Source: Archangiaceae bacterium
GTDB taxonomy: Bacteria; Myxococcota; Myxococcia; Myxococcales; Myxococcaceae
Reading direction: 5' to 3'
Assembly (NCBI GenBank): GCA_016879935.1
Contig: JAACJQ010000184.1
Coordinates: 1-64,000, forward strand
Length of the DNA stretch: 64,000 nucleotides
Of the stretch, positions 1 through 64,000 are shown one piece after another (position 1 is the first letter of the stretch; every line of letters starts with the position of its first letter). A program made the translations under genes and the position numbers. The notes below the pieces were generated by a model. It was given only the letters and a program-made list of their open reading frames with translations, was not told where the DNA came from and searched no databases.

Positions 1-522
1 CCCGACTTCTTGAGGGCCGCCGTCGAGAAGGCCTGCTTCGAGATCTACCGCGCCGCCCAGGAGGACCCGCGTCTGGCGGGCATGGGCACCACGGTCATCA
101 GTCTGTGCGTGCAGCACCAGCACGCCCTCTTTGCCCACGTCGGCGACTCGCGCGCCTACCTCGTGCGCGGCAACCTCATTCAGCAGATCAGCGAAGATCA
201 CTCGCTGGTGAACGAACAGATCAAGGCCGGCATGATCACGCCCGACGAGGCGCGACACTCCCGGTACAAGAACATCATCACGCGCTCGGTCGGCTTCGAG
301 GAAGAAGTCCAGGTCGACGTCATGGGCATCATGTTGGAAGAGAACGACTCCTTCATTCTCTGCTCCGACGGCCTCGCCAACCTCGTCGAGGACAAAGAGA
401 TTCAAGAGATCATCTCGAGCTCCGAGCTCAAAGACGCTCCCAAGAAGCTCATCGATCTCGCCAACGAGCGTGGTGGCGACGACAACATCACCGTCATCGT
501 CGTGCGCGCCGTACCCGCCTGA
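1..522 (+). CDS. PP2C-family protein serine/threonine phosphatase (5' end outside window)
   Basis: The reading frame is open from base 1, so the N-terminus is cut off by the window edge and a TTG at base 10 need not be a start. Visible PP2C motifs are HVGDSRAYL (metal-binding Asp), the SDGL motif, and the C-terminal GGDDNITVIVV with its metal-binding Asp pair. PP2C enzymes are Mg/Mn-dependent and remove phosphate from Ser/Thr. In bacteria they usually oppose Hanks-type kinases; one such kinase lies at 57.7 kb, but nothing links the two directly. No membrane span is visible in the part present. The next gene on the same strand is an M23 peptidase 180 bp downstream. Family assignment is secure; the substrate is unknown. 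Confidence 0.93.
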   Translation, partial: PDFLRAAVEKACFEIYRAAQEDPRLAGMGTTVISLCVQHQHALFAHVGDSRAYLVRGNLIQQISEDHSLVNEQIKAGMITPDEARHSRYKNIITRSVGFEEEVQVDVMGIMLEENDSFILCSDGLANLVEDKEIQEIISSSELKDAPKKLIDLANERGGDDNITVIVVRAVPA

Positions 523-702
523 TCCGAACTCCGCCGAGCCTGCATTCCTCCGCTGCTGGCGAACGGAGGACCAGGAAATGGCTCGACGCCCTGATCCACC
601 ACAAGCTGTGCTGATCAACGGGAGTCGAATTCCTGTTGCACTGAACGGTGGGTTCGGAGAAGGTGCCGCGCCGTTTTCACTTCCCTTGCTGAGGGCCGAG
701 CG

Positions 703-1614
703 TTGGCCAACGAGAGCTTTACCCTCATCGTCGTTCCCGACCGGCAGTCCGAGGTGCGGCGTTTCCGCCTCCGACGTGCGTGGGTCATTCAAGCCGTCGT
801 CGCCCTGTCGCTGCTGATGGTGGTCGGCGCGGTGCTCGTGGCGCACTACGCCACCGTCGTCACCGAGGCGCACGAGAACCCCGGTCTTCGTGACGAGAAC
901 CTCAAGCTCAAGAGCGAGATCTCGGTGATTCGCGAGCAGCTGGCCCACGTTCAGGGCACGCTCGATCGCGTCGAGCGCTTCGACCAGAAACTGCGAGCCA
1001 TCACGCTCCTCTCTGATCCACAGCGCAACCTCGCCATGGGCCCGACCGAGCCGGTTCCCACGGCGGGGAGCGCCGACAACCAGTTCGTTCGCACACCCGG
1101 CCAGGAATCGCCCGCCGCGCTCGCCGCCAAGCTGGACAAGCTGTCGGCCGAAGCGACCCGCCAGGAGCAGAGCCTTCAGGAGCTGCAGGCCTATTTCTCG
1201 GGTCAGAAGTCGCTGCTCGCTTCCGTTCCTTCGGTGTGGCCCACGCGTGGTTGGGTGACCAGCGACTTTGGCTCGCGCGTCGACCCGTACACCAGCGAGC
1301 GCGTCATGCACGCCGGCATGGACATCGCCGGCCCTCACGGAAAAGAGATCATCGCGCCGTCGGATGGCACGGTGGTGTTCGCCGGCCTCGAGGGGGGCTA
1401 CGGCAACGTCGTCGTCATCGATCACGGCTACGGCATCAAGACGCGCTTCGGTCACCTCGCCTCGATCAAGGTGAAGGCCGGCGAGCACGTGAAGCGCGGA
1501 GATCTGATCGCCGCGATGGGCAACACCGGCCGCTCCACGGGCCCGCACCTGCACTACGAAGTGCGCGTGAACGGCATCGCGCAGAACCCGCGCAAGTTCA
1601 TCCTCGACGACTGA
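703..1614 (+). CDS. Membrane-anchored M23 (LytM) family metallopeptidase
   Basis: 303 residues. One N-terminal membrane span lies at about residues 27-48 after a basic segment. A coiled coil follows (about 60-105), then a second helical region and a C-terminal LytM domain (about 190-300). Zinc-site residues are visible: H203 and D207 in HAGMD, and H282/H284 in GPHLHYEV, with H251 in GHLAS as the further catalytic His. The fold predicts an inner-membrane protein with its domain in the periplasm, acting on peptidoglycan cross-bridges or, as in EnvC/NlpD types, activating an amidase; because the zinc residues are intact, direct hydrolysis is possible. The best start is TTG at 703, preceded by the purine-rich GAGGGC; no in-frame ATG precedes the membrane span. 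A strong terminator hairpin follows. Confidence 0.9.
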   Translation: MANESFTLIVVPDRQSEVRRFRLRRAWVIQAVVALSLLMVVGAVLVAHYATVVTEAHENPGLRDENLKLKSEISVIREQLAHVQGTLDRVERFDQKLRAITLLSDPQRNLAMGPTEPVPTAGSADNQFVRTPGQESPAALAAKLDKLSAEATRQEQSLQELQAYFSGQKSLLASVPSVWPTRGWVTSDFGSRVDPYTSERVMHAGMDIAGPHGKEIIAPSDGTVVFAGLEGGYGNVVVIDHGYGIKTRFGHLASIKVKAGEHVKRGDLIAAMGNTGRSTGPHLHYEVRVNGIAQNPRKFILDD

Positions 1615-1642
1615 CCGGCCGGGTCCTCGGTCTGTTCTCCCG

Positions 1643-1669
1643 ACGGGCGCTCCACTTCGGAGCGCCCGT
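1643..1669 (+). terminator. Intrinsic terminator after the M23 peptidase gene
   Basis: An 11-bp perfect stem (ACGGGCGCTCC paired with GGAGCGCCCGT) with a 5-base loop, followed by the T-rich run TTGTCGTTT. It lies 28 bp past the M23 stop codon and before the next gene. Confidence 0.8.
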
Positions 1670-1741
1670 TGTCGTTTGGGGCCCCCACCGAGAACGCGTT
1701 CTTTCTTGAAAGCGCGGCCCCAGTTCACGAGGGTGCGCGCC

Positions 1742-3820
1742 ATGTCCCTGCTCCTCGTCCTTGCCGCGGCGATCACCGCCGGCGCTCCCGCGAAAGCCCC
1801 CTTGAAGAACGACACCGCCGCCCTCGAAGCGAAGCTCATCGCCGCTCACGGTGAGGCGCACCGCGCGCGCATCGAGCTTGGGGTTCGGCAGGTCGCCTCC
1901 CTTTGGAGGAAGGAGGATGGCGAGCTCGCGGCTTTCGTCACCGAACAGTTCGTCTCCGACCCCGCACGGCTCGACGCCCTCTTCGCCCGCTTCGAGCAGA
2001 ACCTGGAGCAGGTCGATGGCCACCTGCTGGAGATCGGCCGCGAGCTCCGCCGCCCCACCGAACTCGACGTCGGGCCGCTGGAGAAGATCGACCCGCTCTT
2101 CGCCGCCTGGGACCCCTCGGCTCACCTCACCGACGACTTCTTCACTTCGAAGCTGGCCTTCGTTGCGTTGCTGAACTTTCCGCTCACCACGCTCGACGAA
2201 CGCCTCGCGAAGGGCCCGAACTGGACTCGACGGCAGTGGGCCGAAGCGCGCCTCACGGGCCGATACTCCCGGCGCGTGCCCGCCGACGTGCAGCAGGGCG
2301 TCACCGCCGCGCAGGCCGCCGCCGACCTGTACATCGCCGAGTACAACGTGTGGATGCACCACGTGCTCTCCGAGACGGGAGAGCGCCTGTTCCCGAAGGG
2401 TAAACGGCTCATCACCCACTGGAACCTGCGCGACGAACTGAAAGCCCAGTACGCCGACCCCAGGGGGCTCCCGCGCCAGCGCGCGATCATCAAGGTGATG
2501 GAGCGCATCGTCACCCAGAGCATTCCCGCGGCCGTCATCGACAACCCGAACCTCGACTGGAACCCGTTCACCAACACGGTCGTCGCCGCGCCTGCGGACA
2601 CCATCGAGGCCGATGCGCCGAAGCGCACGACCACCGCCGCGACGACACCCGAAGCCGACGTTCGGTATCAGCGCCTGTGGGCGAACTACGTCTCCCAGAA
2701 GAAGGCCGACCCGTTCTCACCCGTCGCGCCCACGGCCATCGACCGCGCCTTCGCCCTCGGTGCCGAGATGCCCGAAGCGCGCGTGAAGCAACTGCTCGAG
2801 TCGGTACTCCAGTCGCCGCAGGTCGCCAGGGTGGCCGCCGAGATTCAGAAGCGGGTCGGGCGACCGCTCGAGCCCACCGATCTCTGGTTCAACGGCTTTC
2901 TCCCTCGAGGCTCGGTGCCTGAGGCCGAGCTCGACGCGAAGACACGGGCCCGCTACCCGACCGCCGAGGCCTTCGCGAAGGACATTCCCCGCATTCTGAC
3001 GGCCCTTGGCTTCCCTGCCGAACGCGCGAAGTACCTGTCGGAGCGCATCAAGGTCGACCCGTCGCGTGGCGCGGGTCACGCGATGCAGTCGGCGCGGCGT
3101 GGTGACTTCCCGCGCCTGCGCACGCGCGTCGAGAAGGAGGGCATGAACTACAAGGGCTACAACATCGCGGTGCACGAGCTCGGGCACAACGTCGAGCAGG
3201 TGTTCTCGCTCTACGACGTCGATCACACGCTGCTGGCGGGTGTCCCGAACACTGCGTTCACCGAAGCGATCGCCTTCGTCTTCCAGGCGCGCGATCTGGA
3301 GCTGCTCGGGCTCGGCAAGCCGTCTGCCGAACAGGAGCGCCTGCGTGTGCTCAACGACTTCTGGTCGACGTGGGAGATCGCCGGCGTCGCGCTGGTCGAC
3401 CTCGAGGTCTGGCACTGGATGTACGATCACCCGAACGCGAAGCCCGCCGAGCTGCGGGAGGCGACGGTCGCGATCTCGAAGCGCATCTGGAATCAGTACT
3501 ACGCACCGGTGCTGGGTGGGAAAGGCACGCCGCTGCTCGGCATCTACTCGCACATGATCAGCTACCCGCTGTACCTCTTCAATTACCCGCTCGGGCACCT
3601 CATCGCGTTCCAGATCGAGGAGCAGGTGAACAAGAAGGGCGTCGTCGGCACCGAGATCGAGCGCATGTCGAAGCAGGGCGCCGTCGCTCCGGACGTGTGG
3701 ATGACGGGCGCCGCAGGTGGGCCGGTGAGCGCGGAGCCGTTGTTGCGCGCGACCGAGGCAGCACTCGCTGCGCCCGCTGCTCCCGACAAGGCCGCGGAGA
3801 AGCCAGCTCCAAAGCGCTGA
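1742..3820 (+). CDS. Secreted HExxH zinc metallopeptidase (M3-like gluzincin)
   Basis: 692 residues from ATG 1742, which gives a short hydrophobic signal peptide ending near ITAGAPA. The zinc motif HELGH is at residues 478-482. A Glu at 508 (AFTEAIAF) sits about 30 residues downstream, the gluzincin arrangement found in M3-type peptidases. Most of the rest is predicted helical, again like M3 enzymes, but I cannot place it in a named subfamily. The C-terminus is Ala/Pro/Lys-rich and probably disordered. It is predicted to act in the periplasm or outside the cell on peptides. It precedes two M16 peptidases on the same strand, so this stretch is a peptidase neighbourhood. An in-frame start 66 bp upstream is possible but would spoil the signal peptide. 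Confidence 0.75.
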   Translation: MSLLLVLAAAITAGAPAKAPLKNDTAALEAKLIAAHGEAHRARIELGVRQVASLWRKEDGELAAFVTEQFVSDPARLDALFARFEQNLEQVDGHLLEIGRELRRPTELDVGPLEKIDPLFAAWDPSAHLTDDFFTSKLAFVALLNFPLTTLDERLAKGPNWTRRQWAEARLTGRYSRRVPADVQQGVTAAQAAADLYIAEYNVWMHHVLSETGERLFPKGKRLITHWNLRDELKAQYADPRGLPRQRAIIKVMERIVTQSIPAAVIDNPNLDWNPFTNTVVAAPADTIEADAPKRTTTAATTPEADVRYQRLWANYVSQKKADPFSPVAPTAIDRAFALGAEMPEARVKQLLESVLQSPQVARVAAEIQKRVGRPLEPTDLWFNGFLPRGSVPEAELDAKTRARYPTAEAFAKDIPRILTALGFPAERAKYLSERIKVDPSRGAGHAMQSARRGDFPRLRTRVEKEGMNYKGYNIAVHELGHNVEQVFSLYDVDHTLLAGVPNTAFTEAIAFVFQARDLELLGLGKPSAEQERLRVLNDFWSTWEIAGVALVDLEVWHWMYDHPNAKPAELREATVAISKRIWNQYYAPVLGGKGTPLLGIYSHMISYPLYLFNYPLGHLIAFQIEEQVNKKGVVGTEIERMSKQGAVAPDVWMTGAAGGPVSAEPLLRATEAALAAPAAPDKAAEKPAPKR

Positions 3821-4040
3821 CGAGCCTCGCCCGCGAGCGCGACGCGATCTCGACCGTCGAGGGAGTTCGTCGCCTGCGCGCACGATGCGCCAGGTGTCGT
3901 TCGGCCCTCGGCGCGTCATCACTTCGCGTCGTCGAGTGTGCTGTTCGAAGGTTCGCGTCGCGGTGTTCGAGGTCTCCGGTGGCGAGGCTCGGTCGAACGA
4001 CTGGCAGAAGCACGAAGCGAGGTGGAGTAGTCAGACGTGC

Positions 4041-5516
4041 ATGCGCCCGCTCCTCACGACCATCCTCCTCGCTGCGCTCTCGGTCAGCGCCGCCCCCGGC
4101 CTCGAGTCCCGCGTCTCCGAACTCAAGCTGTCGAATGGCATGGTGTTCCTGCTCGTCGAGCGTCACGAGGCTCCGGTCTTCACGGGGTTCGTGCGCCTTC
4201 GGGTTGGCGGCATCGACGAAGAGCAGGGCTTCACGGGGCTGGCGCACCTCTTCGAGCACATGGCCTTCAAGGGAACGCCCCGGCTCGGAACGAAGAACTG
4301 GCCCGAGGAGCAGGCGCTGTTGCTCGAGATCGAACGAGTCGGTGATTCGCTCGCGAGGCTCGAGCGGGCGGGGACTGCTGCCTCTGATCAGGGCGTCGCG
4401 CTGAAGACCGAGCTCAAGGCGCTCTCCGCGAGACACAAGGCACTCACCGACGAGAACGCGCTGGCCCAGCTGTACCAGGTGAACGGCGGCGTCGGGCTCA
4501 ACGCCACCACCGACAAGGATCTCACCAGCTACTTCGTGAGTCTTCCGAAGAACCGGCTCGAGCTCTGGGCCACCGTCGAGGCGCAGCGGCTCGCGGCACC
4601 GGTGCTCCGCGACTTCTACACGGAGCGAGACGTCGTTCAGGAAGAGCGCCTGCGCTCCATCGAGACCAACCCGGGAGGCGTTCTTTTCGAAGAGCTCAAC
4701 CAGCTCGCGTTCGGGTCGAACCCGTACCGCTGGTCCACCGTGGGCTACCAGAAGGACCTCGCGGCGATGACGCTTGGAAAGGCGCTCGATTTTCATCGCC
4801 GGTTCTACGCGCCGGCCAACGCGGTCGGTTGCCTCGTCGGAGACTTCGACACCGCGCAGCTCGAGCCGCTCCTCGAGCGCACCTTCGGCGCCGTGCCCGC
4901 GCGACCGAGACCCGCCGAGCCGGTCTTCACCGATCCGCCGCTTCGCGCCCAGCGCCGCGCGCACGTCACCTTCGACGCAAGCCCTCGCCTCGCGATCGCA
5001 GTTCGTCGCCCACCGCCGCCCTCGAAAGACGACTTCGTGTTCGACGTGCTCGAGGTGCTCCTGAGCGAAGGAAGAACTGGCCGGCTGCAACAGCGGCTCG
5101 TGTTCAAGGAGCGGCTGGCCCAGGGCGTGGGTGTCTTCTCGGCTCCGGGTGTACGCGCCGAGAACCTCTTCATCGTCTCGGTCGTCCCCATGAGCGGTGT
5201 GAAGAGCGAAGACGTCGAGCGCGCCGTCTGGGAAGAGCTCGAGAAGCTGAAGACCACTCCGCCGACGGCCGAAGAGCTCGAGAAGGTACGCAACCGCCTC
5301 ACTGCAGACTTCGCGCGCTCCATCGACTCGAACGCCGGCCTCGCGAGCGCGCTGAGCCGATACCAGACGCTCTTCGACGACTGGAGGTACGCGGTGCGGT
5401 TGCCCGACGAGATTGCCGCCATCACGCCCGCCGACGTGCAGCGCGTGGCGAGCCAGTACTTCGACCAGAAGAAGAGCGTCGTGGTCACGCTCGGCAGAGA
5501 GGGAGGTGCCCGATGA
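4041..5516 (+). CDS. Secreted M16 family zinc peptidase (catalytic partner)
   Basis: 491 residues. ATG 4041 opens directly on a signal peptide ending near SVSAA; the frame continues upstream to 3885, but that extension puts about 50 unrelated residues before the signal peptide, so I reject it. The inverted zinc motif HLFEH is at residues 69-73, with the third ligand expected in the helix around LWATVEAQRL. Both an M16 peptidase domain and the second M16 domain (ending near the C-terminus) are present. M16 enzymes are clam-shaped peptidases; bacterial ones of this length usually work as heterodimers with an inactive partner. The stop codon overlaps the ATG of the next gene, itself an M16 protein lacking the motif, which supports such a pair. 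Confidence 0.93.
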   Translation: MRPLLTTILLAALSVSAAPGLESRVSELKLSNGMVFLLVERHEAPVFTGFVRLRVGGIDEEQGFTGLAHLFEHMAFKGTPRLGTKNWPEEQALLLEIERVGDSLARLERAGTAASDQGVALKTELKALSARHKALTDENALAQLYQVNGGVGLNATTDKDLTSYFVSLPKNRLELWATVEAQRLAAPVLRDFYTERDVVQEERLRSIETNPGGVLFEELNQLAFGSNPYRWSTVGYQKDLAAMTLGKALDFHRRFYAPANAVGCLVGDFDTAQLEPLLERTFGAVPARPRPAEPVFTDPPLRAQRRAHVTFDASPRLAIAVRRPPPPSKDDFVFDVLEVLLSEGRTGRLQQRLVFKERLAQGVGVFSAPGVRAENLFIVSVVPMSGVKSEDVERAVWEELEKLKTTPPTAEELEKVRNRLTADFARSIDSNAGLASALSRYQTLFDDWRYAVRLPDEIAAITPADVQRVASQYFDQKKSVVVTLGREGGAR

Positions 5517-6997
5517 AGCGCCTGCTGCCGCTTCTGATGGCGATGGGCTGCGCCACGACGCCGGTCACCGTCGAGCCCGTGATCACGCGCCCCAACCCCG
5601 GGCTCGAAGCCGTTCCCCAGAAGCGTGTACTGGCCGAACTCCCCGCGGCCCTCGACATCGATCCCAAGGCCATCACGGTTGCTCCCCTCGAGGTGAAGGT
5701 GACGCGCCCGGAGCGCTACGAGTTGTCCAACGGCCTGGTCGTGTACCTGATGGAGGATCACACCTCGCCGCTGGTGCTGGTGCGCACGCTCGTTCCCGTC
5801 GGAGCCGTCGACGAACCCGCCGATCGACTCGGCGTCTCGGGCATCGCCGCCGAGCTCGTCACCGCAGGTGGCGCCGGTAGTCGAACGCCCGAGCAGCTCG
5901 ACGAACTCCTCGAGTTTCACGCCGCCGATCTCAATGGTGGAGCCGCCGATGAGTACTCTCAGGTCAGCCTCTCGGTGCGCAGTCAGGATCTCGCCGCGCT
6001 CTTCCCGGTGTTTGCCGACGTGCTCCAGCGGCCGCGTTTCGACGGCGCCCGCTTCGAGGTCACGAAGTCGCGAGTGCTCGAGTCGATCAAGCGTCGCAAC
6101 GACCGGCCCGACGGGCTCGCGGCGCGGGCGCTCAGCAAAGCGCTCTACGGCACCGATTCGCTGCTGGGTCGCGAGTCGTCCGAGGCGACCGTCAAGGCCA
6201 TCACGGTCGACGACGTGAAGAAGCTCCACGCGAAGTGGACGCCGAAGACGGCGCGTCTGGTGATCACCGGCGACTTCGATCGCGCGGCAGTGAAGACGCT
6301 GGTCGAACGCGCTTTCGCCGGGTGGAAGGGCGGGCCTCCGCCGTCACGCACCTTCCCGACGGCGGGTCCTCCCTCGCGCCGGGTGATTCTCGTTCCGCGG
6401 GCGGTCGCCCAGGTGAAGGTGCGCATCGGCGGAGCAGGGTGGACTCGGCGCTCCCCAGACGAATACCCGATGCGCCTCGTCAACACGGCCCTGGGCAGCT
6501 TCGGGGTCGGTCGGCTGTACCGGGAAATTCGTGACGAGCGCGGGCTCGCCTATTCCGCCTCCTCCAGCGTCGGTGGCGGCCCGACGTTTGGCCAGTTCAC
6601 GGCCAGCTTCGATACGCGCCCGCAGCAGGCGGTGCAGGCGCTCGAGGTCGCGCTCGACGTGCTCACGAAGACCGGCGCCCCCGATTCGCTCTCGAAGGCC
6701 GAGCTCGCGACCGCGACCGACATGGCGCTCAACACCTTCGCCTTCCGCTTCGACTCGGCATCCCGCATCGCGTGGGAGCGCGCCCTGAGCGAGTTCTTCG
6801 GCTACGACGACGACTACCTCGATCGGTATCGCGACCGCATCGCGCAGGTCACCAGCGCGCAGGTGAACGCTGCGACCGCGACGCTCACGAAGCCAGACGC
6901 CCTGCAGATCGTCGTCGTCGGCCCGAAGGACGTGCTGGGCGATCTCTCGCGCTTCGGGCCCGTCACCGTCATCGAAGACGTCGACGCGTTTCGCTGA
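5513..6997 (+). CDS. M16-like lipoprotein lacking the zinc motif (non-catalytic partner)
   Basis: 494 residues. An N-terminal lipoprotein signal (LLMAMGC, Cys13) predicts lipid anchoring. The M16 fold is recognisable by its N-terminal beta start (RYELSNGLVVYLMEDH), the central linker, and the conserved RGLAYSASS segment of the second domain. At residues 110-114, where catalytic partners have HxxEH, the sequence reads GIAAE, so two zinc ligands and the catalytic Glu are missing. In known M16 heterodimers the inactive subunit keeps the RxxxY-type substrate site while its partner supplies zinc. The ATGA overlap with the upstream active subunit implies coupled translation and equal amounts. Role by inference: degradation of peptides or misfolded segments in the envelope. 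Confidence 0.88.
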   Translation: MKRLLPLLMAMGCATTPVTVEPVITRPNPGLEAVPQKRVLAELPAALDIDPKAITVAPLEVKVTRPERYELSNGLVVYLMEDHTSPLVLVRTLVPVGAVDEPADRLGVSGIAAELVTAGGAGSRTPEQLDELLEFHAADLNGGAADEYSQVSLSVRSQDLAALFPVFADVLQRPRFDGARFEVTKSRVLESIKRRNDRPDGLAARALSKALYGTDSLLGRESSEATVKAITVDDVKKLHAKWTPKTARLVITGDFDRAAVKTLVERAFAGWKGGPPPSRTFPTAGPPSRRVILVPRAVAQVKVRIGGAGWTRRSPDEYPMRLVNTALGSFGVGRLYREIRDERGLAYSASSSVGGGPTFGQFTASFDTRPQQAVQALEVALDVLTKTGAPDSLSKAELATATDMALNTFAFRFDSASRIAWERALSEFFGYDDDYLDRYRDRIAQVTSAQVNAATATLTKPDALQIVVVGPKDVLGDLSRFGPVTVIEDVDAFR

Positions 6998-7066
6998 TCA
7001 TCGAGCGCGCTGCGTGATCAGCGCGATCAGGCGCAGCGCAAGTTCTCCGTCATTCCGACGACTTTT

Positions 7067-7094
7067 TTGACGTTGCTGATCAGGTCCGTACGCT
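7067..7094 (+). promoter_or_regulatory. Candidate sigma70-type promoter for the PilZ gene
   Basis: TTGACG (7067-7072), a 16-bp spacer and TACGCT (7089-7094), placed 54 bp upstream of the PilZ start. The T run just upstream could also serve the end of the M16 transcript, but no stem directly precedes it. Confidence 0.45.
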
Positions 7095-7147
7095 TCGCAA
7101 CAGCTCGCTGCAGCAGTGCAGCAGCTGCCACCTCAAACGGAGCGTGC

Positions 7148-7477
7148 ATGAGCAACAACAAGCGAAAGAACAGCCGGGTCGCCCTCGACATCTACCTGAA
7201 CAAGTACGTCGCCGGCGTTCCGTACATGGCGCGCACGTCTGACATCTCGCGCGAAGGTGTGGGGCTGTCGCACCTCATCGAGCCCCAGATGGCAGGCAAG
7301 CGGGTCGGCCTGCAGTTCCAGCTCCCGGGCTCGGAAGAAGTCATCTACGCGGAAGGTGAAGTGGTTCGTGAGTGGGCCGACCTCGATCACGAAGAAGAGG
7401 GCTCGGGCGTTCGGTTCACGTTGCTCACTGAACGGCACCGTCGCTTGATCGATCAGTTCGTGTCCCGGGCGAGCTGA
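7148..7477 (+). CDS. Single-domain PilZ protein (c-di-GMP receptor)
   Basis: 109 residues and essentially only a PilZ domain. The c-di-GMP-binding signature is complete: an N-terminal RxxxR (R-K-N-S-R, residues 6-10) and DISREG fitting the D/NxSxxG motif about 30 residues later. Single-domain PilZ proteins bind c-di-GMP and pass the signal to a partner protein. No signal peptide, so cytoplasmic. ATG 7148 is chosen because longer starts add an unrelated segment that overlaps the promoter. It has its own candidate promoter and a second one follows it, so it is probably monocistronic. Its place between an envelope peptidase operon and the gliding region makes a motility or envelope role plausible, but this is inference only. 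Confidence 0.9.
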   Translation: MSNNKRKNSRVALDIYLNKYVAGVPYMARTSDISREGVGLSHLIEPQMAGKRVGLQFQLPGSEEVIYAEGEVVREWADLDHEEEGSGVRFTLLTERHRRLIDQFVSRAS

Positions 7478-7496
7478 ACAGTCGGTCTTCGTTCCC

Positions 7497-7526
7497 TTGA
7501 AGGTCTCTGGCTTCCGTCCGTAGAGT
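7497..7526 (+). promoter_or_regulatory. Candidate promoter of the LPP20/FlgT/PEGA/FecR operon
   Basis: TTGAAG (7497-7502), an 18-bp spacer and TAGAGT (7521-7526), 45 bp before the GTG start. The preceding GTTCCCTTGA also appears at the gltJ promoter (GTTCCCTTGACC), a short shared element. Confidence 0.45.
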
Positions 7527-7571
7527 ACGGCGAATCGTTCAGAGCCTGGTCGGACCTATCAAGGGGGCCCC

Positions 7572-8453
7572 GTGAAGCGTCTGGTGTTGGCAGTGTCGTT
7601 GGCCGTGTCGATGTACGCGGTCGCGCAAGGTGCAGCGAAAGACTCGAAAGAAGCGCAGCGCCCACCGCAGGGCATGAACTGGGAAGGCCAGGTCATTCGT
7701 GCGACCGGCGCGGGCGCTCCTGACATGAAGGCCTCGAGCCCGGCGCAGGCGCGTCTGGGCGCCGAACGTGCCGCGTTGCTCGACGCGTTTCGAAACCTGC
7801 TCTCGCAGGTGAAGGGTGTTCAGGTCGACGGCACCCGCAAGATGGACGACGTCATGCAGTCCAACGAGGTTCGCGCTCGCGTCGAGGGCCTCATCAAGGG
7901 CTACAAGGTCGTCAACAAGCGCTACTTCTCGGACAACGGCGTCGAGATCGACGTCGAGGTTCCGGTCGCGATGCTGACCGACATTCTCGACCCCGACGCG
8001 ACGCAGATGCTCGCGGTGCCAGCCTCGAAGACCGAGCCGGCGAAGACCGCCGAGAAGCCCGCTGAGAAGCCGGCCGACAAGCCCGCAGAGAAGGGCGGCG
8101 AGCCGGTGGTCGCCAAGCTCGAAGACGGCACGGGGACCGGCCTGGTCATCGACGCTCGTGGCCTCAAGCTCATGCCCGCGCTGATGCCCCGCGTGCTCGA
8201 CGAGGCGGGAAAGCCCCTCTACACGGTCGATTCCCTCTCGGCCGAGGCGCGCAAGACGACCGGTGTCGCGGCGTACGTTCAGTCGCTCGACGAGGCGCGC
8301 AAGAGCATGAAGGCCGGCGACAAGCCGATGGTGGTGAAGGCCGCCAAGGCCAACGGCACCGACGTGCTCCTGCCGCAGGACGAAGCGAAGAAGCTCGTCT
8401 CGATGAATCCCCCGTTCCTTGCCCAGGGCAAGGTCGTCATCGTCTTCAACTGA
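7572..8453 (+). CDS. LPP20/FlgP-like secreted protein
   Basis: 293 residues from GTG 7572, preceded by the strong ribosome site AAGGGGG. A signal peptide runs to about AVAQG; there is no Cys at the cleavage site, so unlike many LPP20 proteins it is not obviously a lipoprotein. An LPP20-type domain occupies about residues 35-140: it starts with a GxGxA-like strand, has a long helix (AERAALLDAFRNLLSQVKGV) and ends in VEIDVEVPVAM. A Lys/Pro/Ala linker (about 155-180) leads to a second domain with a strand-rich C-terminus. FlgP, which forms periplasmic rings or disks around flagellar motors, belongs to this family. First gene of a five-gene operon, 13 bp before a FlgT-like gene. Exact function unknown. 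Confidence 0.72.
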   Translation: MKRLVLAVSLAVSMYAVAQGAAKDSKEAQRPPQGMNWEGQVIRATGAGAPDMKASSPAQARLGAERAALLDAFRNLLSQVKGVQVDGTRKMDDVMQSNEVRARVEGLIKGYKVVNKRYFSDNGVEIDVEVPVAMLTDILDPDATQMLAVPASKTEPAKTAEKPAEKPADKPAEKGGEPVVAKLEDGTGTGLVIDARGLKLMPALMPRVLDEAGKPLYTVDSLSAEARKTTGVAAYVQSLDEARKSMKAGDKPMVVKAAKANGTDVLLPQDEAKKLVSMNPPFLAQGKVVIVFN

Positions 8454-8466
8454 GGCACGAACGTTC

Positions 8467-9621
8467 ATGAGAACTCTCGCTCTCGCCATCTCCGTCATCA
8501 GCGCCGTCTCGTTCGCTCAGGCGACCATCGTCACCAAAGAAGGCACGGGTGAAGCGGCCATCGTCAACAAGGACGAAGCCCGCGCTTTCGAAGAGGCCAA
8601 GAACCAGGCGCTGCGCTCCGCCGTCGAGCAGGCCAGCGGCGTTCGCATCGACGCTGACACCGTCGCGGTGAACAACCAGCTGGTTCGCGATCAGGTCTTC
8701 GCCAACACCTCGGGCTACGTGAAGTCGTTCGACGTCATCTCGAAGAAGGCCGAGAAGAACGTCGTGACGGTGACCGTGAAGGCCAACGTCATCACCGACA
8801 ACCTCGACAAGGACATTCAGGCCGCTCGCGATCTCATCAAGCGCCTGGGCCGCCCGAGCATCGTGATCGTCATTCAGGAGCAGACGCTGCCGCTGGGCGA
8901 CAAGGCCCTGATCAGCTCAGACGTGACGGCCACCGTGCTCACCGATGCGTTCAAAGCCGATGGCTGGGACATCAAGGATCCGCAGGCCATCAACAAGACG
9001 CTCAAGCTCGATGGCGCGGCCACGCTCGGCAACGTCGCGATGAAGGAGATCAACGATCTCACCAAGGCGAACTACGTGCTGTACGGCCGCACCGTGCTCC
9101 GTCACCAGGCGCCGGACTCGATGCTGAAAGACGCTCAGGTCTTCCACGTGTCGGGCGAGTACGACTTGACGCTCGCCGCCACCGACAGCGAGGCGCAGAT
9201 CGCGAAGGTCGCCGGCAAGCTCGTGTGGAAGGAAGGCAAGGGCCCGCCGGTGATCTCGTACGAGCGCACCGCGTTCACCCTGATCCAGGACCGCAAGCCC
9301 GAGATCGTCGAGACCGTTCGCAAGGCAGTGCTCGAGCACTTCCGGAGCGAGTCGGTCAACGGCAAGCGCATCAACATGGCAGTGTCGGGCCTCGAGAACT
9401 TCGGCGCCGCGAAGGACTTCAAGAAGTCCATCGAAGCGATCAAGGGAATCAAGGAGGCGACACAGGACACGTTCGTCAACGGCAAGGCCACGTTCAAGCT
9501 CACCTACGCGGGCAACGTCGACGATCTGGCGACCGAGGTCGAGGCCGCGACGTTCAAGAAGAAGAAGCTGAACGTGGTGTCGGCAACGGGCAACACGCTC
9601 GAGGTCGCCGTCGCGAAGTGA
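8467..9621 (+). CDS. FlgT-like periplasmic protein
   Basis: 384 residues with a clear signal peptide ending near VSFAQA. The N-terminal part (about residues 20-115) matches the FlgT N-domain pattern: a GTGEAAI start, a helix of the form AFEEAKNQALRSAVEQASG, and a later GYVKSFDVISKK strand followed by VVTVTVKANV. A middle domain (about 130-230) and a C-terminal domain ending in repeated strand-turn units follow. FlgT in Vibrio builds the H-ring around the flagellar basal body at the outer membrane. No flagellar gene is visible here, so the protein must serve another envelope structure, conceivably the gliding machinery encoded 2 kb downstream. The next gene starts within its stop codon (GTGA). 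Confidence 0.72.
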   Translation: MRTLALAISVISAVSFAQATIVTKEGTGEAAIVNKDEARAFEEAKNQALRSAVEQASGVRIDADTVAVNNQLVRDQVFANTSGYVKSFDVISKKAEKNVVTVTVKANVITDNLDKDIQAARDLIKRLGRPSIVIVIQEQTLPLGDKALISSDVTATVLTDAFKADGWDIKDPQAINKTLKLDGAATLGNVAMKEINDLTKANYVLYGRTVLRHQAPDSMLKDAQVFHVSGEYDLTLAATDSEAQIAKVAGKLVWKEGKGPPVISYERTAFTLIQDRKPEIVETVRKAVLEHFRSESVNGKRINMAVSGLENFGAAKDFKKSIEAIKGIKEATQDTFVNGKATFKLTYAGNVDDLATEVEAATFKKKKLNVVSATGNTLEVAVAK

Positions 9622-9965
9622 AGTGGAGTGCGTTGCTCCTGGCCGGCTGTGCGACGTCACAGCCGGGCTTGCCGAGCCTGCCCAGAGTCACCGAGGCGCA
9701 GCTGCGCACGCCGTATCGGGTCTCGGGGGCGGGTGAGCTCGTGCTCCACTGTGCTCCGCCTGATGCCGAGGTCGCGCTCGACGGCGTCTCGCAAGGGCTG
9801 TGCAGCGATTTCAACGGCGAGCCCCGCGCGCTGAAGGTGGGCACGGGCGCACGCCGCGTCGAAGTGAAGAAGTCCGGGTTTCACACGTGGGAAAGCTGGC
9901 TGGCGGCAGATCAGACCCGAGTGGTGATGAAGGTCACGCTGCTGCCAAACGGAGGAAGTCCATGA
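9618..9965 (+). CDS. Small PEGA-domain lipoprotein
   Basis: 115 residues from GTG 9618, which overlaps the upstream stop codon. A lipobox (LLLAGC, Cys at about residue 11) predicts a lipid-anchored envelope protein. A single PEGA-type domain covers about residues 35-110: GELVLHCAPPDAEVALDG, a short loop, then ARRVEVKKSGFHTW. PEGA domains are small beta modules found in surface and periplasmic proteins and are often next to FecR-domain proteins, as here. The gene both starts in the stop of the FlgT-like gene and ends in the ATG of the FecR gene, so all three products are probably made together. Confidence 0.8.
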   Translation: MKWSALLLAGCATSQPGLPSLPRVTEAQLRTPYRVSGAGELVLHCAPPDAEVALDGVSQGLCSDFNGEPRALKVGTGARRVEVKKSGFHTWESWLAADQTRVVMKVTLLPNGGSP

Positions 9966-10693
9966 AGCGCCTGTTCGCGGTGGCAGTGACGCTGGCCTCG
10001 ATGGCCGCGTTCGCCGAAGTGGGGAAGGTCGCGCTCGTCGAGGGCAAGGCGACCCGTACGCCGAAGGGCGGGGCTGCGGTCGAGCTCGCGAAAGACTCGG
10101 CCATCGAGCTGGGCGACACCATCGACGTGCAGAGCGGCAACCTGAAGCTGCTGCTCACCGACGAGAGCATCATCATGCTCGCGCCCGCCTCGAAGCTCGA
10201 GATCACCGAGGCCGAGTTCCAGGGCCAGGAGCGCAAGGGCTTCAAGGCGTTCCTCCAGTCGGGCAGCCTGTGGACGAAGGTGAAGAAAGCCCTCGGTGGT
10301 GGCGGGTACGAGGTGTCGACCGAGCGCGCCGTCGCCGGTGTTCGCGGCACGATCTTCCGCATCGACGCCGACAAGATGGTGACCGCCGCGAAGCCGCCCA
10401 AGGCGCGCAAGGCGTCGATCGTTCGCATCGTCGAGGGCGTCGTGAACATCAAGCCGTCGGCCGAGGTGGCGAAGGCGTCGACGGGAGCTGCACCGCCGCC
10501 TCCGAAGAAGAAGGGTGAGCGCGTTCAGGTGGCTGGCCCCAGCGAGATCAGCGCCGACGAGTGGGAAAAGAAGTTCGTCGATCTGCAGCAGAACCAGCAG
10601 ATCGCGGTGGGCGTCGACCTCTGGGACGTCGCGCAGTTCGAAGAGGCCGCCAAGCGCGATGCGTTCGCGAAGTGGATCGAGAAGAACCAGTAA
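9962..10693 (+). CDS. Secreted FecR-domain protein
   Basis: 243 residues. The signal peptide ends near AAFAE. A FecR domain covers about residues 22-165: GKVALVEGKATRTPKG at the start, then IELGDTIDVQSGNLKLLLTD and the signature STERAVAGVRGTIF, where a VRGTxF motif is typical. Lys/Pro-rich and helical segments fill the C-terminus. Unlike classical FecR there is no inner-membrane span after a cytoplasmic anti-sigma part and no sigma factor gene nearby; this is the stand-alone secreted FecR type, thought to bind other envelope components. ATG 9962 overlaps the upstream stop (ATGA). Confidence 0.85.
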   Translation: MKRLFAVAVTLASMAAFAEVGKVALVEGKATRTPKGGAAVELAKDSAIELGDTIDVQSGNLKLLLTDESIIMLAPASKLEITEAEFQGQERKGFKAFLQSGSLWTKVKKALGGGGYEVSTERAVAGVRGTIFRIDADKMVTAAKPPKARKASIVRIVEGVVNIKPSAEVAKASTGAAPPPPKKKGERVQVAGPSEISADEWEKKFVDLQQNQQIAVGVDLWDVAQFEEAAKRDAFAKWIEKNQ

Positions 10694-10715
10694 CGCGCTC
10701 GTCGTCGTTGCGGTG

Positions 10716-11495
10716 ATGCTCGGAGGTCTTTCGGCCTTCGCCCAGAACCAACGGCCCGTTCCATCGGAGAGCCCAGACGTCATCGTCGGGCGCTCGGTGC
10801 GGGTTCACGTCATCGCCAGCGAAGACCTCGAGCCCGACGTGCTTCGCGCACTGGCCCGGCCACAGGTCGTGTTGTGGCTCACCACCCGCTCGAACACCCT
10901 GCGCGAGTCGACTCTCGAGACGCTCAACCGTTTCGAGTCGAGCTTCGTTCAGCTCCGCACCCCCGTCGCACCGGTCGACGCCAAAGCCCTCAAGAAGAGC
11001 CCGCGGGCAGGGCTCTGGCTTTCCCTCGACGCCAGCTCCTCACTCGCGACGGTGCGTGGCGCTCGCCCGCTGGCGCTCGAGGTGACCGGCAGCCTCGACG
11101 AGGTGAAGCAAGGGTGGTTGCTGGCTCAGAAGCCCACGTTCCTTCGCTGGGCACCCGGCGAATCCATCGATCTGCTCGAGTGGAGCCGCTTCAAGGCGCT
11201 TCCAGGCCGCAAGGCGGTGGTGCTCGCTCCGGGCCTTTTGCTGCCCCGCGACTGCGCGACGCGTGACCCAGCCGAGCCCTCGGCCGAGCTTCACGTGGCC
11301 ACGCTCCTGGCCGTGAGCGCCGGGGTCTTTCCCTGTGGAGCCGGCACTCGCGTCGAGGTGCCCGCTGACGTCGAGCCCTGGCTGCTCAAGTCGTTGATCG
11401 TTCGGGACCCGTCGGTCGAGCTGGTGGTGAAGGTTGCCGACGATGTGCGCAAGGTGGGCCGCGCCCGGGGCCTGCTCGAGCTGCTCGGTCGTTAG
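10716..11495 (+). CDS. Secreted protein of unknown function, last gene of the FlgT/FecR operon
   Basis: About 259 residues; the start is uncertain. ATG 10716 and GTG 10713 lie 20 bp past the FecR stop, with a short hydrophobic leader ending in SAFAQ that looks like a cropped signal peptide. No good ribosome site is visible, so translation may depend on ribosomes finishing FecR. The sequence reads as alternating strands and helices (VRVHVIASEDLEP; QVVLWLTTRS; AGLWLSLDASS; ALEVTGSLDEV) with one Cys pair, CATRD and PCGAG, that could form a disulfide. A barrel-like fold is possible. I do not recognise a family. Position and coupling place it with the LPP20, FlgT-like, PEGA and FecR products. Confidence 0.7.
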   Translation: MLGGLSAFAQNQRPVPSESPDVIVGRSVRVHVIASEDLEPDVLRALARPQVVLWLTTRSNTLRESTLETLNRFESSFVQLRTPVAPVDAKALKKSPRAGLWLSLDASSSLATVRGARPLALEVTGSLDEVKQGWLLAQKPTFLRWAPGESIDLLEWSRFKALPGRKAVVLAPGLLLPRDCATRDPAEPSAELHVATLLAVSAGVFPCGAGTRVEVPADVEPWLLKSLIVRDPSVELVVKVADDVRKVGRARGLLELLGR

Positions 11496-11519
11496 CCTGC
11501 TCGCACCCGTGCGGATTGC

Positions 11520-11549
11520 TTGACCTTCCGCTCGCTGAGCGGCGACAAT
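11520..11549 (+). promoter_or_regulatory. Candidate promoter of the glt cluster
   Basis: TTGACC (11520-11525), an 18-bp spacer and GACAAT (11544-11549), about 100 bp upstream of gltD in the gap after the FecR operon. Confidence 0.45.
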
Positions 11550-11574
11550 CCGCGCCTCTCAAAGGGTTGAAGGA

Positions 11575-11597
11575 GACGAGGCGCTTTTCGCCTCGTC
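11575..11597 (+). other. Leader hairpin upstream of gltD
   Basis: A perfect 9-bp stem, GACGAGGCG with CGCCTCGTC, and a CTTTT loop. It lies in the presumed 5' leader between the candidate promoter and gltD. No T run follows, so it is unlikely to be a terminator; it may stabilise or control the long glt transcript. Confidence 0.5.
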
Positions 11598-11649
11598 GGT
11601 AGCCGCCACGATGCTTCTGCGTACCCGCCCTTCTTTCGGGAACAGCCCC

Positions 11650-14600
11650 ATGCGTTCATTGATTCCGAGTCTCGTCCTCGTGTCGTCGTTTGCCCTGGCT
11701 CAGGCGCCAGCCGCGACGAAGAAGGAGGCCGTCGACACCGAGCTGAAGAAGAAAGAGACGTCGATCGCTCCAGACAAGTCGCTGGCCGGCGACATCACGC
11801 GCAAGAAGAAGAAGGAAGAAGACGCGCCGACCCTCTCGTACGACACGTTCAGGCTCGACGTGGAGTTGCAGGTCGCCAGCAAGCGCCGCGAGCAGATCGC
11901 CGATCTCACGAAGATCATCGACCTGTCGAACGACAAGAAAGAGAAGCCGGCGTTGCTGTTCTGCCTCGGCGAACTCTATTGGGAAGAGTCGAAGTACTTC
12001 TTCTTCGAGGCGAACCGCAAAGACGACGACAAGATCAAGGCGATGAACTCGAAGGACGAGGCGGGCATTCAGCGCGCCGAGGCCGAGAAGGCCGAGCTCA
12101 TGGCGCAGTCGAAGGAGTTCGCCGACCAGGCCGTCGAGAAGTACTACCTGATCGTTCAAGAATACAAAGAGTACGAGCGCACCGACGAAGTCCTCTACTT
12201 CCTCGGCCTCAACCTGATGGATTCTTCCGACGAGAAGAATCAGAAGAAGGCGCTCGCTTCGTACAAACGCCTCATCGAGAAATACCAGAAGTCGAAGTAC
12301 CTGCCTGACGCCTACCTTGCCGTCGCCGAGTTCTATTTCAACGGCTCGAAGGGCAAGCGCGACCAGCTCGAGAAGGCACTCGAGAATTACAAGAATGCCG
12401 CGAAGTACCCCGACAACCAGGTGTACGGCTATGCGCTGTACAAACAGGGGTGGTGTCACTTCAACATGGCCGACTACGAGAAGGCCATGGACCAGTTCAA
12501 GACGGTGGTCCTCTACGCGAAGATGCAGGGCGCCGAAGAGGTCGAAGGCAAGGGCAAGTCACGCCGCCAGGGCCTCGTGAAGGAAGCGCGTGGTGACTAC
12601 GTGCGCGCCTTCTCTCGTGGTGGTGGTGCACCGAGCGACGCCAAGGAGCGGTTCAGCAAGCTCGCTGACAAGGCTGAGGACCTGCGGCTGATGATGAAGC
12701 AGCTCGCGAACCTCTATTACGAAGATGGCAAGGATCGCGAAGCGGCGGTCACCTTCGATGCGCTCATCAAGGAGCGCCCGACGGCTCCAGACGCTCCCGG
12801 CTTCCAGGGAAAGATCGTCGACTGCGTCATGCGCGCCGGCAACAAGCGCCAGACCGTCACGCAGGTGCGCCGCCTGGTGAAGATCATGGACGACGTCCTC
12901 AAGGGCAACTCCAAGATGGACGACAAGGACAAGAAGGCGCTCGACGAAGCCCGCGAGCTGTCCGAGCGCACCATCTCGAACCTCGCGGTGAACTGGCACA
13001 ACGAGGCGAAGAAGACGCGCGACGACGAGACCTTCGGCTTCGCGAACGAGGTGTACGCCGACTACCTCACGCTCTTCCCCGAGAGCCCCAAGGCCTACGA
13101 CCTGCGCTTCTTCTGGGCAGAATTGCTCAACGACAACCTGAACAAATACAAGCGCGCCGCAGAAGAATACACGCGCGTGATGATGACCGACGTCGGCCGC
13201 GTCGAGAAGAAGGGCGAAGACGGCGCTCCGGGTAAACCCGGTAAGTGGATGAACAACGCCGCGTACAACTCGATCCTCGCGTGGGACTCGGTGGTGAAGG
13301 AAGAGGCGACCGCCGACGCGGGCAAGGCTCCGTCAGGTGGTGGTGACCCCTCGAAGAAGGCTGCCATTCCGCTCACGAAGCAGGCGCTGCTCGAGGCGTG
13401 CGAGCGGTACCTCAAGTACGTGGAGAAGGGCGATAAGAAGGTCGAGATCGCCTACAAGGCCGCGAAGATCTACTACGACTACAACTACCTCGACGAAGCC
13501 GTCAGCCGCTTCGCGGACATCGCGCTCAAGTACCCTGATTACAAGTTCGAGAACGGCGACCGCGCGGGCGAAATCGCGGCCAACCTCGTGCTCGACTCGT
13601 ACAACATTCTCCAGGACTGGGCGAAGGTGAACGAGTGGTCGAAGAAGTTCTACGCCGAAGAGAAGCTCGCGACCGGCAAGTTCCGTGAAGATCTCGCGAA
13701 GCTGATCGAGCAGTCGTCGTTCAAGCTCATCAACCAGCTCGAAGCCAAGAATGAGTATGGCAAGGCTGCCGATGCCTACATGACCTTCGTGCAGGACTGG
13801 CCGAAGAGCGATCTCGCCGACAAAGCGCTGTACAACGCGTCGATCGACTTCTTCAACGCGAAGATGCTCGATCGCGCCATCGAGGTGCGAAAGCAGCTCA
13901 TTCAGAAGTACCCGAAGTCGCAGTACGTGCCGAAGACCCTCTATGCGCTCGCCGAAGGCTACGAGGCGATCGCCGACTTCGACGACGCCGCCGATCACTA
14001 CGAGCGCTACACGGCCAACTACGAGAAGAGCAAAGGCCCTGCAGGCAAGAAGGCCGCACCGAAGGGGAAGAAGGGTGATGCTCCGCCGCAGCCCGAGCAG
14101 GTCTGGGAGGAGCAGAAGGCACAGGACGCGCTGTACAACGCTGGCGTCTTCCGCGACGGCCTTGGCCAGTACAAGCAGGCGCTGAAGAACCGCGAGAAAT
14201 ACCTGGAGCTGTGGCCCAAGTCGAAGGACGCCGAGGCCGTCACCAAGTCGATCATCGACCTGCACGAGAAGATGGCGCTCTGGACGAAGGCCCAGAAGCT
14301 CTACGAAGAGTACGAGAAGGACCAGATCAAGGACCCGAGCAAGCTGCTCTGGGCCGAGGGCCGCATCGCGTCGATCTTCGAAGAGAAGCTGAAGAACAAC
14401 ACCGGCGCGCGGAAGATCTTCATCCGCATCCTCGACTACCACGAGAAGCTCAACAAGAAGCAGAAGGAGGCCCTCGACATTCAGGCCCTCGACGCCGTCG
14501 CGCGCGCCTCGTTCGTGATGAACGAAGACGACTACAAGCGGTACTCGAACCTGAAGCTCCGCTGGTCGGCCTTGCAGAATATTGGCGAACTCAAGGGCTC

Positions 14601-15270
14601 CATCGCGACGAAGGCCAAGGCGCTGGAAGAGATTCAGAAGACGTACACGAAGACGGTGCAGTTCAAGTCTGCCGACCCTGCCATCTGCGCCCTCGCGCGA
14701 ATCGGCATGGCGTACGACCAGTTCGCCGAAGCGCTCGCGAACCCGCCCGTGCCGAAGGGCATTCCCGACGAGTTGCTCATCGAAGTGAAGGCGCAGTTCG
14801 AGCAGCAGGCGGCTCCGGTGCGCGAGAAGGCGGCCGAGGCGTTCGCGGCCACGGTGACCAAAAGCCAGGAACTCGACGTCTTCAATCCGTGCTCGTCGAA
14901 GGCGCTCGACATGCTGCGCAGCAAGTACAAGCCCGAGCAGTTCCCGAAGATGGGCGAAGAGACGTTCGAGCTGAAGCTCGACGAGGGCTTCAACGCGGCG
15001 TCGATGGGCCAGGGGCTCTTGACCACCATTCAGCCCGTGCCCGTCATCTCGCCCGAGAAGGCTGCCGAGCTGAAGAGCAACACGTCGGGCGTGCAGGGCA
15101 AGAACGTCGCGGCGGTGCGCAACGAAGACCCTGACACGCTCCCGCCGCCGAAGAAGGAGGAGCCGAAGCCAGAGCCCAAGGCCGAGAAGCCCAAGCCGGG
15201 TCCGACGAAGACGGCTCCCGCGGCGACGAAGACCAACACCAACAATGACGAGCCGGAGGATTCGCTGTGA
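11650..15270 (+). CDS. gltD: GltD/AgmU, periplasmic TPR protein of the gliding machinery
   Basis: 1206 residues from ATG 11650, which opens on a signal peptide ending near SSFALAQA; the frame extends 13 codons further up but that spoils the signal. Repeated TPR-like helix pairs fill the chain, for example KPALLFCLGELYWEESKY, LYNASIDFFNAKMLDRAIEV and VPKTLYALAEGYEAIADFDD. Charged Lys/Glu runs and a Pro/Lys/Glu tail occupy the ends. Length, repeat type and gene order match GltD (AgmU) of Myxococcus xanthus, a periplasmic scaffold that links the inner-membrane motor to outer-membrane Glt proteins during gliding. The stop codon overlaps the GTG of gltE. Identification rests on synteny plus architecture. 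Confidence 0.88.
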   Translation: MRSLIPSLVLVSSFALAQAPAATKKEAVDTELKKKETSIAPDKSLAGDITRKKKKEEDAPTLSYDTFRLDVELQVASKRREQIADLTKIIDLSNDKKEKPALLFCLGELYWEESKYFFFEANRKDDDKIKAMNSKDEAGIQRAEAEKAELMAQSKEFADQAVEKYYLIVQEYKEYERTDEVLYFLGLNLMDSSDEKNQKKALASYKRLIEKYQKSKYLPDAYLAVAEFYFNGSKGKRDQLEKALENYKNAAKYPDNQVYGYALYKQGWCHFNMADYEKAMDQFKTVVLYAKMQGAEEVEGKGKSRRQGLVKEARGDYVRAFSRGGGAPSDAKERFSKLADKAEDLRLMMKQLANLYYEDGKDREAAVTFDALIKERPTAPDAPGFQGKIVDCVMRAGNKRQTVTQVRRLVKIMDDVLKGNSKMDDKDKKALDEARELSERTISNLAVNWHNEAKKTRDDETFGFANEVYADYLTLFPESPKAYDLRFFWAELLNDNLNKYKRAAEEYTRVMMTDVGRVEKKGEDGAPGKPGKWMNNAAYNSILAWDSVVKEEATADAGKAPSGGGDPSKKAAIPLTKQALLEACERYLKYVEKGDKKVEIAYKAAKIYYDYNYLDEAVSRFADIALKYPDYKFENGDRAGEIAANLVLDSYNILQDWAKVNEWSKKFYAEEKLATGKFREDLAKLIEQSSFKLINQLEAKNEYGKAADAYMTFVQDWPKSDLADKALYNASIDFFNAKMLDRAIEVRKQLIQKYPKSQYVPKTLYALAEGYEAIADFDDAADHYERYTANYEKSKGPAGKKAAPKGKKGDAPPQPEQVWEEQKAQDALYNAGVFRDGLGQYKQALKNREKYLELWPKSKDAEAVTKSIIDLHEKMALWTKAQKLYEEYEKDQIKDPSKLLWAEGRIASIFEEKLKNNTGARKIFIRILDYHEKLNKKQKEALDIQALDAVARASFVMNEDDYKRYSNLKLRWSALQNIGELKGSIATKAKALEEIQKTYTKTVQFKSADPAICALARIGMAYDQFAEALANPPVPKGIPDELLIEVKAQFEQQAAPVREKAAEAFAATVTKSQELDVFNPCSSKALDMLRSKYKPEQFPKMGEETFELKLDEGFNAASMGQGLLTTIQPVPVISPEKAAELKSNTSGVQGKNVAAVRNEDPDTLPPPKKEEPKPEPKAEKPKPGPTKTAPAATKTNTNNDEPEDSL

Positions 15271-16790
15271 GCGCCCCGTTCACCCGCCAGCTGGCGCTTC
15301 TCGCGCTCGGTACCCTCGCCGTTCAGGGCTGCAAGACGACCGACCCCGGCACGGGCGTGAAGGTCGATGGCCCGCAGGTCAAGCGCACCAACAACAACGT
15401 GGCGCAGACCGAAGAGACGCCGCAGATCTCGAGCAAGGCGAAGTTGATGTTCGAAGACGCTGTGAAGGCGTTCGACGCGCAGAAGAAGTCAGGCCAGTAC
15501 GACTGGCCGACCCTCGAGAAGAAGTTCCGCAACGCGGCTGACGCCGACGACAACCTGGCCGAGGCCACCTACAACCTCGGTGTCATCGCCGAGCGGCAGG
15601 GCAAGACGAAGGAGGCGGTGGGCTTCTACAAGGAAGCGCTCAACCGCAAGCCGACCCTGCGTCAGGCCGCCGAGAACCTCGCGGTGATCGCGCAGAACGG
15701 TGGAGACGAGAAGGGCGCCGTCGCCATCTACGAGAACATTCTGGCGACGTACCCCGACGATGCCGGCAGCCGCGCGCGCCTCGCCGAGATTCATCGACGC
15801 CGTGGAGAGAGCGGGAAGGCGCTCGAGCTCGCGAAGGAAGCGCTGTTCCGCGACCCGCGCACGCTGCAGGCCTACAAGACGATGATGCAGGTGTACTTCG
15901 AGCAGAAGCAGTTCTCGCTCGCCCGCCTCATCGCCTTGCGCGCGACCAAGATCGAAGAGAACGACCCCGAGATCTACTTCACGCTCGGCCTGCTCAACCT
16001 CGCCGAGAAGGAGCCGGTGAAGGCTCGCGCCCAGTTCAAGCGCGCGGTCGAGGCCCGCAACGACTTCCTCCCGGCGCACTACCAGCTCGCGAAGATGGCC
16101 TTCGATCAGGAGGACTACGGCTCGGCCGAAGAGCACGTGCGCCGCATTCTTCAAGCGAACGGAAACAACGCCGAAGCGCTCGTGAACCTCGGCGTCGCGT
16201 ACAAGGGCATGGGTCAGGTCGACAAGGCGCTGCAGGCCTACGACGCCGCCCAGAAGATCAACTCGAACCTGCCGGCGCTGTACCTGAACCGCGGAATCAT
16301 CGTGGCGATGAAGGGCGACCCGGAAAAGGCCATCACCTACTACAAGCAGTTCATCCAGCTCTCGGGCGGCGAGACCTCGGTCAACGCGAACCACCAGGTC
16401 TTCGAGCTCATCAAGGAGCAGGAGGCCGTCATCACCCAGCGCGAGGAGATGAAGAAGGCCGAAGAAGAAGCCAAGAAGATGGAAGAAGAGATGAAGAAGG
16501 CCGAGGACGCGGCCAAGGAAGAAGAGCGCAAGAAGAAGGACGAAGAGTTCAAGAAGCAGCAGGAGGCCGCGAAGGGCAAGGCCGCTGCTGACGCGCTCAA
16601 GGACGAGAAGGGCGCTGAGGGCGCGAAGCCCGATGCAGGCGCTCCGAAGAAGGACGAGCCCAAGGCTGCACCTCCTCCGGCCGCCAAGCCCGCGACCACG
16701 ACGCCTCCAGAAGCGAAGAAGGAGGAGCCGAAGAAAGAAGCTCCGAAGAAGCCCGCGGCTCCGGCCGACGAGCCCGCTGACGCCCTCTGA
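15267..16790 (+). CDS. gltE: GltE/AglT, TPR lipoprotein of the gliding machinery
   Basis: 507 residues starting at GTG 15267 inside the gltD stop codon (GTGA). The N-terminus is a lipoprotein signal (TLAVQGC, Cys at about residue 22). Tandem TPRs span about residues 85-370, for example AEATYNLGVIAERQGKTKEA and AEALVNLGVAYKGMGQVDKA. A Lys/Glu coiled or disordered region of about 90 residues follows and then a Pro/Ala/Lys tail ending in DEPADAL. Gene order identifies it as GltE (AglT), which in Myxococcus xanthus works with GltD in the periplasm. The lipobox suggests membrane anchoring of the GltD-GltE scaffold. Confidence 0.88.
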   Translation: MSAPFTRQLALLALGTLAVQGCKTTDPGTGVKVDGPQVKRTNNNVAQTEETPQISSKAKLMFEDAVKAFDAQKKSGQYDWPTLEKKFRNAADADDNLAEATYNLGVIAERQGKTKEAVGFYKEALNRKPTLRQAAENLAVIAQNGGDEKGAVAIYENILATYPDDAGSRARLAEIHRRRGESGKALELAKEALFRDPRTLQAYKTMMQVYFEQKQFSLARLIALRATKIEENDPEIYFTLGLLNLAEKEPVKARAQFKRAVEARNDFLPAHYQLAKMAFDQEDYGSAEEHVRRILQANGNNAEALVNLGVAYKGMGQVDKALQAYDAAQKINSNLPALYLNRGIIVAMKGDPEKAITYYKQFIQLSGGETSVNANHQVFELIKEQEAVITQREEMKKAEEEAKKMEEEMKKAEDAAKEEERKKKDEEFKKQQEAAKGKAAADALKDEKGAEGAKPDAGAPKKDEPKAAPPPAAKPATTTPPEAKKEEPKKEAPKKPAAPADEPADAL

Positions 16791-16848
16791 CGGAACGTAG
16801 TCTTGCGGCCAGGCGTCACAAGCGACCAACCCTTCGTGGAGGTCGCCC

Positions 16849-17097
16849 ATGCGCCTGGCCGTCGTGTTTTCGCTGATGCTTGCTGCAACGTCGTTCGCTC
16901 AGACCGATCGTTCGTCGACGAAGAAGAACGTTCCGGTTCAGACCGTCGACTTCACCGCCTCAGACGTCACGGGAAAGAAGGAGAAGCCCGTGATCGATTT
17001 CCAGACTGTTCCCGAGCGACCCATCTTCAAGGGGATGATTCAGGTTCGTGGCTCGTTCGCGAACGAGTTGCACAACTCGGTGGACGCGATTCGCTGA
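16849..17097 (+). CDS. Small secreted GltF-like protein (first of two)
   Basis: 82 residues with a signal peptide ending in ATSFAQ and a good ribosome site (GGAGG). The mature part of about 64 residues aligns without large gaps to the next gene product: both share a QTxxxF segment, a Pro near the middle and a C-terminal pattern I-x-V/I-R-x-x-F followed by a helix ending S-V (here IQVRGSFANELHNSVDAI). Only one GltF is described at this position in Myxococcus xanthus, so this is either a tandem paralogue or the true GltF. Periplasmic location is predicted. Confidence is high for the gene and moderate for the family. Confidence 0.75.
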   Translation: MRLAVVFSLMLAATSFAQTDRSSTKKNVPVQTVDFTASDVTGKKEKPVIDFQTVPERPIFKGMIQVRGSFANELHNSVDAIR

Positions 17098-17237
17098 TTC
17101 CAGCCCGATCGGAGTGAGCACTCGGGTGGTCACACCCTGTCTCACCCTGTGGGACGACAGAAACGCGTGCAGGACGTTTGCGGACACCTCGAGAGTGGTA
17201 GGGTGTGCCCCTGCAAAAGGGTGGTCAGGAGGCCTGA

Positions 17238-17495
17238 ATGTCGAAGCACCTGTGGGTCGTGTTCGCAGCTGCGCTGCTCGCGACGACGTCGTTCGCTCAG
17301 GACAAGAAGGGCGGCGACAACGTCACGTACAAGAAGCAGACGGAGTACAGCTTCGAAGACGACACCATCGAGGGTGATCTCACCAAGCCCGACGGCGAGT
17401 ACGTCGAGGCGCGAAAAAAGGTGAAGCACTCGAACCTGATCAAGATTCGCGAAGAGTTCAAAGACAAGGTCATGCAGTCGGTCGGCGAGCTCTGA
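17238..17495 (+). CDS. gltF: GltF/CglF-type small periplasmic gliding protein
   Basis: 85 residues; signal peptide ending in TTSFAQ, ribosome site AGGAGG 10 bp before ATG 17238. The mature protein carries EGDLTKPDGEYVEARKK and then LIKIREEFKDKVMQSV, a pattern I associate with the CglF/GltF family of small proteins of gliding Myxococcota. GltF is a soluble periplasmic part of the Glt complex; its mutants are, as I recall, among those rescued by contact with other cells. It lies between gltE and gltG as expected. A 140-bp gap upstream may hold a separate promoter, but I see no convincing boxes. Confidence 0.75.
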   Translation: MSKHLWVVFAAALLATTSFAQDKKGGDNVTYKKQTEYSFEDDTIEGDLTKPDGEYVEARKKVKHSNLIKIREEFKDKVMQSVGEL

Positions 17496-17581
17496 TTTTC
17501 CTGAAGCGGAACCTGTGGCGCTCGGTGGTGTCGGAGCGTTCGCTGGCTTCTCGCTGAAGCACTGATTCCCTGGAGGCACGC

Positions 17582-19486
17582 GTGCCCACCCCGTTGACGC
17601 TCAAGGTTTTCAAGGGCGAACAGCTCATCTCGACGAAGGACTTCGACCGCGATCTCATCAAGATCGGTCGGCTCGCTTCGGCGCACCTCACCATCGATGA
17701 CGAGAAGGTCGCGCGCATTCACGCGGTCATCGACGTCGCGCCGGACGGCACCCTGTCGGTCACCGACATGGGCACCGTCGAAGGCACGATGCTCAACGGC
17801 AAGCGGGTGATGAAGAGCCCGCTCTCGTTCGGCGATGCCATTCAGGTCGGTGGCACCACCATTCGCATCGAGAAGGCCGGCGCCGCGCCGACCATCGCGC
17901 CCACCATCGCGCCCGTTGCCGAGGCCACCCAGCCCGTGGTCGCGACGGTTCCCGCTCCGGTTGCTGCGCCCGTTCAGGTCGTGGCCGTGCCGGCCCCCGT
18001 GCAGGTCGTCGCCGCTCCACAGGTCGTTCACGTTCCTGCTCCGGTCGCCGCCTACCAGCCGCCCCCGACCCCGCCCGAGGAGCTCGTCGAACAGAGCATC
18101 AGCCCTCGCATGCGCCCCCGCCGCCGCAAGGGCTCGGGCCCGCTCGGCGTCGAGCTGCGCTTCCTCTGGGGCGACCAGATCGTCGGTGAGTATTTCCTCT
18201 CGCCCGGCATGGAGCGCGCGTTCCGCGTGGGTTCGGCTGCTGGCGTCGACTTCGAGATGGGCGAGATCGGCGGCCCGGTCTTCGAGCTCGTGAAGTTCGG
18301 CAAGAACGGCTGTCAGCTTCGCTTCACCGGCAAGATGGAAGGCGAGCTGCACCGCAAGTTCGGTGACGAAGTGCTCACGCTCGCCGAAGCGAAGAAGAAG
18401 GGCCTGGCGCAGGCCGATGGCGATGCCGTCGCGCTCACCCTCAGCAACGACGACTTCGCCTGGATCGATCTCGGCGGCATCACGCTCGAGGCGTTCTTCC
18501 AGCCGGTGCCGAAGGCCGTCTTCGTGCCGTTCGCCGAGACGGTCGACTTCACGGTGCTCAACATCTTCCTCGTCGCGTTCTTCATCGCCGCGCTCTTCGT
18601 GATCAGCGCTGCGAATCGCGAGGCCGAAGGTGACGAGTTCGCCGACGATCTCAACGACAACCAGGCGCGCATCGCCAAGCTCCTCATCAAGCCGCCCGAG
18701 ACGCAGAAGAACCCGATCCTCGAGAAGTACGAGAAGAAGAAGGACTCGGGCGAGATCGCCGCCAAGCGAAAGGGCGACGAAGGCTCGATGGGTAAGAAGG
18801 ACGCTCCCAAGCGCTCCGCCCACGCCGCGCCCAAGGGCGACCCCAACAACAAAGATCAGGCTCGCCTCATGATGGCCAAGATCTTCGGCGGTAATTCCGG
18901 CGGCATCAGCACCATCTTCGGCCACCAGGGCCTCGGCGGTGAGCTCAAGAGCGCCATGGGCAACATGTTCGGCGCGGCTCCCGGCGACGCGGCTGGCCTC
19001 GGTGGTCTCGGCCTTCGCGGCTCGGGCTCTGGCGGTGGCGGCCTCGGCGACACCATCGGCATCGGCGGCATCGGAACGCGCGGTCGTGGCGGTGGCACCG
19101 GTGGCTACGGCTCGGGCGTCGGCGTGCTCGGCGGCAAGAAGGACGTCGACATCGGCATCACCTCGTCTGAGCCGACCGTCATGGGTTCGCTCGACAAGGA
19201 GCTCATTCGCAAGGTCATTCACGCCAACCGCGGCCAGATTCGCTTCTGCTACGAGAGCCAGCTGAACCGGTTCCCCAAGCTCGACGGCAAGGTGGCGGTG
19301 AAGTTCGTGATCTCGGCGTCGGGCGCGGTCGCCACGTCGTCCGTTGCCCAGTCGACGGTCGGCAACGCCGAGCTCGAAGCGTGCGTGGCGGGTCGTGTGC
19401 GCACGTGGATGTTCCCGAAGCCGAAGGGCGGCGGCGTCGTGGTCGTGACGTACCCCTTCATCTTCAAGCAGTCCGGCGGCCAGTGA
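17582..19486 (+). CDS. gltG: GltG/PglI, FHA and AgmX/PglI-domain inner-membrane gliding protein
   Basis: 634 residues from GTG 17582 (ribosome site TGGAGG). Order of parts: an FHA domain (about 20-100; IGRLASAHLTIDDEKVARIHA, then GTMLNGKRV), a Pro/Val/Ala linker (about 100-165), a second beta-rich cytoplasmic domain (about 180-310), one membrane span (about 325-345), a Lys-rich then Gly-rich periplasmic linker (up to about 525), and a C-terminal AgmX/PglI-type domain (about 538-634) with the pair FCYE ... ACV. This is the GltG architecture: the FHA domain reads phosphothreonine or partner proteins in the cytoplasm, while the C-terminal TonB-like domain reaches the periplasm. It is part of the inner-membrane platform with GltI and GltJ. 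Confidence 0.92.
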   Translation: MPTPLTLKVFKGEQLISTKDFDRDLIKIGRLASAHLTIDDEKVARIHAVIDVAPDGTLSVTDMGTVEGTMLNGKRVMKSPLSFGDAIQVGGTTIRIEKAGAAPTIAPTIAPVAEATQPVVATVPAPVAAPVQVVAVPAPVQVVAAPQVVHVPAPVAAYQPPPTPPEELVEQSISPRMRPRRRKGSGPLGVELRFLWGDQIVGEYFLSPGMERAFRVGSAAGVDFEMGEIGGPVFELVKFGKNGCQLRFTGKMEGELHRKFGDEVLTLAEAKKKGLAQADGDAVALTLSNDDFAWIDLGGITLEAFFQPVPKAVFVPFAETVDFTVLNIFLVAFFIAALFVISAANREAEGDEFADDLNDNQARIAKLLIKPPETQKNPILEKYEKKKDSGEIAAKRKGDEGSMGKKDAPKRSAHAAPKGDPNNKDQARLMMAKIFGGNSGGISTIFGHQGLGGELKSAMGNMFGAAPGDAAGLGGLGLRGSGSGGGGLGDTIGIGGIGTRGRGGGTGGYGSGVGVLGGKKDVDIGITSSEPTVMGSLDKELIRKVIHANRGQIRFCYESQLNRFPKLDGKVAVKFVISASGAVATSSVAQSTVGNAELEACVAGRVRTWMFPKPKGGGVVVVTYPFIFKQSGGQ

Positions 19487-19522
19487 TCTGACTGTCAGCC
19501 TTCTGACGAAACGCGCCAGCGG

Positions 19523-19984
19523 TTGGCCTCGATTTTACGAGCGCCGCCGCTGGCGTCGTCTTTGCTCGAACAAGGGATCGTGGATTCGCTGACGGCCCAG
19601 GATGCTCCAGTTCCCCACGTCTTCGTGGCGGGAACCGAGCGTGCGCTTCGATTGCTGCGGCGGGCCGCTCCGACACTCTTCATCAGCCATCTCCCCATCG
19701 AGGGCGAGGGCTGCGTCGAGTCGCTGAAGCGTCACCATCGCCGCGTCGTCTGGCTCTCGCCCTGGGCCGTCAGTCACGCAGACTTCATCAGCGCGCGCCT
19801 CGACGCGTGCTTCGTCGTGATCGACTCGAGCGCGAGCTCCGAGGCCCCGCAGACGAACCCTTCTGGTTGCCGCTGCCTGCACCTGAGCGAGTCTCAGCTG
19901 CTGCAAAACCCCGAGGTCGAAGTTCGCCGGTTGCTCGAGTTCCTTTCCGCGCCGCTCGAGGGGCCGATCGCCGCTGCGGTGTGA
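19523..19984 (+). CDS. Conserved-looking small protein of unknown function inside the glt cluster
   Basis: 153 residues starting at TTG 19523, in the same frame as gltG and 36 bp after its stop; no ATG or GTG start is available that keeps the N-terminal region. Codon use fits the neighbours, so I take it as real. The sequence suggests alternating strands and helices (VPHVFVAGTERALRLLRRA; PTLFISHLPIEGEGCVESL; RRVVWLSPW; ACFVVIDSSAS), resembling a Rossmann or receiver-like fold without the phosphate-acceptor residues. No signal peptide, so cytoplasmic. Placed between gltG and gltH, it may serve the gliding complex, but I do not recognise it. Confidence 0.6.
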   Translation: MASILRAPPLASSLLEQGIVDSLTAQDAPVPHVFVAGTERALRLLRRAAPTLFISHLPIEGEGCVESLKRHHRRVVWLSPWAVSHADFISARLDACFVVIDSSASSEAPQTNPSGCRCLHLSESQLLQNPEVEVRRLLEFLSAPLEGPIAAAV

Positions 19985-20036
19985 CCTGCGATTGTGGGTC
20001 GACGCAGCGCCCCGCTACGAATAGGGTGCGCGACTC

Positions 20037-20708
20037 ATGATGACGCGCTCGCTGGCGTTCGTGGTCTTGTTCGTTTCCTCCCTCGCGGTCGCGCAGGCCA
20101 GGGCCGTCGAAGATCGCAAGGCCATCACCTACAACGAGATCGAGCGCGGCTTCTTCTTCGGCGTCTCGGGTGGCTTCTGGGGAACCATCAACCCGCCCGC
20201 TGGTGCGATGAGCGCGCAGTACTTCTCGCCCGGTCAGGCCGCACTGGTCGAGATCGGCTTCGACATCGGTGAGCGCGTCTCGCCGGCGCTGTTCTTCCTC
20301 GCGACCAGCAACCGTATGGGCTCGGACTACACGGGCACCGTTCGTACGTGTGGCGCGGGCGGGTCGCGCGAGTGCACCACCGGTGAGACGCCGCAGGGTG
20401 TTCGTTCGGGTGACTACGGCTCCATCGCCCCGGGCGTGGGAGCCCGCATTCGCATCGCCGGCTTCAAGGACAGCCAGGACGTCACGCGCACGTGGTTCTA
20501 CGCGCGGGTCGGCGGCGCCTTCATGCTGTACCAGCCGAACACGCTGATCAGTCAGCCCGACGTGTTGCTCTTCGCGGGCCCCGGCCTCGAGTACTTCACG
20601 CGGCTTCGCCACTTCAGCATCGGCGTCGATGCGAACTTCAACTTCATGGCCCTCACCCAATCTGTGGGCTTTTCAGTGCTCCCCTTCGTGCGCTACGCGG
20701 GCTTCTGA
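20037..20708 (+). CDS. gltH: GltH (CglE-type) outer-membrane beta-barrel gliding protein
   Basis: 223 residues with a signal peptide ending near LAVAQA. The mature chain alternates amphipathic strands and turns (FFFGVSGGFWGTI; LVEIGFDIGERVSPALFFLA; TWFYARVGGAFMLY; HFSIGVDANFNFMAL) and ends in aromatic F, the usual outer-membrane barrel signature for BAM recognition. Two Cys in one loop (CGAGGSREC) could pair. Synteny names it GltH, an outer-membrane member of the Glt complex; I recall CglE as a synonym. Two adjacent ATG codons (20037, 20040) are equally good starts. Confidence 0.82.
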   Translation: MMTRSLAFVVLFVSSLAVAQARAVEDRKAITYNEIERGFFFGVSGGFWGTINPPAGAMSAQYFSPGQAALVEIGFDIGERVSPALFFLATSNRMGSDYTGTVRTCGAGGSRECTTGETPQGVRSGDYGSIAPGVGARIRIAGFKDSQDVTRTWFYARVGGAFMLYQPNTLISQPDVLLFAGPGLEYFTRLRHFSIGVDANFNFMALTQSVGFSVLPFVRYAGF

Positions 20709-20789
20709 CATTCGGAGGCGCGTTGCCTCCCTGTCGAAGCGGTCGTGCCCGGGTGAATGCCGGCGTCCGACGCGCGCAAGGAGAGCACG

Positions 20790-22589
20790 ATGGTTGGCCC
20801 CAATGACAAGGCGAAGGGCGCTGGTCCCTCGGGACGTGGCGGTGGCGGTTTCTCGTTCGACGATCGCGAAGGTGGTCGCGGCAAGGGTCGCGGTGGCCGT
20901 GATGGCGACCGTGGCGACAAGCGTGGAGGGAAGGGTGGCGGCGCGTCGTACCGCGTCGTCAACGAGCTCTCCTCGCTCGAGAAGGCGCTGACGAAGGGCG
21001 ACTACGCCGGGCAGAAGCAGTCGCTCGAAGAGATCGTCAAGGGCGTGAAGGGCCTTCGGCTCAAGTCGCTCAACGACATGGATCTCGGCGGCCGCGGCAA
21101 GCTGCTCACCTCGCTGATGCGCGTGATGCGCCAGCCCAAGAAAGACGCTCCGGCGCCTGAAGCGGCTGCAGCGCCCGAAGCGGCCCCGGCCGAAGCGCCC
21201 GCAGAAGGTGCGCCGGCCGAAGCGGCTCCTGCCGAAGCGACCGCGCCTGCTGCTCCTGCGAAGCCTGCGGCTCCCGCCATCGGGTGGACCGACGTGATCT
21301 TCACCACCGGCATGGTGTGGAAGGCCGCGAACGAGATCGATCGCGCGAACGCGGCGTTCGAAGCGGCGGGTCGTCAGCCGACCGCAGCCGAGCTCGACGC
21401 GCTGAACACCGTCGTGGCTGCGCCTGCGGCCGAAGACCGTCCCCGTCGCGGCGACCGTCGTGACGGCCCTGGTGGCGGCAAACGGGGCGATCGCCCCGAG
21501 CGTGGTGGCGACCGTCACGGCCGTGGAGATCGCCCCGGTGGTGATCGCCCTGATCGTGGCCCCCGCCGCGAGCGAGGCGCCCGCTTCGAGCAGACGCCCG
21601 CACCCGCGCTGACCGGTGACTGGCAGCTCGACGCGCGCAAGTTCGAGGAGTCGGGCCGCACGCGCGACGCTGGCCGCATTCACGAGCAGAACAAGTCGTA
21701 CGTCGAGGCTTCGCGGTTGTACGAGATCGGCGGCGACCTCAAGTCGGCGCTCCGCAACGCCGCTCGCGCGAAGGACGCGGCCCGCATCGCGCACTTCACC
21801 GCCAAGCTGACGCCCGCCGAAGTGACGGAGCAGCTCGAGCGCGCCGAGGCGTGGGAGCTCTTGATGGAGCTCTACGTTCAGAAGCAGGACTTCGGGAAGA
21901 TCGCCGGCCTCTACGAGCGCGCGCTGCAGTTCGATCAAGCCGCGCTCGCCTGGGAGCGGGCCGGCAAGCTCGCCGTCGCCCGCCGCTGCTACGAGAAGGC
22001 GAAGGACTTCGCTTCGGCGAACCGCGTGCGCGATCTCGAGGTCACCAAGCTCGTCGAGCGCGGCGATCGCCTCGGCGCTGCCACGATCCTCATGGGCGTG
22101 GGCCGTCACACCGACGCCATCGAGCTGCTCAAGCCGCTCCCTGGCCCGAAGGCGTACGCGTTCATGCTCAAGCTGAAGCTCACGAAGGAGGCCGAAGCGT
22201 TCGCCGCCGAGGCGCTCGCGAAGGCCGAAGCCGAGAACAACCTGCAGGCGAAGGCGCGCTGGCTCGAGACGCTCGGCAAGAACGAGCAGGCCGCCGAGAC
22301 GTGGATCGCCGCGAACCGCAAGGACAAGGCCGTTCCCCTCTACGAGCAGCTGGGCCAGACGTTGAAGGCCGCAGAGCTCGCCGAGGCTGCGGGTCAGCTC
22401 GACAAGGCGCAGGCGCTCTTCACCAAGCTTGGTGACACCGCCAATGCCGATCGCATCAAGGCGATGCCACGCCCCGAGCCGAAGCCGGCCGCGAAGGACG
22501 ACAAGGACGACAAGGACGAGGGCGAAGCGCAGGCCCCGATGCCTCCCGTCGCCGAGGCCGCGCCGGTCACGCCGACTGCGTCGGCCTGA
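20790..22589 (+). CDS. TPR protein with RG-rich low-complexity tracts, glt-cluster member
   Basis: 599 residues from ATG 20790 with ribosome site AAGGAG. Parts in order: a Gly/Arg/Lys tract (about 5-52), a helical region (about 52-115), an Ala/Pro/Glu tract (about 118-165), a short helical segment, a second Arg/Gly/Asp tract with repeated RGD, RGG and DRP units (about 215-268), then TPR-like helix pairs (about 280-560; for example AWELLMELYVQKQDFGKIAGLYERAL) and an acidic tail. No signal peptide or membrane span, so cytoplasmic. The region between gltH and gltI holds accessory genes in known clusters, but I do not know a function for this one. The RG tracts resemble nucleic-acid-binding or condensate-forming segments. 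Confidence 0.8.
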   Translation: MVGPNDKAKGAGPSGRGGGGFSFDDREGGRGKGRGGRDGDRGDKRGGKGGGASYRVVNELSSLEKALTKGDYAGQKQSLEEIVKGVKGLRLKSLNDMDLGGRGKLLTSLMRVMRQPKKDAPAPEAAAAPEAAPAEAPAEGAPAEAAPAEATAPAAPAKPAAPAIGWTDVIFTTGMVWKAANEIDRANAAFEAAGRQPTAAELDALNTVVAAPAAEDRPRRGDRRDGPGGGKRGDRPERGGDRHGRGDRPGGDRPDRGPRRERGARFEQTPAPALTGDWQLDARKFEESGRTRDAGRIHEQNKSYVEASRLYEIGGDLKSALRNAARAKDAARIAHFTAKLTPAEVTEQLERAEAWELLMELYVQKQDFGKIAGLYERALQFDQAALAWERAGKLAVARRCYEKAKDFASANRVRDLEVTKLVERGDRLGAATILMGVGRHTDAIELLKPLPGPKAYAFMLKLKLTKEAEAFAAEALAKAEAENNLQAKARWLETLGKNEQAAETWIAANRKDKAVPLYEQLGQTLKAAELAEAAGQLDKAQALFTKLGDTANADRIKAMPRPEPKPAAKDDKDDKDEGEAQAPMPPVAEAAPVTPTASA

Positions 22590-22665
22590 GCGAAACACCC
22601 GGCCGGTGCTCCCGACGCACGGGGGCAACCGGTCGAAATCTGACCAAGTTTCGCGTTCGTTCCTC

Positions 22666-22697
22666 GGAGAGCGGAGGGTACATTCCCGCCGCTCTCC
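22666..22697 (+). promoter_or_regulatory. Hairpin abutting the gltI start codon
   Basis: GGAGAGCGG pairs with CCGCTCTCC (9 bp); after one A/G mismatch, GGG pairs with CCC around a TACATT loop. The 3' arm ends at base 22697 and gltI starts at 22698. The usual ribosome-site window is thus inside the 3' arm, while purine-rich GGAGGG lies in the 5' arm. Confidence 0.75.
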
Positions 22698-25600
22698 ATG
22701 ACGGACACTGCCGCTGAGAAGACGGAAAAAGGCTTTGGCGAAGTCGAGGCCACGCTCGAGAAGTCTGGCCGCGTCGAAGACCTCATCCGCCTGTACGAGA
22801 CCCGCTCCCGCGAGGTCCCCACGCCTGATGAAGCCGCGCATCTGTTGTCGCGCGCCGGGCACCTCGCGCGCGAGCGCCTGAAGTCACCGCCGCGCGCCGA
22901 AGATCTGTTCCGCCGAGCGCTCGTCTACTCACCCAATGCGCGGGAAGCGCTCGAAGGGTTGCGCGCCGTCGCCGAGGGCCGCAACGACTTCGCGATGCTG
23001 GCCGACGTGCTCGAGCGGCTCGGCCTCATCTCTTCGGGGCCTGCGGCCTCTGCGCACTACCTGAAGGCCGGCGAGCTGTACGAGACGAAGCTGAGCCGCC
23101 GCGATCGCGCGGTGCTCTGCTACCAGCTGGCGGCGCGCGCGGCTCCACACGAACGTGCGGGCTACCAGAAGGCCCGCGCGGTGCTGCTCGGAGAAGGCCG
23201 GTTCGGCTCGGCCTATGAGTCGCTCGAGCGGGAGCGCACGCACCTGGGCGATCGCGAGCTGCTCGAAGACTACGTCGCCTTCGCCGAGGCGCTCGTCACC
23301 AACCCGCAGGAGCACACGCTCGCGACGAAGGCGATCGTTCGCGCCCTGTCGATCGATGGCAAGAACGCGCGCGCGCAGCAGGCCCAGAAAGATCTCGGCA
23401 AGCTCGAGTACGTCTGGCGCGAGAAGGTGAAAGCGCTGAAGACGGCTTCGCTCGAGGAGCAGAATCGGCGCGCAGCCGCACGCCTCTCGTTGCAGGTGGC
23501 CCGGCTGTTCGCCTTCTACGAGCCCGCGTCGGTGGCGAAGATCAAAGAGGCGATCGATCGCTGCTTCGCGCTCTGGCCGGCGATGCCCGATGCGCTCGAG
23601 CTGCTCGAGCACGTCGCCGAGAAGTCGGGCGATCTGCGCGTGGCGCTCACGGTGTTCTCGAAGCTCGCCAGCGAGACGCGCGACAAGGTGGCGCAGGTCG
23701 ATCTGCACCTGCGCATCGGTCAGGCGCTGCTCACGCGCATGAACGACCCGGCGGGGGCGTGCGCCGAGTTCGAGCAGGCGACGCGCATCGATCCCTCCCG
23801 GCCCGACGCGGCCGAGCTCGCGAGCGAGCTGCTCATCGGTCAGGGCAAGCTGGCCGAGGGCGTGGCGGTTCTCGACAAGCACCTCGCGACCCTGAAGGAC
23901 CGCACCGCGCAGGTCGCGCTGCGCACGACGCTGGCCGATCTCGCGACCCGCCTGCTCAAAGACGAGAAGCTGGCTCGCGGCCACCTCGAGGCCGCCATTC
24001 AGGTCGACCCGAACAACGCGCAGGTCGCCTGGCGGCTGCTCAAGGTCTACGCCGACAGCTCCGAGCTCGACCGCGCGTGGCCGTTGTTCGAGTTGGGCAT
24101 CTCTGCGCCCCAGCCGGTGAACGAGCGCGTCTCGATGTGCGAGTTCGTCTCGCTGATGTGCGAAGACGCGAATGACCCGAAGCGTGCGTTCCATGCACTC
24201 TCGTGTGCGCTCCCGCTCGACCCCAGTCGCACCACGCTCCTGACGGCGCTGAAAGACGCCGCGTTTCGCGCGAACCAGCAGTCCGAGCTCGCGCTCGCGC
24301 TGCGGCGTGCGGCCCAGGTCGCTCCCGCGGCGGCACAGACCGGGCTGTGGAAGGCGCTCGGTCAGCTGCTGCAGTCGCTCGATCGCCCGGCTGAAGCGCA
24401 GGAGTCCTGGCTCGAGGTGCAGAAGCGCCACGGTGACGATGCCGACGCCGTCGCCGCGCTGTCGCTCATTCGCAAGCAGCTCGCCGAGCAGCCGCAAGAC
24501 CCGCGCTCGAAGCTCGAAGCCGAGGCGCGCAAGCTCGAAGCGTCGGCCGCCGATCCTTCCGCCGCTGCTGCCGTGTACCGGAAGATCCTCGAGCTCGACG
24601 CCGACAGCGTTCCCACGCTGAAGAAGCTCGGCGCGGCTGCGGCGAACCTTGGCCAGTGGGAAGAGGTCGCCACCGTGGCCGAGCGGCTGATGGCGCTGGC
24701 CGACTCCGCGGCCGAACGTCAGGAGTGGCGTGCCCGCCTCGCCCAGCTGCTCGCCGAGCGCCTCAACCGCAAGGAAGAAGCCTCGCGCCTGTACTTGAAC
24801 CTGCTCGACGAGGGCATCGAGAACGCGACCGTGGTCGGTGGCCTCGAGCGGCTCGCGTCACAGGGCATTCGCCCCATCGACATCTCTCGCGCGCTCGCGC
24901 CCGTCTATGCGAGGGCAGGGGACTTTCAGCGGCAGGTCGCGTCGCTGCTGGTGCAGCTGAACTCCGCGCAGGATCGCGACGAGACCAAGACGCTGCTCTC
25001 GTTGCTCGCCGAGACGACCGAGAAGCGCCTGATGGATCTTCGCGGCGCGTTCGACTTCCGCCTGCGAGGGCTGCAGCTCGACCCGCTCGATGGTGCGTTC
25101 CGCGTCGAAGCGGCTCGCTTGTCGAGAGAGCTCAAGGCCCAGCAGGATCTCGCGCGGTTCCTCTCGGAGCTGTCGACGAAGGTGACCGAGCCCGCGCCTG
25201 CGGTGTCGATGCTGATCGAAGCGGCGCAGCTGGCCGAAGAGGCGCAGGCGACCGATGACGCGTTCCTCGCGCTCAAGACCGCGCTGCAGCGGCAGCCCGA
25301 GTCGATCGAGCTGCTCACCCGCACCTCGACGCTCGCCCTCACGACGAAGCGCTTCGCCGAGGCCGATCAGACGCTCCGTCAGCTGGCCTCCCACCTCACC
25401 GGTGACGAGCAGCGCGTCGTCTACCTGCAGCTGTCGAAGGTGAATGGCGACCTCCAGCGTCCGCGTGAAGCGGCGGCGGCGTTGACCGAAGCGATTCGGC
25501 TGGGCGCGCCCGAGCTCGAGAACCTGCCGACGGTAGCGGCGCTGCTCGAGCAGGCCGGCCAGATGCAGGAACTCACCCAGGCGCAGGCGCGGCTCATCGC

Positions 25601-28600
25601 GCTGTACGAGCAGGCTGGCGACAAGGACAAGGCGTCTGCCCTGAGCGTCGCGCGCGCCCGTGTGCTCGAGACCGCGCTCGGCGACAAGGCCGAGGCGATC
25701 GCCCGCTATGCCGAGGTGCTGAAGTCGAAGCCGTCTGACGCCGATGCGATCGCGGCGCTCGAGAATCTCCTCGGCGATCAGACGCACCGTGAAGCGGCCG
25801 CTCGGGCCGTGTTGCTCGCCTACGAACACGCGAACGATCACCGCAAGCAGGTCTCTGCGCTGCACGTGATCTCCGAAGCCGCGCGCGACTCGGTCGACAA
25901 GGTGACCGCGCTCAAACGCGCCGCCGAGATTCACACGATGCACCTGCGGCAGCCAGAGCAGGCCTTCGCCTCGCTCGCTCAGGCCGTGCGCGTCACGCCT
26001 GATGACACCGCGCTCCGGTTGCTCACGAAGCAGGCCGCCGAAGACGCCGACGCCATCGACAGCTACGCCGAGGTTCTGCAGGAGATCGTCGATGCAGGGG
26101 CAGGCCCGGCCGCCATCGCGCTCCACCGCGAGCTCGCCGACACCTATGAGCGCAAGCTCAACGATCAGGACAAGGCCGTCGGCCAGCTCCACAAGGTGCT
26201 CGCGCTCGACGCCAAGAATCAAGACGCGCTCAAGTCGCTGCAGCGCCTGCACCGCGCCCGCGAAGAGTGGTGGGACCTGGTGCCCATCATCGAGCGCCTG
26301 GCCTCCATCGAGACCGACCCGGCAGGGCGCACGACGCTCGAGCGTGAAGCCGCGCTGCTCTCGGAGTCGAAGCTCGAGGATCTCGATCGTGCCGCGCTCA
26401 ACTGGCGGCAGGTCGTCGCGCGCGACGTGCTCGATCGTGACGCCGCCTCGGCGCTCGATCGCCTCTACACGAAGCTCGATCGCCCGCAGGAGCTCGCGTT
26501 CGCCCTCGAGCTTCGCCGCAATCAGGAAGGCCAGAGCCCACAGGGACGCGAACTCGCGTTTCGTCTCGGGCAGCTGCGACAGCTTCGGCTGAACGATCTG
26601 CGTGGTGCGCTCGAGGTGTACCGCCAGATCCTCGCGGAAGACGCGTCGCACGAAGGCGCGCGACAGGCGCTCGAACAGTGGGTGCGCAGCAACGCCGACG
26701 AGTCGGCCACGGCGATGGAGATTCTCGACCCCGTGCTCGCCCGCACCGGCGATCACCAGGCCCGCATCTCGTTGCGCGAAGCTCGGCTGGCCAGCGCCAC
26801 GAGCCGCTCCGAGCGGGCGCGACTGTCTTCCGAGATTCGCGCCATTCTCGAGCGCGATCTCAGCCAGCCCGAAGCCGCGTTCATGAACGCGCTCAAGGCC
26901 TTCACCGACGGGCTCGAGCGCGCCGACGTGCAGCCAGAACTCGAGCGTCTGGCACGTGAGACCGGCTCGTACGGTGAGCTCGCCGAGATCTACGAGTCCA
27001 CCTCGGAGGAGATCGAGGTCGCCGATGAGCGCATCGCGATGCTCCGCCGCGCCGCAGAGATTCGCGAACAGCTCGAAGAGACCGAAGACGCGGTGCGCGC
27101 GTGGAACGCGTTGCTCCAGCTCGCGCCGCAAGATCGTCAGGCCCTCGAGTCGCTCTCGAAGCTGTACGCGAAGTCGCAGAACGCGCGGCAGCTCTCGACG
27201 GTGTACGCGCAGCAGGCCCCGCTCGCGACCGACCCGACCGAGAAGCTCGACCTGCTCACGAAGGCCGGCGAGGCGTTCGGCACCTCGGGCGAAGACGACA
27301 AGGCCATCGACGCCTATCGCTCTGCGCTCGCCATCAAACGCTCGGTGCCGGTGCTCACCGCGCTCGATCACCTGTTCGGCAAGACGGAGCGGCTCGCCGA
27401 GCAGGCCGACATTCTCTCGCAGCTCGCCGAAGAGACGACCGACCCGGACGGCAAGGCGGCGTTCCTCATTCGCCGCGGCGCGCTGCTCGAGAAGGTGAAC
27501 CAGTTCGCCGACGCGCTGCGTGCCTTCGCAGAGGTGCTGCAGTTGGTGCGCGCCGAGCCCCACGCGGTCGCTGGCCTCGAGCGGCTCGTTCAGCAGGAGG
27601 CCTCGCGCGTCGAAGCCGCTCGCCTTCTCGAGCCCGTCTACCGGGCTGCGTCCGATCTGAAAAAGCTCGTCGAGGTGCTCGACATCAGGCTCGGCGTCAC
27701 CGAGGCCTCGCGCCGGGTGGCGTTGTTGCTCGAGATCGCGACCCTCCGTGAGGCCGTCGGCCAGAAGGCCCTCGCGCTCACCACCCGTCTGCGCTGCTTC
27801 ACCGAGGCTCCGGCCGATGACGAGGTGCGCTCCGAGCTCGAGCGGCTCGCGGCCGACCTCGGCGCCTTCGAAGAGCTCGCGGCCGCGTACGAAGACGCCA
27901 TCGACCGTGGTGCGCCCGAGCCCCTGGCTGGAGAGCTCTGGCGCCGCCTCGCGTCGATCTACGGCGAGCGCCTGGCCCGCTTCGATCTCGCCGCCCGCGC
28001 GTGGACCGAGTGCCTCAACCGCGACCCCAAAGACACCTACGTGCTCGAGGCGCTCGCGCAGATCTACCGCCGCACCAACCAGTACCGTGAGCTCTCGGTC
28101 GTCATGCGCCGGCAGCTCGCGCTCGAGCCCAACGTCGCGGGCCAGGTGAACCTGCTGTTCGATCTGGCGACGCTGGCCGAAGACACGCTCTCTGACAAAC
28201 CGCTCGCGGCGACCGCGTACCAGGCGATCCTCGAGCGCAAACCCGACGATGGAAACGCGCTCAAGCTGCTCGGGCGTCTGTTTGCCGAGATGGAGAAGTG
28301 GCCGGAGCTGGCCGGCGTGCTCGCCCGAGAGGTGCAGCTCGCCGAGACCCAGGGGCAGGACGAAGAGGCCAGGGAGTTGCTGGTACGCCTTGGGCGGCTC
28401 AAGCTGACCCGATTGGGCGACCCACGCGGCGCCTTGAACACCTATCAGGAGGTACTGCGTCGAAAGCCCGGCCATGCCGGTGCAGTCGGCGCACTCGAAG
28501 AGATGGCGCGCTCAGAAAATCCACTCACAGGTGAGGCTGCCAGCACGCTGGAGCCTGTGTTCGCCAACGAAGGCGAGCACCTCAAGCTGGTGCAGATGAT

Positions 28601-31600
28601 CGAGGCGCAGGTCGGAAGCGAGCCGCAGCCTGCGGAACGCGCCGCGCTCCTGCGAAAGATGTCCGAGATCTATTCGCAGCAGATGGACAACGCCGAGATG
28701 GCCTTCGTGGCCGCGACGCGTGCGCTGCGGGAGCTGCCGGACGAGCCGAAGAACCTCGCGCTCTGCTCACTGCTCTACAAAGCGGCAGATGCCCGCGACG
28801 AATACTCGACGCTGTTGAGCGAGATAGCGCCGAAGGCCTCCGACGATCAGGCGCGTGCGAACCTGTACCGCGCGCTCGCCAAGCTGCAGACCGAGGCCAA
28901 CGAGCCCGAAGAGGCGGTCGAGAGCTGGAAGCAGGTGATGTCGCTCGCGCCCACCGACGGCGAAGCGATGGAGCACATCGGCAAGCTGCTCGCGACGCAG
29001 GGCCGCGTGCCCGAGCTGATCGACGTGCTCAAGCGCCAGCTGAACATCGAAGAAGACACGACCCGCCGCGTGGGCCTGCTCTTCCAGATGGGCGTGCTCC
29101 AGGACGAGCAGCTCAACGACGCCGCGGCTGCGCTCACCACGTTCCGCAGGTTGCTCGAGCTCGCGCCCGCCGACGCCAACGCGCTCGCCCGCATGGACGG
29201 GCTTTGTGAAGACCAGCAGCGGTGGCCCGAGCTCGCCGACGTGCTCGGCCGTCGTGCGGCCATCGTCAGCGCCGAAGAGAAGCCCGCCATTCTGTTCAAG
29301 CTCGGCGTCGTTCGAGAGACGCGCCTGCTCGACAAGTCTGGCGCCATCGAGCTGTACAGCGAGCTGCTCGCGCAGAACGCCCGTCACCCCGGCGCGCTGC
29401 AGCGGCTCGAGGCGATGGCCCAGAAGGAGCCGCAGAACCAGGCCGCCTTCGAGGTGCTCGCGAAGGCGTTCCGTGAGGGTGGCGACCCCGTGAAGTTGTC
29501 GGCGTTGATCGAGGCGCGCGTCATCGTGTCGCCCGACGTCGTCGAACGAAAGACGCTGCTGCAGGAACTCGCCCAGATTCGCGACGCCCAGTCCGAGCCC
29601 GAGCTCGCGTACCTGGCGTACTACCGGGCGTTCAAAGAAGACCCGAACGACGTCGACCTGCGCAAACGTCTCGAAGGCGCGGCGCAGGCCGCTGGTTCAT
29701 GGGACGAGCTGGCGCACGCGTACGAAGCCGAGCTGCCGCGAATCGCCGAACCTGCCGAGGCCGCCAAGGTGAGCTTCACGCTCGGCCAGTTGCACGAGCA
29801 GCGCCTCAAAGATGCCGCGCAGGCCGTCGTCTTCTACGAGAAGGCGCGCGAGTTCGACCCCTCGGTCGCGCAGAAGTCACTCGTCGCGCTCGACAAGCTC
29901 TACGGTCAGCTCAACCGCGCCGACAAGCAGGCCGAGGCGCTCGAGGCGCTCGGCGACGTCACCGAAGACCCTCACGAAAAGGTCGGGCTCTACTTCCGCC
30001 TCGGCCAGCTCGCGATGGAGACGCTCGAGAAGCCCGATCAAGCCGCGGGCGCGTTCGAGAAGGTGCTCGCCACCGACCCCAGGCACCTGCCCAGCCTTCG
30101 CTCGCTCGAGCAGCTCTACGAGCACGCGCAGATGAGCGAGAAGCTGTACCGGGTGCTCGAGGCGCAGGCGGCGGTCGTCACCGGCACCGAGCGTGAGCGC
30201 GTGCTCGGCAAGATGGCCGTGACCTCGGCCGAAGGCCTCTCGAACGTCGATCACTCGATCACGCTCTACCGCGAGCTGCTCGCCAAGAACCCGCGCAACG
30301 AGCAGGCCTTCGAGGCGCTCAACACGCTGCTCGATCGCGCTGGCCGTTCGGAAGAGCTCGTCGAGCTCTTGATGGCCAAGCTGCAGGTGACCATCGACCC
30401 GCGCGAGCTCGTTCGGCTCAACGAGCGGGTGGGGCGCGTGCTCTTCGAGCGGCTCCAGCGCGCAGAAGACGCGATTCCGTACTTCAAGGCGGCCCTCGAT
30501 CGAGACGCCCGTCACCGTGGCGCGCTCGAAGCGCTGAAGGACATCTTCGAGGCGCTCGGCCGACGAGACGATCTCGTCATCATCTTGCGGCGGCTCATTC
30601 CGCTCCAGGAAGAGGCGTCTGGGGTCAAGGTCATCCGCATTCGGCTGGCCGAGATCATCGCGGGCAGCGCACGGCGTGAAGAGGCGCTCGACGCTGCCCG
30701 CCGCGCCCTCGAGGTCGAGCCCCACCGGTTGGAAGAGCTCGAGCGGTTGCTCCAGGTCTTCATGCAGCTCAAGGCCTGGCCCGACGCCGTTCGCTGCCTC
30801 GAGGCGAAGGCGCAGCACTTCCTCATGATCGAGGAGCGCGATCAGGCCGCCGCCGTGCTCTTCCAGGTGACCGAGCTCTGGCGCAACACCGCCAACAAGC
30901 CCGATCTCGCGGGGCCGCCGCTCGAGCGCATTCTCGAGATCGACCCGTCGAATCGTCAGGCCTACGACCTCGCGCTCGATCTCTATTCGAAGCAGGGCGA
31001 CTGGCGTGCCTACGCCCAGGTGATGGACCGGTTCCATTCGCACCTGAACACCGACGAAGAGAAGGTGGCGGCGCTGCAGCAGCTCGCGAAGGTGCAGGAG
31101 ACGCGCCTCGGTCAGAAAGACGTCGCGTTCCTCCAGTACACGCGCGCGCTGCACCTCAACCCCTCCGACGATCAGGTGCGCGAGCAGACCGAGCGCCTCG
31201 CTGAAGAGACCGGCAGCTTCGAAGAGCTCGCCGCCGTGTACGAAGAGGTGGCCGACGAGCTGCCGCGTGGCCCGCTGGCCGAGCGCATGTACCTCACGCT
31301 GGCGCGCGTGCAGGATCAGAAGCTCGACGACCCCGAAGCCGCCGAGGCAGCGCTCCGCAAGGTGCTCGCCTTCGACCCGACGAACGAAGCCGCCCTCGAG
31401 CGCCTCTCGTCGATGTTCGCGCGCCGTGGTTCGCACAAGGAGTACGTCGTCTCGCTCGAGCAGAAGCTCGAGGCCGCGCCCAGCATCGAGGCCCGCAAGG
31501 AGATCCTCCGGGAGATCGCGCGCGCCTACGACGAGAACCTGGGCAGCCCCGAAGACGCCGAGAACGCGCTGGCCCGTGCGCTCGAGCTCGAGCCCGATCA

Positions 31601-34600
31601 GCAGACGCTCGACGTGCTCGTCGCGTTGCAGCGCCGGCAGGGAAACCACGCGGCCGTCGCGAGCTCGTTGCTCCGCATGCGCGACATCGCGCAGACGCCC
31701 GAAGAGCGCTCACGCATTCAGGTCGAGGTCGCGCAGGTCTACGAGCGTGATCTCAAAGATGACGAAGCCGCCGTCGAAGGGTTCCGTCAGGCCCTCGAGT
31801 TCGACCCGGCCAACGTCGCCGCGCTCGAAGCGCTCGAGAAGCTCTATTCGCGCCTAGATCGCCCGGCCGAATTGCTCTCGGTCTACGAACGCGAGCTCGA
31901 GCTCACCAGCGACTACCGCGAGCGCGTGAAGCTGCTCTTCAAGAGCGCCTCGATCTGGGAAGAGCGCTACCAGAACCTCGTCAACGCCGACGCGTGCATC
32001 GACGCGGCGCTGCAGGTCGACCCGCAGAACGTGCAGGCCATCAAGACCCTCGAGCGGCTGCGCAAGGCGCAGGGCCGGTGGGACGAGCTGATCGGCGTCG
32101 TCGATCGCCACATCAACCTGCTCAACAACCCCGAAGAGAAGGCCGTGCTGTGCGTGGAGATGGGCGACATCTTCCACCAGCAGCTCAAGGCGGTCGATCG
32201 CGCGGTCGTCGCCTACCACCAGGCGCTCGATCTCGACCCCCGCTGCCGGCCGGCGATGCACGCCCTCGGCACGTTGTACGAGCGTTCGGGCAACTGGCCC
32301 TTCGCCCTCGACATGCTCGAGCGTGAAGCGCAGGTGCTCGGCAGCACGCCCGAGGCCGTCGAGCTCTACTTCCGTGCCGGCAAGATCAACGAAGACATGT
32401 TGATCGACGCAGGCAGTGCGCGCCGGTGCTTCCTCGAGTCACTGCGCATCGACCCTGCGTACCTGCCCGCGATTCGTGCGCTCAAGGGCATCTACGAGAT
32501 CGAGAAGGACTGGGAGAACTACGAGAAGGCGCTGCTCGAAGAGGCGCGCCAGACCGAAGACCCCCAGGAGCGCTCCGAGGCGTTCCTCTCGGTCGCCCGC
32601 TACTACGAGAGCCGCGAAGATCGCGATCAGGCCACCACCTCGTACGAAGAGGCGCTCAAGCTGGTGCCCGACTCGCTCGAGGCCGCGCGCCCGCTCGCCG
32701 ACATCTACCTGTCGACCGAGAACTGGGTGCGCTGCGAGCAGATGCTCGACATCGTCACCACGAAGATGTCGCAGCGCTACGCCGCGACGCCCGAAGACGA
32801 CGAGCTCGCGAAGGAGCTCTGCCGACGTTTCTACCGGCTCGGCTACGTCAGCGAGAAGAACGCGCGGCGCGACAAGGCGCTCAACGCCTTCGAGAAGGCC
32901 TACCAGCTCGACGCGACCAACCTCGCGGTGCTCGAGGGCTATGGCAACCTGCTCGTGCAGGTGAAGCGCTTCGAAGAGGCGCTCAAGGTGTACCAGTCGA
33001 TCCTGCTCCACCACCGCGGCGATCTCACCGATCTCGAGGTGGCCGAGATTCACTGGACGCTCGGCGATCTCCACCACCAGCTCAAGCAGTACGACCGCGC
33101 CGAGAACCAGTTCGACAAGGCGCTCGGCATCGACCCGAGCCACGAGCCCACGCTCAAGTCGATGGTGGCCATCGCCGAGGCGACCCAGAACTGGGAGCGC
33201 GCCGGAGATTTCCGCCAGAAGCTGCTGCAGGTCGTCGACGGTGACGCGAAGTTCGAGAACGGCGTCGCGCTCGGCAAGATGGCGCGCGACAAGCTCAGCG
33301 ACCCCTACCTCGCCATCGACGCGTACCTCGCGGCCCACAAGGCACGGCCCGACGTGCTCGAGGTGATGGACGCCTTGTACGTGCTGTACCGCGAGACGAA
33401 GCAGGGCGCGAAGGCCGCAGAGATGCTCGAGCGCATGCTGCAGACCGACGCGCTCAAGACCGACCCGCAGAAGGCCAAGCGCGTGTGGTTCGCGCTCGGA
33501 GAGATCGCCCGAGACGAGACGATGGATCTCGAGAAGGCCACCGCGTCGTTCAACGCGGCGCTCGATCTCGACTGGCGCTTCATCGAGGCGTTCAGCGCGC
33601 TCGAGGCGATGCTGGGCCGCAACAAGAAGTGGAAGACGCTCGACGACAACTACAAGCGCATGCTCTCGCGCTTCCCCAAGACCGAAGAGACGCACCTGGC
33701 GCGCATGACGATCTGGCGCGCGCTCGGAGACATGTACCTGAACGTGATGAAGGCGCCCGACGCGGCCGTCGAGGTCTACAAGGTCGTCGCCGCAGGCCAG
33801 CCCGACAACATCGAGATTCAGGAGCAGTTCGCCGCCCTCGCGCAGAGCCAGCCTGGCTACGAGCAAGACGCGGTCGATGCCTGGCGCCGGTCGCTGCCGA
33901 CCACCGCGAGCCCCGGCAAGGTCGCCTCGGCCCTCGCCGAGCTCGCCGCGCGCCGAAAGGACTACGACTCGGCCTGGCTCGCCGCGCAGGTCGTCTCGGG
34001 GCTCATCGGAGAGCTCGGGGCAGGGGAGCGCGAGATTCTCACCAAGCTCACGCCCTACGCGAAGAAGCGCGAGACGGCGCAGCGCGCACTCACCGACCGT
34101 CTGTGGCAGCAGCACCTCTTCCACCCGCGCGTGCGAGGCCCGCTGTCGGAGCTGATGGCGATTCTCTTCGAGCAGGCCGGCGGCCTCTACAAAGAGGACT
34201 TCACCCGCTACGGCATCGTGCCCAAACGGCACCTCATCGACGTCACGCAGGGCGCGGAGTTCCACCTCTCGCACTACCGCTACGTCAGTCGCCTGCTCGG
34301 CATGGAGCAGATCGCGATGTACTCCCCGTTCCTCGTCTCGACGCGCGATCGCATCGCGAAGAAGACGACCGAACCGGCTCCTGACCCGATGGTGAGCGCC
34401 GAGGTCATTCACACCGACCCGATCGGCGTGCGCGTCGGCGGCAAGTTCTTCGGCGAGGCCGGCCAGCGCGAGGCGTACTACCTGCTCGGGCGCACGATGG
34501 CGCTGCTCCGCCCCGAGCTCGTGCTCACGGCGCGCCTCTCGGCCGAGCGGCTCGAAGCGGTGATGCAGGCGGCGATCAGCCTCTCGGTCGATCGGTTCCG

Positions 34601-34955
34601 CTTCACCGCCGATCTGCGCGCCATCGACACCGAGCGAAAGCTGCTCGAGCGCTCGTTGTCGGAGCAGGCTCGCGCGGCGCTCGCGCGTGTCACTCGCGAG
34701 TACGTGAAGGTCGCGACGCCGAACGATCTGCGCAACTACCTCGAGGGCGCCGAGCTCACCGCCGTTCGCGCGGGCGCCTTCGTTGCGGGTGAGATCGAGC
34801 CCGTCAAACGCATGGTGATGGCCGAGACCGGCAGCACCTACCGCGTGCAGCCGCGATCGAAGATCCGCGACCTGATGGTCTTCGCGCTCGGTGACGATCT
34901 GCACGCACTGCGCGTTGCGGTAGGCACCAGCGTCGAGGTGCAGCTCCGCAAGTGA
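22698..34955 (+). CDS. gltI: GltI/AgnA, giant cytoplasmic TPR gliding protein
   Basis: 4085 residues, the largest gene here. From about residue 20 to 3600 the chain is a near-continuous array of TPR-like helix pairs with the recurring pattern A-x-x-x-Y-x-x-L-L-x-x-x-P-x-x-x-x-A-L-x-x-L. The last 430 residues form a different domain (from about RGPLSELMAILFEQAGGLY to the C-terminus) without TPR spacing. No signal peptide or membrane span, so cytoplasmic. Size, position between gltH and gltJ and composition identify GltI (AgnA), a platform protein of the Agl-Glt gliding complex. The start abuts a strong hairpin. A stretch at about 28360-28860 uses rarer codons than its surroundings. Frame is intact throughout. 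Confidence 0.92.
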   Translation: MTDTAAEKTEKGFGEVEATLEKSGRVEDLIRLYETRSREVPTPDEAAHLLSRAGHLARERLKSPPRAEDLFRRALVYSPNAREALEGLRAVAEGRNDFAMLADVLERLGLISSGPAASAHYLKAGELYETKLSRRDRAVLCYQLAARAAPHERAGYQKARAVLLGEGRFGSAYESLERERTHLGDRELLEDYVAFAEALVTNPQEHTLATKAIVRALSIDGKNARAQQAQKDLGKLEYVWREKVKALKTASLEEQNRRAAARLSLQVARLFAFYEPASVAKIKEAIDRCFALWPAMPDALELLEHVAEKSGDLRVALTVFSKLASETRDKVAQVDLHLRIGQALLTRMNDPAGACAEFEQATRIDPSRPDAAELASELLIGQGKLAEGVAVLDKHLATLKDRTAQVALRTTLADLATRLLKDEKLARGHLEAAIQVDPNNAQVAWRLLKVYADSSELDRAWPLFELGISAPQPVNERVSMCEFVSLMCEDANDPKRAFHALSCALPLDPSRTTLLTALKDAAFRANQQSELALALRRAAQVAPAAAQTGLWKALGQLLQSLDRPAEAQESWLEVQKRHGDDADAVAALSLIRKQLAEQPQDPRSKLEAEARKLEASAADPSAAAAVYRKILELDADSVPTLKKLGAAAANLGQWEEVATVAERLMALADSAAERQEWRARLAQLLAERLNRKEEASRLYLNLLDEGIENATVVGGLERLASQGIRPIDISRALAPVYARAGDFQRQVASLLVQLNSAQDRDETKTLLSLLAETTEKRLMDLRGAFDFRLRGLQLDPLDGAFRVEAARLSRELKAQQDLARFLSELSTKVTEPAPAVSMLIEAAQLAEEAQATDDAFLALKTALQRQPESIELLTRTSTLALTTKRFAEADQTLRQLASHLTGDEQRVVYLQLSKVNGDLQRPREAAAALTEAIRLGAPELENLPTVAALLEQAGQMQELTQAQARLIALYEQAGDKDKASALSVARARVLETALGDKAEAIARYAEVLKSKPSDADAIAALENLLGDQTHREAAARAVLLAYEHANDHRKQVSALHVISEAARDSVDKVTALKRAAEIHTMHLRQPEQAFASLAQAVRVTPDDTALRLLTKQAAEDADAIDSYAEVLQEIVDAGAGPAAIALHRELADTYERKLNDQDKAVGQLHKVLALDAKNQDALKSLQRLHRAREEWWDLVPIIERLASIETDPAGRTTLEREAALLSESKLEDLDRAALNWRQVVARDVLDRDAASALDRLYTKLDRPQELAFALELRRNQEGQSPQGRELAFRLGQLRQLRLNDLRGALEVYRQILAEDASHEGARQALEQWVRSNADESATAMEILDPVLARTGDHQARISLREARLASATSRSERARLSSEIRAILERDLSQPEAAFMNALKAFTDGLERADVQPELERLARETGSYGELAEIYESTSEEIEVADERIAMLRRAAEIREQLEETEDAVRAWNALLQLAPQDRQALESLSKLYAKSQNARQLSTVYAQQAPLATDPTEKLDLLTKAGEAFGTSGEDDKAIDAYRSALAIKRSVPVLTALDHLFGKTERLAEQADILSQLAEETTDPDGKAAFLIRRGALLEKVNQFADALRAFAEVLQLVRAEPHAVAGLERLVQQEASRVEAARLLEPVYRAASDLKKLVEVLDIRLGVTEASRRVALLLEIATLREAVGQKALALTTRLRCFTEAPADDEVRSELERLAADLGAFEELAAAYEDAIDRGAPEPLAGELWRRLASIYGERLARFDLAARAWTECLNRDPKDTYVLEALAQIYRRTNQYRELSVVMRRQLALEPNVAGQVNLLFDLATLAEDTLSDKPLAATAYQAILERKPDDGNALKLLGRLFAEMEKWPELAGVLAREVQLAETQGQDEEARELLVRLGRLKLTRLGDPRGALNTYQEVLRRKPGHAGAVGALEEMARSENPLTGEAASTLEPVFANEGEHLKLVQMIEAQVGSEPQPAERAALLRKMSEIYSQQMDNAEMAFVAATRALRELPDEPKNLALCSLLYKAADARDEYSTLLSEIAPKASDDQARANLYRALAKLQTEANEPEEAVESWKQVMSLAPTDGEAMEHIGKLLATQGRVPELIDVLKRQLNIEEDTTRRVGLLFQMGVLQDEQLNDAAAALTTFRRLLELAPADANALARMDGLCEDQQRWPELADVLGRRAAIVSAEEKPAILFKLGVVRETRLLDKSGAIELYSELLAQNARHPGALQRLEAMAQKEPQNQAAFEVLAKAFREGGDPVKLSALIEARVIVSPDVVERKTLLQELAQIRDAQSEPELAYLAYYRAFKEDPNDVDLRKRLEGAAQAAGSWDELAHAYEAELPRIAEPAEAAKVSFTLGQLHEQRLKDAAQAVVFYEKAREFDPSVAQKSLVALDKLYGQLNRADKQAEALEALGDVTEDPHEKVGLYFRLGQLAMETLEKPDQAAGAFEKVLATDPRHLPSLRSLEQLYEHAQMSEKLYRVLEAQAAVVTGTERERVLGKMAVTSAEGLSNVDHSITLYRELLAKNPRNEQAFEALNTLLDRAGRSEELVELLMAKLQVTIDPRELVRLNERVGRVLFERLQRAEDAIPYFKAALDRDARHRGALEALKDIFEALGRRDDLVIILRRLIPLQEEASGVKVIRIRLAEIIAGSARREEALDAARRALEVEPHRLEELERLLQVFMQLKAWPDAVRCLEAKAQHFLMIEERDQAAAVLFQVTELWRNTANKPDLAGPPLERILEIDPSNRQAYDLALDLYSKQGDWRAYAQVMDRFHSHLNTDEEKVAALQQLAKVQETRLGQKDVAFLQYTRALHLNPSDDQVREQTERLAEETGSFEELAAVYEEVADELPRGPLAERMYLTLARVQDQKLDDPEAAEAALRKVLAFDPTNEAALERLSSMFARRGSHKEYVVSLEQKLEAAPSIEARKEILREIARAYDENLGSPEDAENALARALELEPDQQTLDVLVALQRRQGNHAAVASSLLRMRDIAQTPEERSRIQVEVAQVYERDLKDDEAAVEGFRQALEFDPANVAALEALEKLYSRLDRPAELLSVYERELELTSDYRERVKLLFKSASIWEERYQNLVNADACIDAALQVDPQNVQAIKTLERLRKAQGRWDELIGVVDRHINLLNNPEEKAVLCVEMGDIFHQQLKAVDRAVVAYHQALDLDPRCRPAMHALGTLYERSGNWPFALDMLEREAQVLGSTPEAVELYFRAGKINEDMLIDAGSARRCFLESLRIDPAYLPAIRALKGIYEIEKDWENYEKALLEEARQTEDPQERSEAFLSVARYYESREDRDQATTSYEEALKLVPDSLEAARPLADIYLSTENWVRCEQMLDIVTTKMSQRYAATPEDDELAKELCRRFYRLGYVSEKNARRDKALNAFEKAYQLDATNLAVLEGYGNLLVQVKRFEEALKVYQSILLHHRGDLTDLEVAEIHWTLGDLHHQLKQYDRAENQFDKALGIDPSHEPTLKSMVAIAEATQNWERAGDFRQKLLQVVDGDAKFENGVALGKMARDKLSDPYLAIDAYLAAHKARPDVLEVMDALYVLYRETKQGAKAAEMLERMLQTDALKTDPQKAKRVWFALGEIARDETMDLEKATASFNAALDLDWRFIEAFSALEAMLGRNKKWKTLDDNYKRMLSRFPKTEETHLARMTIWRALGDMYLNVMKAPDAAVEVYKVVAAGQPDNIEIQEQFAALAQSQPGYEQDAVDAWRRSLPTTASPGKVASALAELAARRKDYDSAWLAAQVVSGLIGELGAGEREILTKLTPYAKKRETAQRALTDRLWQQHLFHPRVRGPLSELMAILFEQAGGLYKEDFTRYGIVPKRHLIDVTQGAEFHLSHYRYVSRLLGMEQIAMYSPFLVSTRDRIAKKTTEPAPDPMVSAEVIHTDPIGVRVGGKFFGEAGQREAYYLLGRTMALLRPELVLTARLSAERLEAVMQAAISLSVDRFRFTADLRAIDTERKLLERSLSEQARAALARVTREYVKVATPNDLRNYLEGAELTAVRAGAFVAGEIEPVKRMVMAETGSTYRVQPRSKIRDLMVFALGDDLHALRVAVGTSVEVQLRK

Positions 34956-34968
34956 GCAGATTGATTGA

Positions 34969-34993
34969 CACTTCGCGGCAATGAAGCGAAGTG
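34969..34993 (+). other. Hairpin between gltI and gltJ
   Basis: An 8-bp stem, CACTTCGC with GCGAAGTG, separated by 9 bases, 14 bp after the gltI stop. No T run follows; it may mark the 3' end of the gltI message or act as a partial terminator before the gltJ promoter. Confidence 0.4.
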
Positions 34994-35028
34994 ACGGAAC
35001 CTCGTGAACGGGCGCGGCGTCCGTTCCC

Positions 35029-35057
35029 TTGACCCCCTGAAAAGGGAAACCTACAGT
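35029..35057 (+). promoter_or_regulatory. Promoter of gltJ
   Basis: TTGACC (35029-35034), a 17-bp spacer and TACAGT (35052-35057), 31 bp before the gltJ ATG. Near-consensus for sigma70 and the best promoter in this region; it would allow gltJ and the following gene to be transcribed apart from the rest of the cluster. Confidence 0.6.
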
Positions 35058-35088
35058 TTCTCAGTATTTAGCCTGCCCGGGACGCCTG

Positions 35089-37263
35089 ATGCGCTTCGTC
35101 TGTGAGAGCTGCCGCGCGCAGTACATGATCAATGACGAGAAGGTCGGGCCCAAGGGGGTCAAGGTCCGATGCCGCAAGTGCGGCTACGTCATTCACGTCA
35201 AGAAGACCGACGGCGCGGTGACGGCGAAGAACGGCCCCGTCAACGCCTCGAACGATCCCGATGACGCGACGGCGACGCAGGTGATGAACAGCCCGCTCGC
35301 TGCCGGCACCGACGCGACGCTCGATCTGACGAGCCCCGGAGCGCCCGCCGCTGATCCTCCGACCTCGCGGGTGAACATGAACGACCCCGCGGTGCAGGCC
35401 GCGATGGAGTCGAAGGCCGCGAAGACCGCAGCCGCCAAAGAGAAGAACGGCGCAGAGAAGAACGGCGAAGCGAAAGAGGCTTCGAAGACCGACCCGAAAC
35501 CCGGAGACAGCTTTCTCGGCGCTGACGAAGACGAGATCGGCGCCGTGTTCGACTCGGTGCTCGCGGGCGGCAGCACGGGCCCGACGACGTTGCCCACCGG
35601 AGGACTCGAGGCCAAGGGCGGCGCCGAAGGTGATCGTGAGTCGACGAAGGTGCTCGACGCCGACATGGTGAAGAAGCTCGCCGAGGAGAGCAACTCGAGC
35701 GGCGCGTCGAACCCCACGTTGGCCAAGGTCGAAGAGGTGCCCCAGCAGGACTGGTACGTGGCCCTCAACGACAAGCAGACCGGCCCGATGCCGCTCGATC
35801 AGCTCAAGCAGCACTGGGACAAGGGTGAAGTCGGCCCCGATTCGTTGTGCTGGCGCGCGGGTTTCGGCGACTGGATTCCCGTCTCCGAGGTGAAGATTCT
35901 CGCCTCCGTTCTGGCCCCCAAGCCGGCCAAGCCGATCGTCGTCGCCGCGGCCGCGACGCTGAACCCCGGCATCATCGCGCCCGCGCCCTCGGTCGTGAGC
36001 GTGCCGGTGCAGTCGGCGTTCTCGGCGGGCGGGCTCGTCACCACCGTGCAGTCCGAGGTGCAGGTGCCGATCGCGGCCGCTGCGCTCCCCTCGAACATCG
36101 CGGCCCAGGAAGACACCGGCACGTGGCGGCCCTCTGCAGCGTCGGCGCTCGCCTCGCTCGTGAAGGAAGAGATGGAGGTGCTCGCCAAGCCGCCTCCGAA
36201 GAAGCCGGAGCCCTCGAACGATCTGACGGCCGGCGGACTGCTCGACCTGCCTGCCGCTGAAGAGAAGCCGGCGCCTGCGCATCACGCTCCCGAGCCTGTG
36301 GCGGCCCGGCCAGCGCCTGCTCCGCCGCCCGTCAACCCGTACATGGCGAACCCGGGCGCGACGTACAGCGCTCCCGCCGTCACCCAGTACCGCCCGCCGT
36401 CGAACCGTGGCCTGCTGATCGGCCTCGGCGTTGGTGGTGGCGTGCTGTTGCTCTGCCTCATCGGCCTGGTGCTCTTCCTCGCGCTGCGTGAGCCCAAGGT
36501 CGTGGTCGCGCAGCCGAACAACCCGCCGATTCAGCCGACGCAGCCCGTGCAGCCGACCCAGCCGGTGAACCCGCCCGTCGCGGTCGCGCAGCCTCCACCG
36601 ACCCAGCCCGTGCAGCCGCCTCCGGCTCAACCCGCGCAGCCGGTGAATCCGCCGGTCGCAGCGGTCACGCCCGAAAACCCGCCCGCGGCCCAGCCCGCGC
36701 AGCCGACCCAACCCGTCGCCGCGATGAAAGGCAACGGCACGAAGGCGAACGCGGGCACGCGAGTCCTCACCGCGAAGGTGGAGAAGGAACAGCCCGCGAA
36801 GGCCGAGCCCGTGGCGAAGGAGACCCCGAGGGGATCGAGCAGCACCGAGGAGTCGTTCGACGACATTTTCAAAGACGACCGCAAGAAACCTGCGAAGGAA
36901 GAAGTGAAGCCGGCCGACGAAAAGAAGAAGCCCGCCGTCTACGTCCCACCTCCTCCAGGCAGCGGTGGTGGTGATCTCAAAGACGCACTCGAGCAGAGCG
37001 ACATCATGGAGACCGTCGTCGCGAACAAGTCCGGCCTGCAGCGTTGTGCCGAAGAGCAGAAGAAGCGCGAAGGCGGCTCGAGCGGGAAAATCGTCATGAA
37101 GTGGACGATCGAGACCTCGGGCGCGGTGAAGAACGTGAGCGTGGTCACCGAAGAGCTCAAGGGCAGCTACATGGCCTCGTGCATGAGCACGCTGATCAAG
37201 GGCATGAAGTTCCCCCGGCACAAGAAGCAGGGCGAGCCGGTGCAGTTCCCGTTCAAGTTCTGA
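35089..37263 (+). CDS. gltJ: GltJ/AgmX, zinc-ribbon, GYF and TonB-like gliding protein
   Basis: 724 residues. The N-terminal zinc ribbon has its four Cys at 5, 8, 28 and 31. A long flexible segment leads to a GYF-type domain (about 221-270; DWYVALNDKQTGPMPLDQL ... CWRAGFGDWIPV). A second flexible segment precedes one membrane span (about 440-465), then Pro/Gln/Val repeats of PTQPVQP type, a Lys-rich stretch, and a C-terminal AgmX-type domain (about 640-724) with the RCAEE ... SCM pair. In Myxococcus xanthus the zinc ribbon of GltJ contacts MglA, the GYF domain contacts AglZ, and the C-terminal part works in the periplasm. All these modules are intact. It has its own promoter and is followed after 13 bp by a zinc-finger membrane protein. 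Confidence 0.95.
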   Translation: MRFVCESCRAQYMINDEKVGPKGVKVRCRKCGYVIHVKKTDGAVTAKNGPVNASNDPDDATATQVMNSPLAAGTDATLDLTSPGAPAADPPTSRVNMNDPAVQAAMESKAAKTAAAKEKNGAEKNGEAKEASKTDPKPGDSFLGADEDEIGAVFDSVLAGGSTGPTTLPTGGLEAKGGAEGDRESTKVLDADMVKKLAEESNSSGASNPTLAKVEEVPQQDWYVALNDKQTGPMPLDQLKQHWDKGEVGPDSLCWRAGFGDWIPVSEVKILASVLAPKPAKPIVVAAAATLNPGIIAPAPSVVSVPVQSAFSAGGLVTTVQSEVQVPIAAAALPSNIAAQEDTGTWRPSAASALASLVKEEMEVLAKPPPKKPEPSNDLTAGGLLDLPAAEEKPAPAHHAPEPVAARPAPAPPPVNPYMANPGATYSAPAVTQYRPPSNRGLLIGLGVGGGVLLLCLIGLVLFLALREPKVVVAQPNNPPIQPTQPVQPTQPVNPPVAVAQPPPTQPVQPPPAQPAQPVNPPVAAVTPENPPAAQPAQPTQPVAAMKGNGTKANAGTRVLTAKVEKEQPAKAEPVAKETPRGSSSTEESFDDIFKDDRKKPAKEEVKPADEKKKPAVYVPPPPGSGGGDLKDALEQSDIMETVVANKSGLQRCAEEQKKREGGSSGKIVMKWTIETSGAVKNVSVVTEELKGSYMASCMSTLIKGMKFPRHKKQGEPVQFPFKF

Positions 37264-37276
37264 TCGCCGGGCGTCG

Positions 37277-37672
37277 ATGCCCACGCCCGTCGGAGCGACC
37301 TGCCCTCGTCACCCCTCCGCGCTCGCAGTCGACGTGTGCGAGCGGTGCGGGCGTTTCGTCTGCGGCGATTGTGCGGTGCTCAAGGGCGAGAAGACCTGGT
37401 GCGCCGAGTGCGCTGCCGTGCCTCACACCGCCTCGGCGCGCGCCACGCTGGCCCTGGTGCTGGGGCTGTCGGGCTTCCTCTTCTGTGGCCCGCTCTCCAT
37501 CGCGGCCATTGCCGTCGGTCTCGTCGAGCAGCGAGCGATCGAACGCCGTGAGACACCTGTCGAAGGCCTGACCAGGGCCCGGTGGGCGGTGCGACTGGGG
37601 GTGCTCCAGATCGCCCTGGTGATGCTGCTGGTCGTGTCGTTCGTGGCGTGGCGACTGCTTCGAACGCCCTGA
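37277..37672 (+). CDS. B-box-like zinc-finger membrane protein (DUF4190-type)
   Basis: 131 residues. The N-terminal half has a treble of zinc-ligand pairs (CPRHPSALAVDVCERCGRF, then CGDC and CAEC) resembling a B-box zinc finger; the C-terminal half has two membrane spans (about 58-80 and 105-127) around a short loop, the pattern of DUF4190 proteins. It starts 13 bp after gltJ and so probably shares its message. Cytoplasmic zinc finger plus membrane hairpin suggests a small adaptor at the inner membrane; a link to gliding is inferred from position only. Confidence 0.78.
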   Translation: MPTPVGATCPRHPSALAVDVCERCGRFVCGDCAVLKGEKTWCAECAAVPHTASARATLALVLGLSGFLFCGPLSIAAIAVGLVEQRAIERRETPVEGLTRARWAVRLGVLQIALVMLLVVSFVAWRLLRTP

Positions 37673-37797
37673 CGTCCTCGCCATGGCGCAAGTGCCCGAC
37701 CTCATTGCCGCGCGTCGGCGTTTGGTCGTTCAACGCCTCCGATTTCCTTGATGAACAGGCGGCACGTCCCATGCGTCAGTGGGGCGGTCAACTTTCG

Positions 37798-37825
37798 TTG
37801 ACTCTGGATCGGGCATTCCTACAGT
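37798..37825 (+). promoter_or_regulatory. Candidate promoter of the Cys-rich lipoprotein gene
   Basis: TTGACT (37798-37803), a 16-bp spacer and TACAGT (37820-37825), 61 bp before the start. The -10 box is identical to that of gltJ. Confidence 0.55.
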
Positions 37826-37886
37826 CCCGCCCGCTTCGGGACCTTCGAAGGCAGTACACCAACGCAGCTTCAGGGAGACGTTCAAC

Positions 37887-38972
37887 ATGATGAAGACGAA
37901 AACCAGCATCTGGTTCGCGGCCGCCATTGCCGCGGGCTTCGCGTTCGGCTTCGCCGGATGTGGCGGCGACACGACGATGAACCCCACGACCTGTACGACC
38001 GACAGCCAGTGCACGGGCGCCGGCGAGGTCTGTCACCCCCTTCTCAAGACGTGCATCGCTGGCTGTACCAGCTCGACCGACTGCCCCGACTCGGCCAAGA
38101 CCTGCGCGACGCTCAACGGCAGCGCGGCCGGCACCGACGGCGGCGCGGCTCGTGGCTTCTGCCAGTGCAGCACCGACCAGCTCTGCGATCGCGGCACGGC
38201 CGGCCAGGTCTGCCAGGACAAGTCGACGAAGGTCTGCGCGGCGAAGTGCACCGCGACCACGGGCTGCCCCTCGGGCTACACGTGTGACACGGCCACCGGC
38301 AAGTGCGGCGGCAGCACGTCGAACACCGACGCCGGCACCGACGCGGGCGTGACGATGGACGCTGGCGTGGCCTGCACGTTCGGTTCGTGCACGGGCGGCC
38401 AGACCTGCAACCCGACGACGCGCGTGTGTGGCGCTGGTGCGGCCTGCTCGTCGGCGAACGCTCAGCCTGACATGTGCGCCTATGGCCAGACCTGTGCCGG
38501 CGCGGCGTGCGGCGAGGCTCCCCGTACGGGCGTGGGCTGCGCGAACTTCGCGAACGTCGTCACCCCGACCCTGTGGAACCCGGTGGGCATCACGGCGATG
38601 GCCGGCCCGGTCACCGTCAGCGTCACCAACCGCACCGACGACGCCACCTTCTGCACCAACTCGTCGACGTTCTCGGGCTCGCACGAGCTGTACGCGGCGC
38701 CGGTCTCGCTGGGCGGCACGAACTTCCCCGCGGCGGGCGTGATGCTGCCTGCCGACCTCATCAACTACGTTCGCTCCGACGGCCAGATCTGCGACGTGCA
38801 GAAGGGCTGTGGCAACTCGGGCCAGATCTTCCGCCCCAGCGGCTACCAGGTGTCGAACGGCAACAAGAACCTCAACCTCAACTTCACCCTCTGCGCGATG
38901 ACGGGCATCACGTCGTTGACCGCCGGCTTCTACGCCGACAAGGGCAACGCCGTTTGCGTGACGATGAACTGA
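37887..38972 (+). CDS. Cys-rich lipoprotein
   Basis: 361 residues with a lipobox (FGFAGC, Cys at about residue 25). The N-terminal two fifths hold several short Cys-rich units of the type C-x-x-x-x-x-C-x-x-G-x-x-C (for example CTTDSQCTGAGEVC, then CPSGYTCDTATGKC), followed by a Thr/Asp/Ala-rich linker. The C-terminal 150 residues form a separate beta-rich domain with its own Cys pairs. Such modular Cys-rich lipoproteins are common on Myxococcota surfaces, and some are needed for gliding, but this one matches none that I can name. ATG 37887 and ATG 37890 are alternative starts. Own promoter; outer-membrane location inferred. Confidence 0.85.
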   Translation: MMKTKTSIWFAAAIAAGFAFGFAGCGGDTTMNPTTCTTDSQCTGAGEVCHPLLKTCIAGCTSSTDCPDSAKTCATLNGSAAGTDGGAARGFCQCSTDQLCDRGTAGQVCQDKSTKVCAAKCTATTGCPSGYTCDTATGKCGGSTSNTDAGTDAGVTMDAGVACTFGSCTGGQTCNPTTRVCGAGAACSSANAQPDMCAYGQTCAGAACGEAPRTGVGCANFANVVTPTLWNPVGITAMAGPVTVSVTNRTDDATFCTNSSTFSGSHELYAAPVSLGGTNFPAAGVMLPADLINYVRSDGQICDVQKGCGNSGQIFRPSGYQVSNGNKNLNLNFTLCAMTGITSLTAGFYADKGNAVCVTMN

Positions 38973-39045
38973 CGTTGAATTCCCAACCCCGAACCCGGTC
39001 GAAAGCCGCAACGGCGATTGGCCGGGTTCACCACAAGGACACGAA

Positions 39046-39546
39046 ATGAACTTCAAGAAGATGATGATGACGGTCGCGGTTGCTGCTCCTCTGGCGGCGT
39101 TTGCGCAGTCGGGCACCACGGTGAAGCCCACGCCGGTGCTCCCCGGTGAGCCTGCCCTGGCGTGCCCTGCTGGCACGAAGCAGTCGGGCGGCAAGGACAC
39201 GGTCTTCGAGGCGACGTTCTGCACGAAGGCTGGCCGTCTCGGTGAGCCCCTGATGCACGGCCCCTACCTGGGCCTCTACAAGTCGGGCAAGAAGCGCGTC
39301 GAGGGTGCGTACCTCGAAGGCAAGCGCACGGGCCTGTGGGTCGCGTACGACGAGGCCGGCGGCAAGCTGGAAGAGCTCTCGTTCGACAACGATCTGTGGA
39401 ACGGCAAGCGCACGCAGTGGATCAGCGGCGCGAAGATCCTCGAGGAGAACTGGGTCGCCGGGAAGCGCCAGGGCATCCAGAAGGAGTGGATCAAGGGCAA
39501 GGAAGTCGCCACCGAGTTCAAGGACGACTCGCCGGTGAAGAAGTAA
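39046..39546 (+). CDS. Secreted MORN/YwqK-like repeat protein
   Basis: 166 residues, signal peptide ending near LAAFAQ. The mature part has short repeats of the MORN/YwqK type: a Gly-x-Tyr or Gly-x-Trp unit followed by a K-x-G turn (GPYLGLYKSGKKRVEGAY, GLWVAYDEAGGKLEE, GKRTQWISGAK, GIQKEWIKGKE). Two Cys (ACPAG and FCTK) may form a disulfide near the N-terminus. Such repeats form extended beta sheets; their partners are usually unknown. A strong terminator follows the gene. Function not recognised. Confidence 0.82.
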   Translation: MNFKKMMMTVAVAAPLAAFAQSGTTVKPTPVLPGEPALACPAGTKQSGGKDTVFEATFCTKAGRLGEPLMHGPYLGLYKSGKKRVEGAYLEGKRTGLWVAYDEAGGKLEELSFDNDLWNGKRTQWISGAKILEENWVAGKRQGIQKEWIKGKEVATEFKDDSPVKK

Positions 39547-39576
39547 CCAGCTTCTGCTGTTCTTGATGTGACACGA

Positions 39577-39605
39577 GGGCGGGTTCTCTTCTGGAGAGCC
39601 CGCCC
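39577..39605 (+). terminator. Intrinsic terminator after the MORN-like gene
   Basis: A 12-bp stem (GGGCGGGTTCTC with GAGAGCCCGCCC, including one G-T pair) around a 5-base loop, 30 bp after the stop codon; only a weak T run (TTCGT) follows. Confidence 0.7.
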
Positions 39606-39608
39606 TTC

Positions 39609-40265
39609 GTGCATTCTGTGCCCGTCGTGCACGGCTTTCGTCAGGCGCTCGTCGAGAACCCGGCTCCGTCGCGATTGGGCGACGTGGCGCTGCGGTACGA
39701 GCCATCGATGCTGGTCGGCGAGACCTCCAGGGCCACGGCGACGTGGCGACCGACCGCGCTGATGGTGTCGGGGCTCGCGCTCATCGTCGTGGCGATCATG
39801 GTGCTGCTCACCGCGTCGAACACCGTCGCCTTCGCGGTGCTCTCGCTCAGCGCCGCTTCACTCGCCGGTTCCGTCTTGTTGGCGCGCAGAGAACGACGCA
39901 AACGAGGCTTCGTCGCGAACTTCGTGACCCTGCGACTGCGCCTCGACTTCACGACGCCGATCGCTGGCCGCCCTGCGACGTTGTGGGTGCCGTTCGACGA
40001 GGTGAAGGCCGTGACGCTCCTCGAGCAGGGAGACGGCCTGCACTGCCTCACGGTCGACTTCTCAGATGGTGGTTCGCTGCTGCGTGAGGTGCTGGTCGCG
40101 TTCATTCCGGCTCCTGAGATCGACGCTGCGGCGAGGCTGGCGCGCGTGCTTCAGGGTGCCTTCGGACTCGGGTCGATTCCGCCTGACAGCCCGTACCTGT
40201 CGACCCTGAGCAGCGAGCCACCCACGCCGTCGGCCTCGACCCCGAACGACTCGGGGCCGGGGTGA
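39609..40265 (+). CDS. Membrane protein of unknown function
   Basis: Up to 218 residues. Three GTG codons (39609, 39618, 39627) can serve as start; the first is only 4 bases past the terminator stem, so a later one is likelier. Two membrane spans lie at about residues 50-68 and 72-90, then a basic segment (RRERRKRGF) and a cytoplasmic beta-rich domain (VTLRLRLDFTTPIAGRPATLWVPFDEVKAV) recalling PH-like domains, and a Pro/Ser tail. No family recognised. The next start codon GTG at 40262 overlaps its stop, but that reading frame looks like noise. Confidence 0.65.
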   Translation: MHSVPVVHGFRQALVENPAPSRLGDVALRYEPSMLVGETSRATATWRPTALMVSGLALIVVAIMVLLTASNTVAFAVLSLSAASLAGSVLLARRERRKRGFVANFVTLRLRLDFTTPIAGRPATLWVPFDEVKAVTLLEQGDGLHCLTVDFSDGGSLLREVLVAFIPAPEIDAAARLARVLQGAFGLGSIPPDSPYLSTLSSEPPTPSASTPNDSGPG

Positions 40266-40355
40266 GCGCGCGCGAGAATTCTCCAGCAATCGTGAATGGC
40301 TGGCGGCGTTCCGGCCGATCGGGCCTCGGGCATGGACCGTGCTCAAGGTCGACGC

Positions 40356-41573
40356 ATGCGCGCGCTGGCACTGGTCGTTCTTTCGTGGTCGCTCACTGCT
40401 TCGGCATTCGAGCTTCGAACCGATTCGCAGGGCGACGTCGTGAAGTGGCAGAAGTCGCTCGTCTTCGTCATCGACCCGGCGCTGTCGCAGAAGCTGGGCG
40501 ACGTGGCGGCGGCCTCGGCGGTGCGCGCCGCCGTGGCCGAGCTCGATGACGCCACGCCCGAGCTGACCGTCTCAGTGAAGGACGGCGAGGTGCACGGTCC
40601 CGGCTACGACCTCGACGCGCAGGCGCAGAACCAGAACGAGATCATCGCGCTCACCGACTGGCCGTACACCGATGGGGCGCTGGCCTCGACCGTCGTCACC
40701 GTGAACGCGCGCACGAACGAGATCATCGACACCGACATCGTCTTCAACTGCGAGCAGCACACCTTCAAGGTGCTCACCTCGCCGACGCCCAGCACGATGG
40801 AGGTCGACGACGTGCAGAACACCATCACGCACGAGATCGGCCACGCGCTGGGCCTCATGCACAACCCGATGGACGAAGACGTGGTGATGTTCCCCCGCGC
40901 GGCGGCCGGAGAGGTCACCAAGCGCGTGCTCCGCAACGACGATCGGCGCGGGCTCGAGGCCCTCTACTCGACGGCCCCGGTGACGCCTGAACTTCCGCAG
41001 CAGCAGGTCGTGGGGTGCTCTTCGTCGGGCGGTGGCGTCGCCTGGGCGTTGGGGCTCGCGGTCGTCGCCGTGCTCGCCATGGGGCGGCGGCCGAAGCTGG
41101 TTCGCGTGATCGCGCGGCGCTCGCACCGCCGTGGGCTCGCCGCGCTGCTGATCGCCGGAGCGTCGTCGATCGCCTTCACCGCCGAGGCGCAGCCGCAGCT
41201 CCAGACGCCCGTCGGGGTGGTCGTGGTGAAGACCAAGATCTGTCACCGCACGGCCGAGCTGCCGGGCCTCATCGTCACCTCGATGGACACCGACCTCGAA
41301 GCCTGCGCGACCGCGACCTGCGACCGCGTCATGCGCGTGACGGTGCCTGGCGGAAAACTCGGCGACCTCGAGCAGTCGGTCGAGCACCACCCCGTGCCCG
41401 CGCTGGGCGAGCGCCTTGGCCTCGCGAAGAAGAACGGCCGCATCGTCGTGTACCGACTCGTCGTTCCCGAAGAAGCGTCACGTTTCAATGCCCTGTTGCT
41501 GAGGTCGGCCGCGCCCCAGCCGGCGCCTTCGGAACCCGCGCCGCTCGTGCAACCCGCTGTTTCCGTGAAGTGA
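40356..41573 (+). CDS. Matrixin-type metallopeptidase with an internal MYXO-CTERM tail and a C-terminal extension
   Basis: 405 residues from ATG 40356, directly before a signal peptide (LVVLSWSLTASA). The peptidase domain has HEIGHALGLMH (H159, E160, H163, H169), the metzincin HExxHxxGxxH zinc motif, with NPMD following. At Cys221 a MYXO-CTERM-like signal begins: GCSSSGG, a membrane span (about 228-243) and a basic RRPK. Such signals normally end a protein, but here the frame runs on for about 155 residues that themselves begin like a signal peptide (basic RRSHRRG, hydrophobic stretch, FTAEAQ). This could be a fusion of two genes or a lost stop codon; a GTG at 41106 could start the second part on its own. 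An alternative first start is ATG 40332. Confidence 0.82.
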   Translation: MRALALVVLSWSLTASAFELRTDSQGDVVKWQKSLVFVIDPALSQKLGDVAAASAVRAAVAELDDATPELTVSVKDGEVHGPGYDLDAQAQNQNEIIALTDWPYTDGALASTVVTVNARTNEIIDTDIVFNCEQHTFKVLTSPTPSTMEVDDVQNTITHEIGHALGLMHNPMDEDVVMFPRAAAGEVTKRVLRNDDRRGLEALYSTAPVTPELPQQQVVGCSSSGGGVAWALGLAVVAVLAMGRRPKLVRVIARRSHRRGLAALLIAGASSIAFTAEAQPQLQTPVGVVVVKTKICHRTAELPGLIVTSMDTDLEACATATCDRVMRVTVPGGKLGDLEQSVEHHPVPALGERLGLAKKNGRIVVYRLVVPEEASRFNALLLRSAAPQPAPSEPAPLVQPAVSVK

Positions 41574-41618
41574 CTCCGTGGCACCCGCCTTGAAGTCCAC
41601 TGATCCGAGGAGTCCGCC

Positions 41619-42188
41619 ATGCAGAAGCCAGCCGAAGCGCCCCGCCGAATCTTGATCGTCGACGACGAAGAGAACGTCTGCCACGCGCTGCGCCGCAGCC
41701 TGCGCAAAGAAGGCTACGAGCTCTTCTTCGGCAACGAGCCGGCGCAGGGCCTCGAGGTGCTCAAGACGCAGCCGGTCGACATGGTGATCAGCGATCACCT
41801 GATGCCGAACATGACGGGCCTCGAGTTCTTGAAGCTCGTGCGCAACCGCTACCCCGACGTCATGCGCATCATGCTCACCGGTCACGCCGACATGCAGACG
41901 GCCATCGACGCGATCAACCAGGGCAACATCTACCGGTTCCTCACCAAGCCGTGGGACGACACCGAGCTGAAGGTGACCCTCTTCCTCGCGTTCGAGCAGC
42001 TCGATCTCGAGCGCGAGAACCGGCGGCTGCTTGCGATGGTTCGCCGTCAGTACGACCTGCTCAAGTCGCTCGAGAGCGAGAACCCCGGCATCAGCCACGT
42101 CGTGCGCGACGCCGAGGGCTTCATCCTGCTCGATGAAGAGCCCGACTCGTTGCGGTCGGGCATGGACCTGCGGGTGATTCCCTCCTGA
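41619..42188 (+). CDS. Response regulator, receiver plus short coiled C-terminus
   Basis: 189 residues with ribosome site GAGGAG. A complete receiver domain covers about residues 10-130: acidic pair D15/D16, phospho-acceptor D59 (ISDHLMP), conserved T in MLTGHAD and K in LTKPWDD. The AINQGNIYRFLTKPWDD form is typical of receivers related to RpfG, but no HD-GYP or DNA-binding domain follows; the remaining 60 residues are a helix and a short tail. It precedes the histidine kinase by 6 bp and is presumably phosphorylated by it, acting through protein contacts. Confidence 0.92.
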   Translation: MQKPAEAPRRILIVDDEENVCHALRRSLRKEGYELFFGNEPAQGLEVLKTQPVDMVISDHLMPNMTGLEFLKLVRNRYPDVMRIMLTGHADMQTAIDAINQGNIYRFLTKPWDDTELKVTLFLAFEQLDLERENRRLLAMVRRQYDLLKSLESENPGISHVVRDAEGFILLDEEPDSLRSGMDLRVIPS

Positions 42189-42194
42189 TGGCCC

Positions 42195-44282
42195 ATGACG
42201 ACCGGCGCGACATCCCCAGCCGTGTTGCTGGTGGCCGAATCGCCCTCGCTCGTCGCGCGCGTCGAAGACCTGTTGGAGCCGTGGGGGCTGTTGGCGATGC
42301 AGGCGCCTCCCGAGCAGGCCTTGACGCTCGTCGACTCGGGGTACTCGCGGATCGTGCTCTGCGAGATGCACCACAACATTCGGCTCTACCTCGAGCGGCT
42401 GAAGGCAGTCGGCGCAGTGCCGATCGTGATCGGCCATCGCCCTGACGAGTACGTCGGCGAAGTCGAGTACGCGGCCAAACCCAGTGAGCTGGTGGCGGCG
42501 GTCTTTCGTGCCGCGGGCATGCTCGCCGGCCTCGAGCCCAGCGGCGCCGATCGCGTCAACGAGTTCGCCCAGGCCATCGCGTCGAAGTTCACGCTGCCCG
42601 AACTCGTGCGCGAGGCGATCGCGAAGACGAGAGAACTCTGCGACGCCGACGGCGCCAGCCTGCTGCTCGTCGACCCCGAGTCAGGTGCGCTGTACTTCGA
42701 TACCGTCGACGGCAGCGCCGCTTCGTCGATCGAGCGCATCAAGCTGCAGCGAGGGCAGGGCGTCGCGGGCAAGGTGGCCGTCGAGGCGCGGCCGCGGCTG
42801 GTGCCCCACGCGAAGGACTGCCCCGACTTCGACCCCTCGTTCGATCGCAAGACGGGCTTCAGCACGGGCTCGATCGTCGCGGTGCCGCTCGTGCTCGCGG
42901 GCGACGTGCTCGGCGTGTTGATGGCCGTGCGCTCGGTGGAGCGGCTCGCCTTCACGCCGGTCACGCTGCATCGCCTCGTCGCGCTCGCTCCGCACGTCGC
43001 CATCGCCGTGCACAACGTGCAGATCACCACGCAGCTGCGCAGCTCACAGACCGAGGTGTTGCAGGTCAACGCGAGCCTCGAGCAGAAGGTTCGTGATCGC
43101 ACCGATCAGATCAGCCGCGCCAAGCAGGAGTGGGAGCGCACCTTCGACGCGATCAGCGAGCCCATTGCGCTCCTCGACGGCTACGTCATTCGTCGCACGA
43201 ACCAGGCGTACGCGAAGCGCGTGCGTCTGCCGGTGACCGAGCTGCCGGGAAAGACGTGTCATCAGGTGTTTGCCAATCGCGACACGCCGTGTCCGCACTG
43301 CCCGCTTGGCAAGGGCCGCGGCGTCTCGTTGACGGCCGAGCTCACCATTCCCAACCCGAGCACCGCGAAGGACTCGCACGTGCAGCTCTCGGGGTACTGG
43401 CTGCACGACGACCCCACCTCGAACTCCGTCGTCGTCACGTACCAGGACGTGACGCACTCGCGGTCGCTGCAGGACAGGCTGCGCGAGAGTGAGCGGCTCG
43501 CCGCGGTCGGTCAGCTCGCGTCGGGTGCAGCGCACGAGATCAACAACCCGGTCGGCTTCGTCACCTCGAACCTGCGCAGCCTGCGCGGCGTCATCGACGA
43601 GCTGCGCGGGCCGATGACGGTGCTCTCCGACGTCATCGCCATGGTGAAGGAGCGCCGGCTCGAAGAGCTCAGCGAGCTCGTGCAGAGCCTCGACGAGCCC
43701 GATCTGCAGACCATCGAAGACGCGGTCGAGATGATCGACGAGTCGCTCGATGGTGCGCGCCGCGTGAGCGACATCGTGAAGGGCCTGCGAGAGCTGTCGC
43801 GGCTCGAGATCGGTCGCAGGGAGCCGGCCGACACGAACAGCTCCGTCACCCGCGTCGTGCGCACCGAGTTCGGTGATCAGCCGCCACACGTCTCGCTCGT
43901 GCTCGAGGCCGCGGTGCCCGCCGACATCGCGCCGCTGCAGCTCGATCAGGCGCTCGGGCACCTCGTGAAGAACGCCCGGCAAGCGACGCCGCAGAAGCAG
44001 CACATCGTCGTGCGCACGTGGAGCACCGACGACGAGGTGATGATTCAGGTGCGCGACGAAGGCGTCGGTATCGCGAAGGAGCACCTGCGTCGCGTCTTCG
44101 AGCCGTTCTTCACCACGCGCGGCGTCGGCAAGGGCATCGGCCTGGGGCTGACGGCCGCCTACGGCATCGTGCGACGCGCGGGTGGTGACATCGAGGCCGA
44201 GAGTGATGGCCCGAACCGCGGCAGTACGTTCACCATCAAGCTGCCTCGCGCGGCCGTGGCTCCGCTCGCGAACGTGGCCTGA
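42195..44282 (+). CDS. Soluble hybrid-type sensor histidine kinase (pseudo-receiver, GAF, PAS)
   Basis: 695 residues, no membrane span. An N-terminal domain (about 8-105) has the fold pattern of a receiver, but the phospho-acceptor strand reads IVLCEMHH, so it is probably a pseudo-receiver. A GAF domain follows (about 125-280), a coiled coil (about 285-312), and a PAS domain (about 315-430) holding C355, C366 and C369 (TCHQVFANRDTPCPHCP), a possible metal or redox site. The kinase core has H447 (AAHEINNP), N-box HLVKNARQATP, and the DEGVGI and GKGIGLGL ATP motifs. It should autophosphorylate and pass the phosphate to the upstream regulator. The signal is unknown; cytoplasmic redox or small molecules are likely. 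Confidence 0.93.
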   Translation: MTTGATSPAVLLVAESPSLVARVEDLLEPWGLLAMQAPPEQALTLVDSGYSRIVLCEMHHNIRLYLERLKAVGAVPIVIGHRPDEYVGEVEYAAKPSELVAAVFRAAGMLAGLEPSGADRVNEFAQAIASKFTLPELVREAIAKTRELCDADGASLLLVDPESGALYFDTVDGSAASSIERIKLQRGQGVAGKVAVEARPRLVPHAKDCPDFDPSFDRKTGFSTGSIVAVPLVLAGDVLGVLMAVRSVERLAFTPVTLHRLVALAPHVAIAVHNVQITTQLRSSQTEVLQVNASLEQKVRDRTDQISRAKQEWERTFDAISEPIALLDGYVIRRTNQAYAKRVRLPVTELPGKTCHQVFANRDTPCPHCPLGKGRGVSLTAELTIPNPSTAKDSHVQLSGYWLHDDPTSNSVVVTYQDVTHSRSLQDRLRESERLAAVGQLASGAAHEINNPVGFVTSNLRSLRGVIDELRGPMTVLSDVIAMVKERRLEELSELVQSLDEPDLQTIEDAVEMIDESLDGARRVSDIVKGLRELSRLEIGRREPADTNSSVTRVVRTEFGDQPPHVSLVLEAAVPADIAPLQLDQALGHLVKNARQATPQKQHIVVRTWSTDDEVMIQVRDEGVGIAKEHLRRVFEPFFTTRGVGKGIGLGLTAAYGIVRRAGGDIEAESDGPNRGSTFTIKLPRAAVAPLANVA

Positions 44283-44339
44283 GCGACCACTCAACTCGAG
44301 ATGAGGCGCGCCGCGCCGAGGTCGCCATAGAGTGTCGGG

Positions 44340-47492
<3,153 letters not shown>

Positions 47493-47519
47493 GCGCCGCG
47501 ACCTAGCACGGACCGACCG

Positions 47520-48185
47520 TCAGGGGTCGATGAGGACGGTGATCCTCGACTCCTGCAGCAGACTCCGAGTGCCGCACGAGGCCGCGGCGCACGAGCTCGC
47601 GCTCACCTCGGTGTTCTCGAGCAGCGAGACGACGACGGGTCGCGAATCAATGGGGGTGATGTCGAGGTAGCCCTGCGCCCGAACCAGCTTCGGCTCTGCG
47701 CTGCCCTGACGAACCGAGACGCTCATGGTGTGCGTCGGCGGGTCGAGGGTGACGCGGAAGGTGCCGCTGGCGCGCTCCGGCGCGATCAGCCGACGTGGCG
47801 GCGGCACGGCAGGCCACGAGGCGCGAATGCAGCGGGCACCTTCGCAGACCGAGACGTCGAGGGGCTTGGGCGTGTCTTCCACATACGCCACCTTCGGCTG
47901 CCGACAGTTGCAGACCCGCATCGTGGCGCCGGGCTTCGAGGGCCACAACGTCACCAGCGAAGCCCCAGCGGGAGCATCGTGGCACTCGCCGCCGCCCATC
48001 TCGGTGATGGTCGCCGCCTGGCCGTTGACGGTGGCAGTGGCCCCCGGCTGGAGCGAGCTGCACGGGTCGGTCGTCGGGAGCCCGACGGCGATTCCGTCAT
48101 CGAGCGCGGAGACACTGATGAAGGCCTGGTCGAGCGGGGTGCATGCAGCGGTGACGACGAAGAGCGGAACGAGGAGTCGGAACAT
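47520..48185 (-). CDS. Lipoprotein of unknown function
   Basis: 221 residues from ATG 48185; the frame is open further upstream, but this start opens directly on a lipoprotein signal (VVTAAC, Cys at about residue 15). The mature chain has about eight Cys, several in close pairs (CHDAP; RVCNCRQP; CEGARCI; SCAAASCG), suggesting disulfides and an extracytoplasmic place. Strand-rich sequence (TFRVTLDPPTHTMSVSVRQG) suggests a beta domain. No family recognised. It lies behind the thiC riboswitch and is transcribed towards it. Confidence 0.75.
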   Translation of the reverse strand: MFRLLVPLFVVTAACTPLDQAFISVSALDDGIAVGLPTTDPCSSLQPGATATVNGQAATITEMGGGECHDAPAGASLVTLWPSKPGATMRVCNCRQPKVAYVEDTPKPLDVSVCEGARCIRASWPAVPPPRRLIAPERASGTFRVTLDPPTHTMSVSVRQGSAEPKLVRAQGYLDITPIDSRPVVVSLLENTEVSASSCAAASCGTRSLLQESRITVLIDP

Positions 48186-48300
48186 GAAGACGGAGTGAGC
48201 AGATTTCGGGCCACAGCGCTCACGTGTGGGAACGCGGCGGCGGGTGTGCAAGCCGCTGCACACCCGTGGTGCAGGCTGCACGGGCGTTCGTTGGAGAGGG

Positions 48301-48606
48301 CTACTTCTTGAGGCGCGTCTCGCTGCCGCCGTCGGGAAGCAGCAGGTGCTCTTCACGCGGCACGGGCATGCGGTTGATGGTCGGCGGTGGGCGAGGCGAT
48401 ACCTGGTTGAGGATTACGGGCCTCGGCGCGGCCTCGGGCTCGACGGTGCCTGCGTCGACCGGCTTCTTGTCGTACGCCGGGTTCGGGCGATTGACGATCA
48501 CGTCGCTCGGCTTCTTGTCGGGCGACGGGGGCGGGTTCGCGAACACGGTGCTGCCCAGGAGTGCGACCGACGCGATGCGGGCTGCGCGCTGCTTTCGTTT
48601 GGCCAT
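48301..48606 (-). CDS. Small secreted Pro-rich protein, tandem copy A
   Basis: 101 residues starting MAKRKQRAAR, with a short hydrophobic signal (ASVALLGSTVFA). The mature part is Pro/Asp/Lys-rich with DKKPVDAG and a C-terminal LLPDGGSE. It is a clear paralogue of the gene just upstream (48630-48893): the first 25 residues are nearly identical, and KKPVDAGT and LPDGG recur. The DNA around the start codons is also duplicated. Function unknown. Confidence 0.75.
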   Translation of the reverse strand: MAKRKQRAARIASVALLGSTVFANPPPSPDKKPSDVIVNRPNPAYDKKPVDAGTVEPEAAPRPVILNQVSPRPPPTINRMPVPREEHLLLPDGGSETRLKK

Positions 48607-48906
48607 TCGCGCAGCGTAGCAGCAGGCCGTCACTTGCCGCCGCGTTCGAGCCCGCCGTCTGGGAGAATTCGGGTGCCGTCTTCGGGAGCGCGCATGACGT
48701 TGACGATCACCGGCGACGCCGTCGGGAGCTCGACCTCGTTCTCGGGTGTGCCCGCGTCGACCGGCTTCTTCGGCCCCGGGCGGTTCATCACGGGTTTCTT
48801 CGCTCCAACCGGCGGAGGTGGGTTCGCGAACACGGTGGTGCTCAAGAGAGCGACTGTCGCGAGGCGGGCGGCGCGCTGCTTTCGTTTGGCCATTCGCGCA
48901 GCGTAG
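48584..48906 (-). repeat. 36-bp exact direct repeat around two start codons
   Basis: Bases 48584-48619 and 48871-48906 are identical over 36 bp, and similarity continues into both coding regions. The repeat covers the first codons and 13 bp upstream of the two small secreted protein genes, marking a recent tandem duplication with a 287-bp unit. Confidence 0.95.
48630..48893 (-). CDS. Small secreted Pro-rich protein, tandem copy B
   Basis: 87 residues from ATG 48893, again MAKRKQRAAR followed by a short signal (ATVALLSTTVFA). The frame is open for 45 codons upstream, but homology with copy A begins exactly at this ATG. The mature chain is Pro/Lys-rich with GPKKPVDAGT and ILPDGG. It lies upstream of copy A by 23 bp and is probably co-transcribed. 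Function unknown. Confidence 0.75.
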   Translation of the reverse strand: MAKRKQRAARLATVALLSTTVFANPPPPVGAKKPVMNRPGPKKPVDAGTPENEVELPTASPVIVNVMRAPEDGTRILPDGGLERGGK

Positions 48907-48912
48907 TCGGAG

Positions 48913-49176
48913 TCAGGGCTCGGCCGGGGAGTGCTCGACGAGCCTCCAGCGTTTGCTCTCAGCGTCTTGTCGGGCAACTCCTTCTTCTTCGAGAACGGCA
49001 AGCAGCGTTCTCGACACATGGCCTTCATGGCCGACGTGGCCTGAGTAGATGCCGAGGGCGCGTCCGAGTTCAGCGTTCGTCAGGCCTGTGCGCCCAGCGG
49101 CAGCAAGACACTCGCGAACGCAAACCTTGAGTTCTGTCCAAGCCGTTTGAGCTCTTCGATAGAGGTCGTTGGTCAC
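48913..49176 (-). CDS. Small winged-helix DNA-binding-like protein
   Basis: 87 residues. The pattern is a leading helix (TAWTELKVCVRECLAAAGR), a helix-turn-helix (TNAELGRALGIYSGHVGHEGHVSRTLLAVLEEEG) and a short wing strand (VARQDAESKRWRLVE), as in winged-helix proteins. No other domain. It faces away from the 94-residue protein gene at 49269, with only 92 bp between. It could be a local regulator. Family not recognised. Confidence 0.65.
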   Translation of the reverse strand: MTNDLYRRAQTAWTELKVCVRECLAAAGRTGLTNAELGRALGIYSGHVGHEGHVSRTLLAVLEEEGVARQDAESKRWRLVEHSPAEP

Positions 49177-49268
49177 CCGCGAAACGTACCGCCTTGGAAG
49201 CCGGACCTCGAGCGGGCTGTGGTTTCGACCTGTTGGGCGATGTCAGTCCAGTTCGATACGACGCGCTC

Positions 49269-49553
49269 ATGACTGTCAACGAACTCTCTCTGGAGATTCC
49301 CACCTCGTTTTGGGACCAGACCCACGTCGACGCCGATGATGGTCGCCTCGCTGGCGTGATGGCGATTAACGGGTCACGGTTTCACGTCGAGGCGATTCCG
49401 GTGACCAAAGAGCAAGGCATGCAGGTCGGGGCCGATGTCGAAAGCGAGAGTCGGCTTTCTGGTCTGGTGTTCGAATTCGACGTTCGAGGGTTTCAGACAA
49501 TCGAGATCAATCAGCGCGAGTACGTCGTCATCATCACGCCCTTCAGCCTCTGA
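49269..49553 (+). CDS. 94-residue protein of unknown function, paralogue A
   Basis: 94 residues from ATG 49269. It aligns without gaps to the product at 51285 with about half of the positions identical. Shared features are an FW near residue 14, DGRL-GV, ING, FHVEA-PV, QVGAD, SESRL-GL, and a C-terminal Y-V-I strand. It looks like a compact alpha/beta domain with no signal peptide. The 5' flanking DNA is conserved between the copies, which argues for this start. Family not recognised. Confidence 0.75.
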   Translation: MTVNELSLEIPTSFWDQTHVDADDGRLAGVMAINGSRFHVEAIPVTKEQGMQVGADVESESRLSGLVFEFDVRGFQTIEINQREYVVIITPFSL

Positions 49554-49631
49554 TGTGTCGCGGCCTTGAAATCGCTTCGCTGATCGGTTGGCCTCCGTGC
49601 GGCAGTTCAACCAGCACCCGGGGGTACCCAC

Positions 49632-50309
49632 ATGGCTGTTGCGATCATCCGCGAGGCGGCGAGCCTCGCTTTGCATTGGGAACACATCGTCTACACGTTG
49701 GCTCGCCTGTCTGCGCATTCGCTGGGCAAGCCGTTCGTGGCCGACTTCAAGGCGCTCGAGAAGCGACTCGATGCGGTCGAATCCGGGCAGCGAAACGTCT
49801 GGCGTGACGAGGTGATCGCTCAGGCCGCGGTCGACGCCGTCGATGACACGCTCGATGACGCCACCCGTGAGCTGAGCCGCCAGCTGCGGTTCGTGGATGG
49901 CGATCGGAGCGCGCGGGTGAAGCGCTACTTTCCGAAGCCGGCGACGCGCTTCACCGCGCTCGGGTTGCAGTCGCAGATCGAAGCCGTCGCTTCGTGGCCT
50001 CAGTCTTTGAAAGCCGAACCTGAGCCGGTTCTGAAGAAGCTCGGCAGTGACGTCGCCGCGGCCATCAGCTCAGCCAAGTCGGTGCTCGATGGTCGCGTCA
50101 GCGCTGCCGCGGCTCGTGCCGATCATCGCGTGCGGGAGGTCGTTCGTTTCTCGGAAGATCACAACCGCCTGCGTCTGGCGACCCATGCTGCGCTCACCTC
50201 CGCAGGCGTGAAGGAGGGCCTCGCTCGTGACTTCGCCGATCGGTTCTTCCGCCGCGAGTCACGCGAGTCGAATGAGCCTGAGGTGGCCGAGCCTCCAAAG
50301 CCGGCATGA
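49632..50309 (+). CDS. Helical protein of unknown function
   Basis: 225 residues, ATG 49632. The sequence is largely helical and charged: FVADFKALEKRLDAVESGQ, VIAQAAVDAVDDTLDDATRELSRQL, then ISSAKSVLDGRVSAAAARADHRV and a Glu/Pro tail. No signal peptide and no catalytic motif visible. It follows paralogue A by 78 bp. Codon use agrees with the neighbourhood. Family not recognised; it may form part of a small accessory module with its neighbours. Confidence 0.7.
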   Translation: MAVAIIREAASLALHWEHIVYTLARLSAHSLGKPFVADFKALEKRLDAVESGQRNVWRDEVIAQAAVDAVDDTLDDATRELSRQLRFVDGDRSARVKRYFPKPATRFTALGLQSQIEAVASWPQSLKAEPEPVLKKLGSDVAAAISSAKSVLDGRVSAAAARADHRVREVVRFSEDHNRLRLATHAALTSAGVKEGLARDFADRFFRRESRESNEPEVAEPPKPA

Positions 50310-50543
50310 CGAGGCATGGCGCGGAGGGGAAGGTGCTTGCTTCGCGCGGTCTCGAGGTTCTGCGGGTGAGGGAAGACGCTCCGGGACGGCTCCCGGGGCT
50401 TCTGCGGGCGACGACAGCTGGTGCCTGGTTGGAGTGAGGAGGGGCTGCGCACGCGCTCATGCGCATCGTGCCGCGGTTCGCAGCAGATGCGGCGTCGCGA
50501 AGCGGCTCGCGGCTCGGAGAAGGTGGCTGCTTCGGGCGGTGGT

Positions 50544-50577
50544 TGCTGCCGGGCTCGAGGGGCTCAACCCGGCAGCA
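50544..50577 (-). terminator. Candidate terminator at the end of the minus-strand gene 50564-51169
   Basis: A perfect 10-bp stem, TGCTGCCGGG with CCCGGCAGCA, around a 14-base loop. It spans the stop codon of the minus-strand gene. There is no T run, so termination strength is uncertain. The remaining 230 bp up to the gene at 50309 show nothing I can identify. Confidence 0.45.
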
Positions 50578-51169
50578 CGCTCCAGGAGGGCGGCGCGCTG
50601 CCTCGCCACGGTTGGCGAACGAGGAGCCAGGGGGCGTTGTCGCCCGAGCTTTCCCTGAGGGTGGAGAGCTCGCCGCAGAGCTCCTTGTCCTGTGCACCGT
50701 CGACCGGGCCGAAGACCATGACCTTGGTCTCGGCCCGGACGATCGTGAGTTTCGTTGCGTCAGAGAGAACGGCGAACCGAGTGGCCTCGCGGTTGGTCGC
50801 TGAGCCCCATTCGGATTCGACTGCCAGAAGCACTTTGAAGGGCTTGTTGACCAGGTCGGTCCAGTAGTCCGCGGTCGACCCTCCTCGGTATTGAGGGTTC
50901 TCTGAGTGGAGCATGTCGAAGGACGCGAACTCGCCCGACGTCGTCCTGACTCCGAGTTCACTTCGCCAGCGCTTCTTGACGTGCTTCCGCGGCTTCCGCG
51001 CTTCGACGAGGACGTCTTTTCGGGCCCGAGCCGCGAAGAAGTCCAACACCAGCTCGGTCCAGTCGCTCGTCCGAAGACGCGGCTTCTGCAGGTCTGCTCG
51101 TTCGAAGAACCCGACGAGCCTCTTGCCGACGACCTCGAGTTCCGCGGCGTCGTATTTCGAGAAGCGCAC
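50564..51169 (-). CDS. Protein of unknown function, divergent from paralogue B
   Basis: 201 residues if GTG 51169 is the start (VRFSKYDAAELEVVGKRL). The frame stays open to ATG 51286, but that would overlap the start codon of the plus-strand neighbour and cover DNA that is conserved upstream of both 94-residue paralogues, so the shorter form is preferred. Codon use is typical. Visible features are a basic region (RKPRKHVKKRWRSELG), a strand ending in VLLAVESEWGS, and a second strand pair (KLTIVRAETKVMVFGPV). The AVESEWG motif preceded by a strand recalls restriction-endonuclease-like folds, but I cannot confirm this. Confidence 0.65.
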   Translation of the reverse strand: MRFSKYDAAELEVVGKRLVGFFERADLQKPRLRTSDWTELVLDFFAARARKDVLVEARKPRKHVKKRWRSELGVRTTSGEFASFDMLHSENPQYRGGSTADYWTDLVNKPFKVLLAVESEWGSATNREATRFAVLSDATKLTIVRAETKVMVFGPVDGAQDKELCGELSTLRESSGDNAPWLLVRQPWRGSAPPSWSVLPG

Positions 51170-51284
51170 GTGCAGCTCCTGGTTGAACCTCCGTTCTACC
51201 GGCCTTTTCGTCGACCTTTCGAGCGCGCTCGTCGTTTCGCACCCTTCGGCGATGTCAGCCCGGTCCGCTACGACTGCGGTCGCC

Positions 51285-51569
51285 ATGACGACACCAACGC
51301 CGACCTTTCAGCTCCCCGATGACTTCTGGAACCACGCGCCCAGAGACCCGAGCGACGGGCGTCTCTCGGGCGTGCTCGGCATCAACGGCACGGCCTTTCA
51401 CGTCGAGGCGCTGCCAGTGAAGCGCATGCACGGCTACCAGGTCGGGGCAGATCCACTCAGTGAGAGCCGCCTCGAAGGGCTGATCGCCGAGTTCAACGTT
51501 CCGGGCTTCGAGACCGTGCGCATCAACGACCGTGACTACGTGCTGGTGATCAGGCCCGTCGCCCGCTGA
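51285..51569 (+). CDS. 94-residue protein of unknown function, paralogue B
   Basis: 94 residues from ATG 51285, the same length as paralogue A at 49269 and about half identical to it without gaps. Key shared residues are FW, DGRLSGV, INGTAFHVEA, QVGAD, SESRLEGL and the C-terminal YVLVI. It is divergent from the gene at 50564-51169, as paralogue A is from the winged-helix gene. No signal peptide. Family not recognised. Confidence 0.75.
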   Translation: MTTPTPTFQLPDDFWNHAPRDPSDGRLSGVLGINGTAFHVEALPVKRMHGYQVGADPLSESRLEGLIAEFNVPGFETVRINDRDYVLVIRPVAR

Positions 51570-51665
51570 TTCCTACTTCTGGATGAATACCGAACGATTT
51601 CCGAAATCAGAGGGGCGCTGCACCAACCCGGGCGTTCGCCCATCCACGCACTCCAGGAGCCTCAC

Positions 51666-51977
51666 ATGAAGAAGCTGTTCGCCGCCGCGCTGATCGCCCT
51701 CGCTCTGCCCGCCTTCGCCGAAGAAGCCGCGAAGCCCGCCGCCAAGACCCCGCCGGCGGCCGAGGTGAAGAAGGACGAGAAGAAGGCCGACGTCGCGAAG
51801 GTCGAGGAGAAGAAGGCCGAGGAGAAGAAGGACGAGAAGAAGGCCGACGTCGCGAAGGTCGAAGAGAAGAAGACCGAGACCGTCGCCAAGGCCGACGAGA
51901 AGAAGCCCGAGGAGAAGAAGGTCGAGGAGCAGAAGGCTCCGGCGGCGAAGAAGGCCCCTGCCGCCGCGAAGAAGTAA
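51666..51977 (+). CDS. Small secreted Lys/Glu-rich repeat protein
   Basis: 103 residues. A signal peptide ending in ALPAFAE is followed by an all Lys/Glu/Ala/Asp/Val chain with a 14-residue direct repeat (DEKKADVAKVEEKK, two copies), encoded by DNA repeats at 51774-51815 and 51831-51872. It should be a highly charged extended or coiled periplasmic segment; comparable Myxococcota proteins are abundant but unassigned. It ends directly against the stop codon of convergent pth. The composition makes homology searches unreliable. Confidence 0.75.
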   Translation: MKKLFAAALIALALPAFAEEAAKPAAKTPPAAEVKKDEKKADVAKVEEKKAEEKKDEKKADVAKVEEKKTETVAKADEKKPEEKKVEEQKAPAAKKAPAAAKK

Positions 51978-52550
51978 CTACTTGCGGTTGAACTTGTTCA
52001 TCGCGCCCTGCATGCCCTCGCGCGTCCAGATCTCGCAGCCCTCGATCGCGCGGCCGATCAGGGCCGGCAGCTGCTCGCGTTCGTCTTTCGAGAAGTCGCC
52101 GAGCACGTGACCGACGACGCGATCTTTCGCCCCCGGCCCCTGCGGTTTGTCGATGCCGAACCGCAGGCGGCCGTACGACTCCTCACCCCACGATTCGCGA
52201 ATGGAGTTGAGGCCGTTGTGGCCGCCGCTCCCGCCCCCGCTCTTGAGCTGCAGCTTGGCGAAGGGCAGGTCGAGCTCGTCGTGCACCACCAGCACGTCGG
52301 CCGCAGGCACCTTGTAGAAGCGCGCCGCCTGGCCGAGCGAGGTGCCCGACAGGTTCATGAACGTCTGCGGCTCGAGGAGCAGCACCGTCTCGCCGGCGAA
52401 GCGGGCCTGCGCGAGGCGTGACTCCCACTTGGTCGAGGTGAAGTCGGCCTTCCACTTCGCGGCCAGCGCATCGAGCACCATGAAGCCGATGTTGTGCCGG
52501 TTGCCTTCGTACTGTCGGCCGGGGTTGCCGAGCCCGCAGATGATCTTCAT
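51978..52550 (-). CDS. pth: Peptidyl-tRNA hydrolase
   Basis: 190 residues, typical length. Conserved motifs are [18 protein letters not shown] (with catalytic His and tRNA-binding Asn), [16 protein letters not shown] (catalytic Asp) and [13 protein letters not shown]. It releases peptides from dropped-off peptidyl-tRNA in the cytoplasm. It follows rplY on the minus strand, a frequent arrangement, but a strong hairpin lies between them. Confidence 0.98.
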
Positions 52551-52561
52551 CGGTGCCTTTC

Positions 52562-52599
52562 AAAAACACGACGCCGCTCCGATGTGAACCGGAGCGGCG
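52562..52599 (-). terminator. Intrinsic terminator between rplY and pth
   Basis: On the minus strand a perfect 10-bp stem, CGCCGCTCCG with CGGAGCGGCG, and an 8-base loop, followed by TCGTG and a run of five T. A strong stop after rplY; pth then depends on readthrough or on a promoter of its own. Confidence 0.85.
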
Positions 52600-52627
52600 C
52601 CTCGAGTCACCACGAACTGGGTGCCGA

Positions 52628-53353
52628 TTACTTCTTGGCAGGGGCCTTGGCGGCCGCAGCAGCCGGAGCCGCCTTGCCGTCGGCCGCCTTCGCGTCGCCG
52701 GCCTTCGCATCGCCAGCCGCCGCAGGAGCCTTGCCATCTGCCGCAGGAGCCGCGCCAGGCGCAGCGGCCGCGACCTCGACCACCTTCTCGATTTCCGGAG
52801 CGGTGACGACGGCGATCGTGAAGTTCGTCGACGTCTTCACGGTCACGCCGGCAGGCAGCTTCACTTCGTTGATGTGCAGCGAGCCACCGATCTTCAGGGG
52901 CGTCACGTCGGCCTCGATCTTCTCGGGGATCGCGCCGGGCAGCGACCACACTTCGATCTCACGGCGAATCTGCGAGAGAATGCCGCCGTTCGTCACGCCT
53001 TCGGCCTTGCCGGTCAGAATGACGGGGATCTTCACCTTCACCTGCTCGTTCTCGCGAACGTCGATGAAGTCGACGTGCAGCAGCTCCTTCGAGACGGGGT
53101 CGAGCTGGAACTCCTTGAGGAGCACCGTGATCTGCTTGCCGTCGATGTTGAGGCCGAGCACCGTGTTCAGCTTCTTGGGCGTCTGAATCGCCGCCTTGGT
53201 CTCCTTGGCGTTCACGGCGATGTTCAGCGGCTTCTCGAGGCGGGGGCCATAGACGACGCCGGGCACGAGGCCTTCGGCGCGGGTGCGGCGGGCAAAGCCC
53301 TTGCCGGCACCGGTACGGATCTTCGCGTTCAGCGGACGGGTCTCGAACGACAT
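52628..53353 (-). CDS. rplY: Ribosomal protein bL25, CTC (long) form
   Basis: 241 residues. The N-terminal L25 part ([24 protein letters not shown]) binds 5S rRNA; a TL5/CTC-type second domain follows (about 95-185), and the last 50 residues are an Ala/Lys-rich extension, common in this phylum. ATG 53353 is preceded by a purine-rich AGAGAAGAGAG. A 7-bp inverted repeat lies in the leader. Divergent from rplS. Confidence 0.97.
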
Positions 53354-53375
53354 GGAAAGCTCTCTTCTCTGTGAT

Positions 53376-53394
53376 GATCAGCCAGAAGCTGATC
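53376..53394 (-). other. Inverted repeat in the rplY leader
   Basis: GATCAGC and GCTGATC, a perfect 7-bp pair around CAGAA, 22 bp upstream of the rplY start. It may fold in the leader as a ribosomal-protein control site or be a DNA-binding site. Nothing else stands out in the 239-bp gap between rplY and rplS. Confidence 0.4.
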
Positions 53395-53592
53395 CGTTGC
53401 CTTCAGCAGTCCCGTGCGAACCCGGCATCCTGCCCCTGTGGCAGGCCCCGAAGTGTCGTCCGTCGTCGAAGGTGGGGGGCGCCTTATGGCGTTGCAGGGG
53501 AGAAGGTCAAGACCAGGCCTTGCGGGTCGAAAAGGCGTCTGGTAGGTGCGCCGTCCTTCCGTTTTCTGTCTTCACCGATTGAGGCATCTCCC

Positions 53593-53967
53593 ATGCGCGC
53601 CGCAGCCATCCAGTTCGTCGATTCGCTGAACCTCCGCAAGAACGTTCCTGACTTCCGCACCGGTGACACCGTGCGCGTGAACTGGAAGGTGAAGGAAGGC
53701 GAGAAGGAGCGCGTGCAGGCGTTCGAAGGCGTCGTGATTCGCAAGACCAAGGGTTCGGTCGACGCGACGTTCACGGTTCGCAAGATGTCGTTCGGCGTCG
53801 GCGTCGAGCGCATCTTCCCGCTGCACTCGCCCCGCTACGAGACGATCGACGTGCTCACCAAGGGCAGCGTTCGTCGCAACCGCCTCTTCTACCTCCGCTC
53901 GCTGCGCGGCAAGGCTGCGCGTCTCGACGTGCAGGAAGAGAAGGACGCTCCCGCCGCGAAGGCGTAA
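53593..53967 (+). CDS. rplS: Ribosomal protein bL19
   Basis: 124 residues from ATG 53593. The L19 core is intact: [20 protein letters not shown], the [14 protein letters not shown] segment, [15 protein letters not shown] and the C-terminal [22 protein letters not shown]. It is part of the large subunit near the interface with the small one. It stands alone instead of following trmD, as it does in many bacteria. A longer in-frame reading from 53371 would add unrelated residues and is rejected. Confidence 0.98.
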
Positions 53968-53991
53968 CATCGAACTCTCGCGAGGGAGTCG

Positions 53992-55908
53992 ATGCTCATT
54001 CTGGAGCTGGCGGTGCAGGGCGTGCGCGGGTTCAGCCCGTCAGCGCGCGTGGCCTTCAAGGCCGGCTACACCGTTCTCAAGAGTCCAACCGAGATTCCTG
54101 CGCCGCTCGCAGGCCTGACCCTCGCGCTCGCCTTTCCAGATGGGCGTGGTGGTGATGGTGCGTTCCTGGCGCCGGGCGCGAAGCAGGGGCGCTCGGGGTT
54201 GTCAGTGCAGGCTGTCGACCAGAACGTGTGGCGGCTCGTGCGCGATCTGGGCGGGCAGGGCACGCTCCACCGGCTCAATCGCCAGACGAACCAGTTCGAG
54301 GTGCTGACGCAAGACGCGGCCGAGATGGGCCAGGCGCTGCGCTCGGCAGGGTTTCCCGCGCGGCCCACGTTCGAGCAGCTCTTCACGCTCACCGTCGGGC
54401 AGCTGCCGTCGAGGCGCCCGAAGTCGAGCGCGAAGCAACCGCCGCAGCCCGCGAAGGGGCAGCCGCCGAAGAGTTCTCCCAGCCAGGCGCGCGTGCAGTC
54501 GGCGTTCGATCAGTACGCGAACGAGCTCGGCGCGACCGAGACCGGTCCTTCGGTCGAGAAGCTGTCTGCCCTCGAGAAGGAGCTGGCGACCGCGAAGCAC
54601 GTCTCCGAAGTTCAGTTCCGCATGGATGGTGTGCAGGCCGACGTGTTCAAGGCCGAGCAGCGCCTGCACGCGTACGAAGAGCTGAAGGGAAAGCTCGAGG
54701 CCGCGCGCGCCGAGCTCTTCAAGGCGCCGACGCCGCAGTCGCTGGGCCTGCCTGACGACATCGTCGAGCGCGTGCGCCGGTCGGGAGACGAGAAGAAGCG
54801 TCGCGACGAGGCGTTCGCCAAGCTCGATCGGGAGCGCCAGGACGCGGGCATCGCCGACGAGCCGCCGCGCACGCCGCCCTTGTGGAAGGACATGCGCTTC
54901 ATCGCGGCCATCGTGCTGGGCCTGCTCTTCCTCGTGTCGGGTGGCTTGCTCGACGGCATGGGCCGGTTCCTCGCGCTGCTCGCGATTCCGGCGTTCACGT
55001 TCGGTGGCCTGCTCGCGCTGCGCTTCATCGAAGAGCTGCAGCACGCCAGCCGCGAGGTCGCCAAGCGTGAGGTCTTCGAGGTTCGACGGAAGAAGATCGA
55101 AGACGAGTTCGGGCTCGCCGCCAGCATCGTGCAGACCGCGCTCGACAAGGTCGAAGCGAACCTGCCCGACGAGTTCTTCACGATCATGGCCAGGCGCGCC
55201 GAGCTGCAGCCCGCCGTGGCCGAGCTCGAGCTCGAGTTCGCCGACTTCGAGTCGGACCCCGAGACGCATGGGCTGGCCGAGAAGGTGGCGGCGCTCAAGG
55301 CCGAGCACGAGTCGCTCAACCAGCAGCTCCTGGGCATGAGCGGTGGCTACGCGCGCGAGGTGCGTGAGATCGAGCGGGAGATCTCACGCATGAAGGAGGC
55401 GCTCGCCGGCAAGAACCCCACCTCGGGAGAGGAGTTCTCGGCCGTGTCGACCGGCCCCGCCGAGACCTTCGATGACCCATGCCCCGCGCCGATGGCGTTG
55501 GCGTGTGAGATCTTCAGCTCTGATCTGCCGACGTTGTGGGGCGTGGTTCGTGATCGCTGCGTGCAGTACCTGACGGCGCTCTCGGACAAGCGGTACCACG
55601 GCGTCGATCTCGACGTCGATGGGCGGGCGACGGTGCACGCTCCCGGTCGATCGATCGCGGCGGGTGAGCTGCCCGCGAAGGATCTCGATCTGCTCTACCT
55701 CGCGCTGCGCCTGACGCTCGCCGAGAAGGCCGGAGCCCAGACGAAGCTGCCGCTGCTGATCGAAGACGCGTTCGGCGGCGTCATCGACGTGAACAAGCAG
55801 GGCCTGTTCGCGCGCATGCTCAAGCACATCGGCACGTTGACCCAGGTGCTGCACGTGATCGGCGCCAGCCAGCAGCCTCCGCCGGCCGACACCGTGCTCG
55901 CCGTCTGA
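53992..55908 (+). CDS. YhaN-like ABC/SMC-type protein with a destroyed Walker A motif
   Basis: 638 residues. The N-terminus (MLILELAVQGVRGFSPSARV ... GYTVLK) aligns with the first strand pair of YhaN/SbcC-type ATPases, but where GPNEAGKST should stand (residues 31-39) it reads SPTEIPAPL, so the phosphate-binding Lys and Ser are gone. A coiled coil, a two-span membrane hairpin (about 303-345) and a second coiled coil follow. The C-terminus keeps signature-like AAGELPAKDLDLLYLALRL and a Walker B-like LPLLIEDAF (586-594). The YhaN family has the same arrangement. It is probably a membrane-bound structural relative that no longer binds ATP at this site. It starts 24 bp after rplS. Confidence 0.7.
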   Translation: MLILELAVQGVRGFSPSARVAFKAGYTVLKSPTEIPAPLAGLTLALAFPDGRGGDGAFLAPGAKQGRSGLSVQAVDQNVWRLVRDLGGQGTLHRLNRQTNQFEVLTQDAAEMGQALRSAGFPARPTFEQLFTLTVGQLPSRRPKSSAKQPPQPAKGQPPKSSPSQARVQSAFDQYANELGATETGPSVEKLSALEKELATAKHVSEVQFRMDGVQADVFKAEQRLHAYEELKGKLEAARAELFKAPTPQSLGLPDDIVERVRRSGDEKKRRDEAFAKLDRERQDAGIADEPPRTPPLWKDMRFIAAIVLGLLFLVSGGLLDGMGRFLALLAIPAFTFGGLLALRFIEELQHASREVAKREVFEVRRKKIEDEFGLAASIVQTALDKVEANLPDEFFTIMARRAELQPAVAELELEFADFESDPETHGLAEKVAALKAEHESLNQQLLGMSGGYAREVREIEREISRMKEALAGKNPTSGEEFSAVSTGPAETFDDPCPAPMALACEIFSSDLPTLWGVVRDRCVQYLTALSDKRYHGVDLDVDGRATVHAPGRSIAAGELPAKDLDLLYLALRLTLAEKAGAQTKLPLLIEDAFGGVIDVNKQGLFARMLKHIGTLTQVLHVIGASQQPPPADTVLAV

Positions 55909-55912
55909 GCCG

Positions 55913-56833
55913 TCAGCGGCCCGTCAACAACCGGTAGCGCTGCAGCGCCTCGACCTCGTCGACCTCGTGCGTGAAGCCCGTCGCCTTCTTGAACGCGCGG
56001 CCGTCGACGACGATGGGGTACTTGATGTGCTCGAGCGCGCCAGGCGGAAGGTTCGGGAACCCCGCACGGCCCAGCAGCGCCCGCAGCAGCGGCTCGGGAA
56101 CGGGCACCACGGTTCGGCCCGTCTGCTCCGCGATCATGCGCAGCGGCACCGGGTTCGGCCCCGACACGTTGTAGATGCCCTTCACGCGCTGCTCGGCCGC
56201 CAGGGTGATCGCCCGCGCCGCGTCGGACTCGAAGATGAACTGGAACAGCGGGTCGTAGCCGAGCACCAGCGGCACCCGCTTGCCGCGAAGGAACGACGCC
56301 AGCGTGCCCTGCTGCGAGGGCCCCAGCGTGTAGACGAGGCGAAGAATCGACGTGCACAGCTTTGGCTCGCGCCACAACGCGTTCGCGGCGAAGAGATCGG
56401 CGGCGACGAGGTCGGCCAGCTCGGGGAAGCTGCCGATGCCGTGGGGTGGCTCGTCTTCCGTGTGGTACAGCGGAGAGTCGGCGCTGGCGCCGTAGTACGT
56501 GTGCCGGCCCACGAAGACGACGTGCTTCACGCCGTGCGCGACGCTGTGCTCGAAGAGGGCGCGGGTGCCACCGACGTTGATGCGGGCGCGCTCGTCACCG
56601 CCCGCCGTCAGCGCGTTCACCGTCGCCATGTGAATCACGCACTCGGGCTTCCTGGTGCGGAACACGTCCTCCGCTGCGCGTTTGCGCAGGTCGGTCTCGA
56701 ACACCTGAATGCCTTCGGGGGCGTCTCTCCACGGGCGGCGATCGAGCCCCATCACCTCGTGGCCGCGGCTCTTGAGCAGCATCGCGACCTGGCGGGCCAG
56801 GGCTCCAGAGATGCCGGCGATGAGGATCTTCAT
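55913..56833 (-). CDS. NAD-dependent epimerase/dehydratase-like protein (extended SDR fold)
   Basis: 306 residues. The Rossmann NAD site is GISGALAR near the start, followed by DRRP after the second strand; RINVGGTRALFEHSV and the C-terminal YNVSGPNPVPL are typical of extended SDRs. The catalytic Tyr-x-x-x-Lys is missing: the expected helix reads PELADLVAADLF. So it may bind a nucleotide sugar or other ligand without the usual catalysis. ATG 56833 overlaps the stop of the upstream acyltransferase gene, making a two-gene unit likely tied to lipid or surface-sugar chemistry. Confidence 0.85.
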   Translation of the reverse strand: MKILIAGISGALARQVAMLLKSRGHEVMGLDRRPWRDAPEGIQVFETDLRKRAAEDVFRTRKPECVIHMATVNALTAGGDERARINVGGTRALFEHSVAHGVKHVVFVGRHTYYGASADSPLYHTEDEPPHGIGSFPELADLVAADLFAANALWREPKLCTSILRLVYTLGPSQQGTLASFLRGKRVPLVLGYDPLFQFIFESDAARAITLAAEQRVKGIYNVSGPNPVPLRMIAEQTGRTVVPVPEPLLRALLGRAGFPNLPPGALEHIKYPIVVDGRAFKKATGFTHEVDEVEALQRYRLLTGR

Positions 56834-57648
56834 CGCGCACCTCCGCGCTTGAGGCGTGAGCGTCTGTTCGTTCTCGCCGCGTCGATGAGCTCGGCGATGC
56901 GCGACTTCACCTGCTCGACGTAGCCCTTGATCACGACGTCGTCTTCGTCACCCGAGCCCTCGAACACCATCGGCGCGCCGTAGTGCACCTCGCACGGCAC
57001 CGGCAGCGGGAGCGCGACGCCGTAGGGCGTCACGGGCACGTACGGCACGCCCATGATCTTCCCCAGCGCGTAGCTGTTCATCACGGTCGGCACGGCATCA
57101 CCGCCACCCACGAAGCCCAGCGGCACGATCGGGGTCTTCGTCTTGAGGGCGAGCCGCACGAACCCGGTGCCGAAGTCGACCAGGGAGTAGCGCTCTTTGT
57201 AGAGCTTCGCGGTGCCCTTCGCGCCCTCGGGGAACACCATGAGCAGGCGATCGTCGAGCAGCAGGCGCTCGGCATGCTCGGGCAGCCCCGTGAACTGCCC
57301 GGTGCGACTCGACCAGAGGCTCCCGATGGGCAGCTGGTTGATGAACTTCTCGGCCATGCCCTGCGCGAGGCGGGGCGGCTCCATCTCGAGCATCATCGAG
57401 GCGATCACCATCGCGCCGTCGAGCGCGTAGCCGCCCGAGTGGTTGCCGACGAGCATGGCGCGCCCTCGCTTGGGCACGTTCTCGACGCCCACCGCGTGCA
57501 CGCGGAAATATTTCCGATACATCCACCCCAGAATGGAGAAGCCCGTCGCCAGGTGCTTCTTCGAGATGCCGTAGGGGTCGACGCCGAGCGCGTTGAACGG
57601 CAGCTCGAGACGGTTCACGAGATCCCGCACCGCTTCATCTTTCGCCAT
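56830..57648 (-). CDS. Lysophospholipid acyltransferase-family protein (LPLAT)
   Basis: 272 residues from ATG 57648. The acyltransferase motifs are GNHSGGYALDG (His and Asp of the catalytic pair) and FPEGAKGTAK (substrate site), both intact, in a soluble or monotopic protein with an amphipathic region (FSILGWMYRKYF). It belongs to the group whose members carry NHSGG, related to diacylglycerol or wax-type acyltransferases; the exact acceptor is unknown. The C-terminus is basic. Translation of the SDR gene starts in its stop codon. An upstream in-frame extension overlapping the kinase gene is rejected. Confidence 0.87.
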   Translation of the reverse strand: MAKDEAVRDLVNRLELPFNALGVDPYGISKKHLATGFSILGWMYRKYFRVHAVGVENVPKRGRAMLVGNHSGGYALDGAMVIASMMLEMEPPRLAQGMAEKFINQLPIGSLWSSRTGQFTGLPEHAERLLLDDRLLMVFPEGAKGTAKLYKERYSLVDFGTGFVRLALKTKTPIVPLGFVGGGDAVPTVMNSYALGKIMGVPYVPVTPYGVALPLPVPCEVHYGAPMVFEGSGDEDDVVIKGYVEQVKSRIAELIDAARTNRRSRLKRGGAR

Positions 57649-57726
57649 GTGCGCGAGTGTACTCGCCGTCCTCCGGCATGCCCGGCAAATCCAACGAGGG
57701 GCCTTCGTCGTAAGCCGGGCGACCTC

Positions 57727-59085
57727 ATGGATGGCTCTCCGCCGGCCTCGCACTCGGGCCGAACGCTTCACCACTTCAGGCTCGACCAGGGCATCGCCGA
57801 AGGCGGCATGGGGCGCGTGTACCTGGGCTTCGATCTGTCGCTGCAGCGGCCCGTCGCGGTGAAGGTGATTCGGCCCGAGTACTCCCACGAGCAGTCGTTC
57901 GTCGCCCGCTTCGTGCGCGAGGCCCGCGCGCAGGCGCAGATCGTTCACCCGAACGTCGTGCAGGTCTTCTACGTCGGCCAGGAGGGCGAGACGCTCTTCA
58001 TGGTGATGGAGCTGGTCGAAGGCGGCTCGCTCGCCGGCCAGCTGCGCGACTCGGGGCCGCTCGACTGGAAGACGGCGCATCGCCACCTGCTGGCGCTCGC
58101 GCAGGGGCTCAAAGAGGCCTCGCGGCTCGGCATGATCCACCGCGACATCAAGCCCGACAACGTGCTGCTCGATCGTTTCGGTGAAGCGCACCTGGCCGAC
58201 TTCGGGCTCGCGGCTCCGGTGATGTCGCGCGAGGCCGTCACGCTGCCGAACATTCGTGCGTACAACCCCGCGCTGCCCTCGCTGACCCAGGTGGGCTCGG
58301 TGATGGGCAGCCCGCCGTACATGTCGCCCGAGCAGGCCGCCGGTGACGCGCTCGACGAGCGCAGTGACATCTACGCGCTGGGCGCGACGTTTCTCGAGCT
58401 GCTCACGGGCGCACCACCGACCCGCGCCTCGACGCTGATGGAGCTGCAGTCGTTTCATCACGGCCCGCCGCCACCGCCGCTCGAGCCCCGACGTGGTGCG
58501 GTGCCGGTCTCGTTCGCGCGGGTGATCGATCGCTGTCTGGCCCGGAAGAAGGAGGAGCGGTTTCAGAGCTACGACGAGCTCATCGCCGCGCTGCAAGCGG
58601 CGGGGCCGCGTCCCGTCATCGACGCAGGCGCGCTCCCGCGGGCGCTGGCCTGGGCCATCGACGTGTCGGTGTTCGTGATCGCGTTGATGAGCTCGGCCGC
58701 CCTGGGCCTCGGCCTGGTGCCGCGGGTCTTCATCTCGTTCGCCATGCTGATGCTGTGGCTCTGGGCAGGCGCGGTCGCCGTTCGTGCCACGCCCGGCTTG
58801 TGGATGATGCGCCTGGTGCTCTCGCGCCCGAACGGAGACGAGCTGCCAAGAGGTGCGGTCGTGCTCCGGAGTCTGCTCCAGTACCTCTGGGTTCCCTTCG
58901 CGGGGCTCGCGCTGGCGGCGCTCTACAACGCGTGGTCGGGGGTCGCGCAGTCTGGCCTGCTGGCGGCGCTGACGATCACGGCCGGCCTCAGCCTGATGGG
59001 GTCGATGGCGCGGTTCTTCGGTACGGCTCGGCGCACGTTGATCGATCGCATCGCTGCGACGCGGGTGCTCGTCTTCGTGAGGTGA
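57727..59085 (+). CDS. Hanks-type Ser/Thr protein kinase fused to an RDD membrane domain
   Basis: 452 residues from ATG 57727. The kinase domain (about 15-295) is complete: glycine loop AEGGMGRVY, K46 in VAVKVI, catalytic D140 in HRDIKPDNVLL, DFGLA and SPPYMSPEQ. After it an RDD-type domain (about 305-450) holds four predicted membrane helices and begins PRALAWAIDV with the Arg-x-x-x-x-x-Asp of this family. Bacterial kinases usually carry one span and an external sensor; here the membrane domain itself may sense or transport. It is divergent from the acyltransferase gene and convergent with the next gene, with no gap. Confidence 0.92.
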   Translation: MDGSPPASHSGRTLHHFRLDQGIAEGGMGRVYLGFDLSLQRPVAVKVIRPEYSHEQSFVARFVREARAQAQIVHPNVVQVFYVGQEGETLFMVMELVEGGSLAGQLRDSGPLDWKTAHRHLLALAQGLKEASRLGMIHRDIKPDNVLLDRFGEAHLADFGLAAPVMSREAVTLPNIRAYNPALPSLTQVGSVMGSPPYMSPEQAAGDALDERSDIYALGATFLELLTGAPPTRASTLMELQSFHHGPPPPPLEPRRGAVPVSFARVIDRCLARKKEERFQSYDELIAALQAAGPRPVIDAGALPRALAWAIDVSVFVIALMSSAALGLGLVPRVFISFAMLMLWLWAGAVAVRATPGLWMMRLVLSRPNGDELPRGAVVLRSLLQYLWVPFAGLALAALYNAWSGVAQSGLLAALTITAGLSLMGSMARFFGTARRTLIDRIAATRVLVFVR

Positions 59086-59574
59086 TCAGGCGCCCGTGTG
59101 ACCGGGCTGCTTCACGTTCGCGCGTTGCACGAAGTCTTCGACCGTGCCCGACGTCGACGAGGCCTCGATGAGCGTGCGGTACGTACCGAGGGGAATGTCG
59201 ATCGGCCCCGCCGTCGTCATCATCCACAACGAGAGCGTGTAGCCGGTGGGCACGCGGGTGATGGGCATCTGCTCGACGCGCAGCTCGACGCGCGCCAGCT
59301 CGAGTGGCTCTCCATCGACCAGCAGCCGGCCCTGGGTGCGAACGATGGTCCACGTCGCGATGCGGGCGGCCCGCACCATCACGAGCGCGAAGACCGAGAT
59401 CAGCGCCCCCGACAGCGCGAGCAACATGAGGCCCGGGCCGCTGCCGAGATCGATCAGCGCCAGCGAGGTCGAGAGCACCAGCACGCCGAACGCTGCCGCA
59501 CCAAAGCGACCCCACGCGCGGCCACGCTCGACCACGAGACAGTCTCCGCGGGGCTGGCTGATGCGTACCTTCAT
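59086..59574 (-). CDS. Membrane protein of unknown function
   Basis: 162 residues. Two membrane spans (about 24-43 and 48-68), then a cytoplasmic segment of about 95 residues with strands (TWTIVRTQGRLLVDGEPLELARVEL; YTLSLWMMTTAGPIDIPLG) that resembles the bPH/DUF-type domains that follow two spans. Final residues are polar. Its stop abuts the kinase stop on the other strand. No family identified with confidence; possibly a membrane partner of the kinase-RDD protein, which is speculation. Confidence 0.75.
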   Translation of the reverse strand: MKVRISQPRGDCLVVERGRAWGRFGAAAFGVLVLSTSLALIDLGSGPGLMLLALSGALISVFALVMVRAARIATWTIVRTQGRLLVDGEPLELARVELRVEQMPITRVPTGYTLSLWMMTTAGPIDIPLGTYRTLIEASSTSGTVEDFVQRANVKQPGHTGA

Positions 59575-59655
59575 GGGCGTGGTGAAAATGTACTCAAGGG
59601 CTCAACGCCGTGCATCCCCCCGACCTTCCCGGGAAAGCACGCGTGGGTCTTCTGC

Positions 59656-60408
59656 CTACACGACGGGTGGGAGCGAGCCGGGCGCGGGCGTGTGGTTGGT
59701 CTCGTCGATCGTCGAGGAAAGCAGTCGTCGGGCCTCGCGCACGTCACGCTCGGTCTCAGGCGGCAGCTTGTGGCCCTCGAGGAGGTTGGCGAGTGAGGCC
59801 GAGGCGGCGCGCATGGCCTGAATGGCGTGCAGGTGCCGGTTCTTGATGCTGGTGAGCCGTTCGTGCGCCTCGGCGACCTCGACCTGGTGCTTCGACGCGA
59901 GGTACTGCTTCTCTTCCTGTGCGAGCTCGAGGGCCTGCTGGAGCATCGCCACTTCGGTGTCGCGCTCGAAGACGCCGTTGCCGGCCTTCTGCAGCTCCTG
60001 GAGCTTGAAGATGAGCGACTCGCGCTCCTGGAGAATGCGCTGGCTCTCGATGGCCGCGCGGATCTTCTCCTGCACGAGGCTCATCTGCGGGAAGGGCTTC
60101 TCGAGGTAGTCGACCGCGCCGAGCCGCAGCGCCTCGAGAATCGAGGTCACGTTCGGGTAGCCCGTCATCATCATGCACGCGCAGAACGGCTGGCGGCTGC
60201 GGGCCGCGCGAATGACGTCGAGGCCGCTCCCGTCGGGCAGGTTCTTGTCGACGAGCAGCGCGCCGAACCGTTGGGAGTCGAGCGCCTTCACGGCGTCGGT
60301 CACCCGGTTCGCGGTGATGACGGCGAACGCCTTCTTCTCGAGCGCGATTCGCAGAACGTCGAGGACGATGGGCTCGTCGTCGATGAGCAGAACGGAGTTT
60401 GGGACCAC
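59656..60408 (-). CDS. Response regulator with a C-terminal coiled coil
   Basis: 250 residues from GTG 60408, which begins VVPNSVLLIDDEP; the frame is open further upstream but overlaps the divergent gene. The receiver domain (5-125) has the acidic pair D10/D11, acceptor D54 (LLVDKNLPDG), T in MMTGYPN and K in LEKPFP. Then a long coiled coil (about 125-205) and a helical tail. There is no DNA-binding or enzyme domain, so output is by protein contact. The kinase partner is not adjacent. It is divergent from a small zinc-ribbon gene. Confidence 0.88.
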   Translation of the reverse strand: MVPNSVLLIDDEPIVLDVLRIALEKKAFAVITANRVTDAVKALDSQRFGALLVDKNLPDGSGLDVIRAARSRQPFCACMMMTGYPNVTSILEALRLGAVDYLEKPFPQMSLVQEKIRAAIESQRILQERESLIFKLQELQKAGNGVFERDTEVAMLQQALELAQEEKQYLASKHQVEVAEAHERLTSIKNRHLHAIQAMRAASASLANLLEGHKLPPETERDVREARRLLSSTIDETNHTPAPGSLPPVV

Positions 60409-60456
60409 GGACGAGAAGTCTCGCGCTTCGCTCGACGCAGGTCGAGAATCGCCAGC

Positions 60457-60687
60457 ATGGACGAGCTGAATACAGTGTTGGCGAAGGTAGGCGGATGGAA
60501 GTCGGTCGTCTTCGCGGTGGTGGTGATCGTCGTGCTGGTCGTCCTGAAGCGACTGCTGTCGTCGAAGGCGCCTGCGTACGAGGGCGAGAAGCGGCGGGTG
60601 ATGTGCGGGTGCGGCTGGCAAGGGAGCGTCACCAAGATGAAGCCGCGCTGCCCGATGTGTGGGCGCACCGAGCTGCACGACGTGTGA
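60457..60687 (+). CDS. Small membrane protein with a zinc ribbon
   Basis: 76 residues from ATG 60457. One membrane span (about 17-32) and a C-terminal zinc ribbon (CGCGWQG ... CPMCGR). The ribbon faces the cytoplasm if the N-terminus is outside. Function unknown. It ends 40 bp before a protein with an SSB-like tail. Confidence 0.75.
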   Translation: MDELNTVLAKVGGWKSVVFAVVVIVVLVVLKRLLSSKAPAYEGEKRRVMCGCGWQGSVTKMKPRCPMCGRTELHDV

Positions 60688-60727
60688 ACTGGACAGGCGA
60701 GCCGTCGCCGTGATGAAGGCCGCACCC

Positions 60728-61216
60728 ATGAGCGAGACCTTTCCCGTGACGGTGGCAGTGACGCGAGCAGATGGTTCGGTGGAGCAGGTGCGGGTCGGCA
60801 CCGCCACGCGAACGGGCGAGGGCTTCTCGTTGAGTCTGGGCGATCTGCGTATCGGTGGCAGCGCTGACGTGGGTGGTGCTCCCGTTCGCCGCGCGGCGAC
60901 CTCGAGCGCTCCGCGCAGCTCGGGCGGTGGTGACGCGTCGGGCATGGTGTTCCCGCCGTACGGCCGCTCGAAGGGCCTGCCCATCTCGGGCGCCTCGATG
61001 CAGGACCTCGAGTTCTACGCGAACGGCTGCCGTCGCACGCTCGGCGATCCGGGCAAGGCGCGCTGGCACGACAAGGAGCGCGTGCTGCTCGCCGCCATCG
61101 AAGGCGAGATGGCCCGGCAGGGCGGCGGCGGAGGAGGTGGCGGTGGTGGGTTCGGTGGCGACGGCCCCGACGACTCGCACATTCCGCCCCCGAGCGACGA
61201 CGACGCGCCGTTCTAA
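60728..61216 (+). CDS. Protein with a Gly-rich linker and SSB-like acidic C-terminal tip
   Basis: 162 residues from ATG 60728 (AAGG 12 bp upstream; ATG 60713 is an alternative). An N-terminal beta part (FPVTVAVTRADGSVEQVRVG ... LRIGGSAD) and a Ser/Gly linker precede a helical domain (about 78-132; FPPYGRSKGLPISGASMQDLEFY ... WHDKERVLLAAIEGEM). The FPPYGRSKGLPIS stretch recalls the DUF3820-type pattern PFGKYKG. A polyglycine linker follows, and the chain ends DDDAPF, very like the DDDIPF tip by which single-stranded-DNA-binding protein recruits partners. No OB-fold is evident. It may compete for, or join, SSB partner proteins. Confidence 0.78.
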   Translation: MSETFPVTVAVTRADGSVEQVRVGTATRTGEGFSLSLGDLRIGGSADVGGAPVRRAATSSAPRSSGGGDASGMVFPPYGRSKGLPISGASMQDLEFYANGCRRTLGDPGKARWHDKERVLLAAIEGEMARQGGGGGGGGGGFGGDGPDDSHIPPPSDDDAPF

Positions 61217-61836
61217 CGGTACAGGCCGTCTCGCAGCCGTTCGAAGTGCCGCCATGCGCGGGCCGAGAGTTCGGCCATCGTCACCGTGCGCGACTTCGAG
61301 AGTGCGAGGAGCTGCTTCTCCAGCCCCTCCGACATCAGGCTCACCGTCTCGACCGCGTCTCCCAGCGTGAGGCCCGCGCGCAGCTTCGAGCCATCGAGGC
61401 CCTCGAGCACGCGAGGCCAGGCGGACTTCAGCAGCTGGGCCTGACGCGCGAGCAACTTCGGCGACAGTGATGGCGGCGCCTCGGTCAGGGCCACCTCGAG
61501 GAACTCCGCGCTCAGCGGGTGCCGCGCCGCCAGCTCGAGCTTGCGCATCGTGAGCTGATGCAGGCGCTCGAAGAGTTCGGTCGAGCCTGCAAAGGGCGAG
61601 AAGACGATGCCGCTCAGTCGCCCGAGCTCTCGATCGAAGAGCGCCTCGAGCAGGCCTTCTTTCGAGCCAAAGTGGTGAAACACGAGGCCCTTCGCGACCC
61701 CGGCCTTGCTCGCGATCAGGTTCGTCGACGCCGCCTCGTAGCCGCGGGTCGCGAACTCCTCCACGGCCGCGTCGAGAATGCGCTCCACACCCGAAGACGA
61801 AGCGGTTTCGCGCGGTTGACGGGTTCGGCTGACCAT
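61213..61836 (-). CDS. TetR-family transcriptional regulator
   Basis: 207 residues from ATG 61836. The N-terminal helix-turn-helix (ILDAAVEEFATRGYEAASTNLIASKAGVAKGLVFHHFGSKEG) is typical TetR; the C-terminal ligand domain has helices of no specific type. The gene overlaps the preceding convergent gene by 3 bp. Its promoter holds two palindromic TGACC-N4-GGTCA sites, so it probably represses itself and the divergent aminotransferase-like gene. The ligand is unknown. Confidence 0.93.
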   Translation of the reverse strand: MVSRTRQPRETASSSGVERILDAAVEEFATRGYEAASTNLIASKAGVAKGLVFHHFGSKEGLLEALFDRELGRLSGIVFSPFAGSTELFERLHQLTMRKLELAARHPLSAEFLEVALTEAPPSLSPKLLARQAQLLKSAWPRVLEGLDGSKLRAGLTLGDAVETVSLMSEGLEKQLLALSKSRTVTMAELSARAWRHFERLRDGLYR

Positions 61837-61843
61837 GTGGTCA
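61830..61843 (-). promoter_or_regulatory. TetR operator 1
   Basis: TGACCATGTGGTCA, a perfect inverted repeat of TGACCA with a 2-base centre. It overlaps the tetR start codon and the predicted transcription start, and is 31 bp from operator 2 centre to centre (three helical turns). Confidence 0.85.
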
Positions 61844-61846
61844 ACA

Positions 61847-61875
61847 TCGATAGGGGCGACTGACCGCCTGGTCAA
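61847..61875 (-). promoter_or_regulatory. Promoter of tetR
   Basis: On the minus strand TTGACC (61875-61870), a 17-bp spacer and TATCGA (61852-61847). The transcript would begin only a few bases before the ATG, a near-leaderless message. Operator 2 covers the -35 box. Confidence 0.65.
61861..61874 (+). promoter_or_regulatory. TetR operator 2
   Basis: TGACCGCCTGGTCA, with inverted arms TGACC and GGTCA as in operator 1. It overlaps the -35 box of tetR and lies upstream of the divergent gene. Confidence 0.8.
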
Positions 61876-61935
61876 GTCGAACTTCGGCCGGCACTCTTGC
61901 GCAGGCGGAACGCATTGGGTGTGGTGCTGAACGAG

Positions 61936-63159
61936 ATGGCGCGAAACACGAAGTTCGTGATCGGAGAGGCCGAAGCGGGAATCGCCGAAGCGGCCGAGCT
62001 GGGGCTCATGCACACGCACTTCACGGCGCGTGACGGCCGAGTGGTGACGCTCCCCGATGGCCACGACGCGGTCGAGTTCATCAACTGCAGCTACCTGGGC
62101 CTCGATACGCACCCGAAGCTCATCGAAGGCGCGAAGCGGGCGGTCGACGAGTTCGGCGTGCACTTCTGCTGTGCGCGATCGCGTCTCACCATCGAGCCGA
62201 ACGTTCAGCTCGAGGCGCAGCTGAGCGAGCTCTTCCGCGGCCACGCCATCACCTTTCCCAGCGTCACCGCGGCGCACATGTCGGTGCTGCCCACGCTGGC
62301 GAGCGGCGGGTTGCTGCCTTCGTCGGTGCGGTCACGAACGCGCTTCGTGTTCGACAAGCAGGCGCACGCGTCGATGCAGTTCCTCCGCCCCGTCATCGCG
62401 GCGGAGGCGAACTCGGTCACGACGATCGGTCACAACGATCTGCAGGCGCTCGAAGACGAAGCGAAAGCGGCCGACGCAGCGGGAGAGACGGTCGTCTACC
62501 TCGCTGACGGCGTGTACTCGATGGGCGGCCTGTGCCCCCTGCCCGAGCTGGTCGAGCTGAGCGAGAAGTGGGGCATCGTGCTGTACCTCGACGACGCGCA
62601 CGGCACGTCGATCTTCGGGCGGCAGGGCGAAGGCTCGGTGCGCGGTGCGTGGGACGGCGAGCTGCCCGAGACGGTGATCATCACGTACTCGCTGGGCAAG
62701 GGCTTCGGGTGCAACGGCGGCGGCGTGCTGCTGCCGACGAAGTGGCAGGCCGATCGCGTGCGCCGCTTCGGCATGACGTACGGCTTCTCGGCGCCGCTCG
62801 ACTTCTCGGTGGTGGGCGCTGCGCTCGAAGCGGTGAAGCTGCACACGGACGGCACGGTGGAGCGGCTGCAGAAAGAGCTGCGCGCCCGCGTCGCGCACTT
62901 CGACGAGCAGGTCAGCACCGACGCCCGAGACTTCAGCCCGATTCGTCGCGTGGTGATCGGTGACGAAGGCGTCTGTCGGTCGCTCGGCGCCCGTCTGCTC
63001 GAGCAGGGCTATCTCGTCAGCACGGCGTTCTTCCCCGTGGTGCCTCGCGGGAAGGCGCAGCTGCGCGTGTGTCTCGGTGTGAACCACACCGATGCGCAGA
63101 TCGATGGCTTCGCGAAGTGTCTGGCCGAGTCACGGGCCGCCCTCGCCAGGACGGCGTGA
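61936..63159 (+). CDS. Alpha-oxoamine synthase-like PLP enzyme
   Basis: 407 residues from ATG 61936 (GTG 61921 is possible). Fold-type I PLP motifs of the KBL/BioF/HemA/SPT group are in place: FDKQAHASM with the His that stacks on PLP, LDDAHGTS with the Asp-x-His, and TYSLGKGFGC whose K255 should bind PLP. Members condense an amino acid with an acyl-CoA and release CO2. It is not clearly BioF, KBL or CqsA, so substrates are unknown. It is controlled from the divergent TetR operators and followed after 3 bp by an ATP-grasp-like gene: a small metabolite pathway is likely. Confidence 0.85.
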   Translation: MARNTKFVIGEAEAGIAEAAELGLMHTHFTARDGRVVTLPDGHDAVEFINCSYLGLDTHPKLIEGAKRAVDEFGVHFCCARSRLTIEPNVQLEAQLSELFRGHAITFPSVTAAHMSVLPTLASGGLLPSSVRSRTRFVFDKQAHASMQFLRPVIAAEANSVTTIGHNDLQALEDEAKAADAAGETVVYLADGVYSMGGLCPLPELVELSEKWGIVLYLDDAHGTSIFGRQGEGSVRGAWDGELPETVIITYSLGKGFGCNGGGVLLPTKWQADRVRRFGMTYGFSAPLDFSVVGAALEAVKLHTDGTVERLQKELRARVAHFDEQVSTDARDFSPIRRVVIGDEGVCRSLGARLLEQGYLVSTAFFPVVPRGKAQLRVCLGVNHTDAQIDGFAKCLAESRAALARTA

Positions 63160-63162
63160 GCC

Positions 63163-64000
63163 ATGACTCCAGCGGCGTGGCGTGAAGCGTTCATCGCGCA
63201 GGTGATGGCGGCTCCGTCGGCGTCGCTGGCTGCGTTCCGCGAGGGGCTTGCTGCAGAAGGAGCCTCGGCGTTGCACCCGGTGCTGTGCCCGATGGTGATC
63301 GACCTCGCGTTCCACGGTCGCATCGAGGCGGCCGTGCGTGAGTGGCACCTGGGCATGCACACGGTGCTGGCGTCGTGGGCCGACGATCAGCTCGAGCCGA
63401 TCGCCGTGCCAGCCGAGCTCAGGTCGCGCGTGGTGAACGAGGCCCGTGAACGGCGCGCCCTCGGCAGCACCCGCTACGACTTCATCGTGAAGGACGATGG
63501 CGAGCTCGCGTTGATCGAGTGTCAGGCGGGCGACCCTTCGGGCATGGGCGTCGAGGAAGCCTCTGCGGGCGCCTTCGCGCGGCTCGGCGTGGAAGGAGTG
63601 CAGCGAAGCTCGGTGGCCTCGTCGATGCGCCGCTTCGTGGCTGAGCACCCATCGCGGGCGGGGCTCGTGGTCTTCGTGATTCACCGCGAGGCGTTCCTCG
63701 AGTGGGACGTCGCGCGGCTGGTGAAGGTGTTTCGAGCAGAAGGGGTCGAAGCCGTCATGGCCGATCCCTCCGAGCTCTCGTTTCGTGACGGTCGGCTCTG
63801 GCTCGGCGCGCGCACCGTCGACACGGTCGTCAGAGACAGCCTCGAAGATCTGCTCGCTCCGGAGCGTGTCGAGGCGAGCCGCGCGTTCCTGGCGGCGTGG
63901 GTCAATGATGCGGTGCGTGTGGTCAACCCTGCGGGCTCCATCGTGGCCGACCACAAGGTGCTGCTTGGCCGGCTGAAGACGCGAGGCGTTCCCGAGACCC
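63163..64000 (+). CDS. Glutathionylspermidine-synthase/ATP-grasp-like protein (3' end outside window)
   Basis: The frame runs from ATG 63163 to the window edge, 279 codons without stop. Features recall the pre-ATP-grasp part of circularly permuted ATP-grasp ligases: a conserved RYDFIVKDDGELALIECQAGDPSG (expected form: R-D-x-DG-x-E-x-N), and AVRVVNPAGSIVADHKVLLGRL, similar to the V-NP-x-S-x-x-x-K-x-LL segment of that group. The ATP site proper would lie beyond the window. It starts 3 bp after the PLP enzyme, so they form an operon. It could join an amino acid or amine to the product of that enzyme; assignment is tentative. Confidence 0.6.
   Translation, partial: MTPAAWREAFIAQVMAAPSASLAAFREGLAAEGASALHPVLCPMVIDLAFHGRIEAAVREWHLGMHTVLASWADDQLEPIAVPAELRSRVVNEARERRALGSTRYDFIVKDDGELALIECQAGDPSGMGVEEASAGAFARLGVEGVQRSSVASSMRRFVAEHPSRAGLVVFVIHREAFLEWDVARLVKVFRAEGVEAVMADPSELSFRDGRLWLGARTVDTVVRDSLEDLLAPERVEASRAFLAAWVNDAVRVVNPAGSIVADHKVLLGRLKTRGVPET

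Follow-up and report, generated by a model that had tools for sequence, protein, structure and literature searches.

A predicted envelope module with LPP20 and FlgT-like proteins in Myxococcota and its derived position next to gltD

Gene content and layout of the locus

The window (the whole stretch of 64,000 nucleotides that was analyzed) contains a gene for a PilZ-domain protein and five genes, here called A to E, that lie ahead of gltD, all on the plus strand. The PilZ gene (positions 7142 to 7477) encodes a protein of 111 amino acids that matches Pfam PilZ with an E value of 1.2e-12. It is followed by A (7572 to 8453, GTG start), for an exported LPP20/SHS2 protein that has a second domain at its C-terminus and no lipobox; B (8467 to 9621, ATG start), for an exported FlgT-like protein with a FlgT_N domain; C (9618 to 9965), for a small PEGA-like protein with a lipobox at Cys11; D (9962 to 10693), for an exported FecR-domain protein; and E (10713 to 11495), for an exported protein of unknown fold. 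A signal peptide or a lipobox was computed for each of A to D. The gltD orthologue (11611 to 15270, with the start that gives a signal peptide probably at 11650) lies outside the module and leads a series formed by gltD, gltE (NF033758), gltG (NF033760), CglE, gltI and gltJ.

The first-pass annotation of this DNA had described five translationally coupled genes. The 13-bp gap between A and B, the GTGA overlap of B and C (9618 to 9621) and the ATGA overlap of C and D (9962 to 9965) are all present in the sequence, and overlap or abutment (a gap of zero or less) was also found in relatives, for B-C in 18 of 23 and for C-D in 14 of 23. Coupling is therefore confirmed from A to D but not between D and E, since the start codon of E is ambiguous: the in-frame candidates are the GTG at 10713, which is the first one after D, and a GTG at 10515 within D, while its relatives seem to use a TTG start where the window has TCG. 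E is a real gene, with 15 homologues, although no match was found for it in Pfam or PDB profile searches; in Myxococcaceae it comes after either D or a gene for an AI-2E-type transporter. As for the distance to the gliding genes, given previously as about 150 bp, the gap between E and gltD measures 154 bp if gltD begins at Met 11650. This gap folds unusually well (z of -2.5) and holds a weak promoter-like match. A perfect 9-bp hairpin on the plus strand (about 11575 to 11597) was considered as a terminator between E and gltD and rejected, as it has no T run after it and did not score as a terminator in the scan, in which terminator-like sites were fewer than in shuffled sequences.

The PilZ gene, which is conserved together with the operon, had been overlooked in the first-pass annotation. 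Its c-di-GMP motifs (RxxxR and DxSxxG) were found in 20 of 21 relatives, with the remaining one masked by N. It comes before A in nearly all Myxococcaceae loci. PilZ-A-B-C-D stay together and coupled throughout the family, and the same holds for several further families within the order.

Domains and structural models of the encoded proteins

The domain names assigned earlier stood up to profile searches, with FlgT_N and FecR above the Pfam cut-offs and LPP20 and PEGA slightly below them. For A, the match to LPP20 (E value of 5.5e-5) scored 24.0 bits against a cut-off of 25.9, and 23 of 26 homologues matched this model. Profile searches also linked A to the solved FlgP chains (E values from 8e-8 to 1e-6) and to Tp0624 of Treponema pallidum (E = 2e-8). 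AlphaFold models of A and B were built from shallow alignments (26 and 32 rows, respectively), with a pLDDT of 80 for A and a moderate one of 73.7 for B. The best structural match of the A model was Tp0624 (PDB 5JIR; Foldseek E = 5e-13), the D1-D2 part of which aligned with the whole mature protein (Z of 21.1, 3.1 Å over 220 residues, 20% identity), followed by Helicobacter pylori Lpp20 (Z of 9.3) and, more weakly, FlgP (9hmf) and FlgT. On the basis of this model, A is predicted to be an LPP20/SHS2-fold protein of the Tp0624 D1-D2 type, although it does not have the third, OmpA-like domain of Tp0624. The role of Tp0624 itself is not established (PMC5104382).

A and FlgP have the LPP20 domain type in common, but only FlgP is a lipoprotein: the FlgP-type lipobox is absent from A, and only 2 of 27 homologues have a lipobox-like sequence. 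In the FlgP family, a beta-hairpin inserted between the SHS2 helix and the second strand has been tied to ring formation (PMC12222027). A segment of A equal in length to this insert aligns with FlgP with one gap, and the monomer model has short helices there. A literature search found no paper on myxobacterial LPP20 proteins.

B matched Pfam FlgT_N above the curated cut-off (E = 1.1e-8), as did all 32 homologues examined. The best Foldseek matches of its model were Vibrio FlgT structures, 3w1e (E = 2.9e-9) and 8z5n (the FlgT chain of the LPHT ring). The alignment to 3w1e gave a Z of 11.3 over 215 residues, with a root mean square deviation that is high (15.7 Å) because the domains are rotated relative to each other. 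Three domains can be distinguished in the model: FlgT_N, a middle domain resembling TolB, PelC and CsgG (Z of about 11 to each, with GNA1162 also similar) and a C-terminal alpha/beta domain. The predicted structure thus gives B the N-terminal plus middle fold of FlgT, with a middle domain of the TolB/CsgG/PelC type. For the C-terminal part, the structural alignment with FlgT ends before it and Pfam FlgT_C was not matched by the B protein of the window. Likewise, the CsgG model had no match in this protein and matched only 3 of the 32 homologues, weakly (best E value of 0.012), and B has no lipobox, in contrast to the CsgG, PelC, TolB N-domain and GNA1162 group that its middle domain resembles in fold. 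No second gene like B was found in the genome of the window, and B is present in 34 of 60 relatives (35 by profile search). In one family (G047, G051 and G055; loci L057 to L059), the LPP20 domain of A and B are found in a single open reading frame, which suggests that the two proteins may be in direct contact.

C fell just below the Pfam PEGA cut-off (E = 0.011), and 21 of 24 homologues matched the model. The lipobox with Cys11 is invariant in 24 homologues of C, a predicted lipoprotein on these grounds, while A, B and D generally have none. D matched FecR above the curated cut-off (E = 6.5e-11) and has a signal peptide. FecR was its only Pfam domain; the cytoplasmic anti-sigma domain that FecR sigma regulators carry is absent from D. 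Leptospira LipL45/LipL46 models from NCBIfam gave weak matches to D and B, far under their cut-offs.

Genomic context of the module and shared loss of B and D

To follow the module in other genomes, we used a scan of named genomes seeded with A, which covers carriers of A only and of which the best 80 loci are listed. Many of the genomes are fragmented MAGs, and contexts near contig ends were left out of the counts. Among the loci listed, the common order was PilZ-A-B-C-D-(AI-2E-type transporter)-E-thrS-infC-rplT-pheS. Named isolates that have thrS-infC-rplT-pheS behind the module, apart from some lost genes, are Pyxidicoccus fallax, P. caerfyrddinensis, Citreicoccus inhibens, Hyalangium versicolor and Corallococcus spp. 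In Myxococcota of the outgroup (L103, L104, L106, L138, L139 and L142) and in MAGs of the Desulfobacterota type (L111, L116, L119 and L126), thrS is likewise found behind D. Loci adjacent to gltD are arranged identically as far as E, with the transporter still present in some of them (L072 and L078), and differ only after E. The repetition of the A-B(-C)-D order in dozens of genomes argues against chance.

In a tree of A with 63 rows, the context changes once (support 100/99), so that the gltD neighbor is most simply explained by one derived rearrangement; thrS is the ancestral neighbor, and proximity to gltD arose a single time. The synteny with gltD, which the first-pass annotation had proposed to check across Myxococcota, does not extend beyond one clade, the other carriers having the thrS context. 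A gltD homologue is present in 58 of 60 relatives.

Beyond their order, the genes of the module also show a pattern of loss. Both B and D are present in 30 loci, neither in 18 and D alone in a single one. At least five lineages have lost B, nearly always along with D; the joint loss took place four to five times independently, and the tree requires at least five changes of B. In independent pairs, D either changed in the same way as B or did not differ, and never changed in the opposite direction, although with four or five pairs the comparison is too small to reach significance. Loci devoid of B still have PilZ and thrS in their original place, and they usually keep A and C. Such in-place loss of B and D was seen in G028, G012, G016, G020, G032 to G035, Myxococcus sp. 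RHSTA-1-4 and several Corallococcus, those without B including C. interemptor, C. carmarthensis and C. exercitus. The encapsulin of G028 shares about 97% identity with the PDB protein EncA, which comes from M. xanthus, and this places G028 in Myxococcus; in this genome, gltD and gltG are still neighbors. Given their joint loss, B and D look like a functional pair, with A and C as a part that would be separable from it.

A third arrangement, probably an older form, was found in at least nine Desulfobacterota-type loci, with the order A-TPR protein-B-GNA1162-like-CsgG-C-D and minor variation, often with thrS next after the cluster. The position of the module genes beside CsgG, a family of outer-membrane pores, suggests a role in the envelope or in export for this form. 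A literature search found no work on GNA1162 together with CsgG.

Relation to gliding, flagella and export

The first-pass annotation had proposed that the operon might supply the gliding complex with a ring or scaffold, or belong to another envelope machine. That A and B make a periplasmic ring or scaffold for Agl-Glt, at least in the clade next to gltD, is now highly improbable. The module and gltD are on the same strand with only 154 bp between them in the window, and adjacency to gltD holds at all intact loci of one clade that spans several genera (16 labelled tree rows), so that a late link to gliding in the clade of the window is possible. However, this adjacency is derived, with a single origin, and the thrS context is found elsewhere. 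In several relatives the gap to gltD widens to 0.7 to 0.9 kb, so co-transcription is not conserved. Myxococcus and Corallococcus are genera known to glide, and B and D are missing from them in several cases, including the Myxococcus genome G028, in which the glt cluster is intact, and from others with gltD. Moreover, A to E are not among the glt and agl genes in the published list for M. xanthus (PMC3169522). The neighborhood of gltD is therefore a misleading lead that gives no evidence for a new gliding part.

Another possibility is that A and B serve as FlgP/FlgT motor ring proteins in the flagellated members. The absence of flagellar genes from the window says little in this respect, because the flagellar cluster is elsewhere in the same genome: contig C156 carries FlgG-like, FlgI, FlgK and flagellin genes, and the organism is predicted to be flagellated, with A and B as the only LPP20 and FlgT-like proteins found in it. 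Within the family, FlgI was found in the genomes with the cluster next to gltD, plus G030 and G004 (the context of the latter could not be determined), so that the flagellated clade of the family coincides with the one next to gltD. Across 144 sampled genomes of the phylum, B showed a mild association with FlgI (22/32 versus 46/112, p = 0.008, uncorrected for phylogeny), also seen within the family (p = 0.011, likewise uncorrected), and on account of this association a flagellar role in some members is possible. Nevertheless, 46 of the 68 carriers of B in the phylum sample have no FlgI, ten non-flagellated family members retain the module, in-place loss has removed B, C and D from flagellated G030, and several flagellated members of another family (f5) do not have B. 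The operon also lies outside the flagellar cluster, and A does not have the lipobox of FlgP. Vibrio FlgT and the FlgO/FlgP rings are flagellar, while neither the locus nor the occurrence of A and B tracks flagella, and their partners are PEGA and FecR proteins. We thus regard a flagellar accessory ring as very unlikely for this operon. Less improbable, although still unlikely, is that the module serves as the periplasmic portion of a CsgG-type exporter in the outer membrane, for a protein fiber or a polysaccharide. The CsgG and GNA1162-like genes within the Desulfobacterota-type loci and the CsgG/PelC-like middle domain in the model of B would be in line with this, and the PilZ partner would suit surface material under c-di-GMP control. 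Against it, neither CsgG nor a secreted substrate or polysaccharide gene was seen in the Myxococcota clusters, and folds of the TolB type are common in the periplasm. Because CsgG is missing from the Myxococcota cluster, a role at a pore may not carry over to it.

A putative envelope module

The reading that we favor, and to which we give somewhat better than even chances, is that PilZ-A-B-C-D form an ancient module of the envelope, found in both Myxococcota and Desulfobacterota, that is neither a part of Glt nor an obligate part of the flagellum. Of the two proposals made earlier, it is the other envelope machine that the data support, together with the kinship of its domains to flagellar ring proteins. 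Judging from folds and gene order, the module is most likely a general outer-envelope scaffold, related to flagellar rings without being part of them. C would anchor the complex in the outer membrane, and B might oligomerize through its SHS2 and CsgG/TolB-like domains and hold D, with A as a periplasmic scaffold able to exist without B and D. The assembly could brace or gate the outer membrane and periplasm, and c-di-GMP, via PilZ, may tune it. In Desulfobacterota, it would probably be built around the CsgG-type pore with the GNA1162-like lipoprotein of the same cluster. In the clade of the window, the rearrangement would have brought the module next to gltD, on its upstream side, but given it no part in gliding. 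A more specific version, in which A, B, C and D form a non-flagellar ring of the FlgP/FlgT kind around the CsgG-type pore of Desulfobacterota and flagellar rings were recruited from such modules, seems to us quite unlikely; if true, the FlgP/FlgT accessory rings of flagella would derive from this kind of envelope module.

The envelope families that include FlgP and FlgT are wider, and their non-flagellar members are poorly understood. In the operon, the two families come together with a lipoprotein and with proteins of the FecR and PilZ types, and culturable myxobacteria from groups without FlgI carry it, which would make the roles of FlgP and FlgT folds testable without interference from a flagellum. 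The Lpp20 (HP1456) and HP1454 pair of H. pylori resembles A and B in being encoded by one operon for an LPP20-fold protein and a multi-domain secreted protein, whose first domain is LPP20-like. No PEGA, FecR or PilZ partners were noted for that pair, and Lpp20 is a lipoprotein, unlike A. Deletion of hp1456 leaves the number of flagella and motility normal (PMC11756786).

Although the Myxococcaceae are commonly held to be non-flagellated, FlgI was present in 15 of the 36 family genomes searched. The window's own genome carries a flagellar cluster on another contig (G000:C156:9000-28900; locus L173), with FlgG-like, FlgI, FlgK and flagellin genes. An M16 gene adjoins this cluster.

The LPP20 protein (A) and the FlgT-like protein (B) of the module are joined at three of the loci compared, where a single open reading frame encodes the LPP20 domain of A and the whole of B (L057:8919-10508, L058:970-2739 and L059:8818-10452). 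In Desulfobacterota-type clusters (L111, L113, L115, L116, L117, L119, L123, L126 and L132), GNA1162-like and CsgG genes lie between B and the gene of the PEGA-like lipoprotein (C), and these clusters are candidates for an undescribed export or envelope system.

The PilZ protein of the module (window 7142-7477) has intact c-di-GMP motifs, and its gene stays in place at the locus when B and the FecR gene (D) are lost. Two adjacent M16-type peptidase ORFs (3885-6997) are found upstream of it. Protein E, encoded after D (10713-11495), is conserved in Myxococcaceae and was carried along in the relocation of the module; a sequence search for a known domain or fold gave no match. The gap between E and the gliding gene gltD contains a perfect 9-bp hairpin (11575-11597) without a T run, and the entire gap folds better than its shuffles (z -2.5). 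Downstream of the glt cluster, a Peptidase M10 (matrixin) protein is encoded at 40296-41573.
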